This document shows, piece by piece, positions 1-64,000 of a stretch of 64,000 nt of DNA (the first letter of the stretch is position 1; the number at the start of each line of letters is the position of its first letter). Under the pieces are notes generated by a model. It was not told the origin of the DNA, did no database searches, and saw only the letters and a program-made list of their open reading frames with translations. Both the position numbers and the translations under genes were made by a program. The stretch is from assembly GCA_017355425.1 (NCBI GenBank), contig CP070233.1:4869501-4933500 (forward strand), written 5' to 3'. The stretch comes from Dolichospermum sp. DET69. GTDB taxonomy: Bacteria; Cyanobacteriota; Cyanobacteriia; Cyanobacteriales; Nostocaceae.

Positions 1-246
1 ATAGGTAGTGCTAAACCAGATGTGATAGTTTTAGATGTAATTTTACCTGATAAAAGCGGCTATGAAATTTGTCGGGAATTAAAAGATAATGCCGAAACTA
101 GCAATATTCCTATCGTTTTTTGCTCTACTAAAAGCAGTGATGTAGATAAAATGTGGGGGAATATGTTAGGTGCTGATGCTTATCTAGCTAAACCAGTAGA
201 TAAGGAAGAATTAATGCGGACTTTGAAAGAATTAATTAAATCCTAG
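1..246 (+). CDS. Response regulator receiver protein, CheY-like (5-prime end outside window)
   Basis: The gene enters from the left edge; only the last 81 codons are visible and the true start is outside. The visible part is the C-terminal two thirds of a receiver domain: the phospho-acceptor aspartate is in VIVLDVILPDKSG (visible residue 12), followed by the Thr/Ser region (IVFCSTKSS) and the conserved lysine in YLAKPVDKEE. It ends right after the domain, so it is probably a single-domain CheY/PilH-type regulator with no DNA-binding output. It lies 65 bp before a cheW-like gene in a taxis operon, so it probably relays phosphate from the CheA kinase encoded downstream. A longer PatA-type regulator is possible, since the N-terminus is unseen. 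Confidence 0.85.
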   Translation: MGSAKPDVIVLDVILPDKSGYEICRELKDNAETSNIPIVFCSTKSSDVDKMWGNMLGADAYLAKPVDKEELMRTLKELIKS

Positions 247-311
247 ATTTTTCATTAGTCACTAATTCATAGTGACTAACAAGAATTGTTGAGGGTAAAA
301 GGAAACTAACT

Positions 312-785
312 TTGGAAACCAAACAAAAATTTTTAAGCTTTTCTTTGGGAGTAAATGACACGGCAGTAATTCCTCTAGAACAAATTACAGAAGTTGTGCA
401 AATACCACTCACAGAAATATGTGGTGTTCCCCAAATGCCTAATTGTGTTGTTGGGATTTATAACTGGAGGGGGGAAATGTTGTGGTTGGTTGATTTGGAA
501 GAAATGCTAGGTTATCCACCACTTTTACAAGGATCAAATTTCTTATCAAAAATGATGGCATTAGTGTTAGAACATGATGGGAAGTATTTAGGAATATTAA
601 TCCGTCAACTGATAGATATTGATTGGTTGAATACTCAAGAGATGAAACAAACATCTGGTGAAGTATTCTATCCAGAGATGACACCTTTCTTAAAGGGGTA
701 TTTCATCAATGATGCTGAACAAATGATTTTTAATTTAGATGCTTCAGCAATGTTGCAAAATTCTATGTGGATAACACATAACTAA
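312..785 (+). CDS. cheW: CheW-like chemotaxis coupling protein
   Basis: 157 residues forming one CheW domain (FLSFSLGVNDTAVIPLEQITEV at the start, NWRGEMLWLVDLEEMLG in the middle). CheW proteins bridge receptor tips to CheA at the membrane or in cytoplasmic arrays. The start is a TTG, with a purine-rich AAAAGGA about ten bases upstream; no ATG fits better, because the next Met would cut into the first beta strand. It is second in a run of response regulator, CheW, receptor and CheA, all on the plus strand, and so probably belongs to one signalling complex. The 140-bp gap to the receptor gene carries a dispersed palindrome and a GAA-rich tract. Confidence 0.88.
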   Translation: METKQKFLSFSLGVNDTAVIPLEQITEVVQIPLTEICGVPQMPNCVVGIYNWRGEMLWLVDLEEMLGYPPLLQGSNFLSKMMALVLEHDGKYLGILIRQLIDIDWLNTQEMKQTSGEVFYPEMTPFLKGYFINDAEQMIFNLDASAMLQNSMWITHN

Positions 786-796
786 AGAAAGGAGTA

Positions 797-824
797 GTAG
801 GGGCGTATTGCTATACGCCCCTAC
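797..824. repeat. Dispersed 28-bp palindrome (GTAGGGGCGTATTG type)
   Basis: Near-perfect inverted repeat whose left half is GTAGGGGCGTATTG and whose right half is the complement with one central mismatch. A second copy of the family lies at 15765-15790. Both are intergenic. Such short palindromes are common small dispersed repeats of cyanobacterial genomes. Here it lies just after cheW and could act as a weak transcript-end hairpin, but no T-tract follows. Confidence 0.7.
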
Positions 825-924
825 AGGAGTCAGGAAAAAGAAAGAAGAAGAAGAAGAAGAAGGAATAAAACTACCAATCACCAATCCCTAGTTTACTACT
901 ACTATAATTATTGAGGTTAATAGA

Positions 925-3900
925 ATGACGACTTTATATCAAAACTCAAATGAAGATGCTGGAAATGGTTTTACTACAGCACAAAGCGAAGAAAAAAAAC
1001 AAGGTAATGGCAATGGTGCTAATTATGATTCATCTAGTAAAAGTTTAATTGCTCAGGAATTTAAAATCTGGATACAGCGGTTTCAGGAAATAACCGCCAA
1101 AATGCGTCAAGTTCCAGATTTAGAGAAGTTATTAACTGTGACGGTAGCAGAAGTTAGAGATAAACTTGCTGGAGATGGCGAAGCGCCGCTGCGAGCAGAT
1201 CGCGTCTTAATTTATCAGTTTACCACAGATGATACTGGAACTGTTGTAGCCGAATCCAGAGCCAGCGGTTGGACACCGACAATTAATGAAAATCTGGCAG
1301 CTATTTTGTTTGGTGTCTATACCAGTCAAGATTATTTAGAACCTGTAATTATTGACGATATTAATCAAATTCAAGTCACTCCTTACCAAAAGCAGCTACT
1401 AGATAAATTTCAAGTTAGATCCAGTCTAAGTTTACCGATTTTTCTTGATAGTAAAGTATGGGGTTTATTAGTAGTTCATCGTTGTGGAGTACCTCGACAA
1501 TGGCAGGAAACAGAAACCACGCTTTTATCACAACTTGCCACAGAAATTACTTACAGAGTTCAGGGATTTAAATTACAAAGAGAACTGAAACAGTCTTCTC
1601 TAGCAAAGCAATCAGCAGCGAAAGTTATTACCAAGATTTTACAACAGCCAGATGTAGAAAAAATCTTTCAAACTACTACTCAAGAAGTCCGCCAATTATT
1701 GAAATGCCATCGCGTTGGTGTGTATCGTTTTAATGATGATTGGAGTGGGCAATTTGTCTCTGAATCTGTAGGTAATAATTGGGTAAAAGTGGTAACTCCC
1801 GGTTATCAAATGGTCTGGGAAGATACTCACCTCCAAGATACCAAAGGTGGTAGATATGCCAAAGGTGAAAGCTTTGTTGTTAACGACACCTATAAAGTTG
1901 GTTTAGATCAATGCCACATTGATATTTTAGAACAGTTTGAAGCTAAAGCTTATATCATTTCTCCCATCTTTTCTGGGGAAAAATTATGGGGTTTACTTGC
2001 AGCTTATCAAAATACCGGAGCGCGGGAATGGCAAGATTGGGAAGTAAGTTTTTTAAATCAGATTGGTTCACAATTTGGTGTGGCTGTTTCCCAAGGAGAA
2101 TATTTAGGAAAAGTTCAGAAACAAACAGAACAATTAGGACAAATAGCTAAACAAGAAAAAGCATTAACTCAGATAGTCAGTCGCATTAGACAATCCTTAG
2201 ATGTAGGAGAAATTTTTAAGATTGCTACCCAAGAAATGCGCCAGGTTTTGAAATGCGATCGCGTGGCAGTATTTAAATTTCACCCTGATTTTAGTGGCGA
2301 ATTTGTAGCAGAATCAGTAAGTCAAGGTTGGGTAAGATTAGTTGATACTGCACATAAAGAACTGGTTGAAGATACATTTTTGCAAGAAACTAAGGGAGCG
2401 CGATTTGCTCAGGGAGAAACAATTGCTGTTAATGATATCTATGCTGCCAATATTACTCCTTGCTATTTAGAATTGTTGGAACAATTTGAAGCCAAAGCTT
2501 ATATTACCGTTCCGATTTTCTTTGGTGATGAATTATGGGGTTTATTAGCGGTTTATCAAAATAGTAATTCTCGTGAATGGCAAACATCAGAAGTGAGTTT
2601 CTTGAGTCAAGTAGCTCTACAATTTAGTTTAGCAAAAACCCAGATAGATTATTTAACAGAACTCACAAAAAGAGCAGAAAAAGAAAAAGCTATTAATAGG
2701 ATTGTGAATAGAATTCGTCAATCCTTCGATACAGAAGAAATCTTCCGCACCACTACTCAAGAAATAAGAGCGGCTTTACAATGCGATCGCGTGGGAGTTT
2801 ATCAATTTCACCCTGATTGGAGTGGGACATTTATCGCTGAATCAGTAGGTAGTGGTTGGAAAAAAATAGTCACACCAGAATTCCAAATGGTCTGGACAGA
2901 TACCCACATCCAAGAAACCCAAGGTGGTAGATATGCTAAAGGGGAAAACTTTGTAGTTAATGACATTTATCAAGTCGGCCATGCTCAATGTCATATTGAG
3001 ATTTTAGAGCAGATTGAAGTCAAAGCCTATATAATTGTTCCCATCTTTTTTGAAGACAAATTATGGGGTTTGTTGGCGGCTTATCAAAACACGGGAACAA
3101 GAAAATGGCAAGAATCAGAAGTTAACTTTCTAGCGCAAATAGGCTTACAATTTAGCCTGGCTAAATCTCAAATTGATTATCTCGATAAATTACGAGAGCA
3201 ATCTGCAAAAATCGCCCAAGCAATTGAACAGGAAAAAACTTTCTCCAAAATAGTTAACCAAATTCGTCAATCCTTAAATAGTGGAATAGAGGAAATTTTC
3301 AAATCTACCACTCAGGATATCCGCCAACTCTTCAAATGCGATCGCTGTGCTGTCTATAAATTTACATCTGATTGGGGTGGTAACTTTGTTTCCGAATCAG
3401 TAGCCACAGGTTGGATAAAACTAGTTACACCTGAACTTAAAACCGCCTTTGATGATCCTTGCTTACAAGCAATTAAAGGCGGTGATTATAAGAAGGGTAA
3501 TAAATTAATAGTCAGTGACATTTATCAAGCCAGCTTTGATACTTGCTACATTGAACTATTAGAAGGGTTTGAAGCCAAAGCCTATGCAATTGTTCCTATC
3601 CTCTTCGGTGAAAAACTATGGGGACTATTGGCAGTTTATCAAAACTCCAGCACCCGTCATTGGCAAGAGTCAGAAACAAATCTGTTAGCGCGGATTGGGG
3701 ATCAGTTAGGACTAGCTTTGCAACAAACAGAGTTCTTGCAACAGTTACAAACCCAATCGGCTGAACTATCAGCAGCAGCAAGCAAAGAAAAAGCAGCTAA
3801 AGAACTACTCCAACAGCGTTCTATTCAACTGCTAATTGCTCTCAAACCTGCATTAAAAGGAGATTTAACAGTTCGCGCCCCCATTACAGAAGATGAAATA

Positions 3901-4794
3901 GGCACAATTGCAGACGCTTATAACGGGACTCTGCAAGCCCTACAGCAAATCGTCATCAAGGTACAGTCAGCGTCTCAACAAGTAGCCGAAACTTCCAGTA
4001 ATAGCAGTACATCACTGGTGGGATTGACTCATTTAGCAGAACAACAATCTGATGAAATCACTAAGGCTTTAGGTGATCTGCAACAGATGCTAAACTCTAC
4101 CCAAGCGGTAGTTAGTAACGCTCAATTAGTCCAAATAGCTGTGCAACAAGCTAACAAAACTGTAGATTCTGGCGATACTGCTATGAATGAAACAGTTAAT
4201 GCTATTCAAGCCATTCGAGAAACCGTCGCTCAAACCAGCAAAAAGATTAAACGCCTGAGTGAGTCATCTCAAAAAATCTCCAAAGTGGTAAATTTGATTA
4301 GTAGCTTTGCGACTCAAACCAACGTTCTCGCGCTCAACGCAGCTATTGAAGCTACTAGAGCCGGTGAATATGGTAAAGGCTTTGCAGTGGTAGCTGATGA
4401 AGTGCGTTCTTTATCTCGTCAGTCAGCGGCCGCAACTATCGAAATTGAAAAATTAGTTCAGGAAATTCAAGCAGAAACAGGGGAAGTTGCTGTCGCAATG
4501 GAAACGGGTATTCAGCAAGTTGTCGAAGGGACAAACTTAGTTAATGAAACTCGTCAAAACCTCAATGCCATTGTTTCTGCAACTGCGGAAATTAGTCAAC
4601 TAATTGAACGCATTACTGAAGCTACTCAAATCCAAATGCAGCAATCTGGTACAGTTACTAAATCCATGAATGATGTGGCAGAAATTGCCAACAAAACCTT
4701 TGGAGAATCTCAAGAAATTGCCCATGTTTTCCAAAGCTTAACCGGAATGGCACAGGATTTATTAGCAACTGCTAGTAAGTTTAAGGTGAAGTAA
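925..4794 (+). CDS. Soluble multi-GAF methyl-accepting receptor, putative cyanobacteriochrome taxis receptor
   Basis: 1289 residues, no transmembrane segment. Order: a divergent GAF (about 65-215), four more GAF domains (about 235-395, 420-575, 600-755 and 780-940), a HAMP-like segment (LKGDLTVRAPITEDEIG), then an MCP signalling domain containing the tip FATQTNVLALNAAIEA. GAFs 2-5 each carry a cysteine where cyanobacteriochromes bind bilin: Cys330 and Cys689 are followed by His, Cys513 and Cys874 by Tyr; GAF1 lacks it. The family is PixJ/PtxD-like, and a phototaxis receptor is the likeliest role. Whether all four GAFs bind chromophore cannot be told from sequence. It lies between cheW and cheA genes. 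The GAFs are strongly alike, pointing to internal duplication. Confidence 0.9.
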   Translation: MTTLYQNSNEDAGNGFTTAQSEEKKQGNGNGANYDSSSKSLIAQEFKIWIQRFQEITAKMRQVPDLEKLLTVTVAEVRDKLAGDGEAPLRADRVLIYQFTTDDTGTVVAESRASGWTPTINENLAAILFGVYTSQDYLEPVIIDDINQIQVTPYQKQLLDKFQVRSSLSLPIFLDSKVWGLLVVHRCGVPRQWQETETTLLSQLATEITYRVQGFKLQRELKQSSLAKQSAAKVITKILQQPDVEKIFQTTTQEVRQLLKCHRVGVYRFNDDWSGQFVSESVGNNWVKVVTPGYQMVWEDTHLQDTKGGRYAKGESFVVNDTYKVGLDQCHIDILEQFEAKAYIISPIFSGEKLWGLLAAYQNTGAREWQDWEVSFLNQIGSQFGVAVSQGEYLGKVQKQTEQLGQIAKQEKALTQIVSRIRQSLDVGEIFKIATQEMRQVLKCDRVAVFKFHPDFSGEFVAESVSQGWVRLVDTAHKELVEDTFLQETKGARFAQGETIAVNDIYAANITPCYLELLEQFEAKAYITVPIFFGDELWGLLAVYQNSNSREWQTSEVSFLSQVALQFSLAKTQIDYLTELTKRAEKEKAINRIVNRIRQSFDTEEIFRTTTQEIRAALQCDRVGVYQFHPDWSGTFIAESVGSGWKKIVTPEFQMVWTDTHIQETQGGRYAKGENFVVNDIYQVGHAQCHIEILEQIEVKAYIIVPIFFEDKLWGLLAAYQNTGTRKWQESEVNFLAQIGLQFSLAKSQIDYLDKLREQSAKIAQAIEQEKTFSKIVNQIRQSLNSGIEEIFKSTTQDIRQLFKCDRCAVYKFTSDWGGNFVSESVATGWIKLVTPELKTAFDDPCLQAIKGGDYKKGNKLIVSDIYQASFDTCYIELLEGFEAKAYAIVPILFGEKLWGLLAVYQNSSTRHWQESETNLLARIGDQLGLALQQTEFLQQLQTQSAELSAAASKEKAAKELLQQRSIQLLIALKPALKGDLTVRAPITEDEIGTIADAYNGTLQALQQIVIKVQSASQQVAETSSNSSTSLVGLTHLAEQQSDEITKALGDLQQMLNSTQAVVSNAQLVQIAVQQANKTVDSGDTAMNETVNAIQAIRETVAQTSKKIKRLSESSQKISKVVNLISSFATQTNVLALNAAIEATRAGEYGKGFAVVADEVRSLSRQSAAATIEIEKLVQEIQAETGEVAVAMETGIQQVVEGTNLVNETRQNLNAIVSATAEISQLIERITEATQIQMQQSGTVTKSMNDVAEIANKTFGESQEIAHVFQSLTGMAQDLLATASKFKVK

Positions 4795-4795
4795 A

Positions 4796-4940
4796 CAGGG
4801 AATAGGGAATAGGGAATAGGGAATAGGGAATAGGGAACAAATTTTCTTCCTTCTTCCTTCTTCCTTCGTGTCCTTCGCTCCTATATCCCTCCGGTCCCGT
4901 CAGGGATACGTGGTTCATTAACTCCTGACTCCTAACTCCT
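4796..4940. repeat. Short tandem heptamers and other simple repeats between receptor and cheA genes
   Basis: About five copies of the heptamer AGGGAAT (4796-4836), then a CTTCCTT tract and an ACTCCTA-type heptamer run near 4920-4945. This matches the STRR class of heptanucleotide repeats known from heterocystous cyanobacteria. Nothing here looks coding. Confidence 0.75.
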
Positions 4941-4992
4941 AACTCGGTGAATTCTTACTTAAAATAATTACTAAAATCTAAAAGCAAAAATT

Positions 4993-7900
4993 ATGATTAC
5001 AGATTCAGCAATTCGTGAACAAGGCTATGCCTATTTTCTGGGTGAAGCACCGGAATTGTTACAAACTATTGAACAAGATTTATTTACTTTAGTTGAAAGT
5101 CATAGCACAGCTAAAGTACATAACTTAATGCGAGCAACCCATACAATTAAGGGTGGAGCAGCCAATGTTGGACTAGATACCATCATGACAATTGCCCATT
5201 CTTTAGAAGATATTTTCAAGGCTTTATATAGTCCCAATGTCGTTATTGATGGTGAATTACAAGCCTTACTTATTGAAGGTTATGAATGTTTACAATTAGC
5301 AGTTATATCTGAAGTTACCAATAGTAATATTAATGCTGATGAACTTTTAAATCGAGCGACTACAGCATTTGCTCAAATTCAAGAAAAGTTAGGTGATGCT
5401 TTTGGGGCAGAAACACATATTCCTACATCAGAAGAATTAGGATTTGATATTGTTAAATCTATTTTTGAAGTAGGAGTTAAACAACGGATAGATAGTCTCA
5501 ATCAAGCTATTAATAATCCGCCAAATCCTAGTGAATTTTGTGAATTATTACACTCTCAAAGTGAAGTATTTATCGGGTTAGCAGAATCTTTAAATCTACC
5601 AGGATTGCAAAAACTAGCACGCACAATTATGGCGGCTGTGGATGGGAATCCTGAAAAAGTATTAGAAATTGCTAAAATAGCTTTTACTGATTTACAAGCA
5701 GCACAAAAAGCGGTATTAGCAGGCGATCGCACTTCCGGAGGTTCACCATCTTTAGAATTGCAAAAACTAGCAAATACAAATATTATAGATGATTCTGTCT
5801 CTGTTGTGGTTAAAACCAGCGCTTTAGCTATAGTACCAAAATATGAATCATCTCTAACATCTATACACCAATCTTTTGCCGAAACATTTTTTAATATTAC
5901 CACAGAATTTTATCAATTTTTAATTACTCTGAGTAATGGCAATCATGAACCCTTAAAGCCAATTCATGCCAAAATTTATTTAAAAGTAATTCGCTATATT
6001 TTTGGCTGGTTTAACCACTATAGAGAGATTCCAGAATTAGAACTAAATCTATCTTTATTAATTCCTCCATCTATTCAAAAATATCCCGTTAATTATCTAG
6101 AAAATTGGCTAGGGGAATTTTTCTACTTTATCGAAAATGAAACAGATAGTCAGTCTTTATCTCTTTATCGGCGGGGGATAATTCTAATTATTCTCCTAGC
6201 TATTGCCAAATTCCAATATACTGTTGAGCAAAATAATAGTGCTATCCCCATTATTAAAAGATTAAGACAGCAAATCCGCGAACTAGGTCAAGAATATAAA
6301 AAATATCCACAAGTCACTGAAGCCGAAAAAAAATGGCTTGATCATCATAAATTACAAAATTTATTAGTTATTAAAGAAATAGTTTCGTCATTATCACTCG
6401 AAGACAATAATAATCTCCTGGAATCAATATGGGGAGGAGAATCTATTTTAGATAATAATCCGGAAATAGTCTCTACACCAATCATAGAAACAGGAGAAAC
6501 TGTTAAACATGATAGTTATTTAGAAAGTGTGACATTATCAGCAGTCACTGAAGAGGTAATTACAGATGATGATTCTACAAGAATTAATCAGCAAGTAGAA
6601 GAAAAAACTACCGATTCTGTCAATAGAAACTCCCGTCAACCTTCCTTTGTGCGGGTAGATGTGGAAGGATTAGAACGCCTGAATTATCTCACAGGTGAAT
6701 TACTAATTTACCAAAAAAGGCGCAGTTTATACGATGACCAAGTTATAGAACTAATTGATAGATTAAGTCAGCAACTTAACCAACACCAACTTACTTTATA
6801 TCAATTACGGGACTTACCATTACAAGGTAATAATGTAATATCTCATAATAGCCAATCAGTGAGTAGCGTCAATTTTGATTCTTTAGAAATGGATATATAT
6901 TCAGAGTTTCAATTGATATTACACTCAGCAATGGAAGAAACTCTGCAAATACAAGAAACTTCTGAATCTCTAGAATTACTGATGAGACAAGCTGGTCAAA
7001 TCAGTGAGAAAAAACAGACTTTAACCCTAAATATTATAGATAACTTAGTAGAAGCGAGAATGTTACCTTTAGGAACTATCCTCAGTCGCTTCCCGCAAAT
7101 GGTGCAGAATCTAGCCAATGTTTATGGGAAACAGGTAGAATTGAAACTTACTGGTACAAAAGTTCTGGTTGATAAAGCGATCGCGGAAAAACTCTATGAT
7201 CCTTTATTACAACTGGTACGCAACTCTTTTGATCACGGCATTGAATCTCCAGAAATTCGCCGGGAAAGAGGTAAATCTGCACAAGGTATCATTGAAATTC
7301 GTGCCTATAATCAAGGTAGTCAAACTGTTATTGAAATTCATGATGATGGACAAGGTTTAAACTTAGAAAAAGTTCGTAGTAGAGCTATAGAACTGCATCT
7401 AATCCCCGATGATCATAGTGAAAATTATGTTCATCATCTCAGCGAATCCGAACTAATAGAGATGATGTTTGCTCCGGGATTTTCCACAGCGGGTAAAGTC
7501 AGTGAAATCTCTGGACGCGGTATGGGTTTAGATATTGTCCGTACCCAAATGCAATCACTTAACGGCTCAATTTCTGTGCAATCATCTCCTCATCAGGGAA
7601 CAACTTTTATCCTCAAAATTCCTTTCTCTATGACTACAGATAAACTCATGTTAGTTCAGGCAGGTGGTGTTATTTATGCTTTACTACAAGATAGTATTGA
7701 AAAAATAGTTATTCCCTCTGCTCAACAAATCAAAGAATTTGAAGGCAAACAATTTTTACATTGGCGTACAGATGACGAAGAATTAATGGTCAGCCTCCAA
7801 AAATTAGAGGAGTTAATGTATTATAATGGTGCAGTTCTGAGTACGAATAATCTCCAAAATCTCCGCGATAATTCAGAAGCAGGAATAGTCAAAAATCCTA

Positions 7901-8673
7901 TTCTTCTCCTCCGTCGTCATCAGGGAATGGTAGGAATAGAAGTTGATCAAATTATTGGGGAACAAGAATTAGTAATTAGACCTTTAGGAAGTTCTATTAC
8001 TCCACCAAAATACGTTTACGGTTGTAGTAGTTTAGCTAATGGTAACTTGATCTTAATTATTGACGGCACTATGCTGATTGATACTAAAGAAATGCAAGCA
8101 ACATTGGATGTCATGAGACTACCGATGACACCCCCAGCAAATCAACAATCTTTGCCAATGTCCAAGGAGATAATTTCCTCTACACCCTTAATTACTACAT
8201 CAACTCCTGGAACTAATACCCAAAAACAACTAACTGCTAATGTGTCAGGAAATAGCAAATCACCAAAGGTAATTTTAGTGGTAGATGATGCTATTAGTCT
8301 ACGGCAAACTCTTTCTCTGACTTTGCAAAAATCTGGCTATCAAGTATTACAAGCGCAAAATGGTGTAGAGGCTTTGGAACAGTTGCAGTTACATCCAGAA
8401 ATTGCCGTAGTTATCTCTGATTTAGAAATGCCAAAAATGAACGGATTTGAATTATTAAGCCATATCCGTCAAAATCCAGATTTTGCCAAAAAACCAGTTG
8501 TGGTTCTCACTTCTCGTAGCGCGGATAAACATCGTCAATTAGCTTACGAATTAGGGGCAAATTCTTATTTAACTAAACCCTATTTAGAACATGAATTTTT
8601 GTCCACTGTTGAGAGTTTAGCTAATATCATTAAAAATGATTCGACCCAGGAGCTAATAACAGCAGGGAAGTAA
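4993..8673 (+). CDS. cheA: CheA hybrid histidine kinase (Hpt, kinase core, CheW, receiver)
   Basis: 1226 residues. The Hpt domain (1-130) has His50 in ATHTIKGGAANVG. A long low-similarity middle follows, then the P3 dimerisation and CheA ATPase region (about 553-880) with N-box NSFDHGIESPE (around 742), DGQGLN and GRGMGLDIV (around 841), a CheW-like regulatory domain (about 880-1035) and a C-terminal receiver (about 1095-1215) with Asp1143 in VVISDLEMPKMNG. All kinase motifs look intact. It should phosphorylate its own receiver and the operon's CheY-like protein in response to the GAF receptor. The stop codon TAA sits in AAGTAATGAGGTCTGAAC, so the first unit of the repeat array starts at the end of this gene. 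Confidence 0.93.
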   Translation: MITDSAIREQGYAYFLGEAPELLQTIEQDLFTLVESHSTAKVHNLMRATHTIKGGAANVGLDTIMTIAHSLEDIFKALYSPNVVIDGELQALLIEGYECLQLAVISEVTNSNINADELLNRATTAFAQIQEKLGDAFGAETHIPTSEELGFDIVKSIFEVGVKQRIDSLNQAINNPPNPSEFCELLHSQSEVFIGLAESLNLPGLQKLARTIMAAVDGNPEKVLEIAKIAFTDLQAAQKAVLAGDRTSGGSPSLELQKLANTNIIDDSVSVVVKTSALAIVPKYESSLTSIHQSFAETFFNITTEFYQFLITLSNGNHEPLKPIHAKIYLKVIRYIFGWFNHYREIPELELNLSLLIPPSIQKYPVNYLENWLGEFFYFIENETDSQSLSLYRRGIILIILLAIAKFQYTVEQNNSAIPIIKRLRQQIRELGQEYKKYPQVTEAEKKWLDHHKLQNLLVIKEIVSSLSLEDNNNLLESIWGGESILDNNPEIVSTPIIETGETVKHDSYLESVTLSAVTEEVITDDDSTRINQQVEEKTTDSVNRNSRQPSFVRVDVEGLERLNYLTGELLIYQKRRSLYDDQVIELIDRLSQQLNQHQLTLYQLRDLPLQGNNVISHNSQSVSSVNFDSLEMDIYSEFQLILHSAMEETLQIQETSESLELLMRQAGQISEKKQTLTLNIIDNLVEARMLPLGTILSRFPQMVQNLANVYGKQVELKLTGTKVLVDKAIAEKLYDPLLQLVRNSFDHGIESPEIRRERGKSAQGIIEIRAYNQGSQTVIEIHDDGQGLNLEKVRSRAIELHLIPDDHSENYVHHLSESELIEMMFAPGFSTAGKVSEISGRGMGLDIVRTQMQSLNGSISVQSSPHQGTTFILKIPFSMTTDKLMLVQAGGVIYALLQDSIEKIVIPSAQQIKEFEGKQFLHWRTDDEELMVSLQKLEELMYYNGAVLSTNNLQNLRDNSEAGIVKNPILLLRRHQGMVGIEVDQIIGEQELVIRPLGSSITPPKYVYGCSSLANGNLILIIDGTMLIDTKEMQATLDVMRLPMTPPANQQSLPMSKEIISSTPLITTSTPGTNTQKQLTANVSGNSKSPKVILVVDDAISLRQTLSLTLQKSGYQVLQAQNGVEALEQLQLHPEIAVVISDLEMPKMNGFELLSHIRQNPDFAKKPVVVLTSRSADKHRQLAYELGANSYLTKPYLEHEFLSTVESLANIIKNDSTQELITAGK

Positions 8674-10030
8674 TGAGGTCTGAACTATGATTTGTGTGAT
8701 TTACCTGATTTGGATGATTTTTTGCAAAAGTCATTCTAGCTAGAAGCGTAATGAGGTCTGAACTATGATTTGTGTGATTTACCTGATTTGGATGATTTTT
8801 TGCAAAAGTCATTCTAGCTAGAAGCGTAATGAGGTCTGAACTATGATTTGTGTGATTTACCTGATTTGGATGATTTTTTTGGCAGAAGTCATTCTAGCTA
8901 GAAGCGTAATGAGGTCTGAACTATGATTTGTGTGATTTACCTGATTTGGATGATTTTTTTGGCAGAAGTCATTCTAGCTAGAAGCGTAATGAGGTCTGAA
9001 CTATGATTTGTGTGATTTACCTGATTTGGATGATTTTTTTGGCAGAAGTCATTCTAGCTAGAAGCGTAATGAGGTCTGAACTATGATTTGTGTGATTTAC
9101 CTGATTTGGATGATTTTTTTTGGCAGAAGTCATTCTAGCTAGAAGCGTAATGAGGTCTGAACTATGATTTGTGTGATTTACCTGATTTGGATGATTTTTT
9201 TGGCAGAAGTCATTCTAGCTAGAAGCGTAATGAGGTCTGAACTATGATTTGTGTGATTTACCTGATTTGGATGATTTTTTTGGCAGAAGTCATTCTAGCT
9301 AGAAGCGTAATGAGGTCTGAACTATGATTTGTGTGATTTACCTGATTTGGATGATTTTTTTGGCAGAAGTCATTCTTAGCTAGAAGCGTAATGAGGTCTG
9401 AACTATGATTTGTGTGATTTACCTGATTTGGATGATTTTTTTGGCAGAAGTCATTCTTAGCTAGAAGCGTAATGAGGTCTGAACTATGATTTGTGTGATT
9501 TACCTGATTTGGATGATTTTTTTGGCAGAAGTCATTCTTAGCTAGAAGCGTAATGAGGTCTGAACTATGATTTGTGTGATTTACCTGATTTGGATGATTT
9601 TTTTGGCAGAAGTCATTCTAGCTAGAAGCGTAATGAGGTCTGAACTATGATTTGTGTGATTTACCTGATTTGGATGATTTTTTTGGCAGAAGTCATTCTT
9701 AGCTAGAAGCGTAATGAGGTCTGAACTATGATTTGTGTGATTTACCTGATTTGGATGATTTTTTTGGCAGAAGTCATTCTTAGCTAGAAGCGTAATGAGG
9801 TCTGAACTATGATTTGTGTGATTTACCTGATTTGGATGATTTTTTTGGCAGAAGTCATTCTTAGCTAGAAGCGTAATGAGGTCTGAACTATGATTTGTGT
9901 GATTTACCTGATTTGGATGATTTTTTTGGCAGAAGTCATTCTTAGCTAGAAGCGTAATGAGGTCTGAACTATGATTTGTGTGATTTACCTGATTTGGATG
10001 ATTTTTTTGGCAGAAGTCATTCTTAGCTAG
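8671..10030. repeat. Tandem array 1, left arm: about 17 units of 80-81 bp, core in plus orientation
   Basis: About 17 near-identical units. Each consists of AGCTAGAAGCGTAATGAG, then the core TCTGAACTATGATTTGTG, a T-rich part (GATTTACCTGATTTGGATGA), and GGCAGAAGTCATTCT. Units differ mainly in the length of the T run and in one extra T (ATTCT versus ATTCTT). The first unit overlaps the cheA stop codon. There are no variable spacers, so this is not CRISPR. When a unit is 81 bp the minus strand stays open by chance, giving a repetitive reading frame that is not a gene. The inner part has a 9-bp rhythm (TGATTTxxx). Confidence 0.95.
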
Positions 10031-11690
10031 AAGCATGAGTCAGATAAATCACATAAATCAAAAAAATCAAAAAAATCATAGTTCAGATGATGATTTTTTG
10101 CAGAAGTCATTCTAGCTAGAAGCATGAGTCAGATAAATCACATAAATCACATAAATCAAAAAAATCATAGTTCAGATGATGATTTTTTTGGCAGAAGTCA
10201 TCCTAACTAGAAGCATGAGTCAGATAAATCACATAAATCAAAAAAATCAAAAAAATCATAGTTCAGATGATGATTTTTTGCAGAAGTCATTCTAGCTAGA
10301 AGCATGAGTCAGATAAATCACATAAATCACATAAATCAAAAAAATCATAGTTCAGATGATGATTTTTTTGGCAGAAGTCATCCTAACTAGAAGCATGAGT
10401 CAGATAAATCACATAAATCAAAAAAATCAAAAAAATCATAGTTCAGATGATTTTTTTTGGCAGAAGTCATCCTAACTAGAAGCATGAGTCAGATAAATCA
10501 CATAAATCAGAAAAATCATAGTTCAGATGATGATTTTTTGCAGAAGTCATTCTAGCTAGAAGCATGAGTCAGATAAATCACATAAATCACATAAATCAAA
10601 AAAATCATAGTTCAGATGATGATTTTTTGCAGAAGTCATTCTAGCTAGAAGCATGAGTCAGATAAATCACATAAATCACATAAATCAAAAAAATCATAGT
10701 TCAGATGATGATTTTTTTGGCAGAAGTCATCCTAACTAGAAGCATGAGTCAGATAAATCACATAAATCAAAAAAATCAAAAAAATCATAGTTCAGATGAT
10801 GATTTTTTGCAGAAGTCATTCTAGCTAGAAGCATGAGTCAGATAAATCACATAAATCACATAAATCAAAAAAATCATAGTTCAGATGATGATTTTTTTGG
10901 CAGAAGTCATCCTAACTAGAAGCATGAGTCAGATAAATCACATAAATCAAAAAAATCAAAAAAATCATAGTTCAGATGATTTTTTTTGGCAGAAGTCATC
11001 CTAACTAGAAGCATGAGTCAGATAAATCACATAAATCAGAAAAATCATAGTTCAGATGATGATTTTTTGCAGAAGTCATTCTAGCTAGAAGCATGAGTCA
11101 GATAAATCACATAAATCACATAAATCAAAAAAATCATAGTTCAGATGATGATTTTTTGCAGAAGTCATTCTAGCTAGAAGCATGAGTCAGATAAATCACA
11201 TAAATCACATAAATCAAAAAAATCATAGTTCAGATGATGATTTTTTTTGCAGAAGTCATCCTAACTAGAAGCATGAGTCAGATAAATCACATAAATCACA
11301 TAAATCAAAAAAATCATAGTTCAGATGATGATTTTTTTTTGCAGAAGTCATCCTAACTAGAAGCATGAGTCAGATAAATCACATAAATCACATAAATCAA
11401 AAAAATCATAGTTCAGATGATGATTTTTTGCAGAAGTCATTCTAACTAGAAGCATGAGTCAGATAAATCACATAAATCAAAAAAATCATAGTTCAGATGA
11501 TGATTTTTTGCAGAAGTCATTCTAACTAGAAGCATGAGTCAGATAAATCACATAAATCACATAAATCAAAAAAATCATAGTTCAGATGATGATTTTTTTG
11601 GCAGAAGTCATTCTAGCTAGAAGCATGAGTCAGATAAATCACATAAATCACATAAATCAAAAAAATCATAGTTCAGATGATGATTTTTTA
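10031..11690. repeat. Tandem array 1, right arm: about 19 units of 80-90 bp, core inverted
   Basis: About 19 units containing GCATGAGTCAGATAAATCAC, a variable number of 9-bp pieces (AAATCACAT or AAATCAAAA), then AATCATAGTTCAGA (reverse complement of the left-arm core), GATGATTTTTT, and GCAGAAGTCATTCTAGCTAG. The spacer GCAGAAGTCATTCTAGCTAG has the same orientation as in the left arm, so only the core is flipped. The array ends about 95 bp past the stop codon of rpiA, which is on the minus strand and convergent with cheA. Confidence 0.95.
10212..11269. repeat. 529-bp six-unit block duplicated in tandem inside the right arm
   Basis: The stretch 10212-10740, which has a distinctive order of unit variants (including a shortened unit with AAATCAGAAAAATCATAG), is repeated at 10741-11269 with the same order. 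Comparing the two by eye I find only a small change in a T run near 11240. This shows a recent duplication of six units at once. Confidence 0.85.
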
Positions 11691-11701
11691 AAAAAGTGAA
11701 A

Positions 11702-11783
11702 AAGAATGTAGAGACATTCCATGGAACGTCTCTACAAGGGTTTCAGGTCACGTATATTTAATTTTCACCAGATGTCTAATAAT
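11702..11783. repeat. Dispersed palindromic element, copy 1 (TGTAGAGACATTCCA type)
   Basis: A 30-bp palindrome (11707-11736) with a longer conserved flank down to about 11783. The same element, in opposite orientation, is at about 40688-40775. Shared sequence includes AAGAATGTAGAGAC, ATGGAACGTCTCTACAAGGG and an ACCAGATxTCTAAT tail. It lies between the array and the end of rpiA, where it could help end rpiA transcription. Confidence 0.75.
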
Positions 11784-12494
11784 TTAAAGCTGTCTGACTA
11801 CAGGTTTACCGTCAATAACTTCACCAACAAGAACGATATCTGCACAATTGACGAAAATACCATTTTCCAAAACACCAGGAATGTTATTCAGTGTTTTTTC
11901 CAGGTTTGCAGGATCATCAATACTATCGAATGTCACATCTAAAACCATATTACCTTGGTCAGTGATGACAGGACCTGCTTTTCTCACACCCATTCGCAAT
12001 TCTGGCTTACCACCAAGGGCTTTAATGGCATTAGTGACGGGGGTAAGTGCCATAGGGATGACTTCTACAGGCACAGCAAAACTAGAACCCAGTTTATCTA
12101 CTAATTTACCACCATCAACAACAACAATAAACTGTGCTGCAAGATAATCTACTACTTTTTCGCGGGTATGTGCTGCACCACCACCTTTAATCAAGTTTTT
12201 GTGAGGATCTACTTCATCAGCGCCATCTATGGCAATATCAATATGATCTACAGCGTCTAAAGTGGTGAGGGGAACGCCATACTCTTTAGCTAACACTTCT
12301 GATTGAAACGAAGTGGGGATACCGACAATATCTTTGAGTTCCCCTGATTTGAGACGTTCTCCTAAATACTGAATCGTGTAAGCTGTGGTTGAACCAGTAC
12401 CCAAACCAACTATAGAACCGGATTTTACTAAATTGGCAGCGGCTTTGCCAACTTCTTGCTTCATCAATTTTACGGGATCTGCTGGTATGGACAT
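11784..12494 (-). CDS. rpiA: Ribose-5-phosphate isomerase A
   Basis: 236 residues, the usual RpiA length. It interconverts ribose 5-phosphate and ribulose 5-phosphate in the cytoplasm, for the pentose phosphate and Calvin cycles. Family motifs: [10 protein letters not shown] (phosphate binding, about residue 31), [19 protein letters not shown] (catalytic Asp and Lys region) and [10 protein letters not shown]. It starts at an ATG with GGAGTT just upstream. It is convergent with cheA across repeat array 1. No sign of damage. Confidence 0.96.
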
Positions 12495-12934
12495 TCTTTA
12501 ACTCCTGAAAAACTCATGGGATCGAAAATACTATTACAGCCGACTATACTACAAAATTGGTAATGAGAATTTAGAATTTAGAATTGAGGATTGAGGATTT
12601 AGAATTGAGGATTTAGAACTAAAACTCCCTTAATTTTTGATTTTTGAGCAAAATCTTATATTTTATTTACATACAATTTGTTATAAAAATAAAGGTTTAT
12701 AAATTATATTCAAAAAATCTTTATAATTAATTATCTATAAAATTGGCAACTTCAATTATGCAATTACCGTCAATATCAATAATCTAGTTAAAAGATAATA
12801 AGTAGGTAAACAGGAAAAATTAAAGGTATGTAACGGTATGTAAAGGTGTCTCAACGCAAGATTCTGATTGAGTTTCAGCCATTTTACAAAACGCAATAAA
12901 TTTCGCTTTTATTATGTACACCTACTTAGTGGCA
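12495..12934. other. Intergenic, AT-rich, with a degenerate 14-bp tandem repeat
   Basis: Divergent promoter region of rpiA and the SLH gene. From about 12565 to 12622 it holds imperfect copies of GAATTGAGGATTTA. I see no gene, RNA or clear operator. Confidence 0.6.
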
Positions 12935-13591
12935 ATGAAAAAATTACTGGGTGCATTGACTTTAATCACACTGCTGCAAACTTCCCCAATTATTGCACAG
13001 GAACAATCACCAGATACAATACCTGTTACCAGTGCAGAGTATCTACAAAAGGTAGTTGATTCTAAATTAATGGATAATTTTCCCGATGGTGAATTTCATC
13101 AGGATAAGTTAATTAGTCGAGCAGAATTGGCATCAATTTTGGTCAAGGCATTTTATTTAGATAAACGGGCTATTCTTTCAGAAAAAAAATCTGTATTCAT
13201 CCCTGATGTTCCTGCTTCTCATTGGGCATATCAAGATATTCAGATAGTTTTGAAAACCGACATTATGAAAGGTTATCGAGGCAATCTGTTTTTCCCAAAT
13301 CAAAAGGTTACTAGAGCCGAAGGTTTAGCGATTTTTGCCCAAGCTTATGGGGTTTTTCAATTTCCTGATCAAACTGTTAATAAGATTCTCTCATCACATC
13401 CAGATGCAAAAAATATACCTGATTGGTCTAGAAAGGCGATTGCCACACTCATTGCTGAGGAATTTGTGAATATGGATACACAAGGTAATATTTACCCACT
13501 AAGCCCCATAACAAGGGGAGATTTAGCTTATATGCTAAGTAAGTATTTACAACGTCAACAGAAGCAACCCTCGACACCTATAGTTCGCTAG
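12935..13591 (+). CDS. Exported S-layer-homology (SLH) domain protein
   Basis: From the Met at 12935 the protein is 218 residues with a signal peptide (MKKLLGALTLITLLQTSPIIAQ). An in-frame ATG at 12914 would add seven residues in front; I prefer the later start because it gives a standard signal peptide. Two to three SLH-type segments follow: MDNFPDGEFHQDKLISRAEL, IPDVPASHWAYQDIQIVLK with MKGYRGNLFFPNQKVTRAE, and IPDWSRKAIATLIAEEFV with YPLSPITRGDLAYMLSKYL. SLH domains bind cell-wall glycan. The tail is short and polar. Probably a cell-envelope protein of unknown specific role. Confidence 0.85.
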   Translation: MKKLLGALTLITLLQTSPIIAQEQSPDTIPVTSAEYLQKVVDSKLMDNFPDGEFHQDKLISRAELASILVKAFYLDKRAILSEKKSVFIPDVPASHWAYQDIQIVLKTDIMKGYRGNLFFPNQKVTRAEGLAIFAQAYGVFQFPDQTVNKILSSHPDAKNIPDWSRKAIATLIAEEFVNMDTQGNIYPLSPITRGDLAYMLSKYLQRQQKQPSTPIVR

Positions 13592-13631
13592 ATTTCTCCA
13601 TGTTGATGAAGTTGGAGATGAGTAAAAGTTT

Positions 13632-14849
13632 TCAAGCTAAAAACTTTTCTAGACAACGCACAAACATTTCTACACCCATTGGTAAAGCAGTTTCATCAAA
13701 ATCAAATCGGGGATGATGATGAGGATAATCTAATTTTTTCTCTGCATTTGCCGCACCGAGAAAAAAGTAACAACCGGGAACTTCCTGCAAGAAAAATGAC
13801 ATATCTTCCCCACCCATTGTTTGACATTCGGGAACTATCCCAATGGGCGTTTCTATTACATCTTCTGCAACAGAACGGACTAACTCAGCTATTCCAGGAT
13901 CATTAATCACTGGTGGATAATAATGGATATAATCGAAGTCATAATTTGCCCCGTGACTTTGGCAAATTCCCGCAATAATTTGTTGGATACGGGCTTTAAA
14001 AAAACCTCCTAAATCAGGATTAAAATATCTCACAGTCCCACCCATTCTTGCCGTATCAGCAATCACATTAACTGCCGTTCCTGCGTGGAGTTCTCCCACG
14101 GTGACAACTGCCGCATCAATGGGGTTAATATTGCGGGAAACAATAGTTTGTAAAGCATTGACTATTTGCGCCGCTACAATTATGGAATCTACCGTTTGAT
14201 GAGGAATTGCCCCATGTCCACCTTTACCAAAAATGGTACAATGGAACACTTCAACAGCAGCCATTAATGCTCCTGGACGGACTCCCACAGTCCCCAATGG
14301 CAGATTATTCCATAAGTGTAAACCGATAATGGCATCAACATCAGGGTTTTTAAGGACACCTGCTGCTACCATCGGTTTTGCCCCACCGGGACCTTCTTCT
14401 GCGGGTTGGAAGATAATTTTTACAGTCCCGCTAAAGTCTTGACGGTGTTGATTGAGGTAATATGCTGTACCGAGAGCGATCGCTGTATGTCCATCATGTC
14501 CACAAGCGTGCATCACCCCATCCTGTTGAGAACAATAGGAAACTTCGTTGAGTTCTTGAATAGGTAAAGCATCCATATCAGCCCGAATTGCTAATACTTT
14601 ACCCTGCCCAGGTTTTTCACCTTTAATAATAGCAACAATTCCTGTTTGAGCAATTCCCGTTTGATGGGCAATTCCCCAACTTTGTAACTTCTGGGCAATA
14701 AATTCAGCGGTGATTTTTTCCTGAAAACCTAATTCTGGTTTTTGGTGGATTTCTCTTCTCCACTCCACTAATTGCGGTTGTAAAGCCCGAATTTCTAACC
14801 TGACATTTTTGAGATTTACCGTTGAAGCTAGAGGAAATGTAGAAACCAT
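13632..14849 (-). CDS. M20-family amidohydrolase (N-acyl amino acid / IAA-conjugate hydrolase type)
   Basis: 405 residues from the ATG at 14849; a TTG three codons upstream is possible but weaker. M20D peptidases cleave N-acyl groups from amino acids with two metal ions. Visible motifs: LVEWRREIHQKPELGF near the N-terminus, AIRADMDALPIQE, GVMHACGHDGHTAIALG (metal ligands), IFQPAEEGPGGAKPMVAAG (catalytic Glu) and the dimerisation insert. Closest families are hippurate hydrolase / IAA-amino acid hydrolase; the true substrate is unknown. Upstream and convergent neighbours give no clue. Confidence 0.92.
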   Translation of the reverse strand: MVSTFPLASTVNLKNVRLEIRALQPQLVEWRREIHQKPELGFQEKITAEFIAQKLQSWGIAHQTGIAQTGIVAIIKGEKPGQGKVLAIRADMDALPIQELNEVSYCSQQDGVMHACGHDGHTAIALGTAYYLNQHRQDFSGTVKIIFQPAEEGPGGAKPMVAAGVLKNPDVDAIIGLHLWNNLPLGTVGVRPGALMAAVEVFHCTIFGKGGHGAIPHQTVDSIIVAAQIVNALQTIVSRNINPIDAAVVTVGELHAGTAVNVIADTARMGGTVRYFNPDLGGFFKARIQQIIAGICQSHGANYDFDYIHYYPPVINDPGIAELVRSVAEDVIETPIGIVPECQTMGGEDMSFFLQEVPGCYFFLGAANAEKKLDYPHHHPRFDFDETALPMGVEMFVRCLEKFLA

Positions 14850-14880
14850 AGTTATCAATTAAAAATGCTACAATTAAAAA

Positions 14881-15564
14881 TTAAAAAACTCCTAGCAATT
14901 CCCAATCCAAATCCGCAGCAACTTGGGCAAGTTTTGCTAAATCTCTGGGATTTTCCAAATAAGGTATACAACCTAAAACGGGAATATTTGTCAATGATTG
15001 AATCAAATCTGGGGGAGTTAAATCAGCAATTTCTGACTCTGTGCGAGGTTGGGTACAATTAAGAATAATTCCCCGCAGATTGATTTTAGCTTGCCTAGCT
15101 AATGCTACATTAGCAACAGCTTGAGCGATCGCTCCCAATCTCACACATACCACCAAAACAGTCGGTAATCGCCATTCACCCGCTAAATCAGCCACCGTCA
15201 ACTCATCAGTAATTGGTGAGCCTAAACCCCCCAAAGATTCCACCAACACAAAATCACGTTGTTTCTGTAAAGCCAACAAAGTTCGCCAAACTATCGCCAA
15301 ATCAACTTGACGATTTTCCTTAGCAGCAGCTATGGGAGGGGCTAAAGGAGCTTGAAAATACATAGGTGTAATTTCCTCCGGTGACTGTTCCAAATTAAAC
15401 AGAGTTTGGTACAGTTCCCTATCTCCTACCCCTGATTGAATTGGCTTCATAATCCCCAAACTGCGCTGGGGATAATATTTTTGCCAATAAGCGGCTATTG
15501 TTGCTGTGACAACAGTTTTACCAGCGTCTGTATCAGTTCCCGTAATCAGTAAAGTATTCAACAA
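14881..15564 (-). CDS. bioD: ATP-dependent dethiobiotin synthetase
   Basis: 227 residues. BioD closes the ureido ring of dethiobiotin from 7,8-diaminopelargonate, CO2 and ATP in biotin synthesis. The P-loop [11 protein letters not shown] starts near residue 8; [11 protein letters not shown] (substrate lysine) and [13 protein letters not shown] follow. It ends 31 bp upstream of the amidohydrolase start on the same strand, so co-transcription is possible. No other biotin genes are nearby. Confidence 0.93.
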
Positions 15565-15621
15565 TGTTTCCTGCTAAAATTGACAACTTAATTTGCTTCT
15601 TTTGCTAATTTAGCTTAATAA

Positions 15622-15858
15622 GCAGAAGCCTCTCACCCTGCGAGTACAAAATATTGATTTTATGTTATTATCACAGACTAGGTGTAAATAAATTAAATGC
15701 TCCAAATGTAGCCCACAAAACAAAAAACAGATCTTAAAACCAAAGAACCGTGGGGCGCACGGAGTAGGGGCGTATTGCAATACGCCCCTAACCACCTAGT
15801 TTCCTCATGGAGGAGTCACGCTCGTTGCCCACACTCATCTGAAAGGGAGTGTGTGGAG
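15622..15858. repeat. About 237-bp dispersed element, copy A (inverted relative to copy B at 25.1 kb)
   Basis: Read on the minus strand it matches 25134-25354: GACTCCACACACTCCCTTTC, GTGTGGGCAACGAGCGTGAC, CGTGCGCCCCACGGTTCTTT and AACATAAAATCAATATTTTG are shared. In this copy a 26-bp palindrome of the GTAGGGGCGTATTG family (15765-15790) replaces a short AT-rich segment. No credible gene is present. It may be a remnant of a small mobile element; I cannot name it. Confidence 0.7.
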
Positions 15859-15868
15859 TCCGTCACCG

Positions 15869-17545
15869 TTAATTAGTCCCATTAAACCTGGGTATAGCAG
15901 TTTCCGCTGGTATTGGGGTTTCCGTTGGTGTGGGAGTTTCCCTTGGTGTGGGAGTTTCCCTTGGTGTAGGAGTTTCCCTTGGTGTAGGAGTTTCCGTTGG
16001 TATGGGAGTTTCCGTTGGTGTGGGGGTTTCCCTTGGTGCAGGAGTTTCCGTTGGTGTTGCTGCCTCTATTGCCACATTCAAACTATAGTTAACATCCGAA
16101 ACACCTCCAGACAAACCTAATTGAATAATATATTTCCCATCATTGGCTAATATTCCCTCATAAGATGTAGATTGTGGATCTTGAGTATTAATAATTTCAC
16201 GATCAGCCGTTAAAATCGTCAGCACAATACCACTGTTTTCATTTACAGATACAATTAATTTTTCCCCGCTCTTACCCCGAAAACTATATTGAACTAATTC
16301 ATTTTCCTTCAGTATCCCGTCAACTTTCGCCTGGTTAGATTTGTCTAATCTCAGACGTTGGCTATTAATCACAGGTTCACTATTAGTTTCTATGGGTGTT
16401 GGGGTTGGTGTTAATGTTGTGCCACTAGGAATAACTGGGGAAGGAAAGGATTGTGGCGTTGTGATTGTTTCTCCTGCTGGGCGAGACTGACTTTTCAGTG
16501 AATTCACTAAAGTCCAAGAACCAAATCCTGCTAAAATAATCACAATACAGCCAATTCCTCCCAACGCCCAAGTGTTATCCAAAATAGAGCTACTTTGGCT
16601 AGAATCAACGGAAGGTTGCGGCTTTTCAGATATTTTTGATATAGGTTGAGGACGATGACCGACGGCGATAGTTTGTAGGTGAGATAAATTAGCAGCCGGT
16701 TGACGAGTATAGCCTGTGTTGAGCAGTGCTTGAGTAACATCAGCCGCACTTTGATAGCGTTCCCCTGGCAGATAACTCAACATTCGCTGCAAAACTTGAG
16801 CAAATTCTGGTTTCACCGTTGCCCATTGTTGCCAATTCCAAGTTAGTTGCTGCTCATCAAATAAATCTGTCGGTTCTTTCCCCGTCAACAAAACAATGGC
16901 CGTCACAGCCAATGCATACAAATCACTACTAGGATATGCTCTACCTGTTTGCATTTGTTCACTAGGCGCGTAACCCAATTTACCTACAGTAGTAACTGGT
17001 GTAGGGCTTGAGGATTGTAATTTTGTGGCTAATTCCTTTACTACCCCAAAGTCAATTAATACAGGCAGGAAATCATTTTCCCGTAGAATTATATTTTCTG
17101 GGGATATATCTCGATGAATAATTCCTTGACCGTGAATATAACTAAGAACAGGTAATAAAGTACCTAGTAAATGCAATACATCTGCTTCAGTCAAAGTTGT
17201 CCCCACGTCTTGGCGTTCTCTGAGCAAATTGCGGTAAGTTTTACCAGCTACAAAATCTTGCACCAAAAATAACTTTTCGTTTTGGGCAAATTTTTCTCGA
17301 AATTTGGGAATTTGGGGATGTTCAATTTGATACAAGATAGCAGCTTCTCGCTCAAATAATTCTTGTGCTTTCTGCCCACTATCTGTTCCTGTGATTGGGG
17401 CAATTAATTCCTTCAGCACACAAAGCTCATTAAATCGTCTTTGGTCTTCTGCTAGATAGGTTCTACCAAATCCCCCCTGGCCAATAATGTGAATTATGTG
17501 GTAACGATTTTGTAGGATAGTACCAACTGTAATCGGTGATTGCAT
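15869..17545 (-). CDS. Membrane-anchored Ser/Thr protein kinase with PPC-like domain and Pro/Thr-rich tail
   Basis: 558 residues. The N-terminal kinase (14-275) has GQGGFGRTY (P-loop), Lys45 in CVLKEL, HRDISPENI (145-153) and DFG (165-167), so it should be active. One transmembrane helix (about 327-349) is followed by a pre-peptidase-C-like beta domain (about 397-495) and a TPTPTE/TPTPRE repeat tail (497-552). The topology suggests a cytoplasmic kinase with an outside sensor domain. The tail is coded by an 18-bp tandem repeat (about 15890-16060) and is likely to vary in length between strains. The role is unknown. Confidence 0.9.
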   Translation of the reverse strand: MQSPITVGTILQNRYHIIHIIGQGGFGRTYLAEDQRRFNELCVLKELIAPITGTDSGQKAQELFEREAAILYQIEHPQIPKFREKFAQNEKLFLVQDFVAGKTYRNLLRERQDVGTTLTEADVLHLLGTLLPVLSYIHGQGIIHRDISPENIILRENDFLPVLIDFGVVKELATKLQSSSPTPVTTVGKLGYAPSEQMQTGRAYPSSDLYALAVTAIVLLTGKEPTDLFDEQQLTWNWQQWATVKPEFAQVLQRMLSYLPGERYQSAADVTQALLNTGYTRQPAANLSHLQTIAVGHRPQPISKISEKPQPSVDSSQSSSILDNTWALGGIGCIVIILAGFGSWTLVNSLKSQSRPAGETITTPQSFPSPVIPSGTTLTPTPTPIETNSEPVINSQRLRLDKSNQAKVDGILKENELVQYSFRGKSGEKLIVSVNENSGIVLTILTADREIINTQDPQSTSYEGILANDGKYIIQLGLSGGVSDVNYSLNVAIEAATPTETPAPRETPTPTETPIPTETPTPRETPTPRETPTPRETPTPTETPIPAETAIPRFNGTN

Positions 17546-18184
17546 GATCTATTAATTAGAATATAATAGCAACTGAGCTAGAACGAGAGCAAAAGCATCA
17601 TTCATCCACAACATGACACAGCGTGTATTAATTGTGGCTTCCGTAATTATCCTCTGTTATCCCGCCTCAAAGGAAGTGTATACTAGAAATTAAGTCTTGC
17701 ATTATTCTATTCTTACATTCTGCCTTGAGTCAGGATGTGTCCCATATAGTAACAGGTATAATCCAGAATGGATAAATTAAGCGGCATCACTAATAATATC
17801 AACGTAGCTACTTAACGGTATCTTAGTTTACTGTTTACACACTTAATAGATCCGGAAATTTGACTTCCTGATGATTTCGCTAGTACCACTTTCTCGGAAT
17901 TTAGAATTAAGAATTAAGAATTTAGAATGAATACAGCATAAGTTTTTCACAAATTCGGAATGGTTCATTAACTTACGCCGGACTGTGCTAGTGTTCTTGA
18001 TACAAGATACAAATATTTAATCTTTAGTTCACTAGGTCGTTAATTGGTAATAAGTATCATAGAATAATTGTTTGCACTTTCCGTGCTATTTAATAATAGG
18101 TGTTCTCACACCCCAGAGCTAACTTGAATATTATTGCTTGACTCCAATTTCCGTTAAATTTGCTCAATCTCTGATAATATTTCT
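17546..18184. other. Intergenic region upstream of prs and the kinase gene
   Basis: Divergent 639-bp spacer. It contains imperfect GAATTAAGAATT repeats around 17900-17930 and a TATAAT-like hexamer near 17758. No frame is coding and I see no RNA gene. It probably holds promoters for both flanking genes, but I cannot place them with confidence. Confidence 0.5.
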
Positions 18185-19201
18185 ATGAATGCACTTCGAG
18201 GATCTGCTGTGCTAAGTTCTGCAACTTTACCAGTCCAGTCAATAGCAACGGGACTACCTGACAATAATCGCTTGCGACTGTTTTCTGGTTCTGCCAATAT
18301 GAAACTATCGCAAGAAGTAGCTCGTTATCTAGGCATGGACTTAGGTCCAATGATTCGCAAAAGATTTGCGGACGGTGAACTTTATGTTCAAATCCAAGAA
18401 TCAATTCGGGGTTGCGATGTCTATTTAATCCAGCCCAGTTGTCAACCCGTCAATGATCATTTGATGGAATTACTAATTATGATTGATGCCTGTCGTCGGG
18501 CTTCTGCACGACAGATCACAGCAGTAATTCCTTATTATGGTTATGCTCGTGCTGACCGGAAAACAGCCGGCAGAGAATCCATTACGGCTAAGTTAGTGGC
18601 TAACTTAATCACTCAAGCAGGCGCTAACCGAGTTCTAGCGATGGATTTACACGCAGCCCAAATCCAGGGCTATTTCGATATCCCCTTTGATCATGTATAT
18701 GGTTCACCAGTTATCCTCGATTATCTAGTTAGTAAAGGATTACAGGATATTGTGGTTGTTTCCCCTGACGTGGGTGGGGTAGCACGCGCCAGAGCATTTG
18801 CCAAAAAACTGAATGATGCTCCACTAGCAATTATTGACAAACGCCGTCAGGCTCATAATGTTGCCGAAGTTTTAAATGTCATTGGTGATGTGAGAGGCAA
18901 AATCGCCGTATTGGTAGATGACATGATTGATACTGGCGGTACGATTGCGGAAGGGGCTAGATTACTGCGTCAAGAAGGAGCAAGTCAGGTATATGCCTGT
19001 GCTACTCATGCTGTATTTTCTCCCCCGGCAATTGAGAGGTTGTCCAGTGGGGTATTTGAGGAAGTGATAGTCACTAACACTATTCCTATCCCAGAGGCTA
19101 GTCAGTTTCCTCAATTGGTGACGCTTTCAGTCGCTAATTTACTGGGCGAAGCAATTTGGCGGATTCACGAAGATAGTTCTCTAAGTAGTCTATTCCGTTA
19201 A
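18185..19201 (+). CDS. prs: Ribose-phosphate pyrophosphokinase
   Basis: 338 residues. PRPP synthase transfers pyrophosphate from ATP to ribose 5-phosphate for nucleotide, His and Trp synthesis. Motifs: FSGSANMKLSQEVA near the start, YYGYARADRK (ATP loop), AMDLHAAQIQGYF, VVSPDVGGVARARAFA and the PRPP loop VLVDDMIDTGGTIAEGA. The first 27 residues before the conserved core are a modest extension; an internal Met at the FSGSANMKL region is too late, so the ATG at 18185 is kept. Functionally linked to RpiA (same substrate), though about 6 kb apart. Confidence 0.96.
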   Translation: MNALRGSAVLSSATLPVQSIATGLPDNNRLRLFSGSANMKLSQEVARYLGMDLGPMIRKRFADGELYVQIQESIRGCDVYLIQPSCQPVNDHLMELLIMIDACRRASARQITAVIPYYGYARADRKTAGRESITAKLVANLITQAGANRVLAMDLHAAQIQGYFDIPFDHVYGSPVILDYLVSKGLQDIVVVSPDVGGVARARAFAKKLNDAPLAIIDKRRQAHNVAEVLNVIGDVRGKIAVLVDDMIDTGGTIAEGARLLRQEGASQVYACATHAVFSPPAIERLSSGVFEEVIVTNTIPIPEASQFPQLVTLSVANLLGEAIWRIHEDSSLSSLFR

Positions 19202-19265
19202 TCAACAAATAACTATCATCCTTAAGGATGAAATATCAATTGTGAAGGATGAAATTTTTCGTTCT

Positions 19266-19838
19266 TCATTTTTTGTATGCAGCTAAAACTTCTAATTCAG
19301 AAACTACTCTTGCTAATTCTTCAACTAAGGGCGTAATTTGATGTTGCCCGAAAGCATCTGCTAGGGCGCGATAATACCAAAGTGTGCCTTCTTTTCCACC
19401 TTGAAACCGTTCCCAAACTGCATCACCGATAATCCGATAATCTTTGAGAATTGACCGCACATTATGAAGTTTATCAGATGCAGAAACTAGCAATACTGAG
19501 GGGGAAGCGGTGGAAATATGGGCAATATAAGCCTCTTTTCGGGGTTTCCAAGGGGGTTTAGGTGTGGTGTCTGCGTCTGTGCAACCATCAACTATGGCGG
19601 TAACATTATCCCCAAACCGCCGGCGAATTTCTTCTCTGGTGGCTGCTCCGCCTTGGTCTTCTATGGCATCATGTAGTAAAGCTGCGATCGCTTCGTCTTC
19701 GTTTGCACCATATTCTAAGGCTATGCTGGCTACTCCTAGTAAATGGGTAATGTAGGGAATATCGCCAGCTTTGCGTTTTTGGGTGGCGTGGAGTTCATGG
19801 GCGTAGGTAAGAGCTTGGGTAAAGCGTTCTGATAGCAT
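19266..19838 (-). CDS. HD-domain phosphohydrolase, MESH1/RelA-SpoT hydrolase-like
   Basis: 190 residues with only the HD hydrolase part of the RelA/SpoT family: YAHELHATQKRKAGDIPYITH, then LLHDAIEDQGG (metal-binding HD), GDNVTAIVDGCTDA and VSASDKLHNVRSIL. There is no synthetase or regulatory domain, as in small ppGpp hydrolases. It may hydrolyse (p)ppGpp or a related nucleotide; this is inference from family. It starts 6 bp after the HigA-like antitoxin gene and is third in an apparent operon on the minus strand. Confidence 0.85.
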   Translation of the reverse strand: MLSERFTQALTYAHELHATQKRKAGDIPYITHLLGVASIALEYGANEDEAIAALLHDAIEDQGGAATREEIRRRFGDNVTAIVDGCTDADTTPKPPWKPRKEAYIAHISTASPSVLLVSASDKLHNVRSILKDYRIIGDAVWERFQGGKEGTLWYYRALADAFGQHQITPLVEELARVVSELEVLAAYKK

Positions 19839-19844
19839 TTTTCG

Positions 19845-20201
19845 TTAAACAGTTATTTTGACATTATTGGCAGCATTAATAATGTTATTATCTTCTTGGT
19901 CAATCATAGTGATAGTTAATTTTAATCCCAAAGCATTGAGCCAATTTGCTAAGTTATAAATTGCTTCATTTCCTGGTTGGGATAGTATTTGATCTAATTG
20001 TTCTCGATGTAGTTTAGCTTGTTCTGGAGTAAGATTTTGTTCAGCTAAGGCTTCTGCTACATGACTTAATGCTAGTTTAATTAATCTAGAATCTGGTTCT
20101 TCTCCATCGTCTTCTAAGTGCGTTTCTAGATATGTAGCAGCATAAGCTGGATCTTTTAAATGTGAAATTAGAAAGTCATGGTATGGTAAACTTTTAACCA
20201 T
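19845..20201 (-). CDS. Antitoxin, putative HigA-like addiction-module protein
   Basis: 118 residues. LPYHDFLISHLKDPAYAATY at the N-terminus and ALSHVAEALAEQNLTPEQ in the middle match the layout of the COG3636-type antidote family, which has a helix-turn-helix. The C-terminus (ANWLNALGLKLTI) also fits that family. It lies 4 bp after the toxin gene, in the toxin-first order usual for this group. It probably neutralises the toxin and represses the operon. Confidence 0.72.
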   Translation of the reverse strand: MVKSLPYHDFLISHLKDPAYAATYLETHLEDDGEEPDSRLIKLALSHVAEALAEQNLTPEQAKLHREQLDQILSQPGNEAIYNLANWLNALGLKLTITMIDQEDNNIINAANNVKITV

Positions 20202-20205
20202 TGTT

Positions 20206-20532
20206 TTAACTCCTATAGTTTTGCCAATATTCTATAGCTTGGTGAATATCTTGATCTTGGGTGCTTTTATCTCCACCACATAGCAGAAGCACAATTGTTG
20301 TCCCAATTTGTCCAAAATAAATCCGATAACCAGATCCATAATCAATTTTAAGTTCAAAAACCCCTTCTCGAAGTGCGCGATAATCACCTAAATTTCCTAA
20401 ATTAACTCTGTTGAGTCTTTTATTAATTTTTATTTGAGCTTTAATATCTCGGAGATTATCAAACCAGTCATCAAAAGGAATTTTACCGTCTGGTTTAATA
20501 TATCGTTGAATTTCTCGTGGTTGGGCTTCCAT
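20206..20532 (-). CDS. RelE/HigB-type toxin (Gp49-like addiction-module killer protein)
   Basis: 108 residues with the family pattern IQRYIKPDGKIPFDDWFDNL, then NRVNLGNLGDYRALREGVFE, IDYGSGYRIYFGQIG and LLLCGGDKSTQDQDI. Family members are ribosome-dependent mRNA interferases. The conserved basic and Tyr residues are all present, so the toxin looks intact. It is the first gene of a toxin, antitoxin and HD-hydrolase run. Confidence 0.85.
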   Translation of the reverse strand: MEAQPREIQRYIKPDGKIPFDDWFDNLRDIKAQIKINKRLNRVNLGNLGDYRALREGVFELKIDYGSGYRIYFGQIGTTIVLLLCGGDKSTQDQDIHQAIEYWQNYRS

Positions 20533-20698
20533 GATCTAAATTGTAACTTATTCTTGTTTATTAATCCATTACCGGAGCTTACCATAGGTATTGATCTCTA
20601 GTTTGGTGTTGAGGTTGACAAGAGACAAAGCATATTTGCGTAGCATCCCGTAGGGATAGAACACGAAGGAAGAGAAAGGTGATAGTTTTGAACTAAAA

Positions 20699-22006
20699 TT
20701 AGGATTTTACAGTTTGACAAGCTTTATCCATCATTTCTTTTGCTAATGGATGATAACCGTTGTTATTTAAAAATGCTAAGATTGACTCTTTTACTTGATA
20801 ACTAATTGCTTCATTCGTTGTCACTAATCTAGCAAAGTGTTCACAGTTCCAACCTAATAAACCATAATTCCAAGTTTTGAATAATTCATAAGCAATTAAA
20901 CATCTATCAAGAACTTCTTTTCTAGGTAATAACTTTATATCTCTTGCTCTTTTAGCTTTTCTGGGAATAGGAAATACAGTAAATCCATTTCCACCAAAAT
21001 TAAAGGCGTGGGTATCAGAAATAGTTATGTGATAATGCAATGTAGGATCTTTACGATGATCTTTATGATGAATGAGATATCCTGCATTGGAACTATTATA
21101 GTCAACATGAATTTGAAATTTACGGACTATATTATCTATTGGTGGAGAATTAACTATTTGAAAAGGTGAAAAACTAATATTTGCAGTTTGAATAATTGGA
21201 ATATTTAAAAGAGATAACCAATCATTAATTGACTGTGGACGATTTTCCGGCTTTATTTCCATTCCTTTAATTATTGTCTGATTCACCCTATCACTAATAC
21301 TAGAATTTATCTTTTTCGCTTCTTCCAATTCTGTACCAATAGCTCTCATTGGTGCTATAGTTGGTAATTCTCCAGTTAACAAAGAATACAAAGTTGCAGC
21401 TAAAGCATAAACATCTGTAAATGCTCCCCTTCTTGCTCTTTTATCATATTGTTCAATTGGTGCAAAACCATCAGATAATATTTTCGTATGGGTTATGGTT
21501 CGATTCGGTGTAAACTCTCGCGCAATCCCAAAATCAATTAACACGGCTTCTGATTTACCAGCACGCAACATGATATTTTGTGGTTTAATATCTCGATGTA
21601 ATAAGCCGTTATTATGAACTAGAGTTAATACTGATCCAATTTGCTGAATATATCGTAATGCTTCAGTTTCGGATAAAACACCTTGATTTTCTACAAAACT
21701 TCCTAAATCTTCCCCCTCAATATATTCCATCACCATACACCAAAGATCATTTTCATGAATGACTTCGTAAATTTGCACAATATGGGGATGACTACATTTA
21801 GCTAATTTAATCGCTTCGTTGAGAAAATCTTGTTGAAATTTAGCAAAATCAGCACGTTTTTGGATTGCATTATTTAAAGTTTTGATAACCACAAAATTTC
21901 CCTGATTATCTCTAGCGCGATAAGTTATACCAAAACCACCTTCACCTAATTCTTTTTCTATGGTATATTTACCATTTTGTAATTCCTGTCCTGATAACCA
22001 AGCCAT
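20699..22006 (-). CDS. Ser/Thr protein kinase fused to an LRAT/NC-like C-terminal domain
   Basis: 435 residues. The kinase domain (about 12-270) has GEGGFGITYRARD, VVIKTL, HRDIKPQNIML and IDFGIA, so it looks active. From about residue 295 the protein changes to a domain with several histidines (YLIHHKDHRKD, LHYHIT) and the motif NCEHFARLV (387-395), which is the hallmark of LRAT/NlpC-P60-like (NC) thiol acyltransferases or hydrolases. No transmembrane helix. The coupling of a kinase to such a domain suggests lipid- or peptide-directed chemistry under kinase control, but this is inference. Confidence 0.85.
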   Translation of the reverse strand: MAWLSGQELQNGKYTIEKELGEGGFGITYRARDNQGNFVVIKTLNNAIQKRADFAKFQQDFLNEAIKLAKCSHPHIVQIYEVIHENDLWCMVMEYIEGEDLGSFVENQGVLSETEALRYIQQIGSVLTLVHNNGLLHRDIKPQNIMLRAGKSEAVLIDFGIAREFTPNRTITHTKILSDGFAPIEQYDKRARRGAFTDVYALAATLYSLLTGELPTIAPMRAIGTELEEAKKINSSISDRVNQTIIKGMEIKPENRPQSINDWLSLLNIPIIQTANISFSPFQIVNSPPIDNIVRKFQIHVDYNSSNAGYLIHHKDHRKDPTLHYHITISDTHAFNFGGNGFTVFPIPRKAKRARDIKLLPRKEVLDRCLIAYELFKTWNYGLLGWNCEHFARLVTTNEAISYQVKESILAFLNNNGYHPLAKEMMDKACQTVKS

Positions 22007-22124
22007 AACCTGTAAATTTATAGATTTATAAGTTCATTTTGGCACAATTTTAGTTGTAAGTGCTAATTTCAGGTTATTATCTGCCTAAAATAGTAGAAGA
22101 CACCTGACTACAAACTAAAAACCT

Positions 22125-22388
22125 ATGCCACAAACAATTCTCAAGGAAATTCTCAGTCAGCTTGATAGTCTAGAACAAGATGAACTACAGCAACTTAATC
22201 AAGCTATCCAAATATGTCTAACTGATAAAGCACAAGTTAATCAAATCACAAAATTTCATCAAGCACTGTTAAGTTCTGGTTTGGTGAAACAAATTAAACA
22301 ACCTGCTGACAGTAAACAACATGAAAGAAAACTTATTCAGGCAGAAGGAAAACCTGTTTCTCAAACTATTATTGAGGAACGTCGCTAA
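22125..22388 (+). CDS. Small antitoxin-like protein paired with PIN toxin
   Basis: 87 residues, hydrophilic and helical (LKEILSQLDSLEQDELQQLN), with no clear DNA-binding fold visible to me. The stop codon is immediately followed by the ATG of the PIN gene, which is the usual layout of VapBC-type pairs in cyanobacteria. Called by context rather than by sequence. Confidence 0.65.
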   Translation: MPQTILKEILSQLDSLEQDELQQLNQAIQICLTDKAQVNQITKFHQALLSSGLVKQIKQPADSKQHERKLIQAEGKPVSQTIIEERR

Positions 22389-22859
22389 ATGTCTGTTTAT
22401 TTTTTAGATAGCAGTGCCTTAGTTAAACGCTACGTTGCGGAAATAGGTTCAGGTTGGGTTGTTGGCTTGTGCAATCCTACGTTAAAAAATGATGTATTTA
22501 TTGCTGCTATTACTGCTGTAGAGATTACTGCGGCAATTAGTAGGCGATCGCGGGCTGGAACTATTAATATTCAAGATGCTACAATAGTATACCATCAGTT
22601 AAAAAATGATATCGAATCTGAATATCAAGTGATCGAAATTACAGAAAGTATCATTAATTCAGGAATGAAATTAGCTGAAAAATATTGTTTACGCGGCTAC
22701 GATGCAGTTCAATTAGCTGCTGCTGAGTCTATAAATACCCTTTGCATCGCAAATGGTTTACCTCAATTAACTTTTGTATCTGCTGATAAAGAATTGAATA
22801 TAGCTGCTGTTAGTGCAGGTTTGCTTGTCGAAAATCCTAACAACCACTCTTCAACCTAA
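22389..22859 (+). CDS. PIN-domain ribonuclease toxin (VapC-like)
   Basis: 156 residues. The four PIN acidic residues can be seen: Asp7 (VYFLDSSALVKRY), Glu45 (AVEITAAI), Asp105 (LRGYDAVQLAAA) and Asp133 (VSADKELN). These bind Mg2+ for RNA cleavage. It sits directly after the antitoxin-like gene. It looks intact. A HIP1-like GGCGATCGCG occurs inside the gene. Confidence 0.88.
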   Translation: MSVYFLDSSALVKRYVAEIGSGWVVGLCNPTLKNDVFIAAITAVEITAAISRRSRAGTINIQDATIVYHQLKNDIESEYQVIEITESIINSGMKLAEKYCLRGYDAVQLAAAESINTLCIANGLPQLTFVSADKELNIAAVSAGLLVENPNNHSST

Positions 22860-23021
22860 ATCATGCTTTTGATATTTATTATCAAAATAACAATATTTGT
22901 GACAATTAAGGTACAATTATTAAAGGTTCGTTACAGAAATGGCAAATCATCTCCACTTCTGTTAAAACAGCCGAAAATTAGCTTTTTAATCTAAAAACCC
23001 TAAAGTTTACCCAAACCCTCT

Positions 23022-24812
23022 ATGACGCTCCCAATTCGTAACGTCGCCATTATCGCCCACGTTGACCATGGTAAAACCACCTTGGTTGATGCTCTCCTCA
23101 AACAGTCCGGCATTTTCCGCGAAGGCGAAGACGTTCCGGATTGTGTCATGGACTCCAACGATTTGGAGCGGGAACGAGGCATTACAATTCTCTCTAAAAA
23201 TACAGCGGTTCGCTACAAAGACACCCTGATTAATATTGTTGATACCCCTGGACACGCTGACTTCGGTGGTGAAGTAGAACGGGTTCTCGGCATGGTGGAC
23301 GGTTGTATTCTGATTGTTGATGCCAACGAAGGCCCAATGCCCCAAACCCGCTTTGTACTTAAAAAGGCTTTGGAAAAAGGTCTCCGTCCTATTGTCGTTA
23401 TTAACAAAATTGACCGTGGACAAGTTGACCCCCACATTGCTGTTGATAAGGTCTTGGATCTGTTCTTAGAATTAGGTGCAGATGAAGACCAGTGCGACTT
23501 TAAGTATCTGTTTGCTTCCGGTATGGCTGGTTTCGCTAAAGAAACCTTAGAAGAAGAAGGGGTAGATATGCAGCCCCTATTTAATGCAATTCTGCGCCAC
23601 GTACCTGCACCAGTGGGAGATCCTAACAAACCTCTGCAATTGCAAGTTACCACCCTAGATTATTCTGAATATTTAGGACGGATTGTTATTGGTAAAATCC
23701 ACAATGGGACGATCCGGGCTGGACAACAAGCCGCTTTGGTAGTAGAAGATGGCACTATTGTCAAGGGCAAAATCACCAAATTGATGGGATTTGATGGTTT
23801 GAGACGGGTAGACATGGAAGAAGCTACCGCAGGTTATATTGTGGCTGTGGCTGGTTTTGCTGATGCTTACATTGGTGAAACAATTACAGATCCTAATAAC
23901 CCCATGGCTTTACCTTTAATTAAGGTAGATGAACCAACTTTACAAATGACTTTCTGGGTGAATGATTCACCTTTTGCTGGTCAAGAAGGTAAATTGGTAA
24001 CATCTCGTCAAATCCGCGATCGCTTGTACCGCGAATTAGAAACAAACGTGGCTTTGCGCGTTGAAGACACCGACTCTCCTGATAAATTCCTGGTTTCCGG
24101 TCGTGGGGAATTACACTTAGGGATATTAATCGAAACCATGCGACGTGAAGGTTTTGAGTTCCAAGTATCTCAACCTCAAGTAATTTACCGCACAGTTGGT
24201 GGTCAAAATTGCGAACCTTTTGAACTTCTAGCGTTAGACGTTCCCGCCGATGCAGTTGGTAGCTGTATTGAACGTTTGGGACAACGGAAAGCGGAAATGC
24301 AAGATATGCAGCCTGGTAGTGGCGATCGCACTCAATTAGAGTTTATCGTTGCAGCTCGTGGTTTAATTGGTTTCCGGGGTGAATTCATGCGGATGACTCG
24401 CGGTGAAGGCATTATGAACCACAGTTTCCTTGATTATCGTCCTCTTTGTGGTGATATTGAAGCCCGCAACAAAGGCGTTCTCATCTCCTTTGAAGAAGGT
24501 GTTTCTACCTCCTACGCGATGAAAAACTGTGAAGATAGAGGCGCATTCTTTATCAGTGAAGGAACTAAGGTTTACAAAGGTATGATTATTGGTGAACATA
24601 ATCGTCCCCAAGATTTGGAATTGAACGTTTGTAAAACTAAGCAATTAACCAACCATAGATCATCTGGTGGTGAAGAACTTACTCAGTTACAAACACCCAT
24701 AGACATGAATTTGGAACGAGCTTTGGAATACATTGCTCAAGATGAATTGGTGGAAGTTACACCTGAATCTATTCGTCTTCGGAAGATGTCTAAGAAATTG
24801 GTGAAACGATAA
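23022..24812 (+). CDS. typA: Translational GTPase TypA/BipA
   Basis: 596 residues, the typical length. Ribosome-binding GTPase of the EF-G superfamily, involved in 50S assembly and stress tolerance. G motifs: [10 protein letters not shown] (G1), RGITI (G2), DTPGHADF (G3) and NKIDR (G4); the BipA C-terminal domain is complete ([34 protein letters not shown]). A strong candidate terminator hairpin follows at once. Confidence 0.97.
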
Positions 24813-24821
24813 TATCTGTAG

Positions 24822-24840
24822 GGGTGGGGTTTCCCCACCC
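24822..24840 (+). terminator. Hairpin after typA
   Basis: GGGTGGGG-TTT-CCCCACCC type inverted repeat nine bases after the typA stop. A strong GC stem, but no T-tract follows directly, so intrinsic termination is plausible rather than certain. Confidence 0.5.
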
Positions 24841-24941
24841 TGATTCAATTCTTGTTAAAGGATTGTTTTTTTATACATAATTTTTATTAGTTATATGGTG
24901 GGTGGCGTTAAGCGACAGCGCAACCCAACAAAGATTTTAAT

Positions 24942-25095
24942 TACAGCGGTTTCCGCTCTTATGAGGTACATCTTAGCCCCCTCATCGCACCCCCCTCAAT
25001 CCCCCCGCAACGGGGGGAGGAAAAGGATAAACTTTTGATATTGGAGGGGGTTGGGGGTGGGGTTCTTGTACCTCATAACATCGGGAAGTGCTGTA
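24942..25095. mobile_element. MITE-like element with imperfect terminal inverted repeats, copy 1
   Basis: Starts TACAGCGGTTTCCGCT then ATGAGGTAC, and ends GTACCTCATAACATCGGG then AAGTGCTGTA. The ends are an imperfect inverted repeat of about 27 bp flanked by TA, as with small elements moved by IS630/Tc1-type transposases. The interior holds a C-rich/G-rich palindromic filler (CCCCCGCAACGGGGG). Two further copies lie at 52.3 kb with other interiors. No coding capacity. Confidence 0.65.
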
Positions 25096-25133
25096 TTACG
25101 TTTAATAATGTTGAGTAACATAGGTCAACCCAA

Positions 25134-25482
25134 CGTGACGTACTCCACACACTCCCTTTCAGGTGAGTGTGGGCAACGAGCGTGACTCCTCTATGAGGAC
25201 ATTAACTAAGCTTTAAGACCGTGCGCCCCACGGTTCTTTGGTTTTGAGATTTGTTTTTTGTTTTGTAGGCTGCATTTGGAGCATTTAATTGGACTACACC
25301 TACTCTCTTATAATAACATAAAATCAATATTTTGTACTCGCAGGGCGAGAAGCAAGCTACGTTTCGTCGCTGTAGCCTTCTTTGTTTTCGCTACGCTCAA
25401 ATACAATTTGGGCTACGCAACTCAACTCACGCGCATTCATCCCACGCTCCTAAGAGTGAGACGTGGGGCTTCTTGCTGTTAA
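25134..25482. repeat. Dispersed element, copy B, plus a hairpin tail
   Basis: Bases 25134-25354 match the reverse complement of 15622-15858. The extension to 25482 ends in a hairpin (CCCACGCTC / GAGTGAGACGTGGGG, 25441-25468) followed by CTTCTTGC, which looks like the end structure of IS200/IS605-family elements. That link is only an inference. The stretch can be read as a 74-residue frame but it has no protein-like features. Confidence 0.6.
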
Positions 25483-25669
25483 GCTAAATTTTTTTATTCT
25501 AAAAGTATTGTGTTAGCTAACATTTATTAGCAAAAAAAGTATTGGTTAATTTTTTTCTACCACGCTATAGATTGTCATTAAAATTTGGGAATACTGAGAA
25601 ATAGGATGAAATAACCTCTAGGGATTATGGGAATTCATATATCAAGTAATTATCAGGGTAATAATCACA

Positions 25670-27160
25670 ATGGTAACTTCAAAAAATAAATTATTTACTC
25701 CCCAACATGATGGGAATTCCCCAAATACAAAGGAAGAACAACGGCTACAAGCATTATTAAACCTGGATTTACGACAATCGGAAATGATTCCGGTATTTGA
25801 AGAAGCTGCTCAAACTGCTGCTCACTTTTTAGAAGTGGAAATTGCGATTTTGGGATTTATTGATCAAAAATTTCATTGGTTCAAATCAGCGGTAGGCTTA
25901 TCTCGGTTAGGATTAATGAATGATTTGGCTCGTAAACGCCAACTTTTGCGTCGGGAGTCATTTTGCTCTCAGGTAGTAGAAACTTCGCAAAGCTTAGTAA
26001 TTAATGATATAAGCAAAGAAACGAATTCTTTGATCAAAGATAGTATATTAGTAAGAAATTATGGGATTAGCGCATATTTGGGAGCACCCTTAATTGATGC
26101 AAATGGTAACTGCTTAGGTACATTAGCAGTTATGTCTCGCCAACCTCGTAATTTTACAAACCGCGATATTGAGTTTTTACAAATAGTTGCGCGTTGGAGC
26201 ATGAGTGAATTTGAGCGCAACCGATTATTACAAAACAACCCAGCAGCAGAGAATAGTAAATCTAAGCTCGAATTTTCACTTTTAGAAGAGCAAATAATTG
26301 ATTTGAAAATTACTCCTCCTGTTGTGAAAACAGATTTTAATTTCAATCAACAAATTAAATTAGAACTTTTAAATCAGATAATTCAGGAGTTACGCACACC
26401 ATTAACATCTATATTAGGTATGGCTGGTGTCTTAGAAAGAGAAATTTATGGACTTTTGACAACTAAGCAAAGAGAATATTTAGAAATTATCGAACATAGT
26501 GGACGGTATGTACTTTCTTTAGTTAATGAAATTACGGAATTAGACGCAACTAATGAAAATTCTTATTTGATAAATTTAGTCCCTGTTTATATTGAAATGC
26601 TCTGTCAACAGGTTATTAATACTTTAGAGGAATTAGCTATCCGTCGTGAGCAAAATATTCGCCTATCTATTGAACCAGGACACAATCGCCTTTTATCGTT
26701 AGATAAGGATAAGGTACGACAAATTCTGTACAATTTGATTTTCAGCGTGATTCAAGTTTCTGCTATTGGTAGTATAGTAAGAATTCACGTTACTTATAAA
26801 TTAGATACACTATGTGTAACGGTGTGGGTATCTCACCCTGATTTAAAAGATGGTGTTAACAATTGTGATTCTTATTTTTACCTAAATTCTTTACCAATTG
26901 AGTCTGGGGTAGATAACCATAGTTATAATCATGATTACACAGAAAAACCCCTCAACCTTGATATGTTCGGTAATACTTCATTCGATAAATTGGGGAAGTT
27001 ATCTGCTGCTATTTCTCGTGAGAAATTAGGACTTTTCTTGAGTTGTCATTTAGCAGAATTACATAATGGACAAATTTCTATTCAAGGTTCACCAGAGTCA
27101 GGATACCGTTATGTGCTATCTTTGCCATTAAAGTTTGCGACTTCTTCAGCAAATAGCTGA
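25670..27160 (+). CDS. GAF-domain histidine-kinase-like protein with degenerate kinase core
   Basis: 496 residues. A GAF domain (about 45-185) is followed by a HisKA-like dimerisation segment, II-Q-ELRTPLTSILGMAG, where Gln239 stands in the place of the phospho-acceptor His. The ATPase region is also weak: the N-box (QILYNLIFSVIQ) lacks the usual Asn-Ala core and no DxGxG is seen, while LGLFLSCHLAELHNG near the end keeps the shape of the G2 region. It is probably a pseudokinase that senses or scaffolds. The stop TGA lies in GCTGAACTATGATTT, the first core of repeat array 2. Confidence 0.88.
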   Translation: MVTSKNKLFTPQHDGNSPNTKEEQRLQALLNLDLRQSEMIPVFEEAAQTAAHFLEVEIAILGFIDQKFHWFKSAVGLSRLGLMNDLARKRQLLRRESFCSQVVETSQSLVINDISKETNSLIKDSILVRNYGISAYLGAPLIDANGNCLGTLAVMSRQPRNFTNRDIEFLQIVARWSMSEFERNRLLQNNPAAENSKSKLEFSLLEEQIIDLKITPPVVKTDFNFNQQIKLELLNQIIQELRTPLTSILGMAGVLEREIYGLLTTKQREYLEIIEHSGRYVLSLVNEITELDATNENSYLINLVPVYIEMLCQQVINTLEELAIRREQNIRLSIEPGHNRLLSLDKDKVRQILYNLIFSVIQVSAIGSIVRIHVTYKLDTLCVTVWVSHPDLKDGVNNCDSYFYLNSLPIESGVDNHSYNHDYTEKPLNLDMFGNTSFDKLGKLSAAISREKLGLFLSCHLAELHNGQISIQGSPESGYRYVLSLPLKFATSSANS

Positions 27161-27757
27161 ACTATGATTTATGTGATTAATATGATTTATCGCGGTTGGT
27201 GGGAAAAGTAGTCAAAAATTACATCTGAACTGTGATTTATATGATTTATGTGATTAATATGATTAATCCTTCTTGGTGGGGAAAGTAGTCAGAAATCACA
27301 TCTGAACTATGATTTATATGATTTATATGATTTATGTGATTAATATGATTAATCCTTCTTGGTCGGAAAAGTAGTCAGAAATCACATCTGAACTATGATT
27401 TATATGATTTATGTGATTAATATGATTAATCCTTCTTGGTCGGAAAAGTAGTCAGAAATCACATCTGAACTATGATTTATATGATTTATATGATTTATAT
27501 GATTTATATGATTTATATGATTTATATGATTTATATGATTTATGTGATTAATATGATTAATCCTTCTTGGTCGGAAAAGTAGTCAGAAATCACATCTGAA
27601 CTATGATTTATATGATTTATGTGATTAATATGATTAATTCTTCTTGGTCGAGAAAGTAGTCAGAAATCACATCTGAACTATGATTTATATGATTTATGTG
27701 ATTAATATGATTAATATGATTAATATGATTAATCCTTCTTGGTGGGGAAAGTAGTCA
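27157..27757. repeat. Tandem array 2, left arm: about 7 units, core in plus orientation
   Basis: Units of about 70-130 bp. Each has the core TCTGAACTATGATT, a run of 9-bp pieces (TGATTTATA, TGATTAATA), then CCTTCTTGGTSGGGAAAGTA and GTCAGAAATCACA. The 9-bp run expands to about eight TGATTTATA copies at 27472-27545. The first core supplies the stop codon of the kinase-like gene. Confidence 0.93.
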
Positions 27758-28785
27758 AACACTCATAAAAATCACATAAATCACACAAATCATAGTTCAG
27801 AAGTTGATGATTAATCCTTCTTGGTGGGGAAAGTAGTCAAACACTCATAAAAATCAGATAAATCACACAAATCATAGTTCAGAAGTTGATGATTAATCCT
27901 TCTTGGTGGGGAAAGTAGTCAAACACTCATAAAAATCAGATAAATCACACAAATCATAGTTCAGAAGTTGATGATTAATCCTTCTTGGTGGGGAAAGTAG
28001 TCAAACACTCATAAAAATCAGATAAATCACACAAATCATAGTTCAGAAGTTGATGATTAATCCTTCTTGGTGGGGAAAGTAGTCAAACACTCATAAAAAT
28101 CAGATAAATCACACAAATCATAGTTCAGAAGTTGATGATTAATCCTTCTTGGTGGGGAAAGTAGTCAAACACTCATAAAATCACATAAATCACACAAATC
28201 ATAGTTCAGAAGTTGATGATTAATCCTTCTTGGTGGGGAAAGTAGTCAAACACTCATAAAAATCAGATAAATCACACAAATCATAGTTCAGAAGTTGATG
28301 ATTAATCCTTCTTGGTCGGGAAAGTAGTCAAACACTCATAAAAATCACATAAATCACACAAATCATAGTTCAGAAGTTGATGATTAATCCTTCTTGGTCG
28401 GGAAAGTAGTCAAACACTCATAAAAATCACATAAATCACACAAATCATAGTTCAGAAGTTGATGATTAATCCTTCTTGGTGGGGAAAGTAGTCAAACACT
28501 CATAAAAATCACATAAATCACACAAATCATAGTTCAGAAGTTGATGATTAATCCTTCTTGGTCGGGAAAGTAGTCAAACACTCATAAAAATCACATAAAT
28601 CACACAAATCATAGTTCAGAAGTTGATGATTAATCCTTCTTGGTGGGGAAAGTAGTCAAACACTCATAAAAATCACATAAATCACACAAATCATAGTTCA
28701 GAAGTTGATGATTAATCCTTCTTGGTGGGGAAAGTAGTCAAACACTCATAAAAATCACATAAATCACACAAATCATAGTTCAGAA
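27758..28785. repeat. Tandem array 2, right arm: about 13 units of 82 bp, core inverted
   Basis: Units: GATTAATCCTTCTTGGTG, GGGAAAGTAGTCAAACACTC, ATAAAAATCAGATAAATCAC, then AATCATAGTTCAGAAGTT. The spacer CCTTCTTGG...GTAGTCA has the same orientation as in the left arm while the core is reversed. The last core contains the stop codon of the CLC gene on the minus strand (28780-28782). Units are nearly identical, with small G/C swaps (GGTGGGG or GGTCGGG) and AGAT/ACAT changes. Confidence 0.95.
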
Positions 28786-31389
28786 ATTTGCGCTTCTTAC
28801 CAAAATTACGGTACTATCAACACCAGAGGCAATTTCTTCAGGAATGTTCCCTTGAATGGCTTGTTGTAATAATCCTTCACGGGAAGCACCTAAAACAACA
28901 ACGTCGAAACCTTCAGTTTTAACTAATTCAATTACTCCCTCTGCGACTGATTCTGCTTGTAAAGATGCCGCAACAACGTTACTGTGTAAATTACGATTAC
29001 GCATTAATTGGCGCGTAGATTCTTCTAAAACTGTCATATCTGGTGCAGTTTCCCAAGGTTTCACTACCTGAGTTAAACGAATTTCTGTATCATTTTCTAG
29101 AGTTACTAAAGCTGGTAATAACTTAATGGCTATTGGTGCATTCGGACCCCCAGCCATTGGTACTAACCACCGTTTAAATTGCTGACAGGAATGGAAATTA
29201 TTCCCTAATTTCACTAAGACAACATCACAGTTTGCTTGACGAATTACTGTATCTACAACATTACCAAAAATCCTACCGGGGGTAGATGTATTTCCCTTCC
29301 AACCCATGAAAATTAAATCTATATATCGTTCCTTGGTGGTTTCTAAAATTGCTTGGGCGATATCATGGGCAATACGAATCTGGGTATGAATAGGAATCTG
29401 CCATTTTTTGGCTAAAACTTCTGCATTCCTGAGTAACCGACGACTTTTTGCCGTATTTATCTGGGTTTCGGCAGGAGAACTATGACGAGATACAAGGATG
29501 ATTTGTAAACATTCTATTTCATAATGGCGATCGCGGGCAATTGCCGCAGCTATTTCTAATAATGCAGGGGCAGTTTCTGGGTTAGCAATGGTGACTAATA
29601 ATCTACCTCTGCCAATACTAGGAGAACGAGTTTGGTAAACTACATAAGAAGGTTCTGGTTGGGGACCTCTCACCCCATTTTCGCCATTCAAATGATCTGC
29701 TTCTGCGCGAATAATATCGGCACGGGTAATAATCCCAATTAATTTTTTTCCATCTACCACAGGTAAACGGCTAATTTTATATCTATCTAATAAATAGAGA
29801 ACATGACTTAATCTATCTGCTGGTGATACTGTCACCGGCTTGGGTGTCATAATCTCTTTTAAAAGAGTTTCATGGGGTAAAAGATGATCACGGATTTTTT
29901 GTAAATCTGTTTGGGAAACTAATCCCACTAACTTATTATTCTCGACGACAGGAAACCCGCGATGATGGGAAAGAGAAAAAGCTTTAATAACTTCATCTCC
30001 TGTCATTTCGGCTTCTAAAGTTTCCACTGTACGCTGCATGACATCCTGAGCAGTTAACTGTGTTAATATCCCCTCAGTTTTAGCATCTTTTTTCAGAATA
30101 ATGCCATTTAATTTTAAAAGTTTGTCATAGAGTGAACCAGGAACAACCTTCTCAGCTACTAGATAAGATGTCACAGATACCACCATTAAAGGTAATACTA
30201 AATTGAAATCTGTCGTCATTTCAAAAACAATCACAATCGCAGTCATGGGAACTTTGGAAACTGCGCTAAAAAATCCCCCCATTCCTACTAATGCGTAGGT
30301 AGTCGGTGAACCAATTCCAAATATTTGTAATTCACAGACACCAATAATATGTCCTAAGCAAGAACCTAAAATTAAACTGGGTGCAAATAATCCCCCAGGT
30401 GCGCCCGAACCAAAGGCAATTAAGGTTAAGATAAATTGGGCAATAAAAGCGATCGCTGCTAAAGGTATATTTGGTTCACTGGCAATCATAAACTCCCGCA
30501 AACCTGTATTATCCCGAAAGTGTTCCGGAAGCAAAGCGATAATTAAACCAGAAGCCAAACCGGCTATTGCCACCCGCAACGGTAAACTGATATGTAACCG
30601 ACTATAAGCTTGAATACTGAAAATTAATCCCTGATTAAATAAAGCTGCCAATAAACCTGTCAAAATTCCTAAAATTAATAAAATGGGAATTTCTAATAGG
30701 GAAAAACTGCTAGAGTGCTTAATTATTTCCAAGTCTAGTTGCAGACTTCCACCACCTAACCAGCGGGAAATTACGCCACCAATAAACGAAGCAATAATTG
30801 CTGTTCCTAATGTTAAGCCGGATAAATCTTGTAATAACTCTTCAATAATAAATAGTACCCCCGCTAGAGGGGCATTAAAAGCCGCTGCCAACCCTGCACC
30901 AGCCCCCGCTGCAATCATTTGACGGCGGTGATCTGGAGATGTGGGAACTAAGCGACTCATTCCCGCTGCTAACCCCGCACCTACCTGAACTGTAGGCCCT
31001 TGTCTTCCCAAGGTTAATCCTGAACCCAAGGCGATGATGGCACTAATTAGCTTGACAAAAGCAACTCGCCATGATAATTTAATTGGCACGTTTGCCAGAC
31101 AGGCTTTAACTTGGGGAATCCCACTACCAGCCGCTTCTGGTGCTAATCGCTGGACTAACCAACCGGATAAAAACCCCAGGGTCAAACCAATAAGTGGTAA
31201 AGTTATCCATGGGGGTAGTTCATGTTCTTGTAATATGTGGGTTGTATGCACTCGCCATGTTCCCAACCACCCTGAACCTTGTTTAAGTAATACCGCAGAT
31301 AAGGCGGCTACTATCCCAATTACGGAAGCTTCTGCTATGGCTAAACCCCTTCTCGGTTGCCAAAAGTTACGAAAGTGATTGGTTAGCAT
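28780..31389 (-). CDS. CLC-family chloride channel/transporter with CBS pair and two Usp domains
   Basis: 869 residues. The membrane CLC domain (about 15-440) has AAGSGIPQVK (88-95), GLTLGRQGPTVQVGAG (125-140) and GSGAPGGLFAPSLILG. The usual gating Glu of GREGP is Gln130 here. A CBS pair (about 455-575) has the typical ...GFPVVENNKLVGLVSQTDL and RLPVVDGKKLIGIITRADI. Two universal-stress-like domains follow (about 600-730 and 740-869). CLC proteins move Cl- across the membrane, some with H+ exchange. The stop codon is within the last repeat of array 2. It starts 7 bp after pmbA, so the two are probably co-transcribed. Confidence 0.92.
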   Translation of the reverse strand: MLTNHFRNFWQPRRGLAIAEASVIGIVAALSAVLLKQGSGWLGTWRVHTTHILQEHELPPWITLPLIGLTLGFLSGWLVQRLAPEAAGSGIPQVKACLANVPIKLSWRVAFVKLISAIIALGSGLTLGRQGPTVQVGAGLAAGMSRLVPTSPDHRRQMIAAGAGAGLAAAFNAPLAGVLFIIEELLQDLSGLTLGTAIIASFIGGVISRWLGGGSLQLDLEIIKHSSSFSLLEIPILLILGILTGLLAALFNQGLIFSIQAYSRLHISLPLRVAIAGLASGLIIALLPEHFRDNTGLREFMIASEPNIPLAAIAFIAQFILTLIAFGSGAPGGLFAPSLILGSCLGHIIGVCELQIFGIGSPTTYALVGMGGFFSAVSKVPMTAIVIVFEMTTDFNLVLPLMVVSVTSYLVAEKVVPGSLYDKLLKLNGIILKKDAKTEGILTQLTAQDVMQRTVETLEAEMTGDEVIKAFSLSHHRGFPVVENNKLVGLVSQTDLQKIRDHLLPHETLLKEIMTPKPVTVSPADRLSHVLYLLDRYKISRLPVVDGKKLIGIITRADIIRAEADHLNGENGVRGPQPEPSYVVYQTRSPSIGRGRLLVTIANPETAPALLEIAAAIARDRHYEIECLQIILVSRHSSPAETQINTAKSRRLLRNAEVLAKKWQIPIHTQIRIAHDIAQAILETTKERYIDLIFMGWKGNTSTPGRIFGNVVDTVIRQANCDVVLVKLGNNFHSCQQFKRWLVPMAGGPNAPIAIKLLPALVTLENDTEIRLTQVVKPWETAPDMTVLEESTRQLMRNRNLHSNVVAASLQAESVAEGVIELVKTEGFDVVVLGASREGLLQQAIQGNIPEEIASGVDSTVILVRSANF

Positions 31390-31396
31390 GGGATTT

Positions 31397-32710
31397 TTAA
31401 TTATTTTTCCCCGTTATGGATAGTCCTTCTACTATCAGTGATGGTGTATAACAAGAACCATTCCAATCTGCATCGCCACCCAATTGCACCAGTTGTTTCA
31501 GGGCTGTATAGACATTCCCTGCCACCATGGTATCCTTCACTCGGCCAATTATTTGACCATTTTTCACCCGATATCCCAAATCAACATTGATGGAAAAATC
31601 ACCAGATAGTCCGCTACAACTACCTAACATTTGATCGATAATTAAGCCATTATCCATCTTTTTAATCAAGCTTAAGAGGGACAGATCACCGGGTTGAATT
31701 AGGAAGTTAAATAGCCCAGGGGTGGGATAACTACCTAAACCGGGACGAAAACCATTACCAGTGCTACTGCTGTTTAATTGTCGTCCGGTGGTGCGATCGC
31801 TATAAAAATTCCGTAAAATCCCATTTTCGATAAATATTAATGACTGGGTAGGATGGCCTTCATCATCAAAGGGGCAACTATAGGGCCCTGCTGCTGGGTT
31901 TTGGTAAAGGGTAAGCGTCGGGGCAATTACTGGTTTACCTAACCTGTCCACCCAAGGGGAAGCTTTTTCCAAGATGTGTTTACCATTCAAAGCTGATTGC
32001 ACAGTTCCCCACAGCATATCTGCTGCTTTGGAAGTAAACAATACAGGACAACGACCACTAGGACTAGGAATGTTTTCTTTAGCCCAATTTAATCGCTGTA
32101 AAATTTGGCTGGCTACTTTCTCTGGGTTGAGTTCATAGCGTTGGGTTTGGCCATCAGCAACACTCAGAAAATCATCACCTCTGACCCATTCCGCTGACAT
32201 ATAGCAGCTAAGAGTAGTGTCGGTGTAGTGAGAATCTAAGCCTTGACTGTTGATAAGTCTGGTGTTTTCTATATCACATTCCCAGTCACTATGACAAAGA
32301 ATATCTGGATAGATATCACGAATTAGGGCGATCGCCTCCTTGCCCCATTCAATCAGCATCTCTACGGATACAGATGTGCCTAAATCGGAATAGGATGTCC
32401 CAGCATGAGTCTCTAATTCTACTGTTTCCGGTGGATTTAATTGACTCAGTGCCAAAGATTTTTCCACCATAGCTTGGGGATCGACATCGCCATAAGCTAC
32501 CGTCAAACCGGGACAACCATCCCGCCATAGCCGCAGGGCTGTACCTTCGGCTTGACTAGTTTCTAGTTGTTTAAGACGATTGGCCTCAAAAAAAACTGGT
32601 CGAGAAAGCGATCGTGATTGATACACTTCCGCAGCCTCAGCACCAGACTTGAGAGCAAGTTCTAGCAGTTGTTCCGCCAGTGTATCTTGTAACAAATTTT
32701 CAGAACCCAT
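31397..32710 (-). CDS. pmbA: TldD/PmbA-family protein (TldE-like)
   Basis: 437 residues with the PmbA/TldE pattern: SGAEAAEVYQSRSLSRPVFF, ALRLWRDGCPGLTVAYG, NSQGLDSHYTDT, FDDEGHPTQSL and LLGSCSGLSGDFSINVD region near the end. TldE is the partner that lacks the HExxxH zinc motif of TldD, and no such motif is present here. The TldD/E complex degrades or processes peptides. The downstream CLC gene is 7 bp away. No tldD gene is in the window. Confidence 0.9.
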   Translation of the reverse strand: MGSENLLQDTLAEQLLELALKSGAEAAEVYQSRSLSRPVFFEANRLKQLETSQAEGTALRLWRDGCPGLTVAYGDVDPQAMVEKSLALSQLNPPETVELETHAGTSYSDLGTSVSVEMLIEWGKEAIALIRDIYPDILCHSDWECDIENTRLINSQGLDSHYTDTTLSCYMSAEWVRGDDFLSVADGQTQRYELNPEKVASQILQRLNWAKENIPSPSGRCPVLFTSKAADMLWGTVQSALNGKHILEKASPWVDRLGKPVIAPTLTLYQNPAAGPYSCPFDDEGHPTQSLIFIENGILRNFYSDRTTGRQLNSSSTGNGFRPGLGSYPTPGLFNFLIQPGDLSLLSLIKKMDNGLIIDQMLGSCSGLSGDFSINVDLGYRVKNGQIIGRVKDTMVAGNVYTALKQLVQLGGDADWNGSCYTPSLIVEGLSITGKNN

Positions 32711-32841
32711 GTCCTTTATAAATGATGGATTTTGGATTTAAATTGCTTAATCGTCGCAGACCATTATCCCATTACCGGGTCATCAACTTACCAAATTCCA
32801 AATAATGGACAACCAACAACTGACCACTGACCACTGACAAA

Positions 32842-33699
32842 TTAGGGCAAAGTGATTTCTTGTAACAGCCAAAATCCCGCAAAATCTTGAGATTGGGCAT
32901 CGGACTGGACACCAATAAAATGCACCCCATTGGCCTGTTCCTTAGCTACTGCAAAGCCTTGTGCTTCTGCTAGAAGTTCGGGAGTGCGAATATTAGCCAC
33001 AACCCAACTTTCCGTAGCCCCAGTCTCTAAAATCAATCTGTTACCTTGCTTAGTGTCAAAGTGCAAATAAGCCATTTCTAAACCAGACATCCAACCCGCT
33101 ATGGGTAAAGCCCTGGGTGAAAAAATCAAAATCCCTGGAATCCGAGTTTCTGGGGATAACTGCGCCAACTCCAGCGGAAAAGCTTCACCAAAGCCAATGT
33201 CCCAATCTGCCATATCCGCAAAATCACTAGCTTCTAAGGTAACAAAAGTCCATTGTTTTCCTTCCAAAGCATCTGGTAACCGCTGAGGTAAAGGTCTATC
33301 TAAACGCACGGAAGGATTAGCTACTCCTTGATATCCCTGTTCTTGGGGATAGACTTCCTTCATACGCTGCTGTAGCCACTGATTGAGAACCAAAGTCCGC
33401 CGACTGGGTACAGCAGGTATACCCGCATCTTCACAAGATTTTGTAATCATGTTATTCATTTGACGACGAAAAAAGCGGATTTTGGTAGGTGCTGCACCGG
33501 CTTTTTCGATAGCTTCCTGGATTGCAGTTCGCAGCCAACCCGAATTTACCTCTGTACTAGAGCAATATTTAGCATAACGAAACAGAGAATCTGTTTGTGT
33601 ACTAATATCTCCAGGACTTTCACAAACTAACATTTCCCAAACTTTTTTCTGATTTTCGTCCAAAATCGGACGGGAGTAAAAATCAAGTTCCCAGTACAT
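32842..33699 (-). CDS. Tab2/Atab2-family RNA-binding protein
   Basis: 285 residues from the ATG at 33699 (MYWELDFYSRPILDENQKK), where homologues begin and an AGAGA lies just upstream. In-frame codons run upstream to 33804, but the first residues there (GFPSFNPTKQ) are coded by a dispersed repeat and are probably not translated. Signatures: WELLICDP-like WEMLVCESPGD, IRFFRRQMNNMITKSCEDAG, PSRRTLVLNQWLQQR and FPLELAQLSPETRIPG. Tab2 homologues aid translation of photosystem I (and II) mRNAs in chloroplasts; the bacterial role is inferred. Confidence 0.88.
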   Translation of the reverse strand: MYWELDFYSRPILDENQKKVWEMLVCESPGDISTQTDSLFRYAKYCSSTEVNSGWLRTAIQEAIEKAGAAPTKIRFFRRQMNNMITKSCEDAGIPAVPSRRTLVLNQWLQQRMKEVYPQEQGYQGVANPSVRLDRPLPQRLPDALEGKQWTFVTLEASDFADMADWDIGFGEAFPLELAQLSPETRIPGILIFSPRALPIAGWMSGLEMAYLHFDTKQGNRLILETGATESWVVANIRTPELLAEAQGFAVAKEQANGVHFIGVQSDAQSQDFAGFWLLQEITLP

Positions 33700-33778
33700 T
33701 TTTCTCTGGCTGCCCATATTTTCGCGGTAAAAATCTAATAACTTGATATTATCAATACCTTCGCCATTTTTTTGCTTT

Positions 33779-33864
33779 GTTGGGTTGAACGAAGGGAAAC
33801 CCAACGTATTTGTTGGGTTTCATGCCATTGCTCCGCAACGCTGACGCTAACAACCCAACCTACG
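33779..33864. repeat. Dispersed GTTGGGTT/AACCCAAC repeat
   Basis: GTTGGGTTGAACGAAGGGAA, a middle CCAACGTATTTGTTGGG and a closing CAACCCAACCTACG. It forms internal inverted repeats. Related short pieces occur near 24905-24935. It fills the gap between the Tab2-like gene and the glycosylase gene. Confidence 0.6.
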
Positions 33865-33912
33865 AATCTTGATATTATGTTAATTTTTAACTTTATCAAG
33901 TTATCTCTGGCT

Positions 33913-34599
33913 TCACTGTTTGTCTTGGTTCTGAAATTCGTCAAACTTAGCCCGAACAACCTGTATATCTTGCCACATTAACCATTTTGGCTTTCCTTGT
34001 TCCCGGGAAGGGTTACGTAATAAGTAGGAGGGGTGAAAAATGGGCATACATAAACGTCCTTCCCACTCTAGCCATTGACCACGAATTTTAGTAATCGGTC
34101 GTTTGTCGCCAATTACACCTTTAACGGAAGTCGCACCTGTTAATAAAATAATTTTGGGGTCAACTAGGCGAATTTGCTCGAATAAATATGGTTTACAAGC
34201 TGCTGCTTCTTCACTCGTCGGTACACGGTTTTCTGGTGGTCTACACTTACAAATATTGGCAATATATATATCAGTTTCTGTGCTTAATTTTACTGAAGCT
34301 AAGATATTTTCTAGTAGTTGTCCTGATCTACCCACAAATGGTAAACCTGTTTCGTCCTCGTTTTTTCCCGGTGCTTCCCCAATAATCATAATGTTGGCTT
34401 GGAGATTGCCACGTCCGACTACAGCATGAGTCCGGTTTTCGGCTAATGCACAACGGTGACAACTATTACAATGTTTTGCCAATACCTCTATGTTTTCATA
34501 AGTTCCGGGGACAATGGGAATTTTATGACTGGTAGGAATCAGCTCTCGTTGGTTCAAACTAGAGTTATCAAAAAGACTAAGTTGAGTTTCATGCTGCAT
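33913..34599 (-). CDS. Uracil-DNA glycosylase, family 4 (Fe-S)
   Basis: 228 residues. Family 4/5 glycosylases remove uracil from DNA. Motif GEAPGKNEDETGLPFVGRSG (about 75-95) and HPSYLLR near the end are diagnostic. Four cluster cysteines are visible in CNSCHRCAL and in NICKCRPPENR with AAACKPYL. Length and motifs indicate an intact enzyme. The N-terminal 20 residues are variable. Confidence 0.93.
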   Translation of the reverse strand: MQHETQLSLFDNSSLNQRELIPTSHKIPIVPGTYENIEVLAKHCNSCHRCALAENRTHAVVGRGNLQANIMIIGEAPGKNEDETGLPFVGRSGQLLENILASVKLSTETDIYIANICKCRPPENRVPTSEEAAACKPYLFEQIRLVDPKIILLTGATSVKGVIGDKRPITKIRGQWLEWEGRLCMPIFHPSYLLRNPSREQGKPKWLMWQDIQVVRAKFDEFQNQDKQ

Positions 34600-34714
34600 G
34601 GAATTTGAACTGGAAACTCCAGAATATTAACGCAGAGGATTACCACTTATCCTATCAAGTAACGAACCCAATCAGGTTGGTTAATTGAATTTCTTCACAG
34701 ACAGCATACTCGAA

Positions 34715-34921
34715 TCAATTAAGCTTTAAAGCATTAACTGGCACATCATCCCAGGATTTAACTATCCGTAAGTTGGCAATCCAGCCCTCTGCTTTTTGTG
34801 TTTTTGTCAGATTATTCTCAAACGACTGATGACAATCTTGAGCCTGAGATTCATCACAGCAAGCAATACAGGCGTGAATCAGCCCAGAAGGATCAATTTG
34901 TTCATTTACCCAAATATTCAT
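34715..34921 (-). CDS. Conserved-looking small cyanobacterial protein, unknown function
   Basis: 68 residues (MNIWVNEQIDPSGLIHACIA...), with three Cys in CIACCDESQAQDC and a C-terminal WDDVPVNALKLN. No known domain recognised. Codon use and composition are protein-like. I infer that it is real from its composition and clean start. The 5-prime side borders the structured stretch at 34.9-35.4 kb. Confidence 0.6.
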   Translation of the reverse strand: MNIWVNEQIDPSGLIHACIACCDESQAQDCHQSFENNLTKTQKAEGWIANLRIVKSWDDVPVNALKLN

Positions 34922-34929
34922 AAAACCTC

Positions 34930-35370
34930 GCGGTAAGTGGGAAACTCAGTGGCTTGGCTCCCTGAGAGGGAAACGACACGAGCGGTAATAAAGGCTTTGA
35001 ATCTTTTTTCATTACCGCCTTGGAGTTAAGAAATTTGGGGTACTTTTGTGATGTACTTTCAACGGGACAATTACCGATTCAAATTTCTTAACTCTGTACG
35101 CATAATGTGTTGCACGCGATGTGCCTCCCATTTCTGGGGTAATGTTAGCAACGACTGCGTTATAAGAGCTTGAAAGAAAGAGCAACACTGTTCCAGTGAC
35201 CTTAGAACTGTTTAATCACAAGCGACAGAGCAGGGAACTAGCTTCGGATTCGGTGGGTGTCGTGACTCAAATAACGGCTACCCTGAGACTATACTCAGGG
35301 TAGTCTGGTCAGTACAGCTTGTTTGATTTCTCTTGCAAGCTCAGTCCCTTTAGGGCTGGGTTACTGACAT
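34930..35370 (+). ncRNA. Structured non-coding stretch, candidate RNA of unknown class
   Basis: No credible reading frame. It contains an 8-bp stem GCGGTAAT/ATTACCGC (34982-35018), a perfect 15-bp stem GAGTTAAGAAATTTG/CAAATTTCTTAACTC (35023-35037 with 35080-35094), a 10-bp stem CTACCCTGAG/CTCAGGGTAG with a 6-base loop (35278-35303), and a multi-branched 3-prime end closed by GTCAGTA/TTACTGAC. Known rnpB, tmRNA, SRP and 6S sequences do not match what I can recall. It is higher in GC than its surroundings. Strand is uncertain because stems are symmetrical. Confidence 0.4.
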
Positions 35371-35461
35371 CTTAAAAATATAGTGTTAAGATGGCTATCT
35401 TTAATTTTATAATACTTATTAAATTTATTTATCACAATCCTAAATGATTTCTGAAAAATAG

Positions 35462-35640
35462 TAGGGTGGGTAATACCCACTACATACAGTATGGCTACGC
35501 TACGCAGGCTATCAAAAATCAACTAAGAGACTGCCAAATAAAAAAATATCTCAAATTCTCTTGTGGTGCAAGCATCTTGCTTGCTAATAATACAAGGATG
35601 GGCATCCTGCCCGTCCCACAAGATTGGATCATTTTTTTGT
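35462..35640. repeat. Dispersed repeat cluster (GGTGCAAGCATCTTGC palindrome type)
   Basis: Contains GAGACTGCCAAATAAAAAAA and CTTGTGGTGCAAGCATCTTG, which recur at 40602-40695 and in part at 41717-41785, plus GGATGGGCATCCTGCCCGTCC. Short GC-rich palindromes. It precedes cinA; no gene is visible. Confidence 0.65.
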
Positions 35641-35728
35641 GGATTTCTGTAATAGTTCTATATTTAAGCGAATATTTAATATTACTTGTTTTTCCCACAT
35701 TACTATCCCTAATTCCCTTTTAATCCCC

Positions 35729-36982
35729 ATGAGTGCAGAAATTATTTGCGTTGGTACAGAAATGCTGCTAGGAGATATCCTCAACAGCAATGCCCAATAT
35801 CTGGCACAACAGTTAGCACAGTTAGGCATTCCCCACTACTATCAAACCGTAGTCGGGGATAATCCAGCCAGACTCAAAGAAGTTATCGAAATTGCTGCTT
35901 CCAGAGTGCAAATTCTGATTTTTACAGGTGGTTTAGGCCCCACACCCGATGATCTTACCTGTGAAACTATCGCTGATTTTTTTGGTGTTCCTTTAATAGA
36001 ACGAGCCGATATTGTTGAAGATATAACAGAGAAATTTGCCCAACGGGGACGGGTAATGTCTGCTAATAACCGCAAACAAGCCTTAATTCCCCAAGGTGCG
36101 GAAATTTTACCCAACCCCACAGGAACAGCACCCGGTATTATTTGGCAACCCCGTCCGGGACTAACTATTTTTACATTTCCTGGTGTTCCCAGCGAAATGT
36201 ATCGAATGTGGAAAGAAACCGCTGTCCCTTTTCTGAAAAGTCAAGGTTGGGGACAAGAAATTATTTATAGCCGCAGTTTAAGATTTTGGGGAATTGGGGA
36301 ATCAGCTTTAGCGGAAAAAGTAGCTCCCTATTTTAACTTAACTAATCCTACAGTAGCCCCCTATGCGGGTAAGGGCGAAGTTAGACTGCGAGTTTCTGCT
36401 AAAGCTACAGACGCAGCAACAGCAGAATCTTTAATTACACCCATTGAAAAACAACTTAGAGAAATTGCTGGTTTAGATTATTACGGTGCCGATGATGACA
36501 CCCTGGCTTCTGTAGTTGGTAATTTGTTAAGGTCAGCCGGAGAAACTCTATCAGTAGCAGAATCTTGTACGGGTGGAGGACTTGGGCAGATGTTAACGGA
36601 AATTTCTGGTAGTTCTGATTACTTTTGGGGTGGGGTAATTTCCTACGACAATTCTGTGAAAGTTGGATTATTAGGGGTTAACCCAGAGGATTTGGAGAAA
36701 TTTGGCGCGGTGAGTGGGACAGTAGCCGAACAAATGGCGATTGGTGTCAAAAATCGTCTCTCAACCACTTGGGGATTAAGTATTACGGGCATTGCTGGAC
36801 CAACTGGGGGAACCCAAACCAAGCCAGTGGGTTTAGTGTATGTTGGTTTAGCAGGTCCTGACAATGAAGTCATCAGTTTTGAACATCGCTTGGGAACAAT
36901 TCGCGGACGGTCTGTAATTCGTTATGTGAGTGCAAATGCAGCTTTAGACAATCTGCGACGACGGTTGCTAAAAAGCTTTTAA
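35729..36982 (+). CDS. cinA: CinA-like protein (competence/damage-inducible; NMN deamidase type)
   Basis: 417 residues from the ATG at 35729 (MSAEIICVGTEMLLGDILNS). An open frame continues 35 codons upstream but is AT-rich and unlike the family, so I reject it. N-terminal COG1058/MoaB-like domain: LIFTGGLGPTPDDLTCETIA. C-terminal CinA amidase domain: VAESCTGGGLGQMLTEISGSS and SITGIAGPTGG. CinA proteins deamidate NMN and/or hydrolyse ADP-ribose in NAD recycling, and are linked to competence in some bacteria. Confidence 0.94.
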   Translation: MSAEIICVGTEMLLGDILNSNAQYLAQQLAQLGIPHYYQTVVGDNPARLKEVIEIAASRVQILIFTGGLGPTPDDLTCETIADFFGVPLIERADIVEDITEKFAQRGRVMSANNRKQALIPQGAEILPNPTGTAPGIIWQPRPGLTIFTFPGVPSEMYRMWKETAVPFLKSQGWGQEIIYSRSLRFWGIGESALAEKVAPYFNLTNPTVAPYAGKGEVRLRVSAKATDAATAESLITPIEKQLREIAGLDYYGADDDTLASVVGNLLRSAGETLSVAESCTGGGLGQMLTEISGSSDYFWGGVISYDNSVKVGLLGVNPEDLEKFGAVSGTVAEQMAIGVKNRLSTTWGLSITGIAGPTGGTQTKPVGLVYVGLAGPDNEVISFEHRLGTIRGRSVIRYVSANAALDNLRRRLLKSF

Positions 36983-37134
36983 TCTTGATAATTTGTGAAT
37001 CTGGGTTCTCTATTCCCTGCGGTGAGATGTAATAGTTGCATCCAAATTTTTCTAAAAATTGGCTGTTTCGCTACCTGTATTGTTGACGGAAAAAATATAA
37101 AAATTAGGCAGATACGTTTTTAAGAGTGTTTAAA

Positions 37135-37177
37135 CTATTTAATTCTTAAGTACATAGAAGTAAGCGAATTAAGTTAA
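37135..37177. repeat. 43-bp direct repeat, copy 1
   Basis: Same 43 bases as 37419-37461; contains AGTACATAGAAGTAAGCG. Copies are 284 bp apart. It could be a pair of regulator sites or simply a duplication. Confidence 0.7.
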
Positions 37178-37418
37178 ATACTTAGGGTTTGCATAAAAGA
37201 AAGCAAAAGGGTTGATAGATAAAGGTTTGCAGGGTTTTATAACCAAACAAGTGCAAGATTATTGACAATAGATGTTTAAAACCCTGGCATTTTCATCAAA
37301 AATAATCGCGTAAATTTGAGGACTAATTGTCCAACCTTCTCTTCCTTCTTCTTCCTCCTCTTTATTCCTCCTGACTCGGTGACTCCTAGCCTTCACGAGA
37401 AGACTTTTTCAGCAAACC

Positions 37419-37461
37419 CTATTTAATTCTTAAGTACATAGAAGTAAGCGAATTAAGTTAA
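37419..37461. repeat. 43-bp direct repeat, copy 2
   Basis: Second copy of the repeat at 37135-37177, located 258 bp upstream of the glycosyltransferase start. Confidence 0.7.
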
Positions 37462-37718
37462 TTACTTAAATATACTTACCTAAGGAAATCCGAAATAGTA
37501 CTTGACTAAATGTTATAAAAATTTCTATGAAAACAAATTTTTAATCCAAGTAGTAATAAATTTATTCTGGCTATGTATTTTTTCAATGGAAGCTATGTAG
37601 CTAATAAAACTAAGTGAGGTTTAGATTCTTATCCTGTCCTTAACAGTAATAGGTGTTTAACAAAAACTAAGATAGACTTAACAATTAAATAGACTTAACA
37701 ATTAATAAGTAATCTATC

Positions 37719-39041
37719 ATGAAAAATAAAACATCGTCCAATCATGAGACTTTTGTAAAACCTGGTTTAGTAGACACTATTCGTCATTTTACAACTGATG
37801 ATATGACAAATTATCATAAGAAATTAACTACTTTGTCTGTGATCACTGAATTTTTTCCTCCAGACTATGCTGCGACAGGACAGTTGATTGAAGAATTGGT
37901 CAAACAGTTGGAGAAAAGAGGGATTAAGATTAGAGTATTCACCGGACAACCAGGATACGCTTTTACTACGGCTCAAGCCCCAGCAGTAGAGCAATTGGGC
38001 AATATTCGTGTCCAAAGATCCAGAGCTACTCAGCTTTGGTCGAATAGGATTCGGGGAAAGGCTGTTAATGGTATTCTATTTACAGTCCGGGCTTTTCTGC
38101 ATATTATCAAGAATGCCCGCAAACAAGATGTATTTTTACTAACTTCAGCGCCTCCTTTTTTGTCAATAGCCGGATATTTGACTCATTTATTATTAAGATT
38201 TCCTTATGTATGTTTAATATATGACCTGTATCCAGATATTGCGATCGCTTTGGGAGTAATTCCCCAAAAGCACTGGTTAGTCAAGCTATGGAGAGCAATC
38301 AACCGCAGAATTTGGCGAGCATCCCAAGGAATTATTGTTCTGAGTCCTGCTATGAAGGAGAGAGTAATCGCAATCTGTCCAGAAGTGGCTGATAGGATTT
38401 CCGTGATTCACAGTTGGGGCGATCCTGAGTTAATTGTACCCATTGCCAAAGAAGAAAATTGGTTTGCTAAACAACATAACTTAGACCGCAAATTTACAGT
38501 TCTTTATTCTGGTAATATGGGTAGGTGTCATGATCTAGACACTATATTAGCAACTGCTCAACAATTGCAAGATCAACCAATTCAGTTCGTTTGTATTGGT
38601 GGTGGTCCAAAACGTAAAAGCTTTATTGAAGAGGTGACTCGTTTAGGACTAAAAAACTTCCTTTTTCTTCCCTATCAAGATAAAAGTGTGCTACCCTATT
38701 CCTTGACAGCTTGCGATTTGTTATTAGTCAGTGTGGAATCAGGTCTGGAAAGTTTAGTTGCTCCTAGTAAACTCTATCCAGCCTTAGCCGCAGGACGACC
38801 TGTAGCAGCTATTTGCCCAAAAAATTCCTACTTACGACAGCTAATAACCGATGGTGAGTTTGGGATTAGTATTGACAATGGAGACAGTGATGGTCTATCT
38901 ACGTTTATTCTCAAGTTAAAGAGCGATCGCCAACTTGCAGAAAAAATAGGTAATGCTTCGCGGGAATACTTGCAGTCAAATTTCACTCCGGAAATCATCA
39001 GCAAACAATATATTAATGTACTGGAACAAGCTATAAATTGA
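37719..39041 (+). CDS. Glycosyltransferase, GT4/WbuB-like
   Basis: 440 residues. GT-B fold: ITEFFPPDYAATGQLIEEL at the N-domain start, VLYSGNMGRCHDLDTIL opening the C-domain, and the ESGLESLVAPSKLYPALAAG E-x7-E region near residue 350. Transfers a nucleotide-activated sugar to a lipid or glycan acceptor on the cytoplasmic face. The first 35 residues are a poor match to the family, so a later start is possible. First gene of the polysaccharide cluster. Confidence 0.9.
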   Translation: MKNKTSSNHETFVKPGLVDTIRHFTTDDMTNYHKKLTTLSVITEFFPPDYAATGQLIEELVKQLEKRGIKIRVFTGQPGYAFTTAQAPAVEQLGNIRVQRSRATQLWSNRIRGKAVNGILFTVRAFLHIIKNARKQDVFLLTSAPPFLSIAGYLTHLLLRFPYVCLIYDLYPDIAIALGVIPQKHWLVKLWRAINRRIWRASQGIIVLSPAMKERVIAICPEVADRISVIHSWGDPELIVPIAKEENWFAKQHNLDRKFTVLYSGNMGRCHDLDTILATAQQLQDQPIQFVCIGGGPKRKSFIEEVTRLGLKNFLFLPYQDKSVLPYSLTACDLLLVSVESGLESLVAPSKLYPALAAGRPVAAICPKNSYLRQLITDGEFGISIDNGDSDGLSTFILKLKSDRQLAEKIGNASREYLQSNFTPEIISKQYINVLEQAIN

Positions 39042-39141
39042 AATGTTACCCACGCGTAATCAGCGTCAGTGTGTAAACCTATTCAGTAATTTGAAATAAG
39101 TCAAAAAAATTAATACCTCAGATGATGTTGAATCAGGAGTT

Positions 39142-39225
39142 GGGCTTTGATGGTCTTTTTGATCTCAGTCCCTCCCATGCAACCTTCTTACGATCTATTG
39201 TGTAGTTACTGATCAGGAGGACAAA
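39142..39225 (+). promoter_or_regulatory. Leader with strong Shine-Dalgarno, possibly sequestered by a stem
   Basis: GGGCTTTGATGGTCTTTTTG, CAGTCCCTCC and GATCAGGAGGACAAA precede a GTG start. AGGAGG is an ideal ribosome site. CCCTCC upstream and TTGATC/GATCAG plus CTTTG/CAAAG can pair around it, so translation control by folding is possible. Copies of this leader occur without the gene at 42711-42797 and 45491-45577. Confidence 0.45.
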
Positions 39226-39651
39226 GTGCAGAAAAGGTGTGAGCGAAATCGGAAACGTTCCCAACGCAGGGCTATCTATTGCCCTATCCATAGCTGTTAT
39301 ATAGATAGTGTCAGCCAAAAACATGGACTATTTGCCGAACAAGCCGGACAACTACAAGAGCGCGGTGTAGCTCGTCGAGAAGCGATGATTTTAGTCGCCA
39401 ATAAAACTACCATTTCTTTAACTGGTGAGTGGTTAGAGGCTTTTTGGTGCAAAGAGTGCCAAGAAACAAAATGGTATCATGTGCATAAGCATGGATCTAA
39501 ATATGAGATATCTCTTGCCCCAGCCGAACTTTGGCAACAAGCAACAGGTGTAATTCATCCCCATCGTAATCCTTCTGTGGGGGAATTTACCTATAGGCAA
39601 TCTCGGATGCTTGGAGGTAACAGTGTTAAAGACTTCTGGGTAATGAATTGA
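39226..39651 (+). CDS. Conserved hypothetical protein, possible zinc-binding
   Basis: 141 residues from a GTG with AGGAGG eight bases upstream. An Arg-rich N-terminus (QKRCERNRKRSQRRAIYC) is followed by CPIHSCYID and later WCKECQETKWYHVHKHG, two CxxC-like pairs with histidines that could hold zinc. No family recognised with certainty; cyanobacterial relatives are likely. It ends one base before the dehydratase gene start, so they probably form one transcript. Role in glycan synthesis is guessed from position only. Confidence 0.72.
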   Translation: MQKRCERNRKRSQRRAIYCPIHSCYIDSVSQKHGLFAEQAGQLQERGVARREAMILVANKTTISLTGEWLEAFWCKECQETKWYHVHKHGSKYEISLAPAELWQQATGVIHPHRNPSVGEFTYRQSRMLGGNSVKDFWVMN

Positions 39652-39652
39652 C

Positions 39653-40615
39653 ATGAAAAAAGCTCTCATTTGTGGAATATCTGGACAAGACGGCGCATAT
39701 TTAGCAGAATTACTGCTAAAACAAGGCTATACAGTCTGTGGAACTTCCAGAGATGCCCAAATTTCTCCTTTCCAGAATTTAGTCCACTTAGGAATTAAAG
39801 ACCAAGTAAAGCTGGAGTCAATGTCCTTGACTGACTTCCGTAGCGTCTTACAGGTACTGACAAAAATCCAACCAGATGAAGTCTATAATTTGGCCGGACA
39901 AACTTCCGTCGGTTTATCTTTTGGACAACCTGTAGAAACCCTAGAAAGCATAGCTACAGGCACACTAAATTTATTAGAAGCCATTCGGTTTTTAGGTGCG
40001 ACCATTAAACTTTACAATGCAGGTTCTAGTGAATGCTTTGGTGATACTGGCAATGTAGCAGCCCAAGAAACAACGCCATTTCGTCCCAGAAGTCCTTATG
40101 CTGTTGCTAAAGCTGCTGCTTTTTGGGAAGTAGCTAACTACCGAGAAGCTTACGGATTATTTGCTTGTTCTGGCATTTTATTTAATCATGAATCTCCCCT
40201 GCGTCCCGAAAGATTTGTGACTCAAAAGATTGTGGCTACTGCCTGCCGCATTGCCCAAGGTAGTCAGGAAAAGTTATATTTAGGTAATATGTCAATTCAG
40301 CGGGACTGGGGTTGGGCTGGGGAATATGTTGAAGCAATGTATTTAATGTTGCAACAATCACAGCCTGATGATTATGTGGTCGCTACAGGAGAGAGTAGTT
40401 CATTAGAGCAGTTTGTAACATCTGCATTTGTGTCTGTAAATTTAGATTGGCATGATCATGTAGTTGTTGATAGTAGTCTATTCCGTCCTACAGATTTGGC
40501 AGTGGGTAAAGGTAATCCCACAAAAGCCAAAATCCAATTAGGTTGGGAAGCTAAATATAAGATGCAGGATGTGGTGCGAATGATGGTAAAGGCCAAGTTA
40601 GAGACTTCCAAATAA
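39653..40615 (+). CDS. gmd: GDP-mannose 4,6-dehydratase-like (extended SDR)
   Basis: 320 residues. NAD(P)-binding CGISGQDGAYLAELLLKQG, YNLAGQTSVGLSFGQPVET, GSSECFG, and SPYAVAKAAAFW with the Tyr-x3-Lys pair. LFNHESPLRPERFVTQKI is the Gmd signature. Makes GDP-4-keto-6-deoxymannose, the precursor of fucose, rhamnose or perosamine-type sugars. A little shorter than most Gmd. The last residues (LETSK) come from a dispersed repeat (GAGACTTCCAAATAA) that supplies the stop codon. Confidence 0.9.
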   Translation: MKKALICGISGQDGAYLAELLLKQGYTVCGTSRDAQISPFQNLVHLGIKDQVKLESMSLTDFRSVLQVLTKIQPDEVYNLAGQTSVGLSFGQPVETLESIATGTLNLLEAIRFLGATIKLYNAGSSECFGDTGNVAAQETTPFRPRSPYAVAKAAAFWEVANYREAYGLFACSGILFNHESPLRPERFVTQKIVATACRIAQGSQEKLYLGNMSIQRDWGWAGEYVEAMYLMLQQSQPDDYVVATGESSSLEQFVTSAFVSVNLDWHDHVVVDSSLFRPTDLAVGKGNPTKAKIQLGWEAKYKMQDVVRMMVKAKLETSK

Positions 40616-40775
40616 AAAAATAGCCCAAAATTTCTTGTGGTGCAGGCATCTTGCCTGCTAATAGTATTAGGAGGGAACCAGATGCCCATCCCACAATATT
40701 AGATATCTGGTAAAAATTAAATATGCTTGACCCATAACCCTTGTAGAGACGTTCCATGGAACGTCTCTACATTCT
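40602..40775. repeat. Dispersed repeats after the dehydratase gene
   Basis: 40602-40695: GAGACTTCCAAATAAAAA, CTTGTGGTGCAGGCATCTTG and a GATGCCCATCCCACAA part. 40688-40775: the inverted copy of the element at 11702-11783, with its 30-bp palindrome at 40742-40771. They fill the gap before the ABC permease gene. Confidence 0.7.
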
Positions 40776-40881
40776 TTTTTGGAGATGTTTATTGGATAGT
40801 GTAGAACTAGCTTTTCTGCGAGCAATTAATTTTTTTTGTACAGTTCTTTTAGAGAAACAAATATATTAATTAATAGTAATT

Positions 40882-41718
40882 ATGAAAGAAACCATTTCTC
40901 AGCCAGAATTAATAATTGAAGCAGGACGCACGGAAAAACAATATTGGCAAGATTTATGGCGATATAGAGAATTATTTTACTTCCTAGCTTGGCGAGATAT
41001 ATTAGTACGGTATAAACAAACAGCTATTGGTATTGTTTGGGCGCTAATTCGTCCTTTCTTGACCATGGTGGTATTTACAGTTGTATTTGGACAATTGGCA
41101 AAATTACCCTCCGAGGGTGCGCCCTATCCAATTCTGGTATTTTCTGCCATGTTACCTTGGCAATTCTTTTCTAATTCCCTTTCTGAATGTAGTAATAGTT
41201 TAATTAGTAATGCCAACTTATTATCAAAAGTCTATTTTCCCCGGTTGGTAGTACCGACAAGTGCAGTAGTAGTCAGCTTTGTAGATTTTATGATTTCCGG
41301 CATTATTTTATTAGCCTTAATGGCATGGTATAACTTTGTTCCCAGTTGGCGGATTTTAACTTTACCATTTTTTATTGCTGTTGCCTTTGCTGCTTCAATG
41401 GGTGCAGGTTTGTGGTTAGCTTCCTTGAATGTCCAATATCGAGATTTTCGGTTTATTGTGCCATTTATTGTGCAGTTTGGTTTATATATCTCACCTGTAG
41501 GATTTAGTAGTAGTATTGTTCCTGAAAAGTGGCGATTTATCTACTCATTAAATCCCATGGTGGGAGTAATAGATGGGTTTCGGTGGGCAATTTTAGGGGG
41601 AAATTCCCAGTTATATTTACCAGGATTTCTTCTTTCTATGGCGTTAGTATTTTTACTATTAGTGAGTGGAATTTGGTATTTTCGCAAGATGGAACGGACT
41701 TTTGCTGATGTAATTTAG
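40882..41718 (+). CDS. wzm: ABC-2 type polysaccharide export permease (Wzm-like)
   Basis: 278 residues, about six membrane helices. Motifs of the Wzm/TagG family: WRDILVRYKQTAIGIVWAL in the N-terminal amphipathic part, then VFSAMLPWQFFSNSLSECSN and LNPMVGVIDGFRWAIL near the C-terminus. With Wzt it would export undecaprenyl-linked glycan across the inner membrane. The matching ATPase gene lies at 53.3 kb, far from this one. The stop codon TAG is the first bases of a repeat (TAGAGACTTCCAAATAAA) shared with the gmd gene. Confidence 0.93.
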   Translation: MKETISQPELIIEAGRTEKQYWQDLWRYRELFYFLAWRDILVRYKQTAIGIVWALIRPFLTMVVFTVVFGQLAKLPSEGAPYPILVFSAMLPWQFFSNSLSECSNSLISNANLLSKVYFPRLVVPTSAVVVSFVDFMISGIILLALMAWYNFVPSWRILTLPFFIAVAFAASMGAGLWLASLNVQYRDFRFIVPFIVQFGLYISPVGFSSSIVPEKWRFIYSLNPMVGVIDGFRWAILGGNSQLYLPGFLLSMALVFLLLVSGIWYFRKMERTFADVI

Positions 41719-41785
41719 AGACTTCCAAATAAAAAATATTCCAAAATTTCTTGTGGTGCCAGACAAAAACAGCCTGCTATTAAAA
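41715..41785. repeat. Partial copy of the GAGACTTCCAAATAAA repeat
   Basis: Begins at the stop codon of the permease gene and includes CTTGTGGTGCC before it breaks off into other sequence. It marks the left border of the accessory island. Confidence 0.65.
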
Positions 41786-41837
41786 TTGATAGTAACGCCC
41801 GAAACGGAAGCTCTAAACCTATCAAAACTATCATGTT

Positions 41838-42458
41838 ATTAATCTGTGGGAGGTAGATGTTAACTTAGTTTTTGAGCATAACCTATCAAGTTTATTACCT
41901 TTTGTGCCAATATTAAAAGGAGGAGGAAATGAAAACATTGTCAGACAAGCAGTAATTGAATTACGAGCTAATGAAACTTTAACGGATTTAGAACCATTAT
42001 TATCATTTTTTGCGGGTTTTGTTCTAGATATACCCTTAGTTCAACAAATAATGAGGTGGGATATGACCATATTAAGAGAATCTCCTTGGTATCAACAAAT
42101 CTTAAAAGAAGGTTTGGAAACAGGAGAAAAACAGGGTTTACAGCAAGGTTTACAGCAAGAAAGTCTCAAGTTAGTATGGAAATTAATTGACCGTCGTTTT
42201 GGGAGTTTATCATCTGATTTTAGCCTCAAAATTAATCAACTATCAATTACTCAACTAGAAGAACTGGCAGCAGAGTTACTTGATCTCACTGAAATAAATC
42301 AACTAGAAAATTGGTTGCAACAAAATCATCAGAACTTAAAATCTTCTGACTACATCACTGAGCGGATCTACGAGAACGAATTTGTTGAGCCAGCGAAGTT
42401 TTTGCCAGTGCGGTTTAGAACAGTCAAAAAACAAGTAAATAAAATAATTAGATATTAA
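41838..42458 (+). pseudogene. Truncated Rpn/DUF4351-type nuclease gene with a foreign 3-prime end
   Basis: Frame is open from about 41838; the earliest bases read WEVDVNLVFEHNLSSLLPF and then PILKGGGNENIVRQAVIEL, the second half of a COG5464/DUF4351-type protein. The catalytic N-terminal part is missing. The DUF4351 region (KLVWKLIDRRFGSLSSDFS...) is present, and then after LENWLQQNH the sequence switches to QNLKSSDYITERIYENEFVE, copied from the retropepsin-like gene at 52.5 kb. A GTG at 41904 could start a 184-residue product. Probably not functional as a nuclease. Confidence 0.75.
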
Positions 42459-42463
42459 AATTA

Positions 42464-42801
42464 TGGTTAAATGAAACTCTTTAGCAGGTATCAATTATTC
42501 AGAGGAGTTAAGCAAAATGTACTGACAATAAAGATGACATTTGAATCAGAATCTCTGAACTTAACGAACTACTAATTAAATCTGTGTTATTCTATTATTC
42601 ATCCATTAGAGAACGGCGATCGCAAACCTGTATAAAATCAGAGTTACAAAAAATAGATTCAATTATTGTTGTGCGAGAGTGACAGAACCGGATAGTATTC
42701 AACAGTGAGTGGGCTTTGATGGTCTTTTTGATCTTGGTCCCTCCATGCAACCTTTTGAGGATCTCTTTTGAGATATTGATCAGGAGGCCAAAGTACAGAA
42801 A
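42464..42801. repeat. 338-bp segment duplicated at 45245-45582
   Basis: Both copies start GTTAAATGAAACTCTTTAGC, pass through a HIP1 site (GGCGATCGCAAACCTG) and end with the orphan leader GATCAGGAGGCCAAAG. By eye they differ at only a few dozen bases at most. The leader part matches the start of the gene at 39226 but its GTG start is GTA (42793). Confidence 0.85.
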
Positions 42802-42880
42802 AGATATAAAAGATTAAGTTTTATTCAAGCCTTTGCTAATTTATATTACGATATTGGGACTATAGAACTTGGAGGCAAAA

Positions 42881-43153
42881 ATGCAATCTATTGATCAATT
42901 ACCAGTAAAAAATACACCTCAAATCATTTCTGTCGTTATTGAAAGTAATGATGATGGTTACTTAGCAATGATACCGGGTATTCAAGGAGCTTTTGCAGAG
43001 GGAGATACACCCCAAGAGGCTATATTTAACTGTATTGATGTTTTAAAAATGATTATGGAGTATAAGCAAGAACAAAATGAGAACTTAAATTTAGGCTCAA
43101 TTGAACTTTCAGCTAATACAGGTTGGGCTTTTACTATTCCTATTAAACTGTAA
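42881..43153 (+). CDS. hicB: HicB-type antitoxin
   Basis: 90 residues from the ATG at 42881, with GGAGG six bases upstream; a TTG at 42869 would add four residues and overlap the ribosome site. VVIESNDDGYLAMIPGIQGA and GDTPQEAIFNCIDVLKMI form the HicB partial RNase-H fold. No added DNA-binding domain is seen. It precedes hicA by 7 bp. Confidence 0.85.
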   Translation: MQSIDQLPVKNTPQIISVVIESNDDGYLAMIPGIQGAFAEGDTPQEAIFNCIDVLKMIMEYKQEQNENLNLGSIELSANTGWAFTIPIKL

Positions 43154-43160
43154 TTGTTAG

Positions 43161-43391
43161 ATGACAAAGTTAAGAGAATTAACTTATTTAGAAGTAATAA
43201 ATCGTCTAAGACTTTTTGGTTTTAGATTTTATAGACAAGGTAAAGGTTCTCACGAATTATGGGTTAGAGATTTAGATAATATCGTAATTCCTGTTCCTCA
43301 TCATCGTGGCAAAACAATTCGTAAAGGTACAATCAGAGCAATTATTAGAGAAATTAATGTAACGGTTGAAGAATTTATGGATAGTCAATAA
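43161..43391 (+). CDS. hicA: HicA-type mRNA interferase toxin
   Basis: 76 residues with the HicA double-stranded RNA-binding fold: LTYLEVINRLRLFGFRFYRQ, GKGSHELWV with the catalytic His31, IPVPHHRGKTIRKGTIRAII. Intact. Type II pair with the antitoxin gene first. Confidence 0.9.
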   Translation: MTKLRELTYLEVINRLRLFGFRFYRQGKGSHELWVRDLDNIVIPVPHHRGKTIRKGTIRAIIREINVTVEEFMDSQ

Positions 43392-43890
43392 CGAATTTTG
43401 CCATAATTAAGCTAAAAATGGTTTTCCAATGCACATCGGCAATATAATCAATTAATTACCAGTAATTATGTTTTTTGGTTCTTTGGTACTTTTTATGGAG
43501 AACCCGTTTCAAAATCATTGAAAGCCTTATTGTATTGGCATTTCACTGAAAATATTAGACATTATAGTTTATACCTGATTTAGGTCAAAAATTAGGACAA
43601 AATGCTAAACAGAAAGTCATAAGTAGTCGGACAAAATTAAATTCACTCGTTGAGAGAGGGAACAGGGAACAGAAAAATCAATTGTGTAATTAATTCTGTA
43701 CCATTACATAGAAAGACATGATCTGAATACTTCCGCTCCCAAAAAGTCCTTGGGGAAATTCTTTAGCCTTCACTCTATAAATAAAATAAGAAAATCAGAT
43801 CCCCGACTTCTCTAAGAAGTCGGGGATCTGAAACTCTAGGATAGCGGCAATTGAGATATACTTTGTTTATATTGAAAGCGATCGCTAATT
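43392..43890. repeat. Gap with module copy 1 (43741-43890), leading into the intact mazE
   Basis: 43392-43740 is AT-rich and holds what looks like coding debris (for example a frame reading FYGEPVSKSLKALLYW near 43500). From 43741 a truncated mazE-like fragment (TTGGGGAAATTCTTTAGCC), the TTCACTCTATAAATAAAATA string, the 35-bp palindrome (43796-43830), and GAAAGCGATCGCTAATT follow. The mazE ATG comes directly after. Confidence 0.75.
43796..43830. repeat. 35-bp palindrome CAGATCCCCGACTTCT, copy 1 of 4
   Basis: Perfect 16-bp arms (CAGATCCCCGACTTCT / AGAAGTCGGGGATCTG) around CTA. Other copies: 45692-45726, 46660-46694 and 47271-47305. Would make a very stable hairpin in RNA or single-stranded DNA. 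Confidence 0.9.
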
Positions 43891-44130
43891 ATGAAATCTC
43901 AAATTGGTCGTTGGGGAAATTCTTTAGCCTTGAGAATCCCCAAGTATATTGCAGATGAATTGGCTTTATCAATCAATGATGAAGTTGACTGCCGTATTGA
44001 GCAAGGGCAACTCATGGTAAGACCAGTTCAAAAATTTCCCAAATACACCCTCTCACAACTCCTTAGCCAAGATTTAGAGCCAGAAGCGGAGATTGACTGG
44101 GGTAAACCAACAGGTAATGAAGAATGGTAG
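43891..44130 (+). CDS. mazE: MazE-like antitoxin (AbrB/SpoVT fold)
   Basis: 79 residues: MKSQIGRWGNSLALRIPKYI then INDEVDCRIEQGQLMVRPV, the swapped-hairpin DNA-binding fold, with a C-terminal toxin-binding tail. Its last 7 bases overlap mazF. This is the only complete copy; at least six truncated copies of its 5-prime end are scattered over 43.7-48.6 kb. Confidence 0.88.
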   Translation: MKSQIGRWGNSLALRIPKYIADELALSINDEVDCRIEQGQLMVRPVQKFPKYTLSQLLSQDLEPEAEIDWGKPTGNEEW

Positions 44131-44459
44131 ATTACGTCCCCCGTTATGGGGATCTTGTCTGGCTAAACTTTGATCCCCAATCAGGTCACGAGCAAATGGG
44201 GCAACGTCCCGCACTAGTGTTAAGTCATACAGAGTTTAACCAGCAACGAGGTTTTATTTTTGTTTGTCCTATCAGTAATACTAAGCGTAAAAATCCTTTC
44301 TACGTTGAGATTCCAGATGATCAACCTATTAAAGGCGTAGTGATGTGCGATCAGCTGCGTTCATTGGATTATCGCTCAAGAAAGGCAAAACTGATCTGTA
44401 TTTGCCCTGAGTGGTTATTAGCAGAAGTGCTTGGTCGCATTCATCCTATTCTTTTTTAG
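44124..44459 (+). CDS. mazF: MazF/PemK-type endoribonuclease toxin
   Basis: 111 residues. RYGDLVWLNFDPQSGHEQMG, RPALVLSHTEFN, and CDQLRSLDYRSRK are the PemK/MazF core with the catalytic Arg and Thr/Ser positions. Cleaves mRNA at short sites. Intact. The stop TAG is followed at once by GATCTGAAACTG, the right part of the repeated module. Confidence 0.9.
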   Translation: MVDYVPRYGDLVWLNFDPQSGHEQMGQRPALVLSHTEFNQQRGFIFVCPISNTKRKNPFYVEIPDDQPIKGVVMCDQLRSLDYRSRKAKLICICPEWLLAEVLGRIHPILF

Positions 44460-45244
44460 GATCTGAAACTGTTGATCTTGAAAGCGATCGCTAATTTATG
44501 AAATCTCAAATTAGTCGTTGTTTATTATAAAATAAGCAATTCAGGGGGAAAAATGAGCGAAGATAAATTGGCGAGCGATCGCCCTTAAAGAATACACTTG
44601 AGAACTACAAGCAAAACGGTATATAGAACTATACCAACAGGTCAGGCGATCACTTCCCTCGCAGTAGGCATCGCAACTGAATATATAATGTGATTATAGC
44701 CTCTAGTTCAACCAGTACAGGCGATCGCTAATTGATGAAATCTCAAATTAGTCCTTAGGGATTGTAACGTTATGATAAGATAAATATTAGTGTGAAATTA
44801 AGGTTTTTGAGCATAACTTATCAAGGGGAAAGTCTCCCAGATTTTACAAGATTACTCGGTAAGCGTAAAGCTCAGTCACAAAGCGTGCTGAGATATAAGC
44901 GACACGGGCGAAAATATTTAGCCTAACTCGTTAACTAGTAACAGTAGGTGTGATATACTTTCAAAAGTTCCATAATTTAAGTATAACTAAACAACGTAAA
45001 AACTTAACTAATTTGGTTGAGTGCGTAGTCATACCTAACAGTATTGCAGTTTAGGAAAGCTAAATTTGGTGAAAAATGAAATACAAAAATCGAGTACGGT
45101 AGGGATACGGTCATTAACGCTTTAGGAGAATCGACCTCTGTTTTTGTTGGAGTAATCCAGCAATTGTAAGTTGGCTCATTGATTAAAGAATCTCAGTGTC
45201 TAAAGACGGTGAGAGTGTCAATTCTCTTGATGGGTCGATCGCTT
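44460..45244. other. Gene-free stretch with mazE start fragments and decayed sequence
   Basis: Starts with module remnants (TTGATCTTGAAAGCGATCGC then ATGAAATCTCAAATTAGTCG at 44498) and another mazE start at about 44734. GTTTTTGAGCATAACTTATC near 44803 is a scrap of the Rpn-type gene (compare 41868-41890). The rest has HIP1 sites and no coding frame. Confidence 0.65.
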
Positions 45245-45582
45245 GGTTAAATGAAACTCTTTAGCAGGTATCAATTATTCAAAGGAGTTAATCAAAATGT
45301 ACTGATAATAAAGATGACATTTGACTCCGAATCCCTGAACTTAACGAACTACTAATCAACTCTGTGTTATTCTATTATTCATCCATTAGAGAACGGCGAT
45401 CGCAAACCTGTATAAAATCAGAGTTACAAAAAATAGATTCGATTATTGTTGTCCGAAAGTGACAGAACCGGATAGTATTCAACAGTGAGTGGGCTTTGAT
45501 GGTCTTTTTGATCTCAGTCCCTTCATGCAACCTTTTGAGGATCTCTTTTGAGATATTGATCAGGAGGCCAAAGTACAGAAAA
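45245..45582. repeat. Second copy of the 338-bp segment (see 42464-42801)
   Basis: Same order of parts as at 42464, including the leader copy at 45491-45577 with GTA in place of the GTG start (45573). Preceded by GATCGCTTGGTTAAATGAAAC, which is also the joint found after the modules at 46.7 and 47.3 kb. Confidence 0.85.
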
Positions 45583-45612
45583 TATCTAACCAAAATCTGG
45601 AACTTTTTCTAC

Positions 45613-45903
45613 AAGACATCTAATTATGAAATCTCAAATTAGTCAGTGGAGAAATTCTTTAGCCTTCACTCTATAAATAAAATAAGAAAATCAGATCCCC
45701 GACTTCTCTAAGAAGTCGGGGATCTGAAACTCTAGGATAGCGGCAATTGAGATATACTTTGTTTATATTGAAAGCGATCGCTAATTATGAGATCTCAAAT
45801 TGGTTCTTGGGTAAGTTCTTTGAATTTGAGAATTTTCTCTTCCCGTAGTGGTTTTTTCTTGGCGACAGTTTTGGCTAAAATTCAGCACATTTTTTTCTAG
45901 CCT
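45613..45903. repeat. Module copy 4: two mazE fragments flanking a palindrome
   Basis: A mazE start at 45625, the CACTCTATAAATAAAATAAG string, the palindrome 45692-45726, the HIP1-containing GAAAGCGATCGCTAATT and a second mazE start at 45787. The second runs as a 37-codon frame (MRSQIGSWVSSLNLRIF...) with a diverged end and stops at 45900, three bases before the next gene. Confidence 0.78.
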
Positions 45904-46503
45904 ATGCCCTACAGTCAATTTACGATTTCTCAAGTAGTTCAGGATTTCGGACTGACTTTAATTGAGGGTGACTCATTTTTGCACCCGGTCGAAGATATTT
46001 TTCCCAGTCCCTATCTAGAAGAATTTATAACTAAAAATCTGCAACTAGCGATCGCGCTTAATACTGAAAAAGCACGTTCTGAATTAATTATCTGTCCCGT
46101 CTTACTAGCGATTAAAGAGGTATTGCCCAATATTGGATTTTTTTCAGGTGAAGAATTTAATGTGGATGTCTCACTAGGATTAAACGGAGTTTGTGATTAT
46201 ATTTTGAGCAAGTCACCTGAACAACTATATGTTACTGCCCCAATAGCTATGGTAGTAGAGGCGAAAAAAGAAAATCTCAAAGGTGGTTTAGGACAATGTA
46301 TTGCGGAAATGGTTGCCGCAGGTAAATTTAACCAGCAGCATCAGAATATGATTAATAGTGTCTATGGAGTCGTAACGACTGGAACTGTTTGGAGATTTCT
46401 CAAATTACAGGAAGCGACTGTAACAGTAGACTTAAATGAGTATTCTCTTATGCCAACCTCTAAGCTTTTATCTCGACTTATCCAAATGTCCTCACAAAAA
46501 TAA
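45904..46503 (+). CDS. PD-(D/E)XK nuclease-like protein, unknown role
   Basis: 199 residues. LGLNGVCDYILSKSPEQ with Asp98 and AMVVEAKKENLKGGLGQ with Glu119-x-Lys121 make a plausible PD-(D/E)XK centre, as in restriction-enzyme N-terminal (HSDR_N-like) domains. No methyltransferase, helicase or specificity gene is nearby, so it is not a standard restriction system. Common as a solitary gene in cyanobacteria as far as I recall. Sits between two modules. Confidence 0.72.
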   Translation: MPYSQFTISQVVQDFGLTLIEGDSFLHPVEDIFPSPYLEEFITKNLQLAIALNTEKARSELIICPVLLAIKEVLPNIGFFSGEEFNVDVSLGLNGVCDYILSKSPEQLYVTAPIAMVVEAKKENLKGGLGQCIAEMVAAGKFNQQHQNMINSVYGVVTTGTVWRFLKLQEATVTVDLNEYSLMPTSKLLSRLIQMSSQK

Positions 46504-46557
46504 TTCGTAAATTCGGTCGCATTAATACTCCTGTGTATAAATATCTTTGGCAATCAA

Positions 46558-46790
46558 GATATACTTTGTTGATCTTGAAAGCGATCGCTAATTATGAAAT
46601 CTCAAATTAGTCGTCGGGGAAATTCTTTAACCTTCACTCTATAAATAAAATAAGAACATCAGATCCCCGACTTCTCTAAGAAGTCGGGGATCTGGAACTG
46701 TTGATCTTGAAGGCGATAGCGAAGCGCTGCTGCAAGCAGTTCGCTTGGTTAAATGAAACTATTATACTCAAAACGGCTAGAAGCTGGAGT
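46558..46790. repeat. Module copy 5
   Basis: TTGATCTTGAAAGCGATCGC, mazE start at 46594, CACTCTATAAATAAAATAAG, palindrome 46660-46694, then GCGATAGCGAAGCGCTGCTG and GTTAAATGAAACTATTATAC. The same order is repeated at 47183-47402 with few changes. Confidence 0.8.
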
Positions 46791-46811
46791 TTTTTTCATA
46801 CAAAGAATAAG

Positions 46812-47182
46812 TTTTAAACAGTGTCAGCACAGAAGCAGAATTTCAGCTAAAATTAGATTTAGTAGAGTCCATACTAGTCAACAAATTTACACAACTAACC
46901 CTAGAGGAGATTCAAAAAATGCTTAATCTCAAAGAGGCTGATATTACTCAAACCCGGTTTTATCAAGAGGTGTTAGAAATTGGTGAGAAAAAAGGTTTAC
47001 AACAAGGAGAAGCAAATCTAACTATTCGTTTGCTAAAACGCCGTTGTGGTAATTTAACTGCTATTCAAGAGCAAAAAGTGCGATCGCTCTCCATTTCTCA
47101 ATTAGAATCATTAGGAGAGGGATTATTGGATTTTCAAAATATGTCAGATTTGGAAAATTGGTTACAAGATAATCGCTGTTGA
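46812..47182 (+). pseudogene. Truncated copy of the Rpn-type nuclease gene at 47652
   Basis: Nearly identical to 48127-48509 except for a 12-bp gap (one GGTGTGCAACAA fewer). The N-terminal nuclease part is missing. The ATG at 46919 could start an 87-residue C-terminal product (MLNLKEADITQTRFYQEVLE...). It ends in a TGA that is part of the following module. Confidence 0.8.
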
Positions 47183-47402
47183 TATTGAAAGCGATCGCTA
47201 ATTTATGAAATCTCAAATTGGTCGTTGGAGAAGTTCTTTAACCTTCACTCTATAAATAAAATAAGAACATCAGATCCCCGACTTCTCTAAGAAGTCGGGG
47301 ATCTGGAACTGTTGATCTTGAAAGCGATAGCGAAGCGCTGCTGCAAGCAGTTCGCTTGTTTAAATGAAACTATTATACTCAAAACGGCTAGAAGCTGGAC
47401 TT
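47183..47402. repeat. Module copy 6
   Basis: As module copy 5: HIP1, mazE start at 47205, palindrome 47271-47305, GCGATAGCGAAGCGCTGCTG and GTTTAAATGAAACTATTATAC. The Rpn stop codon TGA lies in the GTTGATATTGAAAGCG start of this module. Confidence 0.8.
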
Positions 47403-47651
47403 TTTTATCATATAAAGAATAAGGTTCAACGCCTCTCCCTAACCCTCTCCTAAGAGGAGAGGGAAAAGGAATAACATTTAATAATGGAGAGGTTTACCAG
47501 AGGGGTTTCATATTTGGTTAAACTATGAACCGTTTGCAGTATAAAAGCTAATTAGCTCTTTACTATTTTGTAAAAAAATAACCTCTAGTATAGATTTAAA
47601 GGAATTATGAAACTGCTTAGTTAAAAAATATTGTGAAAATTAGTTATATAA
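47403..47651. other. Gap before the Rpn-type gene with a small palindrome
   Basis: 47431-47475 has CCCTCTCCTAAGAGGAGAGGG, a common dispersed hairpin of cyanobacteria. The rest is AT-rich and probably includes the promoter of the next gene. No reading frame. Confidence 0.5.
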
Positions 47652-48509
47652 ATGAAAACAGATAAATTATTTTATAGAATTTTCTTAAATCAACCAGATT
47701 TAATAGCAGAATTAATTCCTGGTATTCCTAGTGATTGTGAATTTGAGTATAGCGCACCTGTACTCAAAGAAAAAGAAACTAGGTTAGATGGGTTATTAAC
47801 ACCGATTAGTAATAATTCTGATGTACCGCTAATATTTCTCGAAGCACAAATGCAGCGAGATACAAAATTTTATAGTCGCTATTTTCGGGGAATATTTAGC
47901 TATATTGACCAATATGAAATTAGCAGAAATTGGCGCGGATTACTAATTTTACTGAATAAACGTTTGGAATTAGGTTCAGAACTTCCACACAGAAACTTAC
48001 TTAATAGTCAAGTAGAAAGGTTATATCTAGAAGATTTATTACATCAAGATGATTTAAGTCCTAATTTATCTCTACTAAGATTAATAGTAACGCCTAAAGA
48101 CCAAGCAGGATTAGCAGCTAGGAAAATTTTAAACAGTGTCACCACAGAAGCAGAATTTCAGCTAAAATTAGATTTAGTAGAGTCCATACTAGTCAACAAA
48201 TTTACACAACTAACCCTAGAGGAGATTCAAAAAATGCTTAATCTCAAAGAGGCTGATATTACTCAAACCCGGTTTTATCAAGAGGTGTTAGAAATTGGTG
48301 AGAAAAAAGGTTTACAACAAGGTGTGCAACAAGGAGAAGCAAATCTAACTATTCGTTTGCTAAAACGCCGTTGTGGTAATTTAACTGCTATTCAAGAGCA
48401 AAAAGTGCGATCGCTCTCCATTTCTCAATTAGAATCATTAGGAGAGGGATTATTGGATTTTCAAAATATGTCAGATTTGGAAAATTGGTTACAAGATAAT
48501 CGCCGTTGA
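47652..48509 (+). CDS. Rpn/DUF2887-DUF4351 family PD-(D/E)XK nuclease-like protein
   Basis: 285 residues. ETRLDGLLTP with Asp46 and PLIFLEAQMQRDTKFYSRYF with Glu64-x-Gln66 are the catalytic-type motif of recombination-promoting nucleases (RpnA-like; DUF2887). The C-terminal part holds a variable QQGVQQGE repeat and a DUF4351 domain (NLTIRLLKRRCGNL...). Such proteins are linked to transposition and to defence. Intact here, with two fragments nearby. Its stop TGA is the start of module copy 7. Confidence 0.82.
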   Translation: MKTDKLFYRIFLNQPDLIAELIPGIPSDCEFEYSAPVLKEKETRLDGLLTPISNNSDVPLIFLEAQMQRDTKFYSRYFRGIFSYIDQYEISRNWRGLLILLNKRLELGSELPHRNLLNSQVERLYLEDLLHQDDLSPNLSLLRLIVTPKDQAGLAARKILNSVTTEAEFQLKLDLVESILVNKFTQLTLEEIQKMLNLKEADITQTRFYQEVLEIGEKKGLQQGVQQGEANLTIRLLKRRCGNLTAIQEQKVRSLSISQLESLGEGLLDFQNMSDLENWLQDNRR

Positions 48510-49106
48510 TCTTGAAAGCGATCGCTAATTGATGAAATCTCAAATTGGTCGTCGGGGAAATTCTTTAGCCTTCGCTCTATAAATAAAAATCAAATTTTCG
48601 GAGCTTTTAATAGTCATTTTATTTACGCCAAGCTGTACTAGTAAATTCTGTCCATGAAAAATTCAGAAAGTAGGGGCGCAGGGTCTGCGCCCAGAAACGA
48701 TTCATCAATAACAGCATGAAATTTATTTACCCCTACCCGGAAAATCAGATAATTAAGCCGTGTTGGGTATAATTACTCAGTTATATTTGAGTGATCTGCG
48801 GGAGCAGCAAGAACTAACCCCGAATTTGATGCTCTTGCAGTTGGTGGGAGGGGGAATACCAAGGATTAACCAGACAATGGTTAAGATGGTTTGATAAAGA
48901 TAATAACTGGTTGCCTACTCCAGAAGAGCGAGAAAAACAACGAGCAGATAATGCTGAATTAGAATTAGCAAACTTGCGACAATTATTAGCACAACAAAGT
49001 ATTAATTTACCTAATTAATTCAAGTTGCTAGTTATCAATTTTGGATGATGTAGGGTGAGTCAGATGCTGAAGAACCTGAAACATTAATAAGTAAGATGGT
49101 TGTCTT
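48510..49106. repeat. Module copy 7 and gene scraps
   Basis: 48510-48595 is a module remnant: HIP1, mazE start at 48532, and CTCTATAAATAAAAA. GTAGGGGCGCAGGGTCTGCG at 48671 is a short palindrome. 48767-49018 holds two gene scraps (separate entry). Confidence 0.7.
48767..49018 (+). pseudogene. Fused scraps: DUF2887-type piece and Uma2-type 3-prime end
   Basis: A frame near 48770 reads QLYLSDLREQQELTPNLMLL, like the middle of the Rpn-type protein (YLEDLLHQDDLSPNLSLLRL). It joins at about 48842 a frame reading WEGEYQGLTRQWLRWFDKD and ending LRQLLAQQSINLPN (stop 49016-49018), the C-terminal end of a Uma2 gene like that at 50753. Neither part is functional. Confidence 0.72.
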
Positions 49107-49529
49107 ATGGAAGAGCTATTACTATTGCGCGAACTAATTGAAAACCAAGAATATGATCAAGCCTTAGAAATTGTTAGTCAACTTGAAGAAATGTCAAGGG
49201 AAGATAAACTAGCTAAGATTTATAGTTATGCAGTGATATTATTGCTACACTTAATCAAACAAGAAGCAGAAAAACGTAGCACTCGTTCTTGGGAGTTTTC
49301 TATTTATAATAGCAGCAAAGAAATTAAGAAGGTGAATAAACGTAAAAAATCTGGTGGATTCTACGCTAGTAAAGAGGAATTACAGGAAATTTTAACTGAT
49401 GCTTTTGATACTGCTATTAAAAAAGCAGCTTTAGAAGCTTTTGAAGGTATATACGCAGATAATGAACTTAAACAAAAAATTGATGAAGAGGAAATTAAAT
49501 GTAAAGCACTGAGTTTGATTTGTGATTAA
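49107..49529 (+). CDS. DUF29-family protein
   Basis: 140 residues. ELLLLRELIENQEYDQALEI and AVILLLHLIKQEAEKRSTRS match the cyanobacterial DUF29-type pattern, with KRKKSGGFYASKEELQEILT after. Function unknown; genes of this family are abundant and often lie by mobile or TA genes. No operon partner visible. Confidence 0.72.
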   Translation: MEELLLLRELIENQEYDQALEIVSQLEEMSREDKLAKIYSYAVILLLHLIKQEAEKRSTRSWEFSIYNSSKEIKKVNKRKKSGGFYASKEELQEILTDAFDTAIKKAALEAFEGIYADNELKQKIDEEEIKCKALSLICD

Positions 49530-49684
49530 TAGTATACAGATAGAAAATAGGCAGAAAATTAAGCCACAAACAGAAAAATTATGTATAAAGCTAGTCGTTT
49601 TGAATTATGGGAAAAGGATAAAAATCTAACATCTCTAAAGTACAATTTGTTATCAAAAACTCTCTGAATTAATTAATAATTTCA

Positions 49685-50750
49685 ATGAAAAAATTACTTG
49701 TAACTGGTTCTTCTGGGCTAATTGGTTCTGAAGTTTGTATTTATTTTGCCAATCAAGGTTGGCTGATTCATGGTGTTGATAATAATCAAAGAGCCGTATT
49801 TTTCGGATCTCAAGGAGATACACGTTGGAATCAACACCGATTACAAAACACTATTAAAGGATTTGTGCATCATGAACTAGATATCCGCGATCGCCAAGGA
49901 GTGCTAACTTTAATTGAAAGTATCCAGCCAGATGCTATCGTGCATACCGCAGCCCAACCTAGTCATGATCGGGCAGCAGCCATTCCTTTTGATGATTTTG
50001 ATACAAATGCAGTAGGAACTCTAAATTTGCTAGAAGCTGTGAGGCGATTTTGCCCAGAATCGCCCTTTGTGCATATGTCCACAAATAAAGTTTATGGCGA
50101 TCGCCCGAACACAATTAAACTCAAAGAATTAGATACCAGATGGGATTATGATGACCCCATTTATGAACATGGTATTCCAGAAACCTTTAGTATCGATCAA
50201 TCAAAACATTCGTTATTTGGCGCGTCTAAAGTTGCAGCAGACGTAATGGTACAAGAGTATGGGACGCTATTTTAATATACCAACTTGTTGTTTGCGCGGA
50301 GGATGTTTAACTGGTCCAAACCACTCAGGAGTGGAATTACATGGCTTTTTAAGTTATTTAGTCAAATCCAACTTAGAAGGTAAAGAATATAAGATTTTTG
50401 GTTATCAAGGTAAGCAAGTTAGAGATAACATTCATTCCTTAGATGTCGCGCGGTTTATTGAAGCTTTTATTAAAAATCCTCGCATAGCAGAAGTGTACAA
50501 TCTTGGAGGAGGTAAGCAAAATAGCTGCTCAATTCTAGAAGCATTTAATTTAACTGAAAAATATAGTAATAAAGCCATGCTTTATACTTACGTATCAGAA
50601 AATCGCATTGGTGATCATATTTGCTATTATTCCGATTTAACAAAAATGCGTGAGCATTATCCTCACTGGGATATTACAATTTCCTTAGAAGAGACAATTA
50701 AGCAGATAGTTGAATCTTGGCAACAGCGACTAAATACAGGAGCTAATTAA
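49685..50750 (+). pseudogene. NAD-dependent epimerase/dehydratase (CDP-paratose 2-epimerase-like), frameshifted
   Basis: First frame (49685-50275): [20 protein letters not shown] (Rossmann), [26 protein letters not shown] and [19 protein letters not shown]. It then runs into GTLF-stop. The second frame (from about 50259) continues with [20 protein letters not shown] and goes to 50750. One extra G in TATGGGACGC (around 50263) explains it: TATGGACGC would restore ...EYGRYFN. Whole protein would be about 354 residues. The usual Tyr before GASK is Phe. Either a true inactivation or a sequencing error. It belongs by function to the glycan cluster. Confidence 0.85.
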
Positions 50751-50752
50751 TA

Positions 50753-51655
50753 ATGTATCAAAGTGATGTGTATAGCAAACCCAGCTATGAGCCATTACCT
50801 CCTCAACAAACACTGCCAACGATGTATGATTTACCTAGCGAAGATCCAGAGGAGCCAGGTTTGCCAGACGAATTTCACCTTTTACAACCAGAATTATTGC
50901 GTAGTACCTTTCGTCCACCTTCTTATCCAGAAGATAATGTATTTACAGGTAGCGACTTAAATTTATACTATGACAGCAAGCATACACAATGGTATAAACG
51001 CCCTGATTGGTTTGCGGTATTAGGAGTATCCCGTTTTTATGAACAAACAGAACTAAGATTAAGTTATGTTACTTGGTATGAAGGAACATATCCATTTGTG
51101 GTAGTGGAATTAATATCTCCAGGAACAGAAAACGAAGACTTAGGGAGAAATAGAAATTTACGGGAAGTCAATCAACCTCCTAATAAATGGACAGTGTATG
51201 AGCAAATTCTGAGAATCCCCTATTATTTTGTCTATAACCGTTATACTGATGAGTTTCACTGTTTTGGTTTAGTAATGAACCGTTATCAACCGCTCTCTAT
51301 TAATGGATTAGGGGTATGGCTAGAAGAAGCTGAATTGGGTTTAGGATTATGGGAGGGAGAATATCAAGGTTTAACTAGACAGTGGTTACGTTGGTATGAT
51401 AAAGATAATAACTGGTTGCCTACTCGAGAAGAACGAGAAAAACAACGGGCTGAACAAGAGAAACAACGGGCTGAACAAGAAGAAAAACGGGCTGAACAAG
51501 AAGAAAAACGGGCTGAACAAGAAAAACAACGGGCTGAACAAGAAAAGCAACGTGCAGAACAGGAAAAGCAACGGGCAGATTCTGCTGAATTAGAAGTAGC
51601 TAAATTACGACAATTGTTATTGGAAAAAGGTATTAGCTTACCTAATGATCAATAG
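50753..51655 (+). CDS. Uma2-family (DUF820) nuclease-like protein with coiled-coil tail
   Basis: 300 residues. PDWFAVLGVSRFYEQTELRL and YPFVVVELISPGTENEDLG hold the Uma2 PD-(D/E)XK core. The tail has seven-residue repeats of the type EKQRAEQ (about 225-275), coded by a 21-bp tandem repeat, then LRQLLLEKGISLPN. Uma2 genes are very numerous in cyanobacteria; their role is unsettled. Two bases separate it from the broken epimerase gene. Confidence 0.88.
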   Translation: MYQSDVYSKPSYEPLPPQQTLPTMYDLPSEDPEEPGLPDEFHLLQPELLRSTFRPPSYPEDNVFTGSDLNLYYDSKHTQWYKRPDWFAVLGVSRFYEQTELRLSYVTWYEGTYPFVVVELISPGTENEDLGRNRNLREVNQPPNKWTVYEQILRIPYYFVYNRYTDEFHCFGLVMNRYQPLSINGLGVWLEEAELGLGLWEGEYQGLTRQWLRWYDKDNNWLPTREEREKQRAEQEKQRAEQEEKRAEQEEKRAEQEKQRAEQEKQRAEQEKQRADSAELEVAKLRQLLLEKGISLPNDQ

Positions 51656-51698
51656 AGTTGAAAAATTGTCCAGCCTGAAAGTCATTATTACTAATTTT

Positions 51699-52163
51699 AT
51701 GTCTAAATCACCTCTCTACGAAACAGATTTCATGGATTGGTTAACTCAACAAAAATTAGCCTTAGCCAGTCAAGATATCACAGCTTTGGATTGGGAGAAT
51801 TTAGCAGAAGAGTTAGATGCTATGGGTATTAGTGAAAAAAATGATTTAAAAAATCGGTTAATCATTTTATTAACTCATTTACTAATATGGCAATATCAAT
51901 CTTCTAAACGTTCTATTAGTTGGTTTACCACTATTGCTAACCAAAGAGATGATTTACAAGATTTACTCAATGAAAAACCAAGCTTAAAACAATATATTCC
52001 TGATATTTTACCTAAATCTTATCGAAATGCGAGAAGAGAAGCATCGGCAGAAACAGGTTTAGTATTAAGTACGTTTTCAGAAATTTGTCCCTATGATATA
52101 CAAGAAATATTAAATCATGAGTTTTTATGTAACACGACAGATGATTTTGAAAAAGCTATGTAG
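51699..52163 (+). CDS. DUF29-family protein
   Basis: 154 residues from the ATG at 51699 (MSKSPLYETDFMDWLTQQ), where the family starts; the frame opens 18 codons earlier, inside the Uma2 gene end. WENLAEELDAMGISEKNDLK and LLTHLLIWQYQSSKRSISW are diagnostic for DUF29. Function unknown. A scrap of a second DUF29 gene follows. Confidence 0.88.
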   Translation: MSKSPLYETDFMDWLTQQKLALASQDITALDWENLAEELDAMGISEKNDLKNRLIILLTHLLIWQYQSSKRSISWFTTIANQRDDLQDLLNEKPSLKQYIPDILPKSYRNARREASAETGLVLSTFSEICPYDIQEILNHEFLCNTTDDFEKAM

Positions 52164-52177
52164 TGAGCTAATCAATC

Positions 52178-52267
52178 ATGTACCAGATAAATCCACCATT
52201 ATCTTTCCCTGAAACTTGTCCTTATTCTTTAAGAGAAATTCTCAATCCTGAATGGTTTCCATCATAA
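52178..52267 (+). pseudogene. C-terminal scrap of a DUF29 gene
   Basis: Reads YQINPPLSFPETCPYSLREI then LNPEWFPS and stop. This is the usual end of a DUF29 protein (compare FSEICPYDIQEILNHEFL in the gene before). Probably left by recombination between two tandem genes. Confidence 0.72.
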
Positions 52268-52271
52268 TAGT

Positions 52272-52378
52272 TACAGCGGTTTCCGCTTTTATGAGGTACA
52301 AAGTTGAATCATGAAACTCTTGTAGTGCGGGCATCTTGCCCGCTAGATATGTACCTCATAACACCGGGAAGTGCTGTA
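52272..52378. mobile_element. MITE-like element, copy 2
   Basis: Same ends as at 24942 (TACAGCGGTTTCCGCT, ATGAGGTAC; GTACCTCATAACACCGGG, GTGCTGTA), interior GTGCGGGCATCTTGCCCGC. Flanked by TA. Confidence 0.72.
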
Positions 52379-52379
52379 T

Positions 52380-52486
52380 TACAGCAGATTTCGCTCTAAT
52401 GAGGTACAAACTTGAACTATGAAACTATTGTAGTGCGGGCATCTTGCCCGCTGGATATGTACCTCATAACACCGGAAAGTGCTGTA
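52380..52486. mobile_element. MITE-like element, copy 3, in tandem with copy 2
   Basis: A second, slightly diverged element head to tail with copy 2 (TACAGCAGATTTCGCT...CACCGGAAAGTGCTGTA). The two share an almost equal interior, so tandem duplication or insertion next to an older copy is likely. Confidence 0.72.
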
Positions 52487-52510
52487 TGATGTTTATAAAC
52501 TCAGCTAAAT

Positions 52511-53122
52511 ATGAACGAAAAATACAATAGTGCCAAAGAATGGCGTAAAGCAAATTACCAAAAATTAAAACAATATCGTGGAGAATGGATTATTTACACT
52601 AAGGATGGTGTAATAGCTCATCACCAAGATTATAGAATCATGACACAGCAAATTGACCTTCAGAACTTAAAATCTTCTGACTACATCACTGAGCGGATCT
52701 ACGAGAACGAATTTGTTGAGCCAGTGAAGTTTCTCCCAGTGCGTTTTAGAACAGTCAAAAAACATGATTGGCAGCCAAAATACGAAGTCTGTCTAACTTT
52801 TCAAAATTCTAAAATCCTGGAAATGCTTGTAGATTCTGGTTCGGATATTAGCCTAATTACATTTTATTTAGGCACAGATTTAGGATATGCCCTCTCTCAA
52901 GGAGAAGTTCTGAGTAATGGAGAAGGAGTAGGGGGGAGTGTACAATATGTACTCCGACAAGTTGAAATGCAGATTGATAATTATACCTTTTCTGCGCCTG
53001 TTGCCTGGTTACAAAATGAGGATTGCCAAGAAGTTTTATTGGGTAGGGAAGTTGTGTTTGATTTATTTGATATTGAATTTAAACAAGCTGAGGAGAAAAT
53101 CCTATTCAAATATAGGGGATAA
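52511..53122 (+). CDS. Retropepsin-like aspartic protease domain protein with N-terminal DUF5678-like segment
   Basis: 203 residues. N-terminal NYQKLKQYRGEWIIYTKDGV resembles DUF5678. The C-terminal part has MLVDSGSDISLITFYLG (Asp108-Ser-Gly), the active-site loop of clan AA proteases, and QEVLLGREVVFDLFDIEF with the conserved LLGR. Such proteins act as dimers. Bases 52661-52764 are copied at 42330-42433. A role is unknown. Confidence 0.78.
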   Translation: MNEKYNSAKEWRKANYQKLKQYRGEWIIYTKDGVIAHHQDYRIMTQQIDLQNLKSSDYITERIYENEFVEPVKFLPVRFRTVKKHDWQPKYEVCLTFQNSKILEMLVDSGSDISLITFYLGTDLGYALSQGEVLSNGEGVGGSVQYVLRQVEMQIDNYTFSAPVAWLQNEDCQEVLLGREVVFDLFDIEFKQAEEKILFKYRG

Positions 53123-53285
53123 CTACTGGTAACTTATAAAATAAAATAGGTGTGTTATAAGTGAGCTAATAATATATTATGGGTGGGTAATTTGGCTACT
53201 TCTATAATTAAATGCTAAATTTAGCCTAATCTTGAGATATATCAGCCGTCAAATCAATAATTTTCAAATTGATAAATTAATACTT

Positions 53286-54596
53286 ATGTCAGATACAGTT
53301 ATTCGCGTTGAAAATCTAGGCAAAAAATATATTATTGGCCATCAAAAGCAGGAACGCTACACAGCATTGCGAGATGTCATTACTAATAAGGTTAAATCTA
53401 TAGGTAATTTAATAAATCCTCAAGCTAAGAATGAAAATCCTGGTTTTGAGGAATTTTGGGCTTTAAAGGATGTTTCCTTTGAAGTTAAACAAGGTGATAG
53501 AGTTGGAATTATTGGGCGCAATGGTGCGGGTAAATCAACACTATTGAAGATTTTAAGCCGAATTACTGAACCGACAAAAGGGAGTATTAAAATTAAGGGC
53601 AGGGTTGCCAGTTTATTGGAGGTGGGAACAGGATTTCATCCAGAGTTGACAGGGAGAGAGAATATATTTCTCAATGGTGCTATTCTGGGCATGGGTAAGG
53701 AGGAAATTAAGCGGAAGTTTGATGAAATTGTAGCTTTTGCTGAGGTGGAGAAGTTTCTGGATACGCCAGTAAAGCGTTATTCTTCGGGAATGTATGTGCG
53801 GTTGGCGTTTGCGGTGGCGGCGCATTTAGAACCGGAGATTTTGATTGTAGATGAGGTTTTAGCGGTTGGTGATGCTGCATTTCAGAAGAAGTGTTTGGGG
53901 AAAATGGAGGATGTGGCGGAAAAGGAGGGGAGGACGGTTTTATTTGTGAGCCATAACATGGGAGCAGTTGAAAGCCTTTGTAATAGAGGCATTTACCTTG
54001 AGAATGGGCACATTAGTTACAGTGGCTTTATGCAGGAAACACTCAAACGTTACCTAACATTCTCTAGAATGGGTTGTGACTACTTAACACCTGGAATTCT
54101 ATTTCAAAGAGAATACGAAGAAAAAATCGGCGTTGTTCAAATCTTAGAAGTTTCTTTGCTAGATCAAAATTTTCAACTTAAAGCTTTTGTAAAAACATGG
54201 GATTATTTAAGGATCAGAATCAAATACTATGCCACTAAATATATTTCTAATGGCTCTGTTGTATTGGAAATAGCAACATTTTCTGGGCATAAATTGATTC
54301 AATACTCAACCCAACCACTGAGTGGAATTGAACTTCAGATTGTTAAAGGTGAATCATTTATAGAATGTACAATTCCTTGTTTACCCTTATCTTCTGGTAT
54401 CTACAAACTTAGTGTGGGTCTAGCAATTCCTATGACAGAGATGCTTTGCTGGGAAGAAAATATCGCTACACTAGAGATAAACAATAATGATGTTTATTGT
54501 TCTAAATTTCCGCCTCATCAAGATAGGACAACCTTAGCTATAGAACATTACTGGAAAATTCCCGAAAATGCAACAACTAATAAAAATGTTTCCTGA
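53286..54596 (+). CDS. wzt: ABC transporter ATPase for polysaccharide export (Wzt-like) with C-terminal carbohydrate-binding domain
   Basis: 436 residues from the ATG at 53286 (MSDTVIRVENLGKKYIIG). A TTG 18 codons upstream is rejected because the family starts here. Walker A GRNGAGKST (77-85), signature YSSGMYVRLAF, Walker B ILIVDEVLAVGD and the H-loop VSHNMGAVESL. The C-terminal part (about 285-430) is a Wzt-type sugar-binding domain that selects the finished glycan. Its membrane partner is Wzm at 40.9 kb. It overlaps the next gene by 29 bp. Confidence 0.93.
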   Translation: MSDTVIRVENLGKKYIIGHQKQERYTALRDVITNKVKSIGNLINPQAKNENPGFEEFWALKDVSFEVKQGDRVGIIGRNGAGKSTLLKILSRITEPTKGSIKIKGRVASLLEVGTGFHPELTGRENIFLNGAILGMGKEEIKRKFDEIVAFAEVEKFLDTPVKRYSSGMYVRLAFAVAAHLEPEILIVDEVLAVGDAAFQKKCLGKMEDVAEKEGRTVLFVSHNMGAVESLCNRGIYLENGHISYSGFMQETLKRYLTFSRMGCDYLTPGILFQREYEEKIGVVQILEVSLLDQNFQLKAFVKTWDYLRIRIKYYATKYISNGSVVLEIATFSGHKLIQYSTQPLSGIELQIVKGESFIECTIPCLPLSSGIYKLSVGLAIPMTEMLCWEENIATLEINNNDVYCSKFPPHQDRTTLAIEHYWKIPENATTNKNVS

Positions 54597-55245
54597 GAAC
54601 TTACGCAATTACTATCGTCCGCAGTGGCATCAAATTAAACTGGAAATCTTAATTGCGTTAGGAAAGATAAAAAGACAATTTCTACGTCCAATATCGGCAA
54701 AGAATAAAAATGGAGAAATTTATCTACACCTAGGATGTGGCTCGATTAATAATCCAGATTTTATTAACGTTGATGGAATGCCTTTCCCTCACGTTCATTA
54801 TGTAAGAGAAATTAATGACTTATCTCCGTTCAAAAATGAAAGCATTGATCTAATTTATGCCTCTCACTGCTTAGAGCATTTTTCGCATATCCAGATTTCT
54901 AGTATTCTTTCAGAATGGTTTGAAAAGTTGAAGCCAGGAGGGATTTTAAGGCTTTCCGTACCCGATTTTGATCAACTAATTCATATTTATCTTGAAAACA
55001 ATAAAGATGTTAGCCTAATTTTAAGCCCACTTATGGGCGGACAAAGTAATAAATTTGACTTTCACAAGATAGTTTTTAACTGTGGAAATCTCAAGCAATT
55101 ACTTATTAATGCTGGCTTCCATGAAGTCAGAGAATGGCATCCATCTTTCTGTAATCCAGGTGATTTTGATGATTGGTCGAATCGTCAACTTTTTATTAAT
55201 GGGAAATACTACTCTGTAAGTCTTAATCTAGAAGCAGTTAAGTAA
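54568..55245 (+). CDS. Class I SAM-dependent methyltransferase
   Basis: 225 residues. YLHLGCGSINNPDFINVDG is the SAM-binding loop; IDLIYASHCLEHFSHIQISS and EWFEKLKPGGILRLSVPDFD are typical of the Methyltransf_11 type. Starts inside the end of wzt. In O-antigen clusters such enzymes often methylate a terminal sugar, which is inference here. Confidence 0.87.
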   Translation: MQQLIKMFPENLRNYYRPQWHQIKLEILIALGKIKRQFLRPISAKNKNGEIYLHLGCGSINNPDFINVDGMPFPHVHYVREINDLSPFKNESIDLIYASHCLEHFSHIQISSILSEWFEKLKPGGILRLSVPDFDQLIHIYLENNKDVSLILSPLMGGQSNKFDFHKIVFNCGNLKQLLINAGFHEVREWHPSFCNPGDFDDWSNRQLFINGKYYSVSLNLEAVK

Positions 55246-55247
55246 AT

Positions 55248-56270
55248 ATGCGTTATCCCACTGTTAATGAACTACCAGAACCGCCAGCAGGAAAACAAGG
55301 ATTTCCTTGGACTGAAGAAACACCCCAGTCTCTTGATAGAGAAACCGAAGGGTATAACTGGCCTAGAATCAGTATTATTACACCAAGTTATAATCAGGGA
55401 CAATACATTGAAGAAACAATTCGTTCAGTGTTGCTACAGGGCTATCCAAACCTTGAATACATCATTATTGATGGGGGAAGTACAGATAATTCAGTTGAAA
55501 TTATTACCAAATATGAAAAGTGGCTCACTTACTGGGAGAGTAAACCGGATTCTGGACAAAGTCATGCAATTAATAAAGGCTTACTAAAAGCTACAGGAGA
55601 ATGGATAAACTGGCTAAATAGTGATGATTTTTTATTACCCGATGCACTTAGTCAACTAGCAACCCACATAGCGGAATTTCCTGGATATACTAACGCAGTC
55701 ATATTTGCCTGCCAGATTGTTTCAGAAGATGGTAAAAGCATAAAAGAAGTATGGCATCCAAGAAAACCCAAAAATATAACTTCCTTCTTTAAGCGTACTG
55801 ATCACCCAATTATTCCACAACCTTCTACATTTATTCGCATGGATAAAATGAAGATTTTAGAAGAGTATCATTGTATTATGGATTGGATTCTCTATCTTCA
55901 AATTGAGGATCAATTTGCAGGTAGTTTTAGAGAAATAGATATTACCATTGCTGCTTTTCGTGACCACAACTCGTCTAAAACCTCAACTCTATCACAAAAA
56001 TTCACTGATGAAGCAATATTTTTTCTTAGGAATAACCAATTTCAAACGAAAAATATAAATCGTCTTGTTCTACAAACAATTCAGAGAGTTGAAGTATCTC
56101 AAGCAATAGGAAAAATTTTATCAGAAAACAACAGAAAGTCTTTATCACAATTAATTAAACTTCTGCTTAACTCACCTAATTTGATTATTAACCGTATGTT
56201 TATTGGGGCAATTAAGAAATTGCTCTGGCAATCTATAAGGTATTCAAAACGCTCTGAATTGAACAGATGA
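55248..56270 (+). CDS. Glycosyltransferase family 2
   Basis: 340 residues. SIITPSYNQGQYIEETIRSV, then EYIIIDGGSTDNSVEIITKY and the DxD-like motif in WINWLNSDDFLLPDAL. WESKPDSGQSHAINKG is a common motif of this GT2 subgroup. Two bases after the methyltransferase gene. Adds a sugar from a nucleotide donor. Confidence 0.92.
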   Translation: MRYPTVNELPEPPAGKQGFPWTEETPQSLDRETEGYNWPRISIITPSYNQGQYIEETIRSVLLQGYPNLEYIIIDGGSTDNSVEIITKYEKWLTYWESKPDSGQSHAINKGLLKATGEWINWLNSDDFLLPDALSQLATHIAEFPGYTNAVIFACQIVSEDGKSIKEVWHPRKPKNITSFFKRTDHPIIPQPSTFIRMDKMKILEEYHCIMDWILYLQIEDQFAGSFREIDITIAAFRDHNSSKTSTLSQKFTDEAIFFLRNNQFQTKNINRLVLQTIQRVEVSQAIGKILSENNRKSLSQLIKLLLNSPNLIINRMFIGAIKKLLWQSIRYSKRSELNR

Positions 56271-56357
56271 AAAAGATAAAACAAACTATAGATTCGTCAA
56301 ATTTGCCTCGATTTATTTGCCCTAATTAAAGATTTACCAAAAGTCGTGACTTAAAAA

Positions 56358-57212
56358 ATGGATATGCTATTACAATCTGAGAAGCGTGATCATCAGCTTT
56401 CTATCAAAACTTACCATCCTCTGATCAGTGAGTTTCTGTGTCGCTATTATCGCTGGATTGATCATCCTAGCAAATTACGAATTTTAAGATATTTGGAAAT
56501 GCTTTTAGGTGAGCGTCGCATAATTGCAACTACCATTTATGGCTTTTTAATGGCTGTTGATAAAAATGATTTGATCCAACGTAGTATTTTATATGAAAGG
56601 TTATGGGAATCTGATTTAAGTATCCTGCTTGCTCAGGAGTTAACAGAAGAGGATATTTTCTTGGATATTGGTGCCAATGTAGGCTACTTCACCTGTTTTG
56701 CACTAGCTCATCAGGTAAAACAAGTTATTGCTTGTGAACCTGATCCTCTGAACTGTGAAATTCTCACGTTGAATCTCAATCTAAATGGTTTTGATTCTAA
56801 GAAGGTCATACTTCTTGAAAAAGGCTTAGGGCGATCGCAGGGCAGACTGACTTTCAATCGATCACACGTTGCAAACACAGGAGTAAGTGGGTTTAATGCC
56901 TGTAATGCCGTTGCCACCTTTGAAGTGGAGATTGATACTTTAGATAACCTGATTGACTGTGGCAATATTCCGGCTCCAACAGTTGTTAAAATGGATGTAG
57001 AAGGGTGGGAAGAGCAGGTCCTAAGAGGGGCTTTCAACCTGTTACAGTATCAACCACCACGCTTAATTATTTTTGAAGCTATCTGTGATGCAGATGGAGT
57101 GATTATCAATCAAAAACTAGTTGAAATTTTAAGGAACTTTGGTTTTGTCATTACCCAATCTCTCCTGAGTGATTATGGGTGCAATCATGTTGCTAAGTTT
57201 AATGCTGTTTAG
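56358..57212 (+). CDS. FkbM-family methyltransferase
   Basis: 284 residues. DIFLDIGANVGYFTCFALA (SAM loop), VIACEPDPLNCEILTLNLNL, VVKMDVEGWEEQVLRGA. FkbM enzymes O-methylate sugars or polyketides. Preceded by an 87-bp gap and 19 bp ahead of the next glycosyltransferase. Confidence 0.9.
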   Translation: MDMLLQSEKRDHQLSIKTYHPLISEFLCRYYRWIDHPSKLRILRYLEMLLGERRIIATTIYGFLMAVDKNDLIQRSILYERLWESDLSILLAQELTEEDIFLDIGANVGYFTCFALAHQVKQVIACEPDPLNCEILTLNLNLNGFDSKKVILLEKGLGRSQGRLTFNRSHVANTGVSGFNACNAVATFEVEIDTLDNLIDCGNIPAPTVVKMDVEGWEEQVLRGAFNLLQYQPPRLIIFEAICDADGVIINQKLVEILRNFGFVITQSLLSDYGCNHVAKFNAV

Positions 57213-57231
57213 TTCTTAGAAAAGGTTAATA

Positions 57232-58185
57232 ATGGCTTGTTCTCTTGCTGTCTTGATTACCTACTACAACGAAAAAGAGTTATTAACTGAATGCCTAAAT
57301 TCTATTTTTGCTCAAACTGTTCCTGTTGATCAAATAATCATCTATGACGATGCTTCATCTTTCCCCGCAACAGATTATATCCCTCCTGGGTTTCCTGTTC
57401 GAGTAATTAGGGGAGAGGAAAATGGTGGACCAGGTTTTGGACGTAACGAACTTTTAAAAACTACTAAATGTGAATATGTTCATTTCCAAGACGCAGACGA
57501 TTTATTTCATTCTGATTGGTGTCGGCAAGTCAAAGAATCTATTGCCAAAACACAAGCAGATGTGGTGTTGACGGAAATTTCTTCCTACAAAGAAGGAAGT
57601 TTAGTCTGTGAAAAAGTAATGGGATTGGATAGATTATCAGAAATTAGTGATCTAATTAAATTTGCTTTAATGGGTTCTATTTTAGTCCCTTCAACTACTT
57701 TTCGTCGGGATATTGCACTAAGTAGCGGTGGGTATCGGACTAAAGATATATTACCTCAGTCGGAAGATTTTGATTTTCATGTTCGTCTTGCTGCTACAGG
57801 TGCAACTTATGCAATTATTAATAAACCTCTAATCATTCAACGACTTAGGGAAAATAGTCATAGTCAAAATACCAAGCTATGTTACACTTCGGCTATTAAA
57901 TCCATCACCTTATTATCAGAGGAGTTATCAACTGAATATCATAATGACTTAGCTGAAGCTAGTGCCAGAATTGGTTCTGTTTTATATAAAATGGGAGCAA
58001 AATCTGAAGCAAAAGAAGCTTTTATATTAGCCAATCAATTAGGTCAACCTTATTTCTTGTTTCAAGGTAAAATTTACAGAATTATAGCCCGTAGGCTTGG
58101 ACAAAACTATGCTGAAATATCAAGTTTAATCTATCGTAAAATATTACCAAAATACTTGAGGAAGTTTATAAGAGGCAATTCATAA
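57232..58185 (+). CDS. Glycosyltransferase family 2
   Basis: 317 residues. VLITYYNEKELLTECLNSIF, IIYDDASSFPATDYIPPGFP, GGPGFGRNELLKTTKCEYVH and FQDADDLFHSDWC (DxD) give the GT-A fold. After residue 230 a helical tail contains TPR-like repeats. One base before the next gene's start. Confidence 0.9.
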   Translation: MACSLAVLITYYNEKELLTECLNSIFAQTVPVDQIIIYDDASSFPATDYIPPGFPVRVIRGEENGGPGFGRNELLKTTKCEYVHFQDADDLFHSDWCRQVKESIAKTQADVVLTEISSYKEGSLVCEKVMGLDRLSEISDLIKFALMGSILVPSTTFRRDIALSSGGYRTKDILPQSEDFDFHVRLAATGATYAIINKPLIIQRLRENSHSQNTKLCYTSAIKSITLLSEELSTEYHNDLAEASARIGSVLYKMGAKSEAKEAFILANQLGQPYFLFQGKIYRIIARRLGQNYAEISSLIYRKILPKYLRKFIRGNS

Positions 58186-58186
58186 T

Positions 58187-58930
58187 ATGAAAAAAGTAAT
58201 ACTTAGTCCATTAACTGGTATTCGCTTTTTTGCTGCCATTTCCTCACTAAAAAACTTTTTCAGCAACCTTAATTATATGCAAATAGTAATATGGGGTGCT
58301 TCGGGTCATGCTCTGGTAGTATCCGAAATTATACGCTTAATAAATCAATATAAAATCATCGGTTTTCTAGATGAGGTAAACTTACATTTACATGGTAAAA
58401 ATTTTTGTGGCTCACTCATTTTAGGAGGTAGAGAAAAATTTGATCAACTTCATGATGATGGGGTTCAATACTCACTGATTGCTATTGGCAACTGTCAAGC
58501 CAGACTAGAATTATCAAACTTAGTTGAGCAAAATGGCTTTCGTTTAGCCACAACCGTCCATCCTCAAGCAATTATAGCTTGTGACATAGCTATTGGAGCA
58601 GGTACAGTTATTTGTGCCGGAGCAGTTATTTGTGCCGGAGCAAAAGTTGGTAAAAATGTCATAATTAATACTAGTTCTAGTGTTGATCATGAATGTGTGA
58701 TTGAAGATGGTGTCCATATTGGACCTGGGGTTCATATTGGTGGTAGAACAACTATCAAACAAGGTGCATGGATAGGAATTGGCGCAACGGTAAGCGATCG
58801 CATTACCATCGGGGCAAATTCCATTATTGGTGCTGGAGCAGTTGTAGTGCGGGATATACCTCCTGGCGTAGTTGCCTACGGTGTTCCGGCAAAAGTGATT
58901 AGAAATATTGATTCATCTGTACAATATTGA
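58187..58930 (+). CDS. NeuD/PglD-type sugar O- or N-acetyltransferase
   Basis: 247 residues from the ATG at 58187, which has GAGG upstream. From Met31 (58277) the protein is a normal NeuD-type enzyme: MQIVIWGASGHALVVSEII, then many hexapeptide repeats (IGAGTVICAGAVICAGAKVG, ...VVRDIPPGVVAYGVPAKVI). The first 30 residues (ILSPLTGIRFFAAISSLKNF) are unlike this family and like the start of an OafA-type acyltransferase. The native start may be 58277, with the upstream part a gene remnant. Confidence 0.87.
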   Translation: MKKVILSPLTGIRFFAAISSLKNFFSNLNYMQIVIWGASGHALVVSEIIRLINQYKIIGFLDEVNLHLHGKNFCGSLILGGREKFDQLHDDGVQYSLIAIGNCQARLELSNLVEQNGFRLATTVHPQAIIACDIAIGAGTVICAGAVICAGAKVGKNVIINTSSSVDHECVIEDGVHIGPGVHIGGRTTIKQGAWIGIGATVSDRITIGANSIIGAGAVVVRDIPPGVVAYGVPAKVIRNIDSSVQY

Positions 58931-58936
58931 TTGGCC

Positions 58937-59755
58937 ATGAATGTTTACAAAAAAATCGAGTATACAACACCCGAATCAACCAAAAAAGCAATTCAAGCAG
59001 CCTTAGAGGATTATAAACTTGTTCATTTAATTGGACTCAATCTTCAATTATCTACCCATGAATTTTATACTGATCTGAGTAATTACTTAGGATGGGTAAT
59101 TGATATGGATGAAGATAAGGAAACTGGTAAAAAAACTGGTAATCGCTGGATTGATATTAGCTATGATCCAGGACAACCTAATAAATATCGGTCCAGTAAT
59201 ACCCGACAGCCTTTACATACTGATAATTCCTACCTCAATCATCATGATGCTGTCAATTACTTTTATTGTCTTTCTCAAGCGAAACTAGGTGGAGCAACTA
59301 TTTTTCTGGATAGCAATTCATTGGTTAAAGCTTTAGAAATTGATCAAGAATATGGATTGTTAGAAGATTTAAAAACTATTCCTGTTTGTTTTTCTAGGCA
59401 TGAAAATTGGAAAACAAAACCAATTCTTACTGAGGATGAATTAGGATACCGATTAAACTATAATTACCACCGATTAGAACCTAAAAATGCTCCTGAAGCT
59501 AAGGAATTAGTAGAAAAGTTTCAAAACTTTCTGGAAACTCGAATTCACAATAGTCAAATCACCACGAATTTGCTTTTAAGTCCGGGAGATGCAGTATTTT
59601 TTCATGATGAAAGACTTTTGCATGGCAGAACGGCCTTTTTTACTACTGAAAAAGGTGAAAGAACACTTATCAAAGGGTCAGTTATTCTCCACTCTCGCAA
59701 GCCGAAAAATTTTCATTTAGAAAACATTAGCCAAGATGAAATCATTAACACATAA
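58937..59755 (+). CDS. Fe(II)/2-oxoglutarate-dependent dioxygenase, TauD/TfdA type
   Basis: 272 residues from the ATG at 58937; a TTG two codons earlier is possible. Iron ligands: His94 and Asp96 in RQPLHTDNSYLNHHDAVN, and His229 in ERLLHGRTAFF, with the 2-oxoglutarate Arg near GERTLIKGS. Such enzymes hydroxylate or oxidise small molecules. In a glycan cluster it may modify an acyl or sugar group. Its end overlaps the next gene by 20 bp. Confidence 0.88.
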   Translation: MNVYKKIEYTTPESTKKAIQAALEDYKLVHLIGLNLQLSTHEFYTDLSNYLGWVIDMDEDKETGKKTGNRWIDISYDPGQPNKYRSSNTRQPLHTDNSYLNHHDAVNYFYCLSQAKLGGATIFLDSNSLVKALEIDQEYGLLEDLKTIPVCFSRHENWKTKPILTEDELGYRLNYNYHRLEPKNAPEAKELVEKFQNFLETRIHNSQITTNLLLSPGDAVFFHDERLLHGRTAFFTTEKGERTLIKGSVILHSRKPKNFHLENISQDEIINT

Positions 59756-60686
59756 ACTAGGATTTGGCACTTGGCAATTTGGTGGTGAAAACATAGTTAA
59801 TGGTCAGCATAAAGGTTGGGGAGATATTGAAGAAGCCACCGCTATTCAATCGGTTGGACTAGCTATAGATGCAGGAATACAATTCTTTGACACTGCGGAT
59901 GCCTATGGATGGGGACGAGCAGAAGAAATTTTAGGGAAAGCTATTGAGCATTATCCCAAAGACAAATTGCAAATCTGTACAAAATTTGGAAATCGCCAAG
60001 ATCATCAAGGTTGTAGTTATCAAGATTTTTCACCCCAATGGTTAGAGCAAGCTGTTACTAATAGTTTAAAACGCTTAAAGGTAGATTGTATTGATATTTT
60101 GCTATTCCACAGCCCCCCTGATGATTTCGACTGGAATAGTTATGATGTATCTACACTCACAGGATTAATTCAGAAAGGATATATTAAGCAATATGGCGTT
60201 AGCTCCAAAACTGTAAAGGGGGCTTTAAAAGTTGTAGAATATTCCTTTGGTAATGTAATTGAAGCGATTTTTAATATTTTAGATCGCCGAGCCGAGCAGT
60301 TTTTATTTAACCACCTAAATCCTGCATATCAATTTATCGCTAGAGTTCCTTTGGCATCAGGATTTCTAAGTCATAAATATCTTCATCAAGAACCAAATTT
60401 TGCTGATAATGATTGGCGTAAGTATTTACCTGAACGCGATCAACAATGGTTGTTAAATAGTTCAAGAAAATTAGATTTTTTGGATGAATTACCTGGTGGA
60501 ATAACTGTTTCAGCACTAAGATATGTTTTGCATCATCCTCAAGTTGGGGTGGTTATTCCGGGTATGAGAAGCCCTAGTCAAGTTACAGCTAATTTACAAG
60601 CCGTGAAACTGGGCGCATTAGATCCGGTGATCATCGAAAAAATTCAGGAGTCCGTTCCTGATGTTCCCGTACATTGGCAATTTTAG
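59736..60686 (+). CDS. Aldo/keto reductase
   Basis: 316 residues. LGFGTWQFGGENIVNGQHKG, FFDTADAYGWGRAEEILG (Asp and Tyr of the tetrad), QICTKFGNRQDH (Lys), CIDILLFHSPPDDF (His) and VVIPGMRSPSQVTANLQA (NADPH site). Similar enzymes in sugar loci reduce keto-sugars. Translationally coupled to the dioxygenase. Confidence 0.9.
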   Translation: MKSLTHKLGFGTWQFGGENIVNGQHKGWGDIEEATAIQSVGLAIDAGIQFFDTADAYGWGRAEEILGKAIEHYPKDKLQICTKFGNRQDHQGCSYQDFSPQWLEQAVTNSLKRLKVDCIDILLFHSPPDDFDWNSYDVSTLTGLIQKGYIKQYGVSSKTVKGALKVVEYSFGNVIEAIFNILDRRAEQFLFNHLNPAYQFIARVPLASGFLSHKYLHQEPNFADNDWRKYLPERDQQWLLNSSRKLDFLDELPGGITVSALRYVLHHPQVGVVIPGMRSPSQVTANLQAVKLGALDPVIIEKIQESVPDVPVHWQF

Positions 60687-60724
60687 TTAGAGAATAAAAT
60701 TCTGACTCTGGAGATTATTAATCA

Positions 60725-61984
60725 GTGTTAAAAACCAAATTAGAAGATTTAGCAATCTTTGGTGCCGATCCCACTTTTGCTGAAAAATTACACGTTGGTC
60801 GTCCTAATATTGGCGATCGCGAACTATTTCTCAAACACGTCAATACAATTTTAGATAATCGTTGGCTATCTAATAATGGTCCTTTCGTCCAGCAATTAGA
60901 ACAAGAACTAGCTCAACTCTTAGGAGTCAAACACTGTATCGCTGCTTGTAATGGCACTGTTGCCTTAGAGATTGCCATTAGAGCTTCTGGACTGAGTGGA
61001 GAGGTAATTGTCCCTTCCTTCACATTTATAGCTACGCCCCATGCTTTACAGTGGCAGGAAATTACACCTGTGTTCTGTGATATTGACCCAGTAACTCATC
61101 TAATCGATCCAGATCGAATTGAAGCTCTAATTACACCCCGAACAACAGGTATTTTAGCCGTTCATCTTTGGGGACAACCTTGTAATGTTGAAGCACTGAC
61201 AGAAATTGCCAATCGTCATAACTTAAAGCTTTTATTTGATGCTTCTCATGCTTTCGGTTGTTCTTATCACGGTCAAATGATCGGTGGATTTGGAAATGCA
61301 GAAGTTTTTAGTTTTCATGCAACGAAATTTTTTAATACCCTAGAAGGAGGAGCAATTGTTACCAATGATGACGAATTAGCAGCTAAAGTTCGATTGATGA
61401 AAAACTTTGGCTTTTCCGGCTATGAAAATGTTGTCTATATTGGTACCAATGGCAAAATGAATGAAGTCAGTGCAGCGATGGGATTAACTTCCCTCAAAAA
61501 TATGGCACAGACCATTGAAATCAATCAAAGAAATTACCATGTTTATAAACAGAAATTAGCAGAAATTCCTGCTGTCCGGTTTCTAGCTTACGATGAATCT
61601 GAAAAATTTAATTATCAATACATTGTTTGTGAGTTAAATACTGACCTTACAGAACTTAGTCGGGATAAATTTATCGAAATATTGTGGGCAGAAAATATTT
61701 TGGCTAGGCGTTATTTTCATCCCGGTTGTCACCGAATGGAACCTTATCGCTCTTATTTTCCTCATGCTGGTTTGCTATTACCACACACGGAGAAAGTTGC
61801 TGACCGAGTTTTCCTATTACCTACTGGTCAAACAATAAACCCAGTAATGATAGAATCCATTTGTCAATTGATCAAGTTTATCTTAATAAACAGTCAAGAT
61901 ATTATCTCTAAACTAGAACAAAGTGGTCATGTCAACTCATTTTTCATCAACGCCCTTAGTCAGCTTCACCGTAACAGCATATAA
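60725..61984 (+). CDS. DegT/DnrJ/EryC1/StrS-family PLP aminotransferase
   Basis: 419 residues from the GTG at 60725. Lys201 in FSFHATKFFNTLEGGAIVT binds PLP; FDASHAFGCSYHGQMIG has the conserved Asp. These enzymes transaminate keto-nucleotide sugars to amino sugars. With the acetyltransferase, this points to an N-acylated amino sugar. The C-terminal 35 residues overlap the next gene and look extended. Confidence 0.93.
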   Translation: MLKTKLEDLAIFGADPTFAEKLHVGRPNIGDRELFLKHVNTILDNRWLSNNGPFVQQLEQELAQLLGVKHCIAACNGTVALEIAIRASGLSGEVIVPSFTFIATPHALQWQEITPVFCDIDPVTHLIDPDRIEALITPRTTGILAVHLWGQPCNVEALTEIANRHNLKLLFDASHAFGCSYHGQMIGGFGNAEVFSFHATKFFNTLEGGAIVTNDDELAAKVRLMKNFGFSGYENVVYIGTNGKMNEVSAAMGLTSLKNMAQTIEINQRNYHVYKQKLAEIPAVRFLAYDESEKFNYQYIVCELNTDLTELSRDKFIEILWAENILARRYFHPGCHRMEPYRSYFPHAGLLLPHTEKVADRVFLLPTGQTINPVMIESICQLIKFILINSQDIISKLEQSGHVNSFFINALSQLHRNSI

Positions 61985-62912
61985 CACTGAAAAATATATT
62001 GCCGAATGTCTAGATAGTATTTTTGCACAAAAGGGAAATTATGATTTTGAGGTTGTCGTTGTTGATGATGCCTCCACAGATGCCACGGAACAAGTAATTC
62101 GTTCTTATTCTGATCAGCGACTTCGATATATTCGACATACCAGTAATCAAGGAGCTTTTGCAACTGTTAATCGGGGTTTCCAAGAAGCCAGAGGTCAATT
62201 TGTGACCAGAATAGACTCAGATGATCGCTACCGACCCGATTTTTTATTAACTGTTGTTCCCATTTTGCAAAAGTATCCTGAAGTCGGATTAGTATATGGT
62301 GATATAGCCATGATTGATCCTCAAGGAAAAATTACTGCCCCAGCCGGAAATGTGCTGCGTCACAATCTACCAGCAAAGGGAAATGAACTGATTCCTTTAT
62401 TAGAAAAAAATTATTTACCAGCACCAACTACAATTGCTAGAAAAGAAGCATGGTTAGAAGGTTTACCTGTACCCCGTGGATTTGATTTTTGTGATTGGTA
62501 TCTTTCAACTAGTATTGCTAAGAAGTGGGATTTTTATTATTGCGATCAAGTATTAGCTGATTATCGTGTTCATCCTCAAAACCATCACCGATCTATTATT
62601 CTTGATAAAACTGGGGAATCAATTATCTTTCAAGTGCTAAAACAAGTGTTTAGCGAAACTGAACGTCAAGATGAAAAAAGCAAAGCTAAGTCAAGAGTTT
62701 ATGGGATTAATTATCTCACATTAGCTAATCAATACTTTGGTGCTGAAATGCTAGACGATGCACGTCGCTGTTATTTACAAGCAATTCAGTATCAACCCCA
62801 TTTTTGTTTACATTCAGATATTTTAATTCATTTATTTGGGACTCTGGTAGGTCAAAAAGTATATGAACAAATAAAAATTGTTACCAAACAGGTATTAAAA
62901 GTGCAGCGATAG
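61929..62912 (+). CDS. Glycosyltransferase family 2
   Basis: 327 residues from the ATG at 61929, with a GTG two codons ahead. VSFTVTAYNTEKYIAECLDS, FEVVVVDDASTDATEQVIRS, and FVTRIDSDDRYRPDFLL (DxD-type). TPR-like repeat at the end (YLQAIQYQPHFCLHSD). Overlaps the aminotransferase gene by 56 bp, so likely translated in the same operon. Confidence 0.92.
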   Translation: MSTHFSSTPLVSFTVTAYNTEKYIAECLDSIFAQKGNYDFEVVVVDDASTDATEQVIRSYSDQRLRYIRHTSNQGAFATVNRGFQEARGQFVTRIDSDDRYRPDFLLTVVPILQKYPEVGLVYGDIAMIDPQGKITAPAGNVLRHNLPAKGNELIPLLEKNYLPAPTTIARKEAWLEGLPVPRGFDFCDWYLSTSIAKKWDFYYCDQVLADYRVHPQNHHRSIILDKTGESIIFQVLKQVFSETERQDEKSKAKSRVYGINYLTLANQYFGAEMLDDARRCYLQAIQYQPHFCLHSDILIHLFGTLVGQKVYEQIKIVTKQVLKVQR

Positions 62913-63055
62913 CTAGACTCGTGTAGGTTGAAAGAATTTTTTCTCAAAAAGCTAATACTAATAATTGAAGTATTAAATACATATCAAGAAAAATTCAATG
63001 CCTTAACTTTCTTGCATACAAAAAAATCTCAGCACGGAAAATAAATCTATTTAAT

Positions 63056-64000
63056 ATGAAAATCATCCACCTTCCCTTCTGCTTTGATCCAGATCCTATG
63101 GGTGGAACAGAAATTTATGTAGAAGCATTAGCAAGAGAACTAGCAAAACAAAATATCACTAATATCATAGCCGCACCAGCCGCAAAAAACCAATCCTACA
63201 TCTACAACCAAATCCAAATTAGACGCTTTGCTATCTCCTCACAAGTCAAACACTTAAAAGAAATCTATGGAGAAGGAGATCAACTCGGTGCTATTGAATT
63301 TGGTAAAATTATCGACGAAGAAAAACCTGATTTGATTCATCTCCATGCCTTCACTCGTGGTGTGTCTTTACGCATAGTTAGACTAGCTAAATCAAGGGGA
63401 ATTCCCGTAATTTTCACCTATCACACTCCCACCGTTAGCTGTCAACGAGGAACATTATTACAGTGGGGAAATCAAGTTTGTAATGGAGAAATAGAGTTAA
63501 ATAAATGTACTGCTTGCACACTACAAGGACTAAGAATTAGTCAAAATATCGCCCAAATTATTACCCATTTACCACCTATAATTGGAGAAACACTATCTAA
63601 ATTCAATCTAAGTGGTGGGATTTGGACAGCATTACAAATGCGGGAATTAGTTAATTGCCGTTCTCAAGCTTTTCAATCCCTCATGGGAGAAGTTGACCAT
63701 ATTATAGCAGTATGTAATTGGGTCAAAGATATTCTGATTATTAATCAAGTCCCTGATGAAAAAATTACAGTCATTCGTCAAGGCTTATGTCAAGAGATTT
63801 CCGAAAACTTTGTTCAATCTTCTAATAATACAAATAATCAACCTTTACGGTTAGTATATTTCGGTCGTCTTGACCCAAATAAAGGAGTTGAAATTCTCAT
63901 TCAAGCCCTTCTATCTAAGCCCCAAATTCATGCTACTTTAGACATTTACGGAATTTCTCAATCTAGCTCAACTAACTCTTATGAAAAGCAAATTGAAAAT
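63056..64000 (+). CDS. Glycosyltransferase family 4 (3-prime end outside window)
   Basis: 315 codons to the right edge and still open. IIHLPFCFDPDPMGGTEIYV starts the GT-B N-domain with its Gly-rich loop; PDLIHLHAFTRGVSLRIVRL and VIFTYHTPTVSCQRG are in mid-domain with several cysteines (CNGEIELNKCTACTL); LRLVYFGRLDPNKGVEILIQ opens the C-domain. Glycosyltransferases of this type with the four-Cys insert occur in cyanobacterial glycan clusters. It follows the last GT2 gene by 143 bp. Confidence 0.92.
   Translation, partial: MKIIHLPFCFDPDPMGGTEIYVEALARELAKQNITNIIAAPAAKNQSYIYNQIQIRRFAISSQVKHLKEIYGEGDQLGAIEFGKIIDEEKPDLIHLHAFTRGVSLRIVRLAKSRGIPVIFTYHTPTVSCQRGTLLQWGNQVCNGEIELNKCTACTLQGLRISQNIAQIITHLPPIIGETLSKFNLSGGIWTALQMRELVNCRSQAFQSLMGEVDHIIAVCNWVKDILIINQVPDEKITVIRQGLCQEISENFVQSSNNTNNQPLRLVYFGRLDPNKGVEILIQALLSKPQIHATLDIYGISQSSSTNSYEKQIEN

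Follow-up and report, generated by a model that had tools for sequence, protein, structure and literature searches.

A mirror-symmetric repeat array and its probable origin from the ends of a GxxExxY mobile element

Between two convergent open reading frames (ORFs) lies a repeat array in which a short core is turned around halfway along, yet the spacer between successive cores keeps one orientation throughout. How could one part of a repeat unit be inverted without the other? We address this question for the 64-kb window, that is, the whole stretch of DNA analysed, in which the mirror array occupies positions 8670-11689.

Layout of the array and its repeated unit

The array contains 17 exact forward TCTGAACTATGATT cores, with starts from 8679 to 9963, followed by 19 exact reverse-complement AATCATAGTTCAGA cores, with starts from 10074 to 11664, giving 36 units where the original prediction had counted about 36. 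The spacer motif AGTCAT[TC]CT+A[GA]CTAGAAGC matches 35 times in the forward orientation (17 left, 18 right). That prediction, in which the core inverts and the spacer does not, had named a spacer flip at the midpoint as the observation that would speak against it; we looked for one and find 0 reversed spacers. The step from one core to the next is 78-81 bp in the left arm; in the right arm it is 80-92 bp, and extra longer periods of ~180 and ~349 bp are also present there. The array can be written (L S)n(R S)mR, with S the spacer, L an end composed of TCTGAACTATGATT followed by TGATT at ~9-nt steps, and R an inverted copy of L. The features are as follows.

4993..8673, + strand: upstream ORF, putative cheA (name given in the original prediction; ORF list)
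8670..10034, + strand: left arm, in which the L end and the spacer form 17 tandem units (tandem-repeat rows, core and spacer matches)
9963..10087 (genome 4879463-4879587), no strand: junction unit L-S-R, 125 bp (core positions)
10035..11689, - strand: right arm, 19 R cores alternating with spacer in the same orientation as in the left arm (boundaries from tandem-repeat rows)
11784..12494, - strand: downstream convergent ORF, putative rpiA (likewise named; ORF list)

The convergent arrangement of the two ORFs is confirmed, and the first core lies 5 bp from the upstream stop codon; the array does not, however, fill the whole gap as had been claimed, since the last right core and the downstream ORF are 106 bp apart, with another short repeat in between. 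An Rfam scan of the window returned one HEARO RNA, outside the array.

That the flipped core is the reverse complement is expected for the arms of a palindrome. Judged from its sequence, the unit forms a single imperfect palindrome, L-S-R, one copy of which would be enough to seed the whole array, and we take the junction unit to have the form of this ancestral seed. Direct repeats inside one arm would then multiply by slippage or unequal crossing-over, L-S and R-S each separately because the two arms are mutually inverted.

Spread within the genome and among relatives

The core is abundant beyond chance, with 336 exact TCTGAACTATGATT copies dispersed over the 6.04-Mb genome compared to 0 for a reversed control pattern, and the mirror design is not unique to the first array. 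A second array with a different spacer lies in the same window:

25670..27160, + strand: ORF that ends within the second array, at its left edge (ORF list)
27156..28784, no strand: second mirror array; 7 L cores, of which two have one mismatch, precede 13 R cores
27672..27801, no strand: its L-S-R junction (arm comparison, spacer matches)
28780..31389, - strand: convergent ORF that ends within the second array, at its right edge (ORF list)

Both arrays in the window thus sit between convergent genes. A third mirror array, at locus L265, has its own spacer, different again, and loci L031 and L036 carry lone L-S-R units. Among the 26 clusters placed in this genome are single L-S-R units and arrays of every intermediate type; 10 clusters are incomplete (L only or R only). 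A core search of other Nostocales, proposed in the original prediction, finds the core in 21 of 195 genomes and led beyond this order: sequence searches find core-family ends in many phyla and matches in 8 plasmid records, with no match in phage records.

In relative G002, ~95% identical at the flanks, the locus of the first array reads L-S-R-S with one L copy and a contig end, and is possibly a collapsed repeat given that contig end in a 530-contig assembly; array ends are found at both flanks, as here. In relatives listing both flanking genes, these lie on different contigs or ~0.7 Mb apart (G005), so that an empty site cannot be read at this locus, and sites a and b of L044 were used instead. 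At site b, where the repeated unit takes in the 3' end of the host gene, G000 has 10 copies, G002 has 2 and G004 has 1 (degenerate), with none in 12 of the 14 relatives compared; at site a, the same number of relatives divides into 4 with the unit, 4 with an R relic and 6 with nothing. No target duplication or exact excision is evident at either site. Relatives vary in whether they carry the core family and in how many copies.

GxxExxY nuclease genes bounded by the same ends

The link between the core and GxxExxY proteins was at the outset a conjecture. Among 119 loci, a GxxExxY gene is found in 14 of the 15 L..R intervals that measure 450-620 bp, compared to 2 of 29 other intervals; the exception, L158, has the right size and lacks the gene. 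Gene-less units and GxxExxY-bearing elements have terminal inverted repeats in common. All seven of the proteins scanned match TIGR04256 and PF13366, and a PD-(D/E)XK-type fold with E...D...ExK residues is present; the best Foldseek hit has E = 1.3e-3, and a PDB sequence search returned nothing at E <= 1.

We split the family by score into groups A and B, a division that is blurred in places, with cyanobacterial loci at 154-179 bits bearing other end motifs or none. At an inverted-repeat score of at least 30, repeats adjoin 22 of 32 A genes and 17 of 26 B genes, compared to 0 of 30 (A) and 1 of 24 (B) control flanks 800 bp away; 10 A genes and 9 B genes have no inverted repeat above this cut-off. 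Distinct subfamilies have distinct inverted ends that diverge along with the protein (Mantel r = 0.50 overall, 0.41 in A and 0.37 in B; p = 5e-4 each), a correlation that would follow from shared inheritance and is no proof of recognition. Identity at lag 9 is 0.344 near and 0.275 far from the gene in group A; in group B the difference is weak (0.312 vs 0.295), with lags 10 and 12 raised too, so we claim 9-nt stepping firmly for A alone and abandon it as a rule for all GxxExxY ends. B-type ends give the impression of being similar to common bacterial repeats.

Across the 195 genomes, the core occurs in 6 of 12 with a strong A protein and 15 of 183 without (p = 5e-4), and a looser protein cut-off weakens the association (7 of 27 vs 14 of 168, p = 0.013), both cut-offs having been picked after the scores were seen. 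Genomes G188 and G200 have 22 and 12 cores, respectively, and no A protein at E <= 1e-35. The idea that a core lies beside every GxxExxY gene of the genus group was rejected: among 20 such loci, exact cores are found at this genome's own gene alone, and L046 has one core with 2 mismatches. The own gene lies at 3043-3438 of locus L035, and E84 and K86 are putative active-site residues of its protein. We find almost nothing in print on the GxxExxY family in the open-access literature, and no description of a link to repeats, including in passages of PMC8934634, PMC12085832, PMC3542288 and PMC10969869.

We consider it probable that the array arose by tandem amplification of a gene-less copy of a palindromic mobile element, the ends of which belong to GxxExxY (PD-(D/E)XK nuclease) genes. 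Most likely this copy was a MITE-like relative of a GxxExxY element and came to rest at a gene end before its amplification. Cutting and mobilisation by the GxxExxY nuclease are inferred. The nuclease would recognise and cut its cognate ends, which would mobilise the gene that encodes it and, in trans, L-S-R copies that lack a gene; these copies would settle or persist at gene boundaries, where an end may be able to supply a stop codon. A position at stop codons may also be a matter of survival and not of targeting.

Alternative explanations and known systems

As described in PMC2817692 and PMC3116915, RAYT genes are flanked by inverted repeats that diverge together with the protein, and each gene is accompanied by many gene-less REP/REPIN palindromes, which form inverted pairs around a spacer and are able to fold. 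The GxxExxY elements have a flanked partner gene, co-divergence by the Mantel test and, over 195 genomes, repeats whose presence follows the gene, with G188 and G200 as exceptions. They differ in that the partner is a PF13366/TIGR04256 PD-(D/E)XK-family protein and not a Y1 (HUH) transposase, and in their A+T-rich, 9-nt stepped ends, large tandem arrays and occurrence in many phyla. The GTAG or CGTC tag at one end of REP palindromes (named in the title of PMC3733652) is absent from the consensus of the ends, built from 26 of this genome and 98 from across phyla. Given this very similar layout, the 16 Y1 matches in this genome and the cores of G188 and G200 that lack an A protein, another enzyme, an IS200/RAYT Y1 or a DDE transposase, might spread the palindromes, with GxxExxY genes as passengers between them. 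We regard this as unlikely: none of the 16 Y1 loci has a core (up to 1 mismatch) within ~1.5 kb, on which ground the Y1 transposase was discarded as the mobiliser, and GxxExxY genes occupy nearly all element-sized intervals (14 of 15).

MITEs, including those of Anabaena sp. 90, are likewise short, intergenic and gene-less, with inverted ends common to a gene-bearing form (PMC3542288, PMC10969869), a description that the gene-less units here fit, except that their partner gene is no known transposase, their ends are internally periodic and no target duplication is seen (two sites). The BrickBuilt MITE of Porphyromonas gingivalis also has tandem repeats within an intergenic inverted-repeat element; there a 23-nt unit is repeated without spacer between a leader and a tail (PMC4596501), whereas here the repeated part is the end itself together with the spacer or the end of a host gene, arranged as two blocks inverted relative to each other.

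Uniform placement would put fewer outer ends at stop codons than are seen: of 26 outer ends that face a gene 3' end, 15 overlap the gene or lie within 10 bp, with 6.5 expected. This enrichment, the convergent genes around both window arrays and the predicted RNA folding of single units (6 of 6 fold well, z = -4.4 to -12.8) are consistent with repeats that serve the host as 3'-end structures, either bidirectional terminators or mRNA stabilisers, with the GxxExxY link secondary. We think this quite unlikely in view of the A+T-rich stem, the patchy presence in close relatives, the restriction of the core to 21 genomes of the order and the many units elsewhere, including 15 outer ends that face gene 5' ends. 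Moreover, the arms of one element in this genome have no special complementarity, matching no better within than between elements (15 units, p = 0.99); the cross-phylum signal is weak (34 units, p = 0.018). These comparisons do not support the giant hairpin of the original prediction as a selected function, and that idea was rejected.

We agree with the original prediction that simple unequal crossing-over cannot flip the core alone, and the counts bear out its claim that one and the same spacer accompanies cores of either orientation. That combination could suggest two independently oriented seeds or a core-only inversion machine; we hold either to be very unlikely and needless, as one L-S-R suffices, given the lone L-S-R units at further loci and in other phyla, the L-S-R-S of G002 and the same repeat plan with other spacers in the second and L265 arrays. 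Long near-identical repeats are hard to assemble, but an assembly artefact is scarcely credible for a genome in 2 contigs with many independent arrays of distinct spacers and matching array ends at both flanks in G002.

Returning to the GxxExxY element, the occurrence of its ends in many phyla suggests a kind of mobile repeat that is for the most part undescribed. A broader proposal is, in our estimation, evenly poised: GxxExxY nucleases would mobilise a wide and so far unnamed class of elements in bacteria, with subfamily-specific stepped inverted ends, and their gene-less palindromes would spread in trans to gene boundaries, the mirror array being a tandem amplification of such ends. A common nuclease family thereby gains a testable role, tied to intergenic repeats in many phyla, and a single site, with 1, 2 and 10 copies in different genomes, offers a natural copy-number series for studies of tandem amplification. 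If true, the RAYT/REPIN way of life would have a second solution unrelated to the first, its ends tending to adjoin stop codons.

Arrays in the window and the palindromic unit

We find that the mirror array put forward in the original prediction is real, comprising 17 forward and 19 reverse-complement cores, and that its spacer does keep one orientation throughout, with all 35 matched spacers the same way round. A second array follows the same plan, (L S)n(R S)mR, where L is the core end motif, R the inverted L and S the spacer. Convergent ORFs flank both window arrays, and L265, a fetched locus, repeats the plan using different units (5 L, 8 R).

Features of the window
8670-11689, mirror array, 17 L and 19 R
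11696-11784, other short repeat adjoining the array's right end; many copies in the genus, 80-95% similar
15899-16057, 18-bp tandem repeat encoding PTPRET-type protein repeats, within the stretch that codes for the C-terminal part of a kinase-like ORF (15869-17545, minus strand)
27156-28784, second array with a different spacer, 7 L and 13 R
35139-35368, minus strand, HEARO RNA (RF02033, 99 bits)
52271-52487, 108-bp sequence, two repeats, with TACAGCAG/CTGTA-like ends

The DET69 genome (6.04 Mb, 2 contigs) holds 169 + 167 exact cores; a reversed control pattern has no exact match anywhere in it. Twelve aligned units, two of them from other phyla, conserve TCTGAACT with TGAT recurring every 9 nt after it, an arrangement mirrored at the right end. 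The 26 placed DET69 clusters consist of two single palindromic L-S-R units, six alternating L-S-R arrays, eight with L copies then R copies, six with L only and four with R only. A single palindromic unit whose parts are repeated in different ways explains this range, although the ten one-armed clusters require arm loss or separate spread of the arms. At the array locus, the relative G002 reads L-S-R-S as far as the contig end, with flanks 94.7% and 96.7% identical to those of DET69 over 300 bp, in an assembly of 530 contigs where the repeat may have collapsed; a seed at 8670-11689 is strongly indicated. Tandem duplication of L-S from an L-S-R-S-like seed would give the left arm and that of S-R the right arm, and separate duplication from one seed would explain why the core flips mid-array and the spacer does not. 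Given these clusters and the G002 locus, the two seeds or core inversion proposed earlier become superfluous. At fetched locus L040 (~2911-3025), an L core seems interrupted by another short element (TCTGAACTA ... TGATT), a nested insertion.

Copy number among relatives and position at gene ends

At L044 site b the repeated unit is a host gene 3' end plus the L end, so the spacer can be host DNA; it is present in ten copies in DET69, two in G002 and one degenerate copy in G004, with none in the remaining 12 of 14 relatives compared. Site a carries L-S-R in four relatives (G002, G272, G179 and G010) and only an R relic in G009, G005, G012 and G008, with L-S-R not seen in six further relatives. 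Close relatives therefore differ in copy number. No target duplication is evident at either site when relatives are compared.

Outer ends facing a gene 3' end overlap it or lie within 10 bp in 15 of 26 cases, against 6.5 expected from uniform placement in the same gap, a count attained in 0 of 20,000 simulated runs; 2 of the 15 facing a 5' end lie within that distance (3.5 expected), with ORFs (≥90 aa) called crudely. An overlapping outer end may itself provide the stop codon.

Link to GxxExxY nuclease genes

By record title, TCTGAACTATGATTTNNNTGATT occurs in Bacteroidota, Planctomycetes, Ignavibacteriota, Chloroflexi, Cyanobacteria, Leptospiraceae, Thiotrichaceae and others (at least 119 loci). 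Among the matches listed, the first 80 loci contain 34 gene-less L-S-R units and the 39 others contain 13 more, and a GxxExxY-like gene (PD-(D/E)XK nuclease family) lies in 14/15 L..R intervals of 450-620 bp (13 loci; the L111 copy is decayed) and in 2/29 of other lengths; the first 80 loci alone give 13/13 versus 1/20. All seven proteins scanned from gene-holding intervals match TIGR04256 and PF13366. DET69 itself has one GxxExxY gene between an L end and an L-S-R array, its frame running into the next L core and taking its stop codon from it. The encoded protein shares 64-84% identity with 11 proteins of other phyla, those from Bacteroidota MAGs ranking top.

A profile built from four core-flanked proteins splits the family into group A (scores from ~180 bits upward in the first sets) and group B (58-107, one 133), with cyanobacterial loci at 154-179 bits occupying the gap. 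Among loci selected by family in core-bearing genomes, 10/15 A genes and 0/15 B genes have a core within 180 bp (6/11 A genes without four loci coinciding with core-selected ones). Across 195 genomes of the order, cores occur in 6/12 with a strong A protein (E ≤ 1e-60) versus 15/183 without (p 5e-4), and at E ≤ 1e-35 in 7/27 versus 14/168 (p 0.013); cores are also present in G188 and G200, which lack an A protein. Because the reversed control matches 5/195 of these genomes, some single core matches may be chance. As to possible transfer, in a tree of 53 A proteins the 14 cyanobacterial ones are scattered over several places, with six changes, at least four forced by well-supported branches (bootstrap rough).

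By eye, many A genes of other phyla are flanked by a stop codon at one end and by an ATG at the opposite end. GxxExxY-A elements at L070, L072, L073, L203, L126 and L091 seem to lie exactly between adjacent genes, some of which resemble type I restriction genes, again by eye.

Ends of the elements and comparison with RAYT/REPIN

Among GxxExxY loci sampled from the phylum to which genome G213 belongs (59, or 58 without one duplicate), inverted repeats scoring at least 30 flank 22/32 A and 17/26 B genes, versus 0/30 and 1/24 for control flanks 800 bp away. B ends are other motifs, e.g., TTAACCACAGAGGACACAGAG-like and TAATAGAACGCGGAT-like; group B genes at L235, L216, L214, L217, L224 and L229 are bounded by CACAGAG- and CGCGGAT-type inverted repeats. 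End and protein similarity are correlated (Mantel r 0.50, p 5e-4, 39 loci; 0.41 within A, 0.37 within B), which shows that gene and ends travel together; recognition does not follow from this by itself.

Single units fold well as RNA (6/6, z -4.4 to -12.8), yet the giant hairpin once envisaged fares poorly as a selected function, as arms of one DET69 element match no better than those of different elements (p 0.99; p 0.018 for cross-phylum units). This favours ends that would be a protein-read motif rather than a paired stem. The elements fall outside RAYT/REPIN, which pairs Y1 transposase genes with their palindromes: the partner gene here is not a Y1 transposase and none of the 16 Y1 genes of DET69 lies near a core. 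The data show single palindromic units, the link to the gene and the differences in copy number, while we infer cutting, mobilisation and the mechanism of amplification; despite their different partner gene, the GxxExxY elements work in a way similar to RAYT/REPIN.
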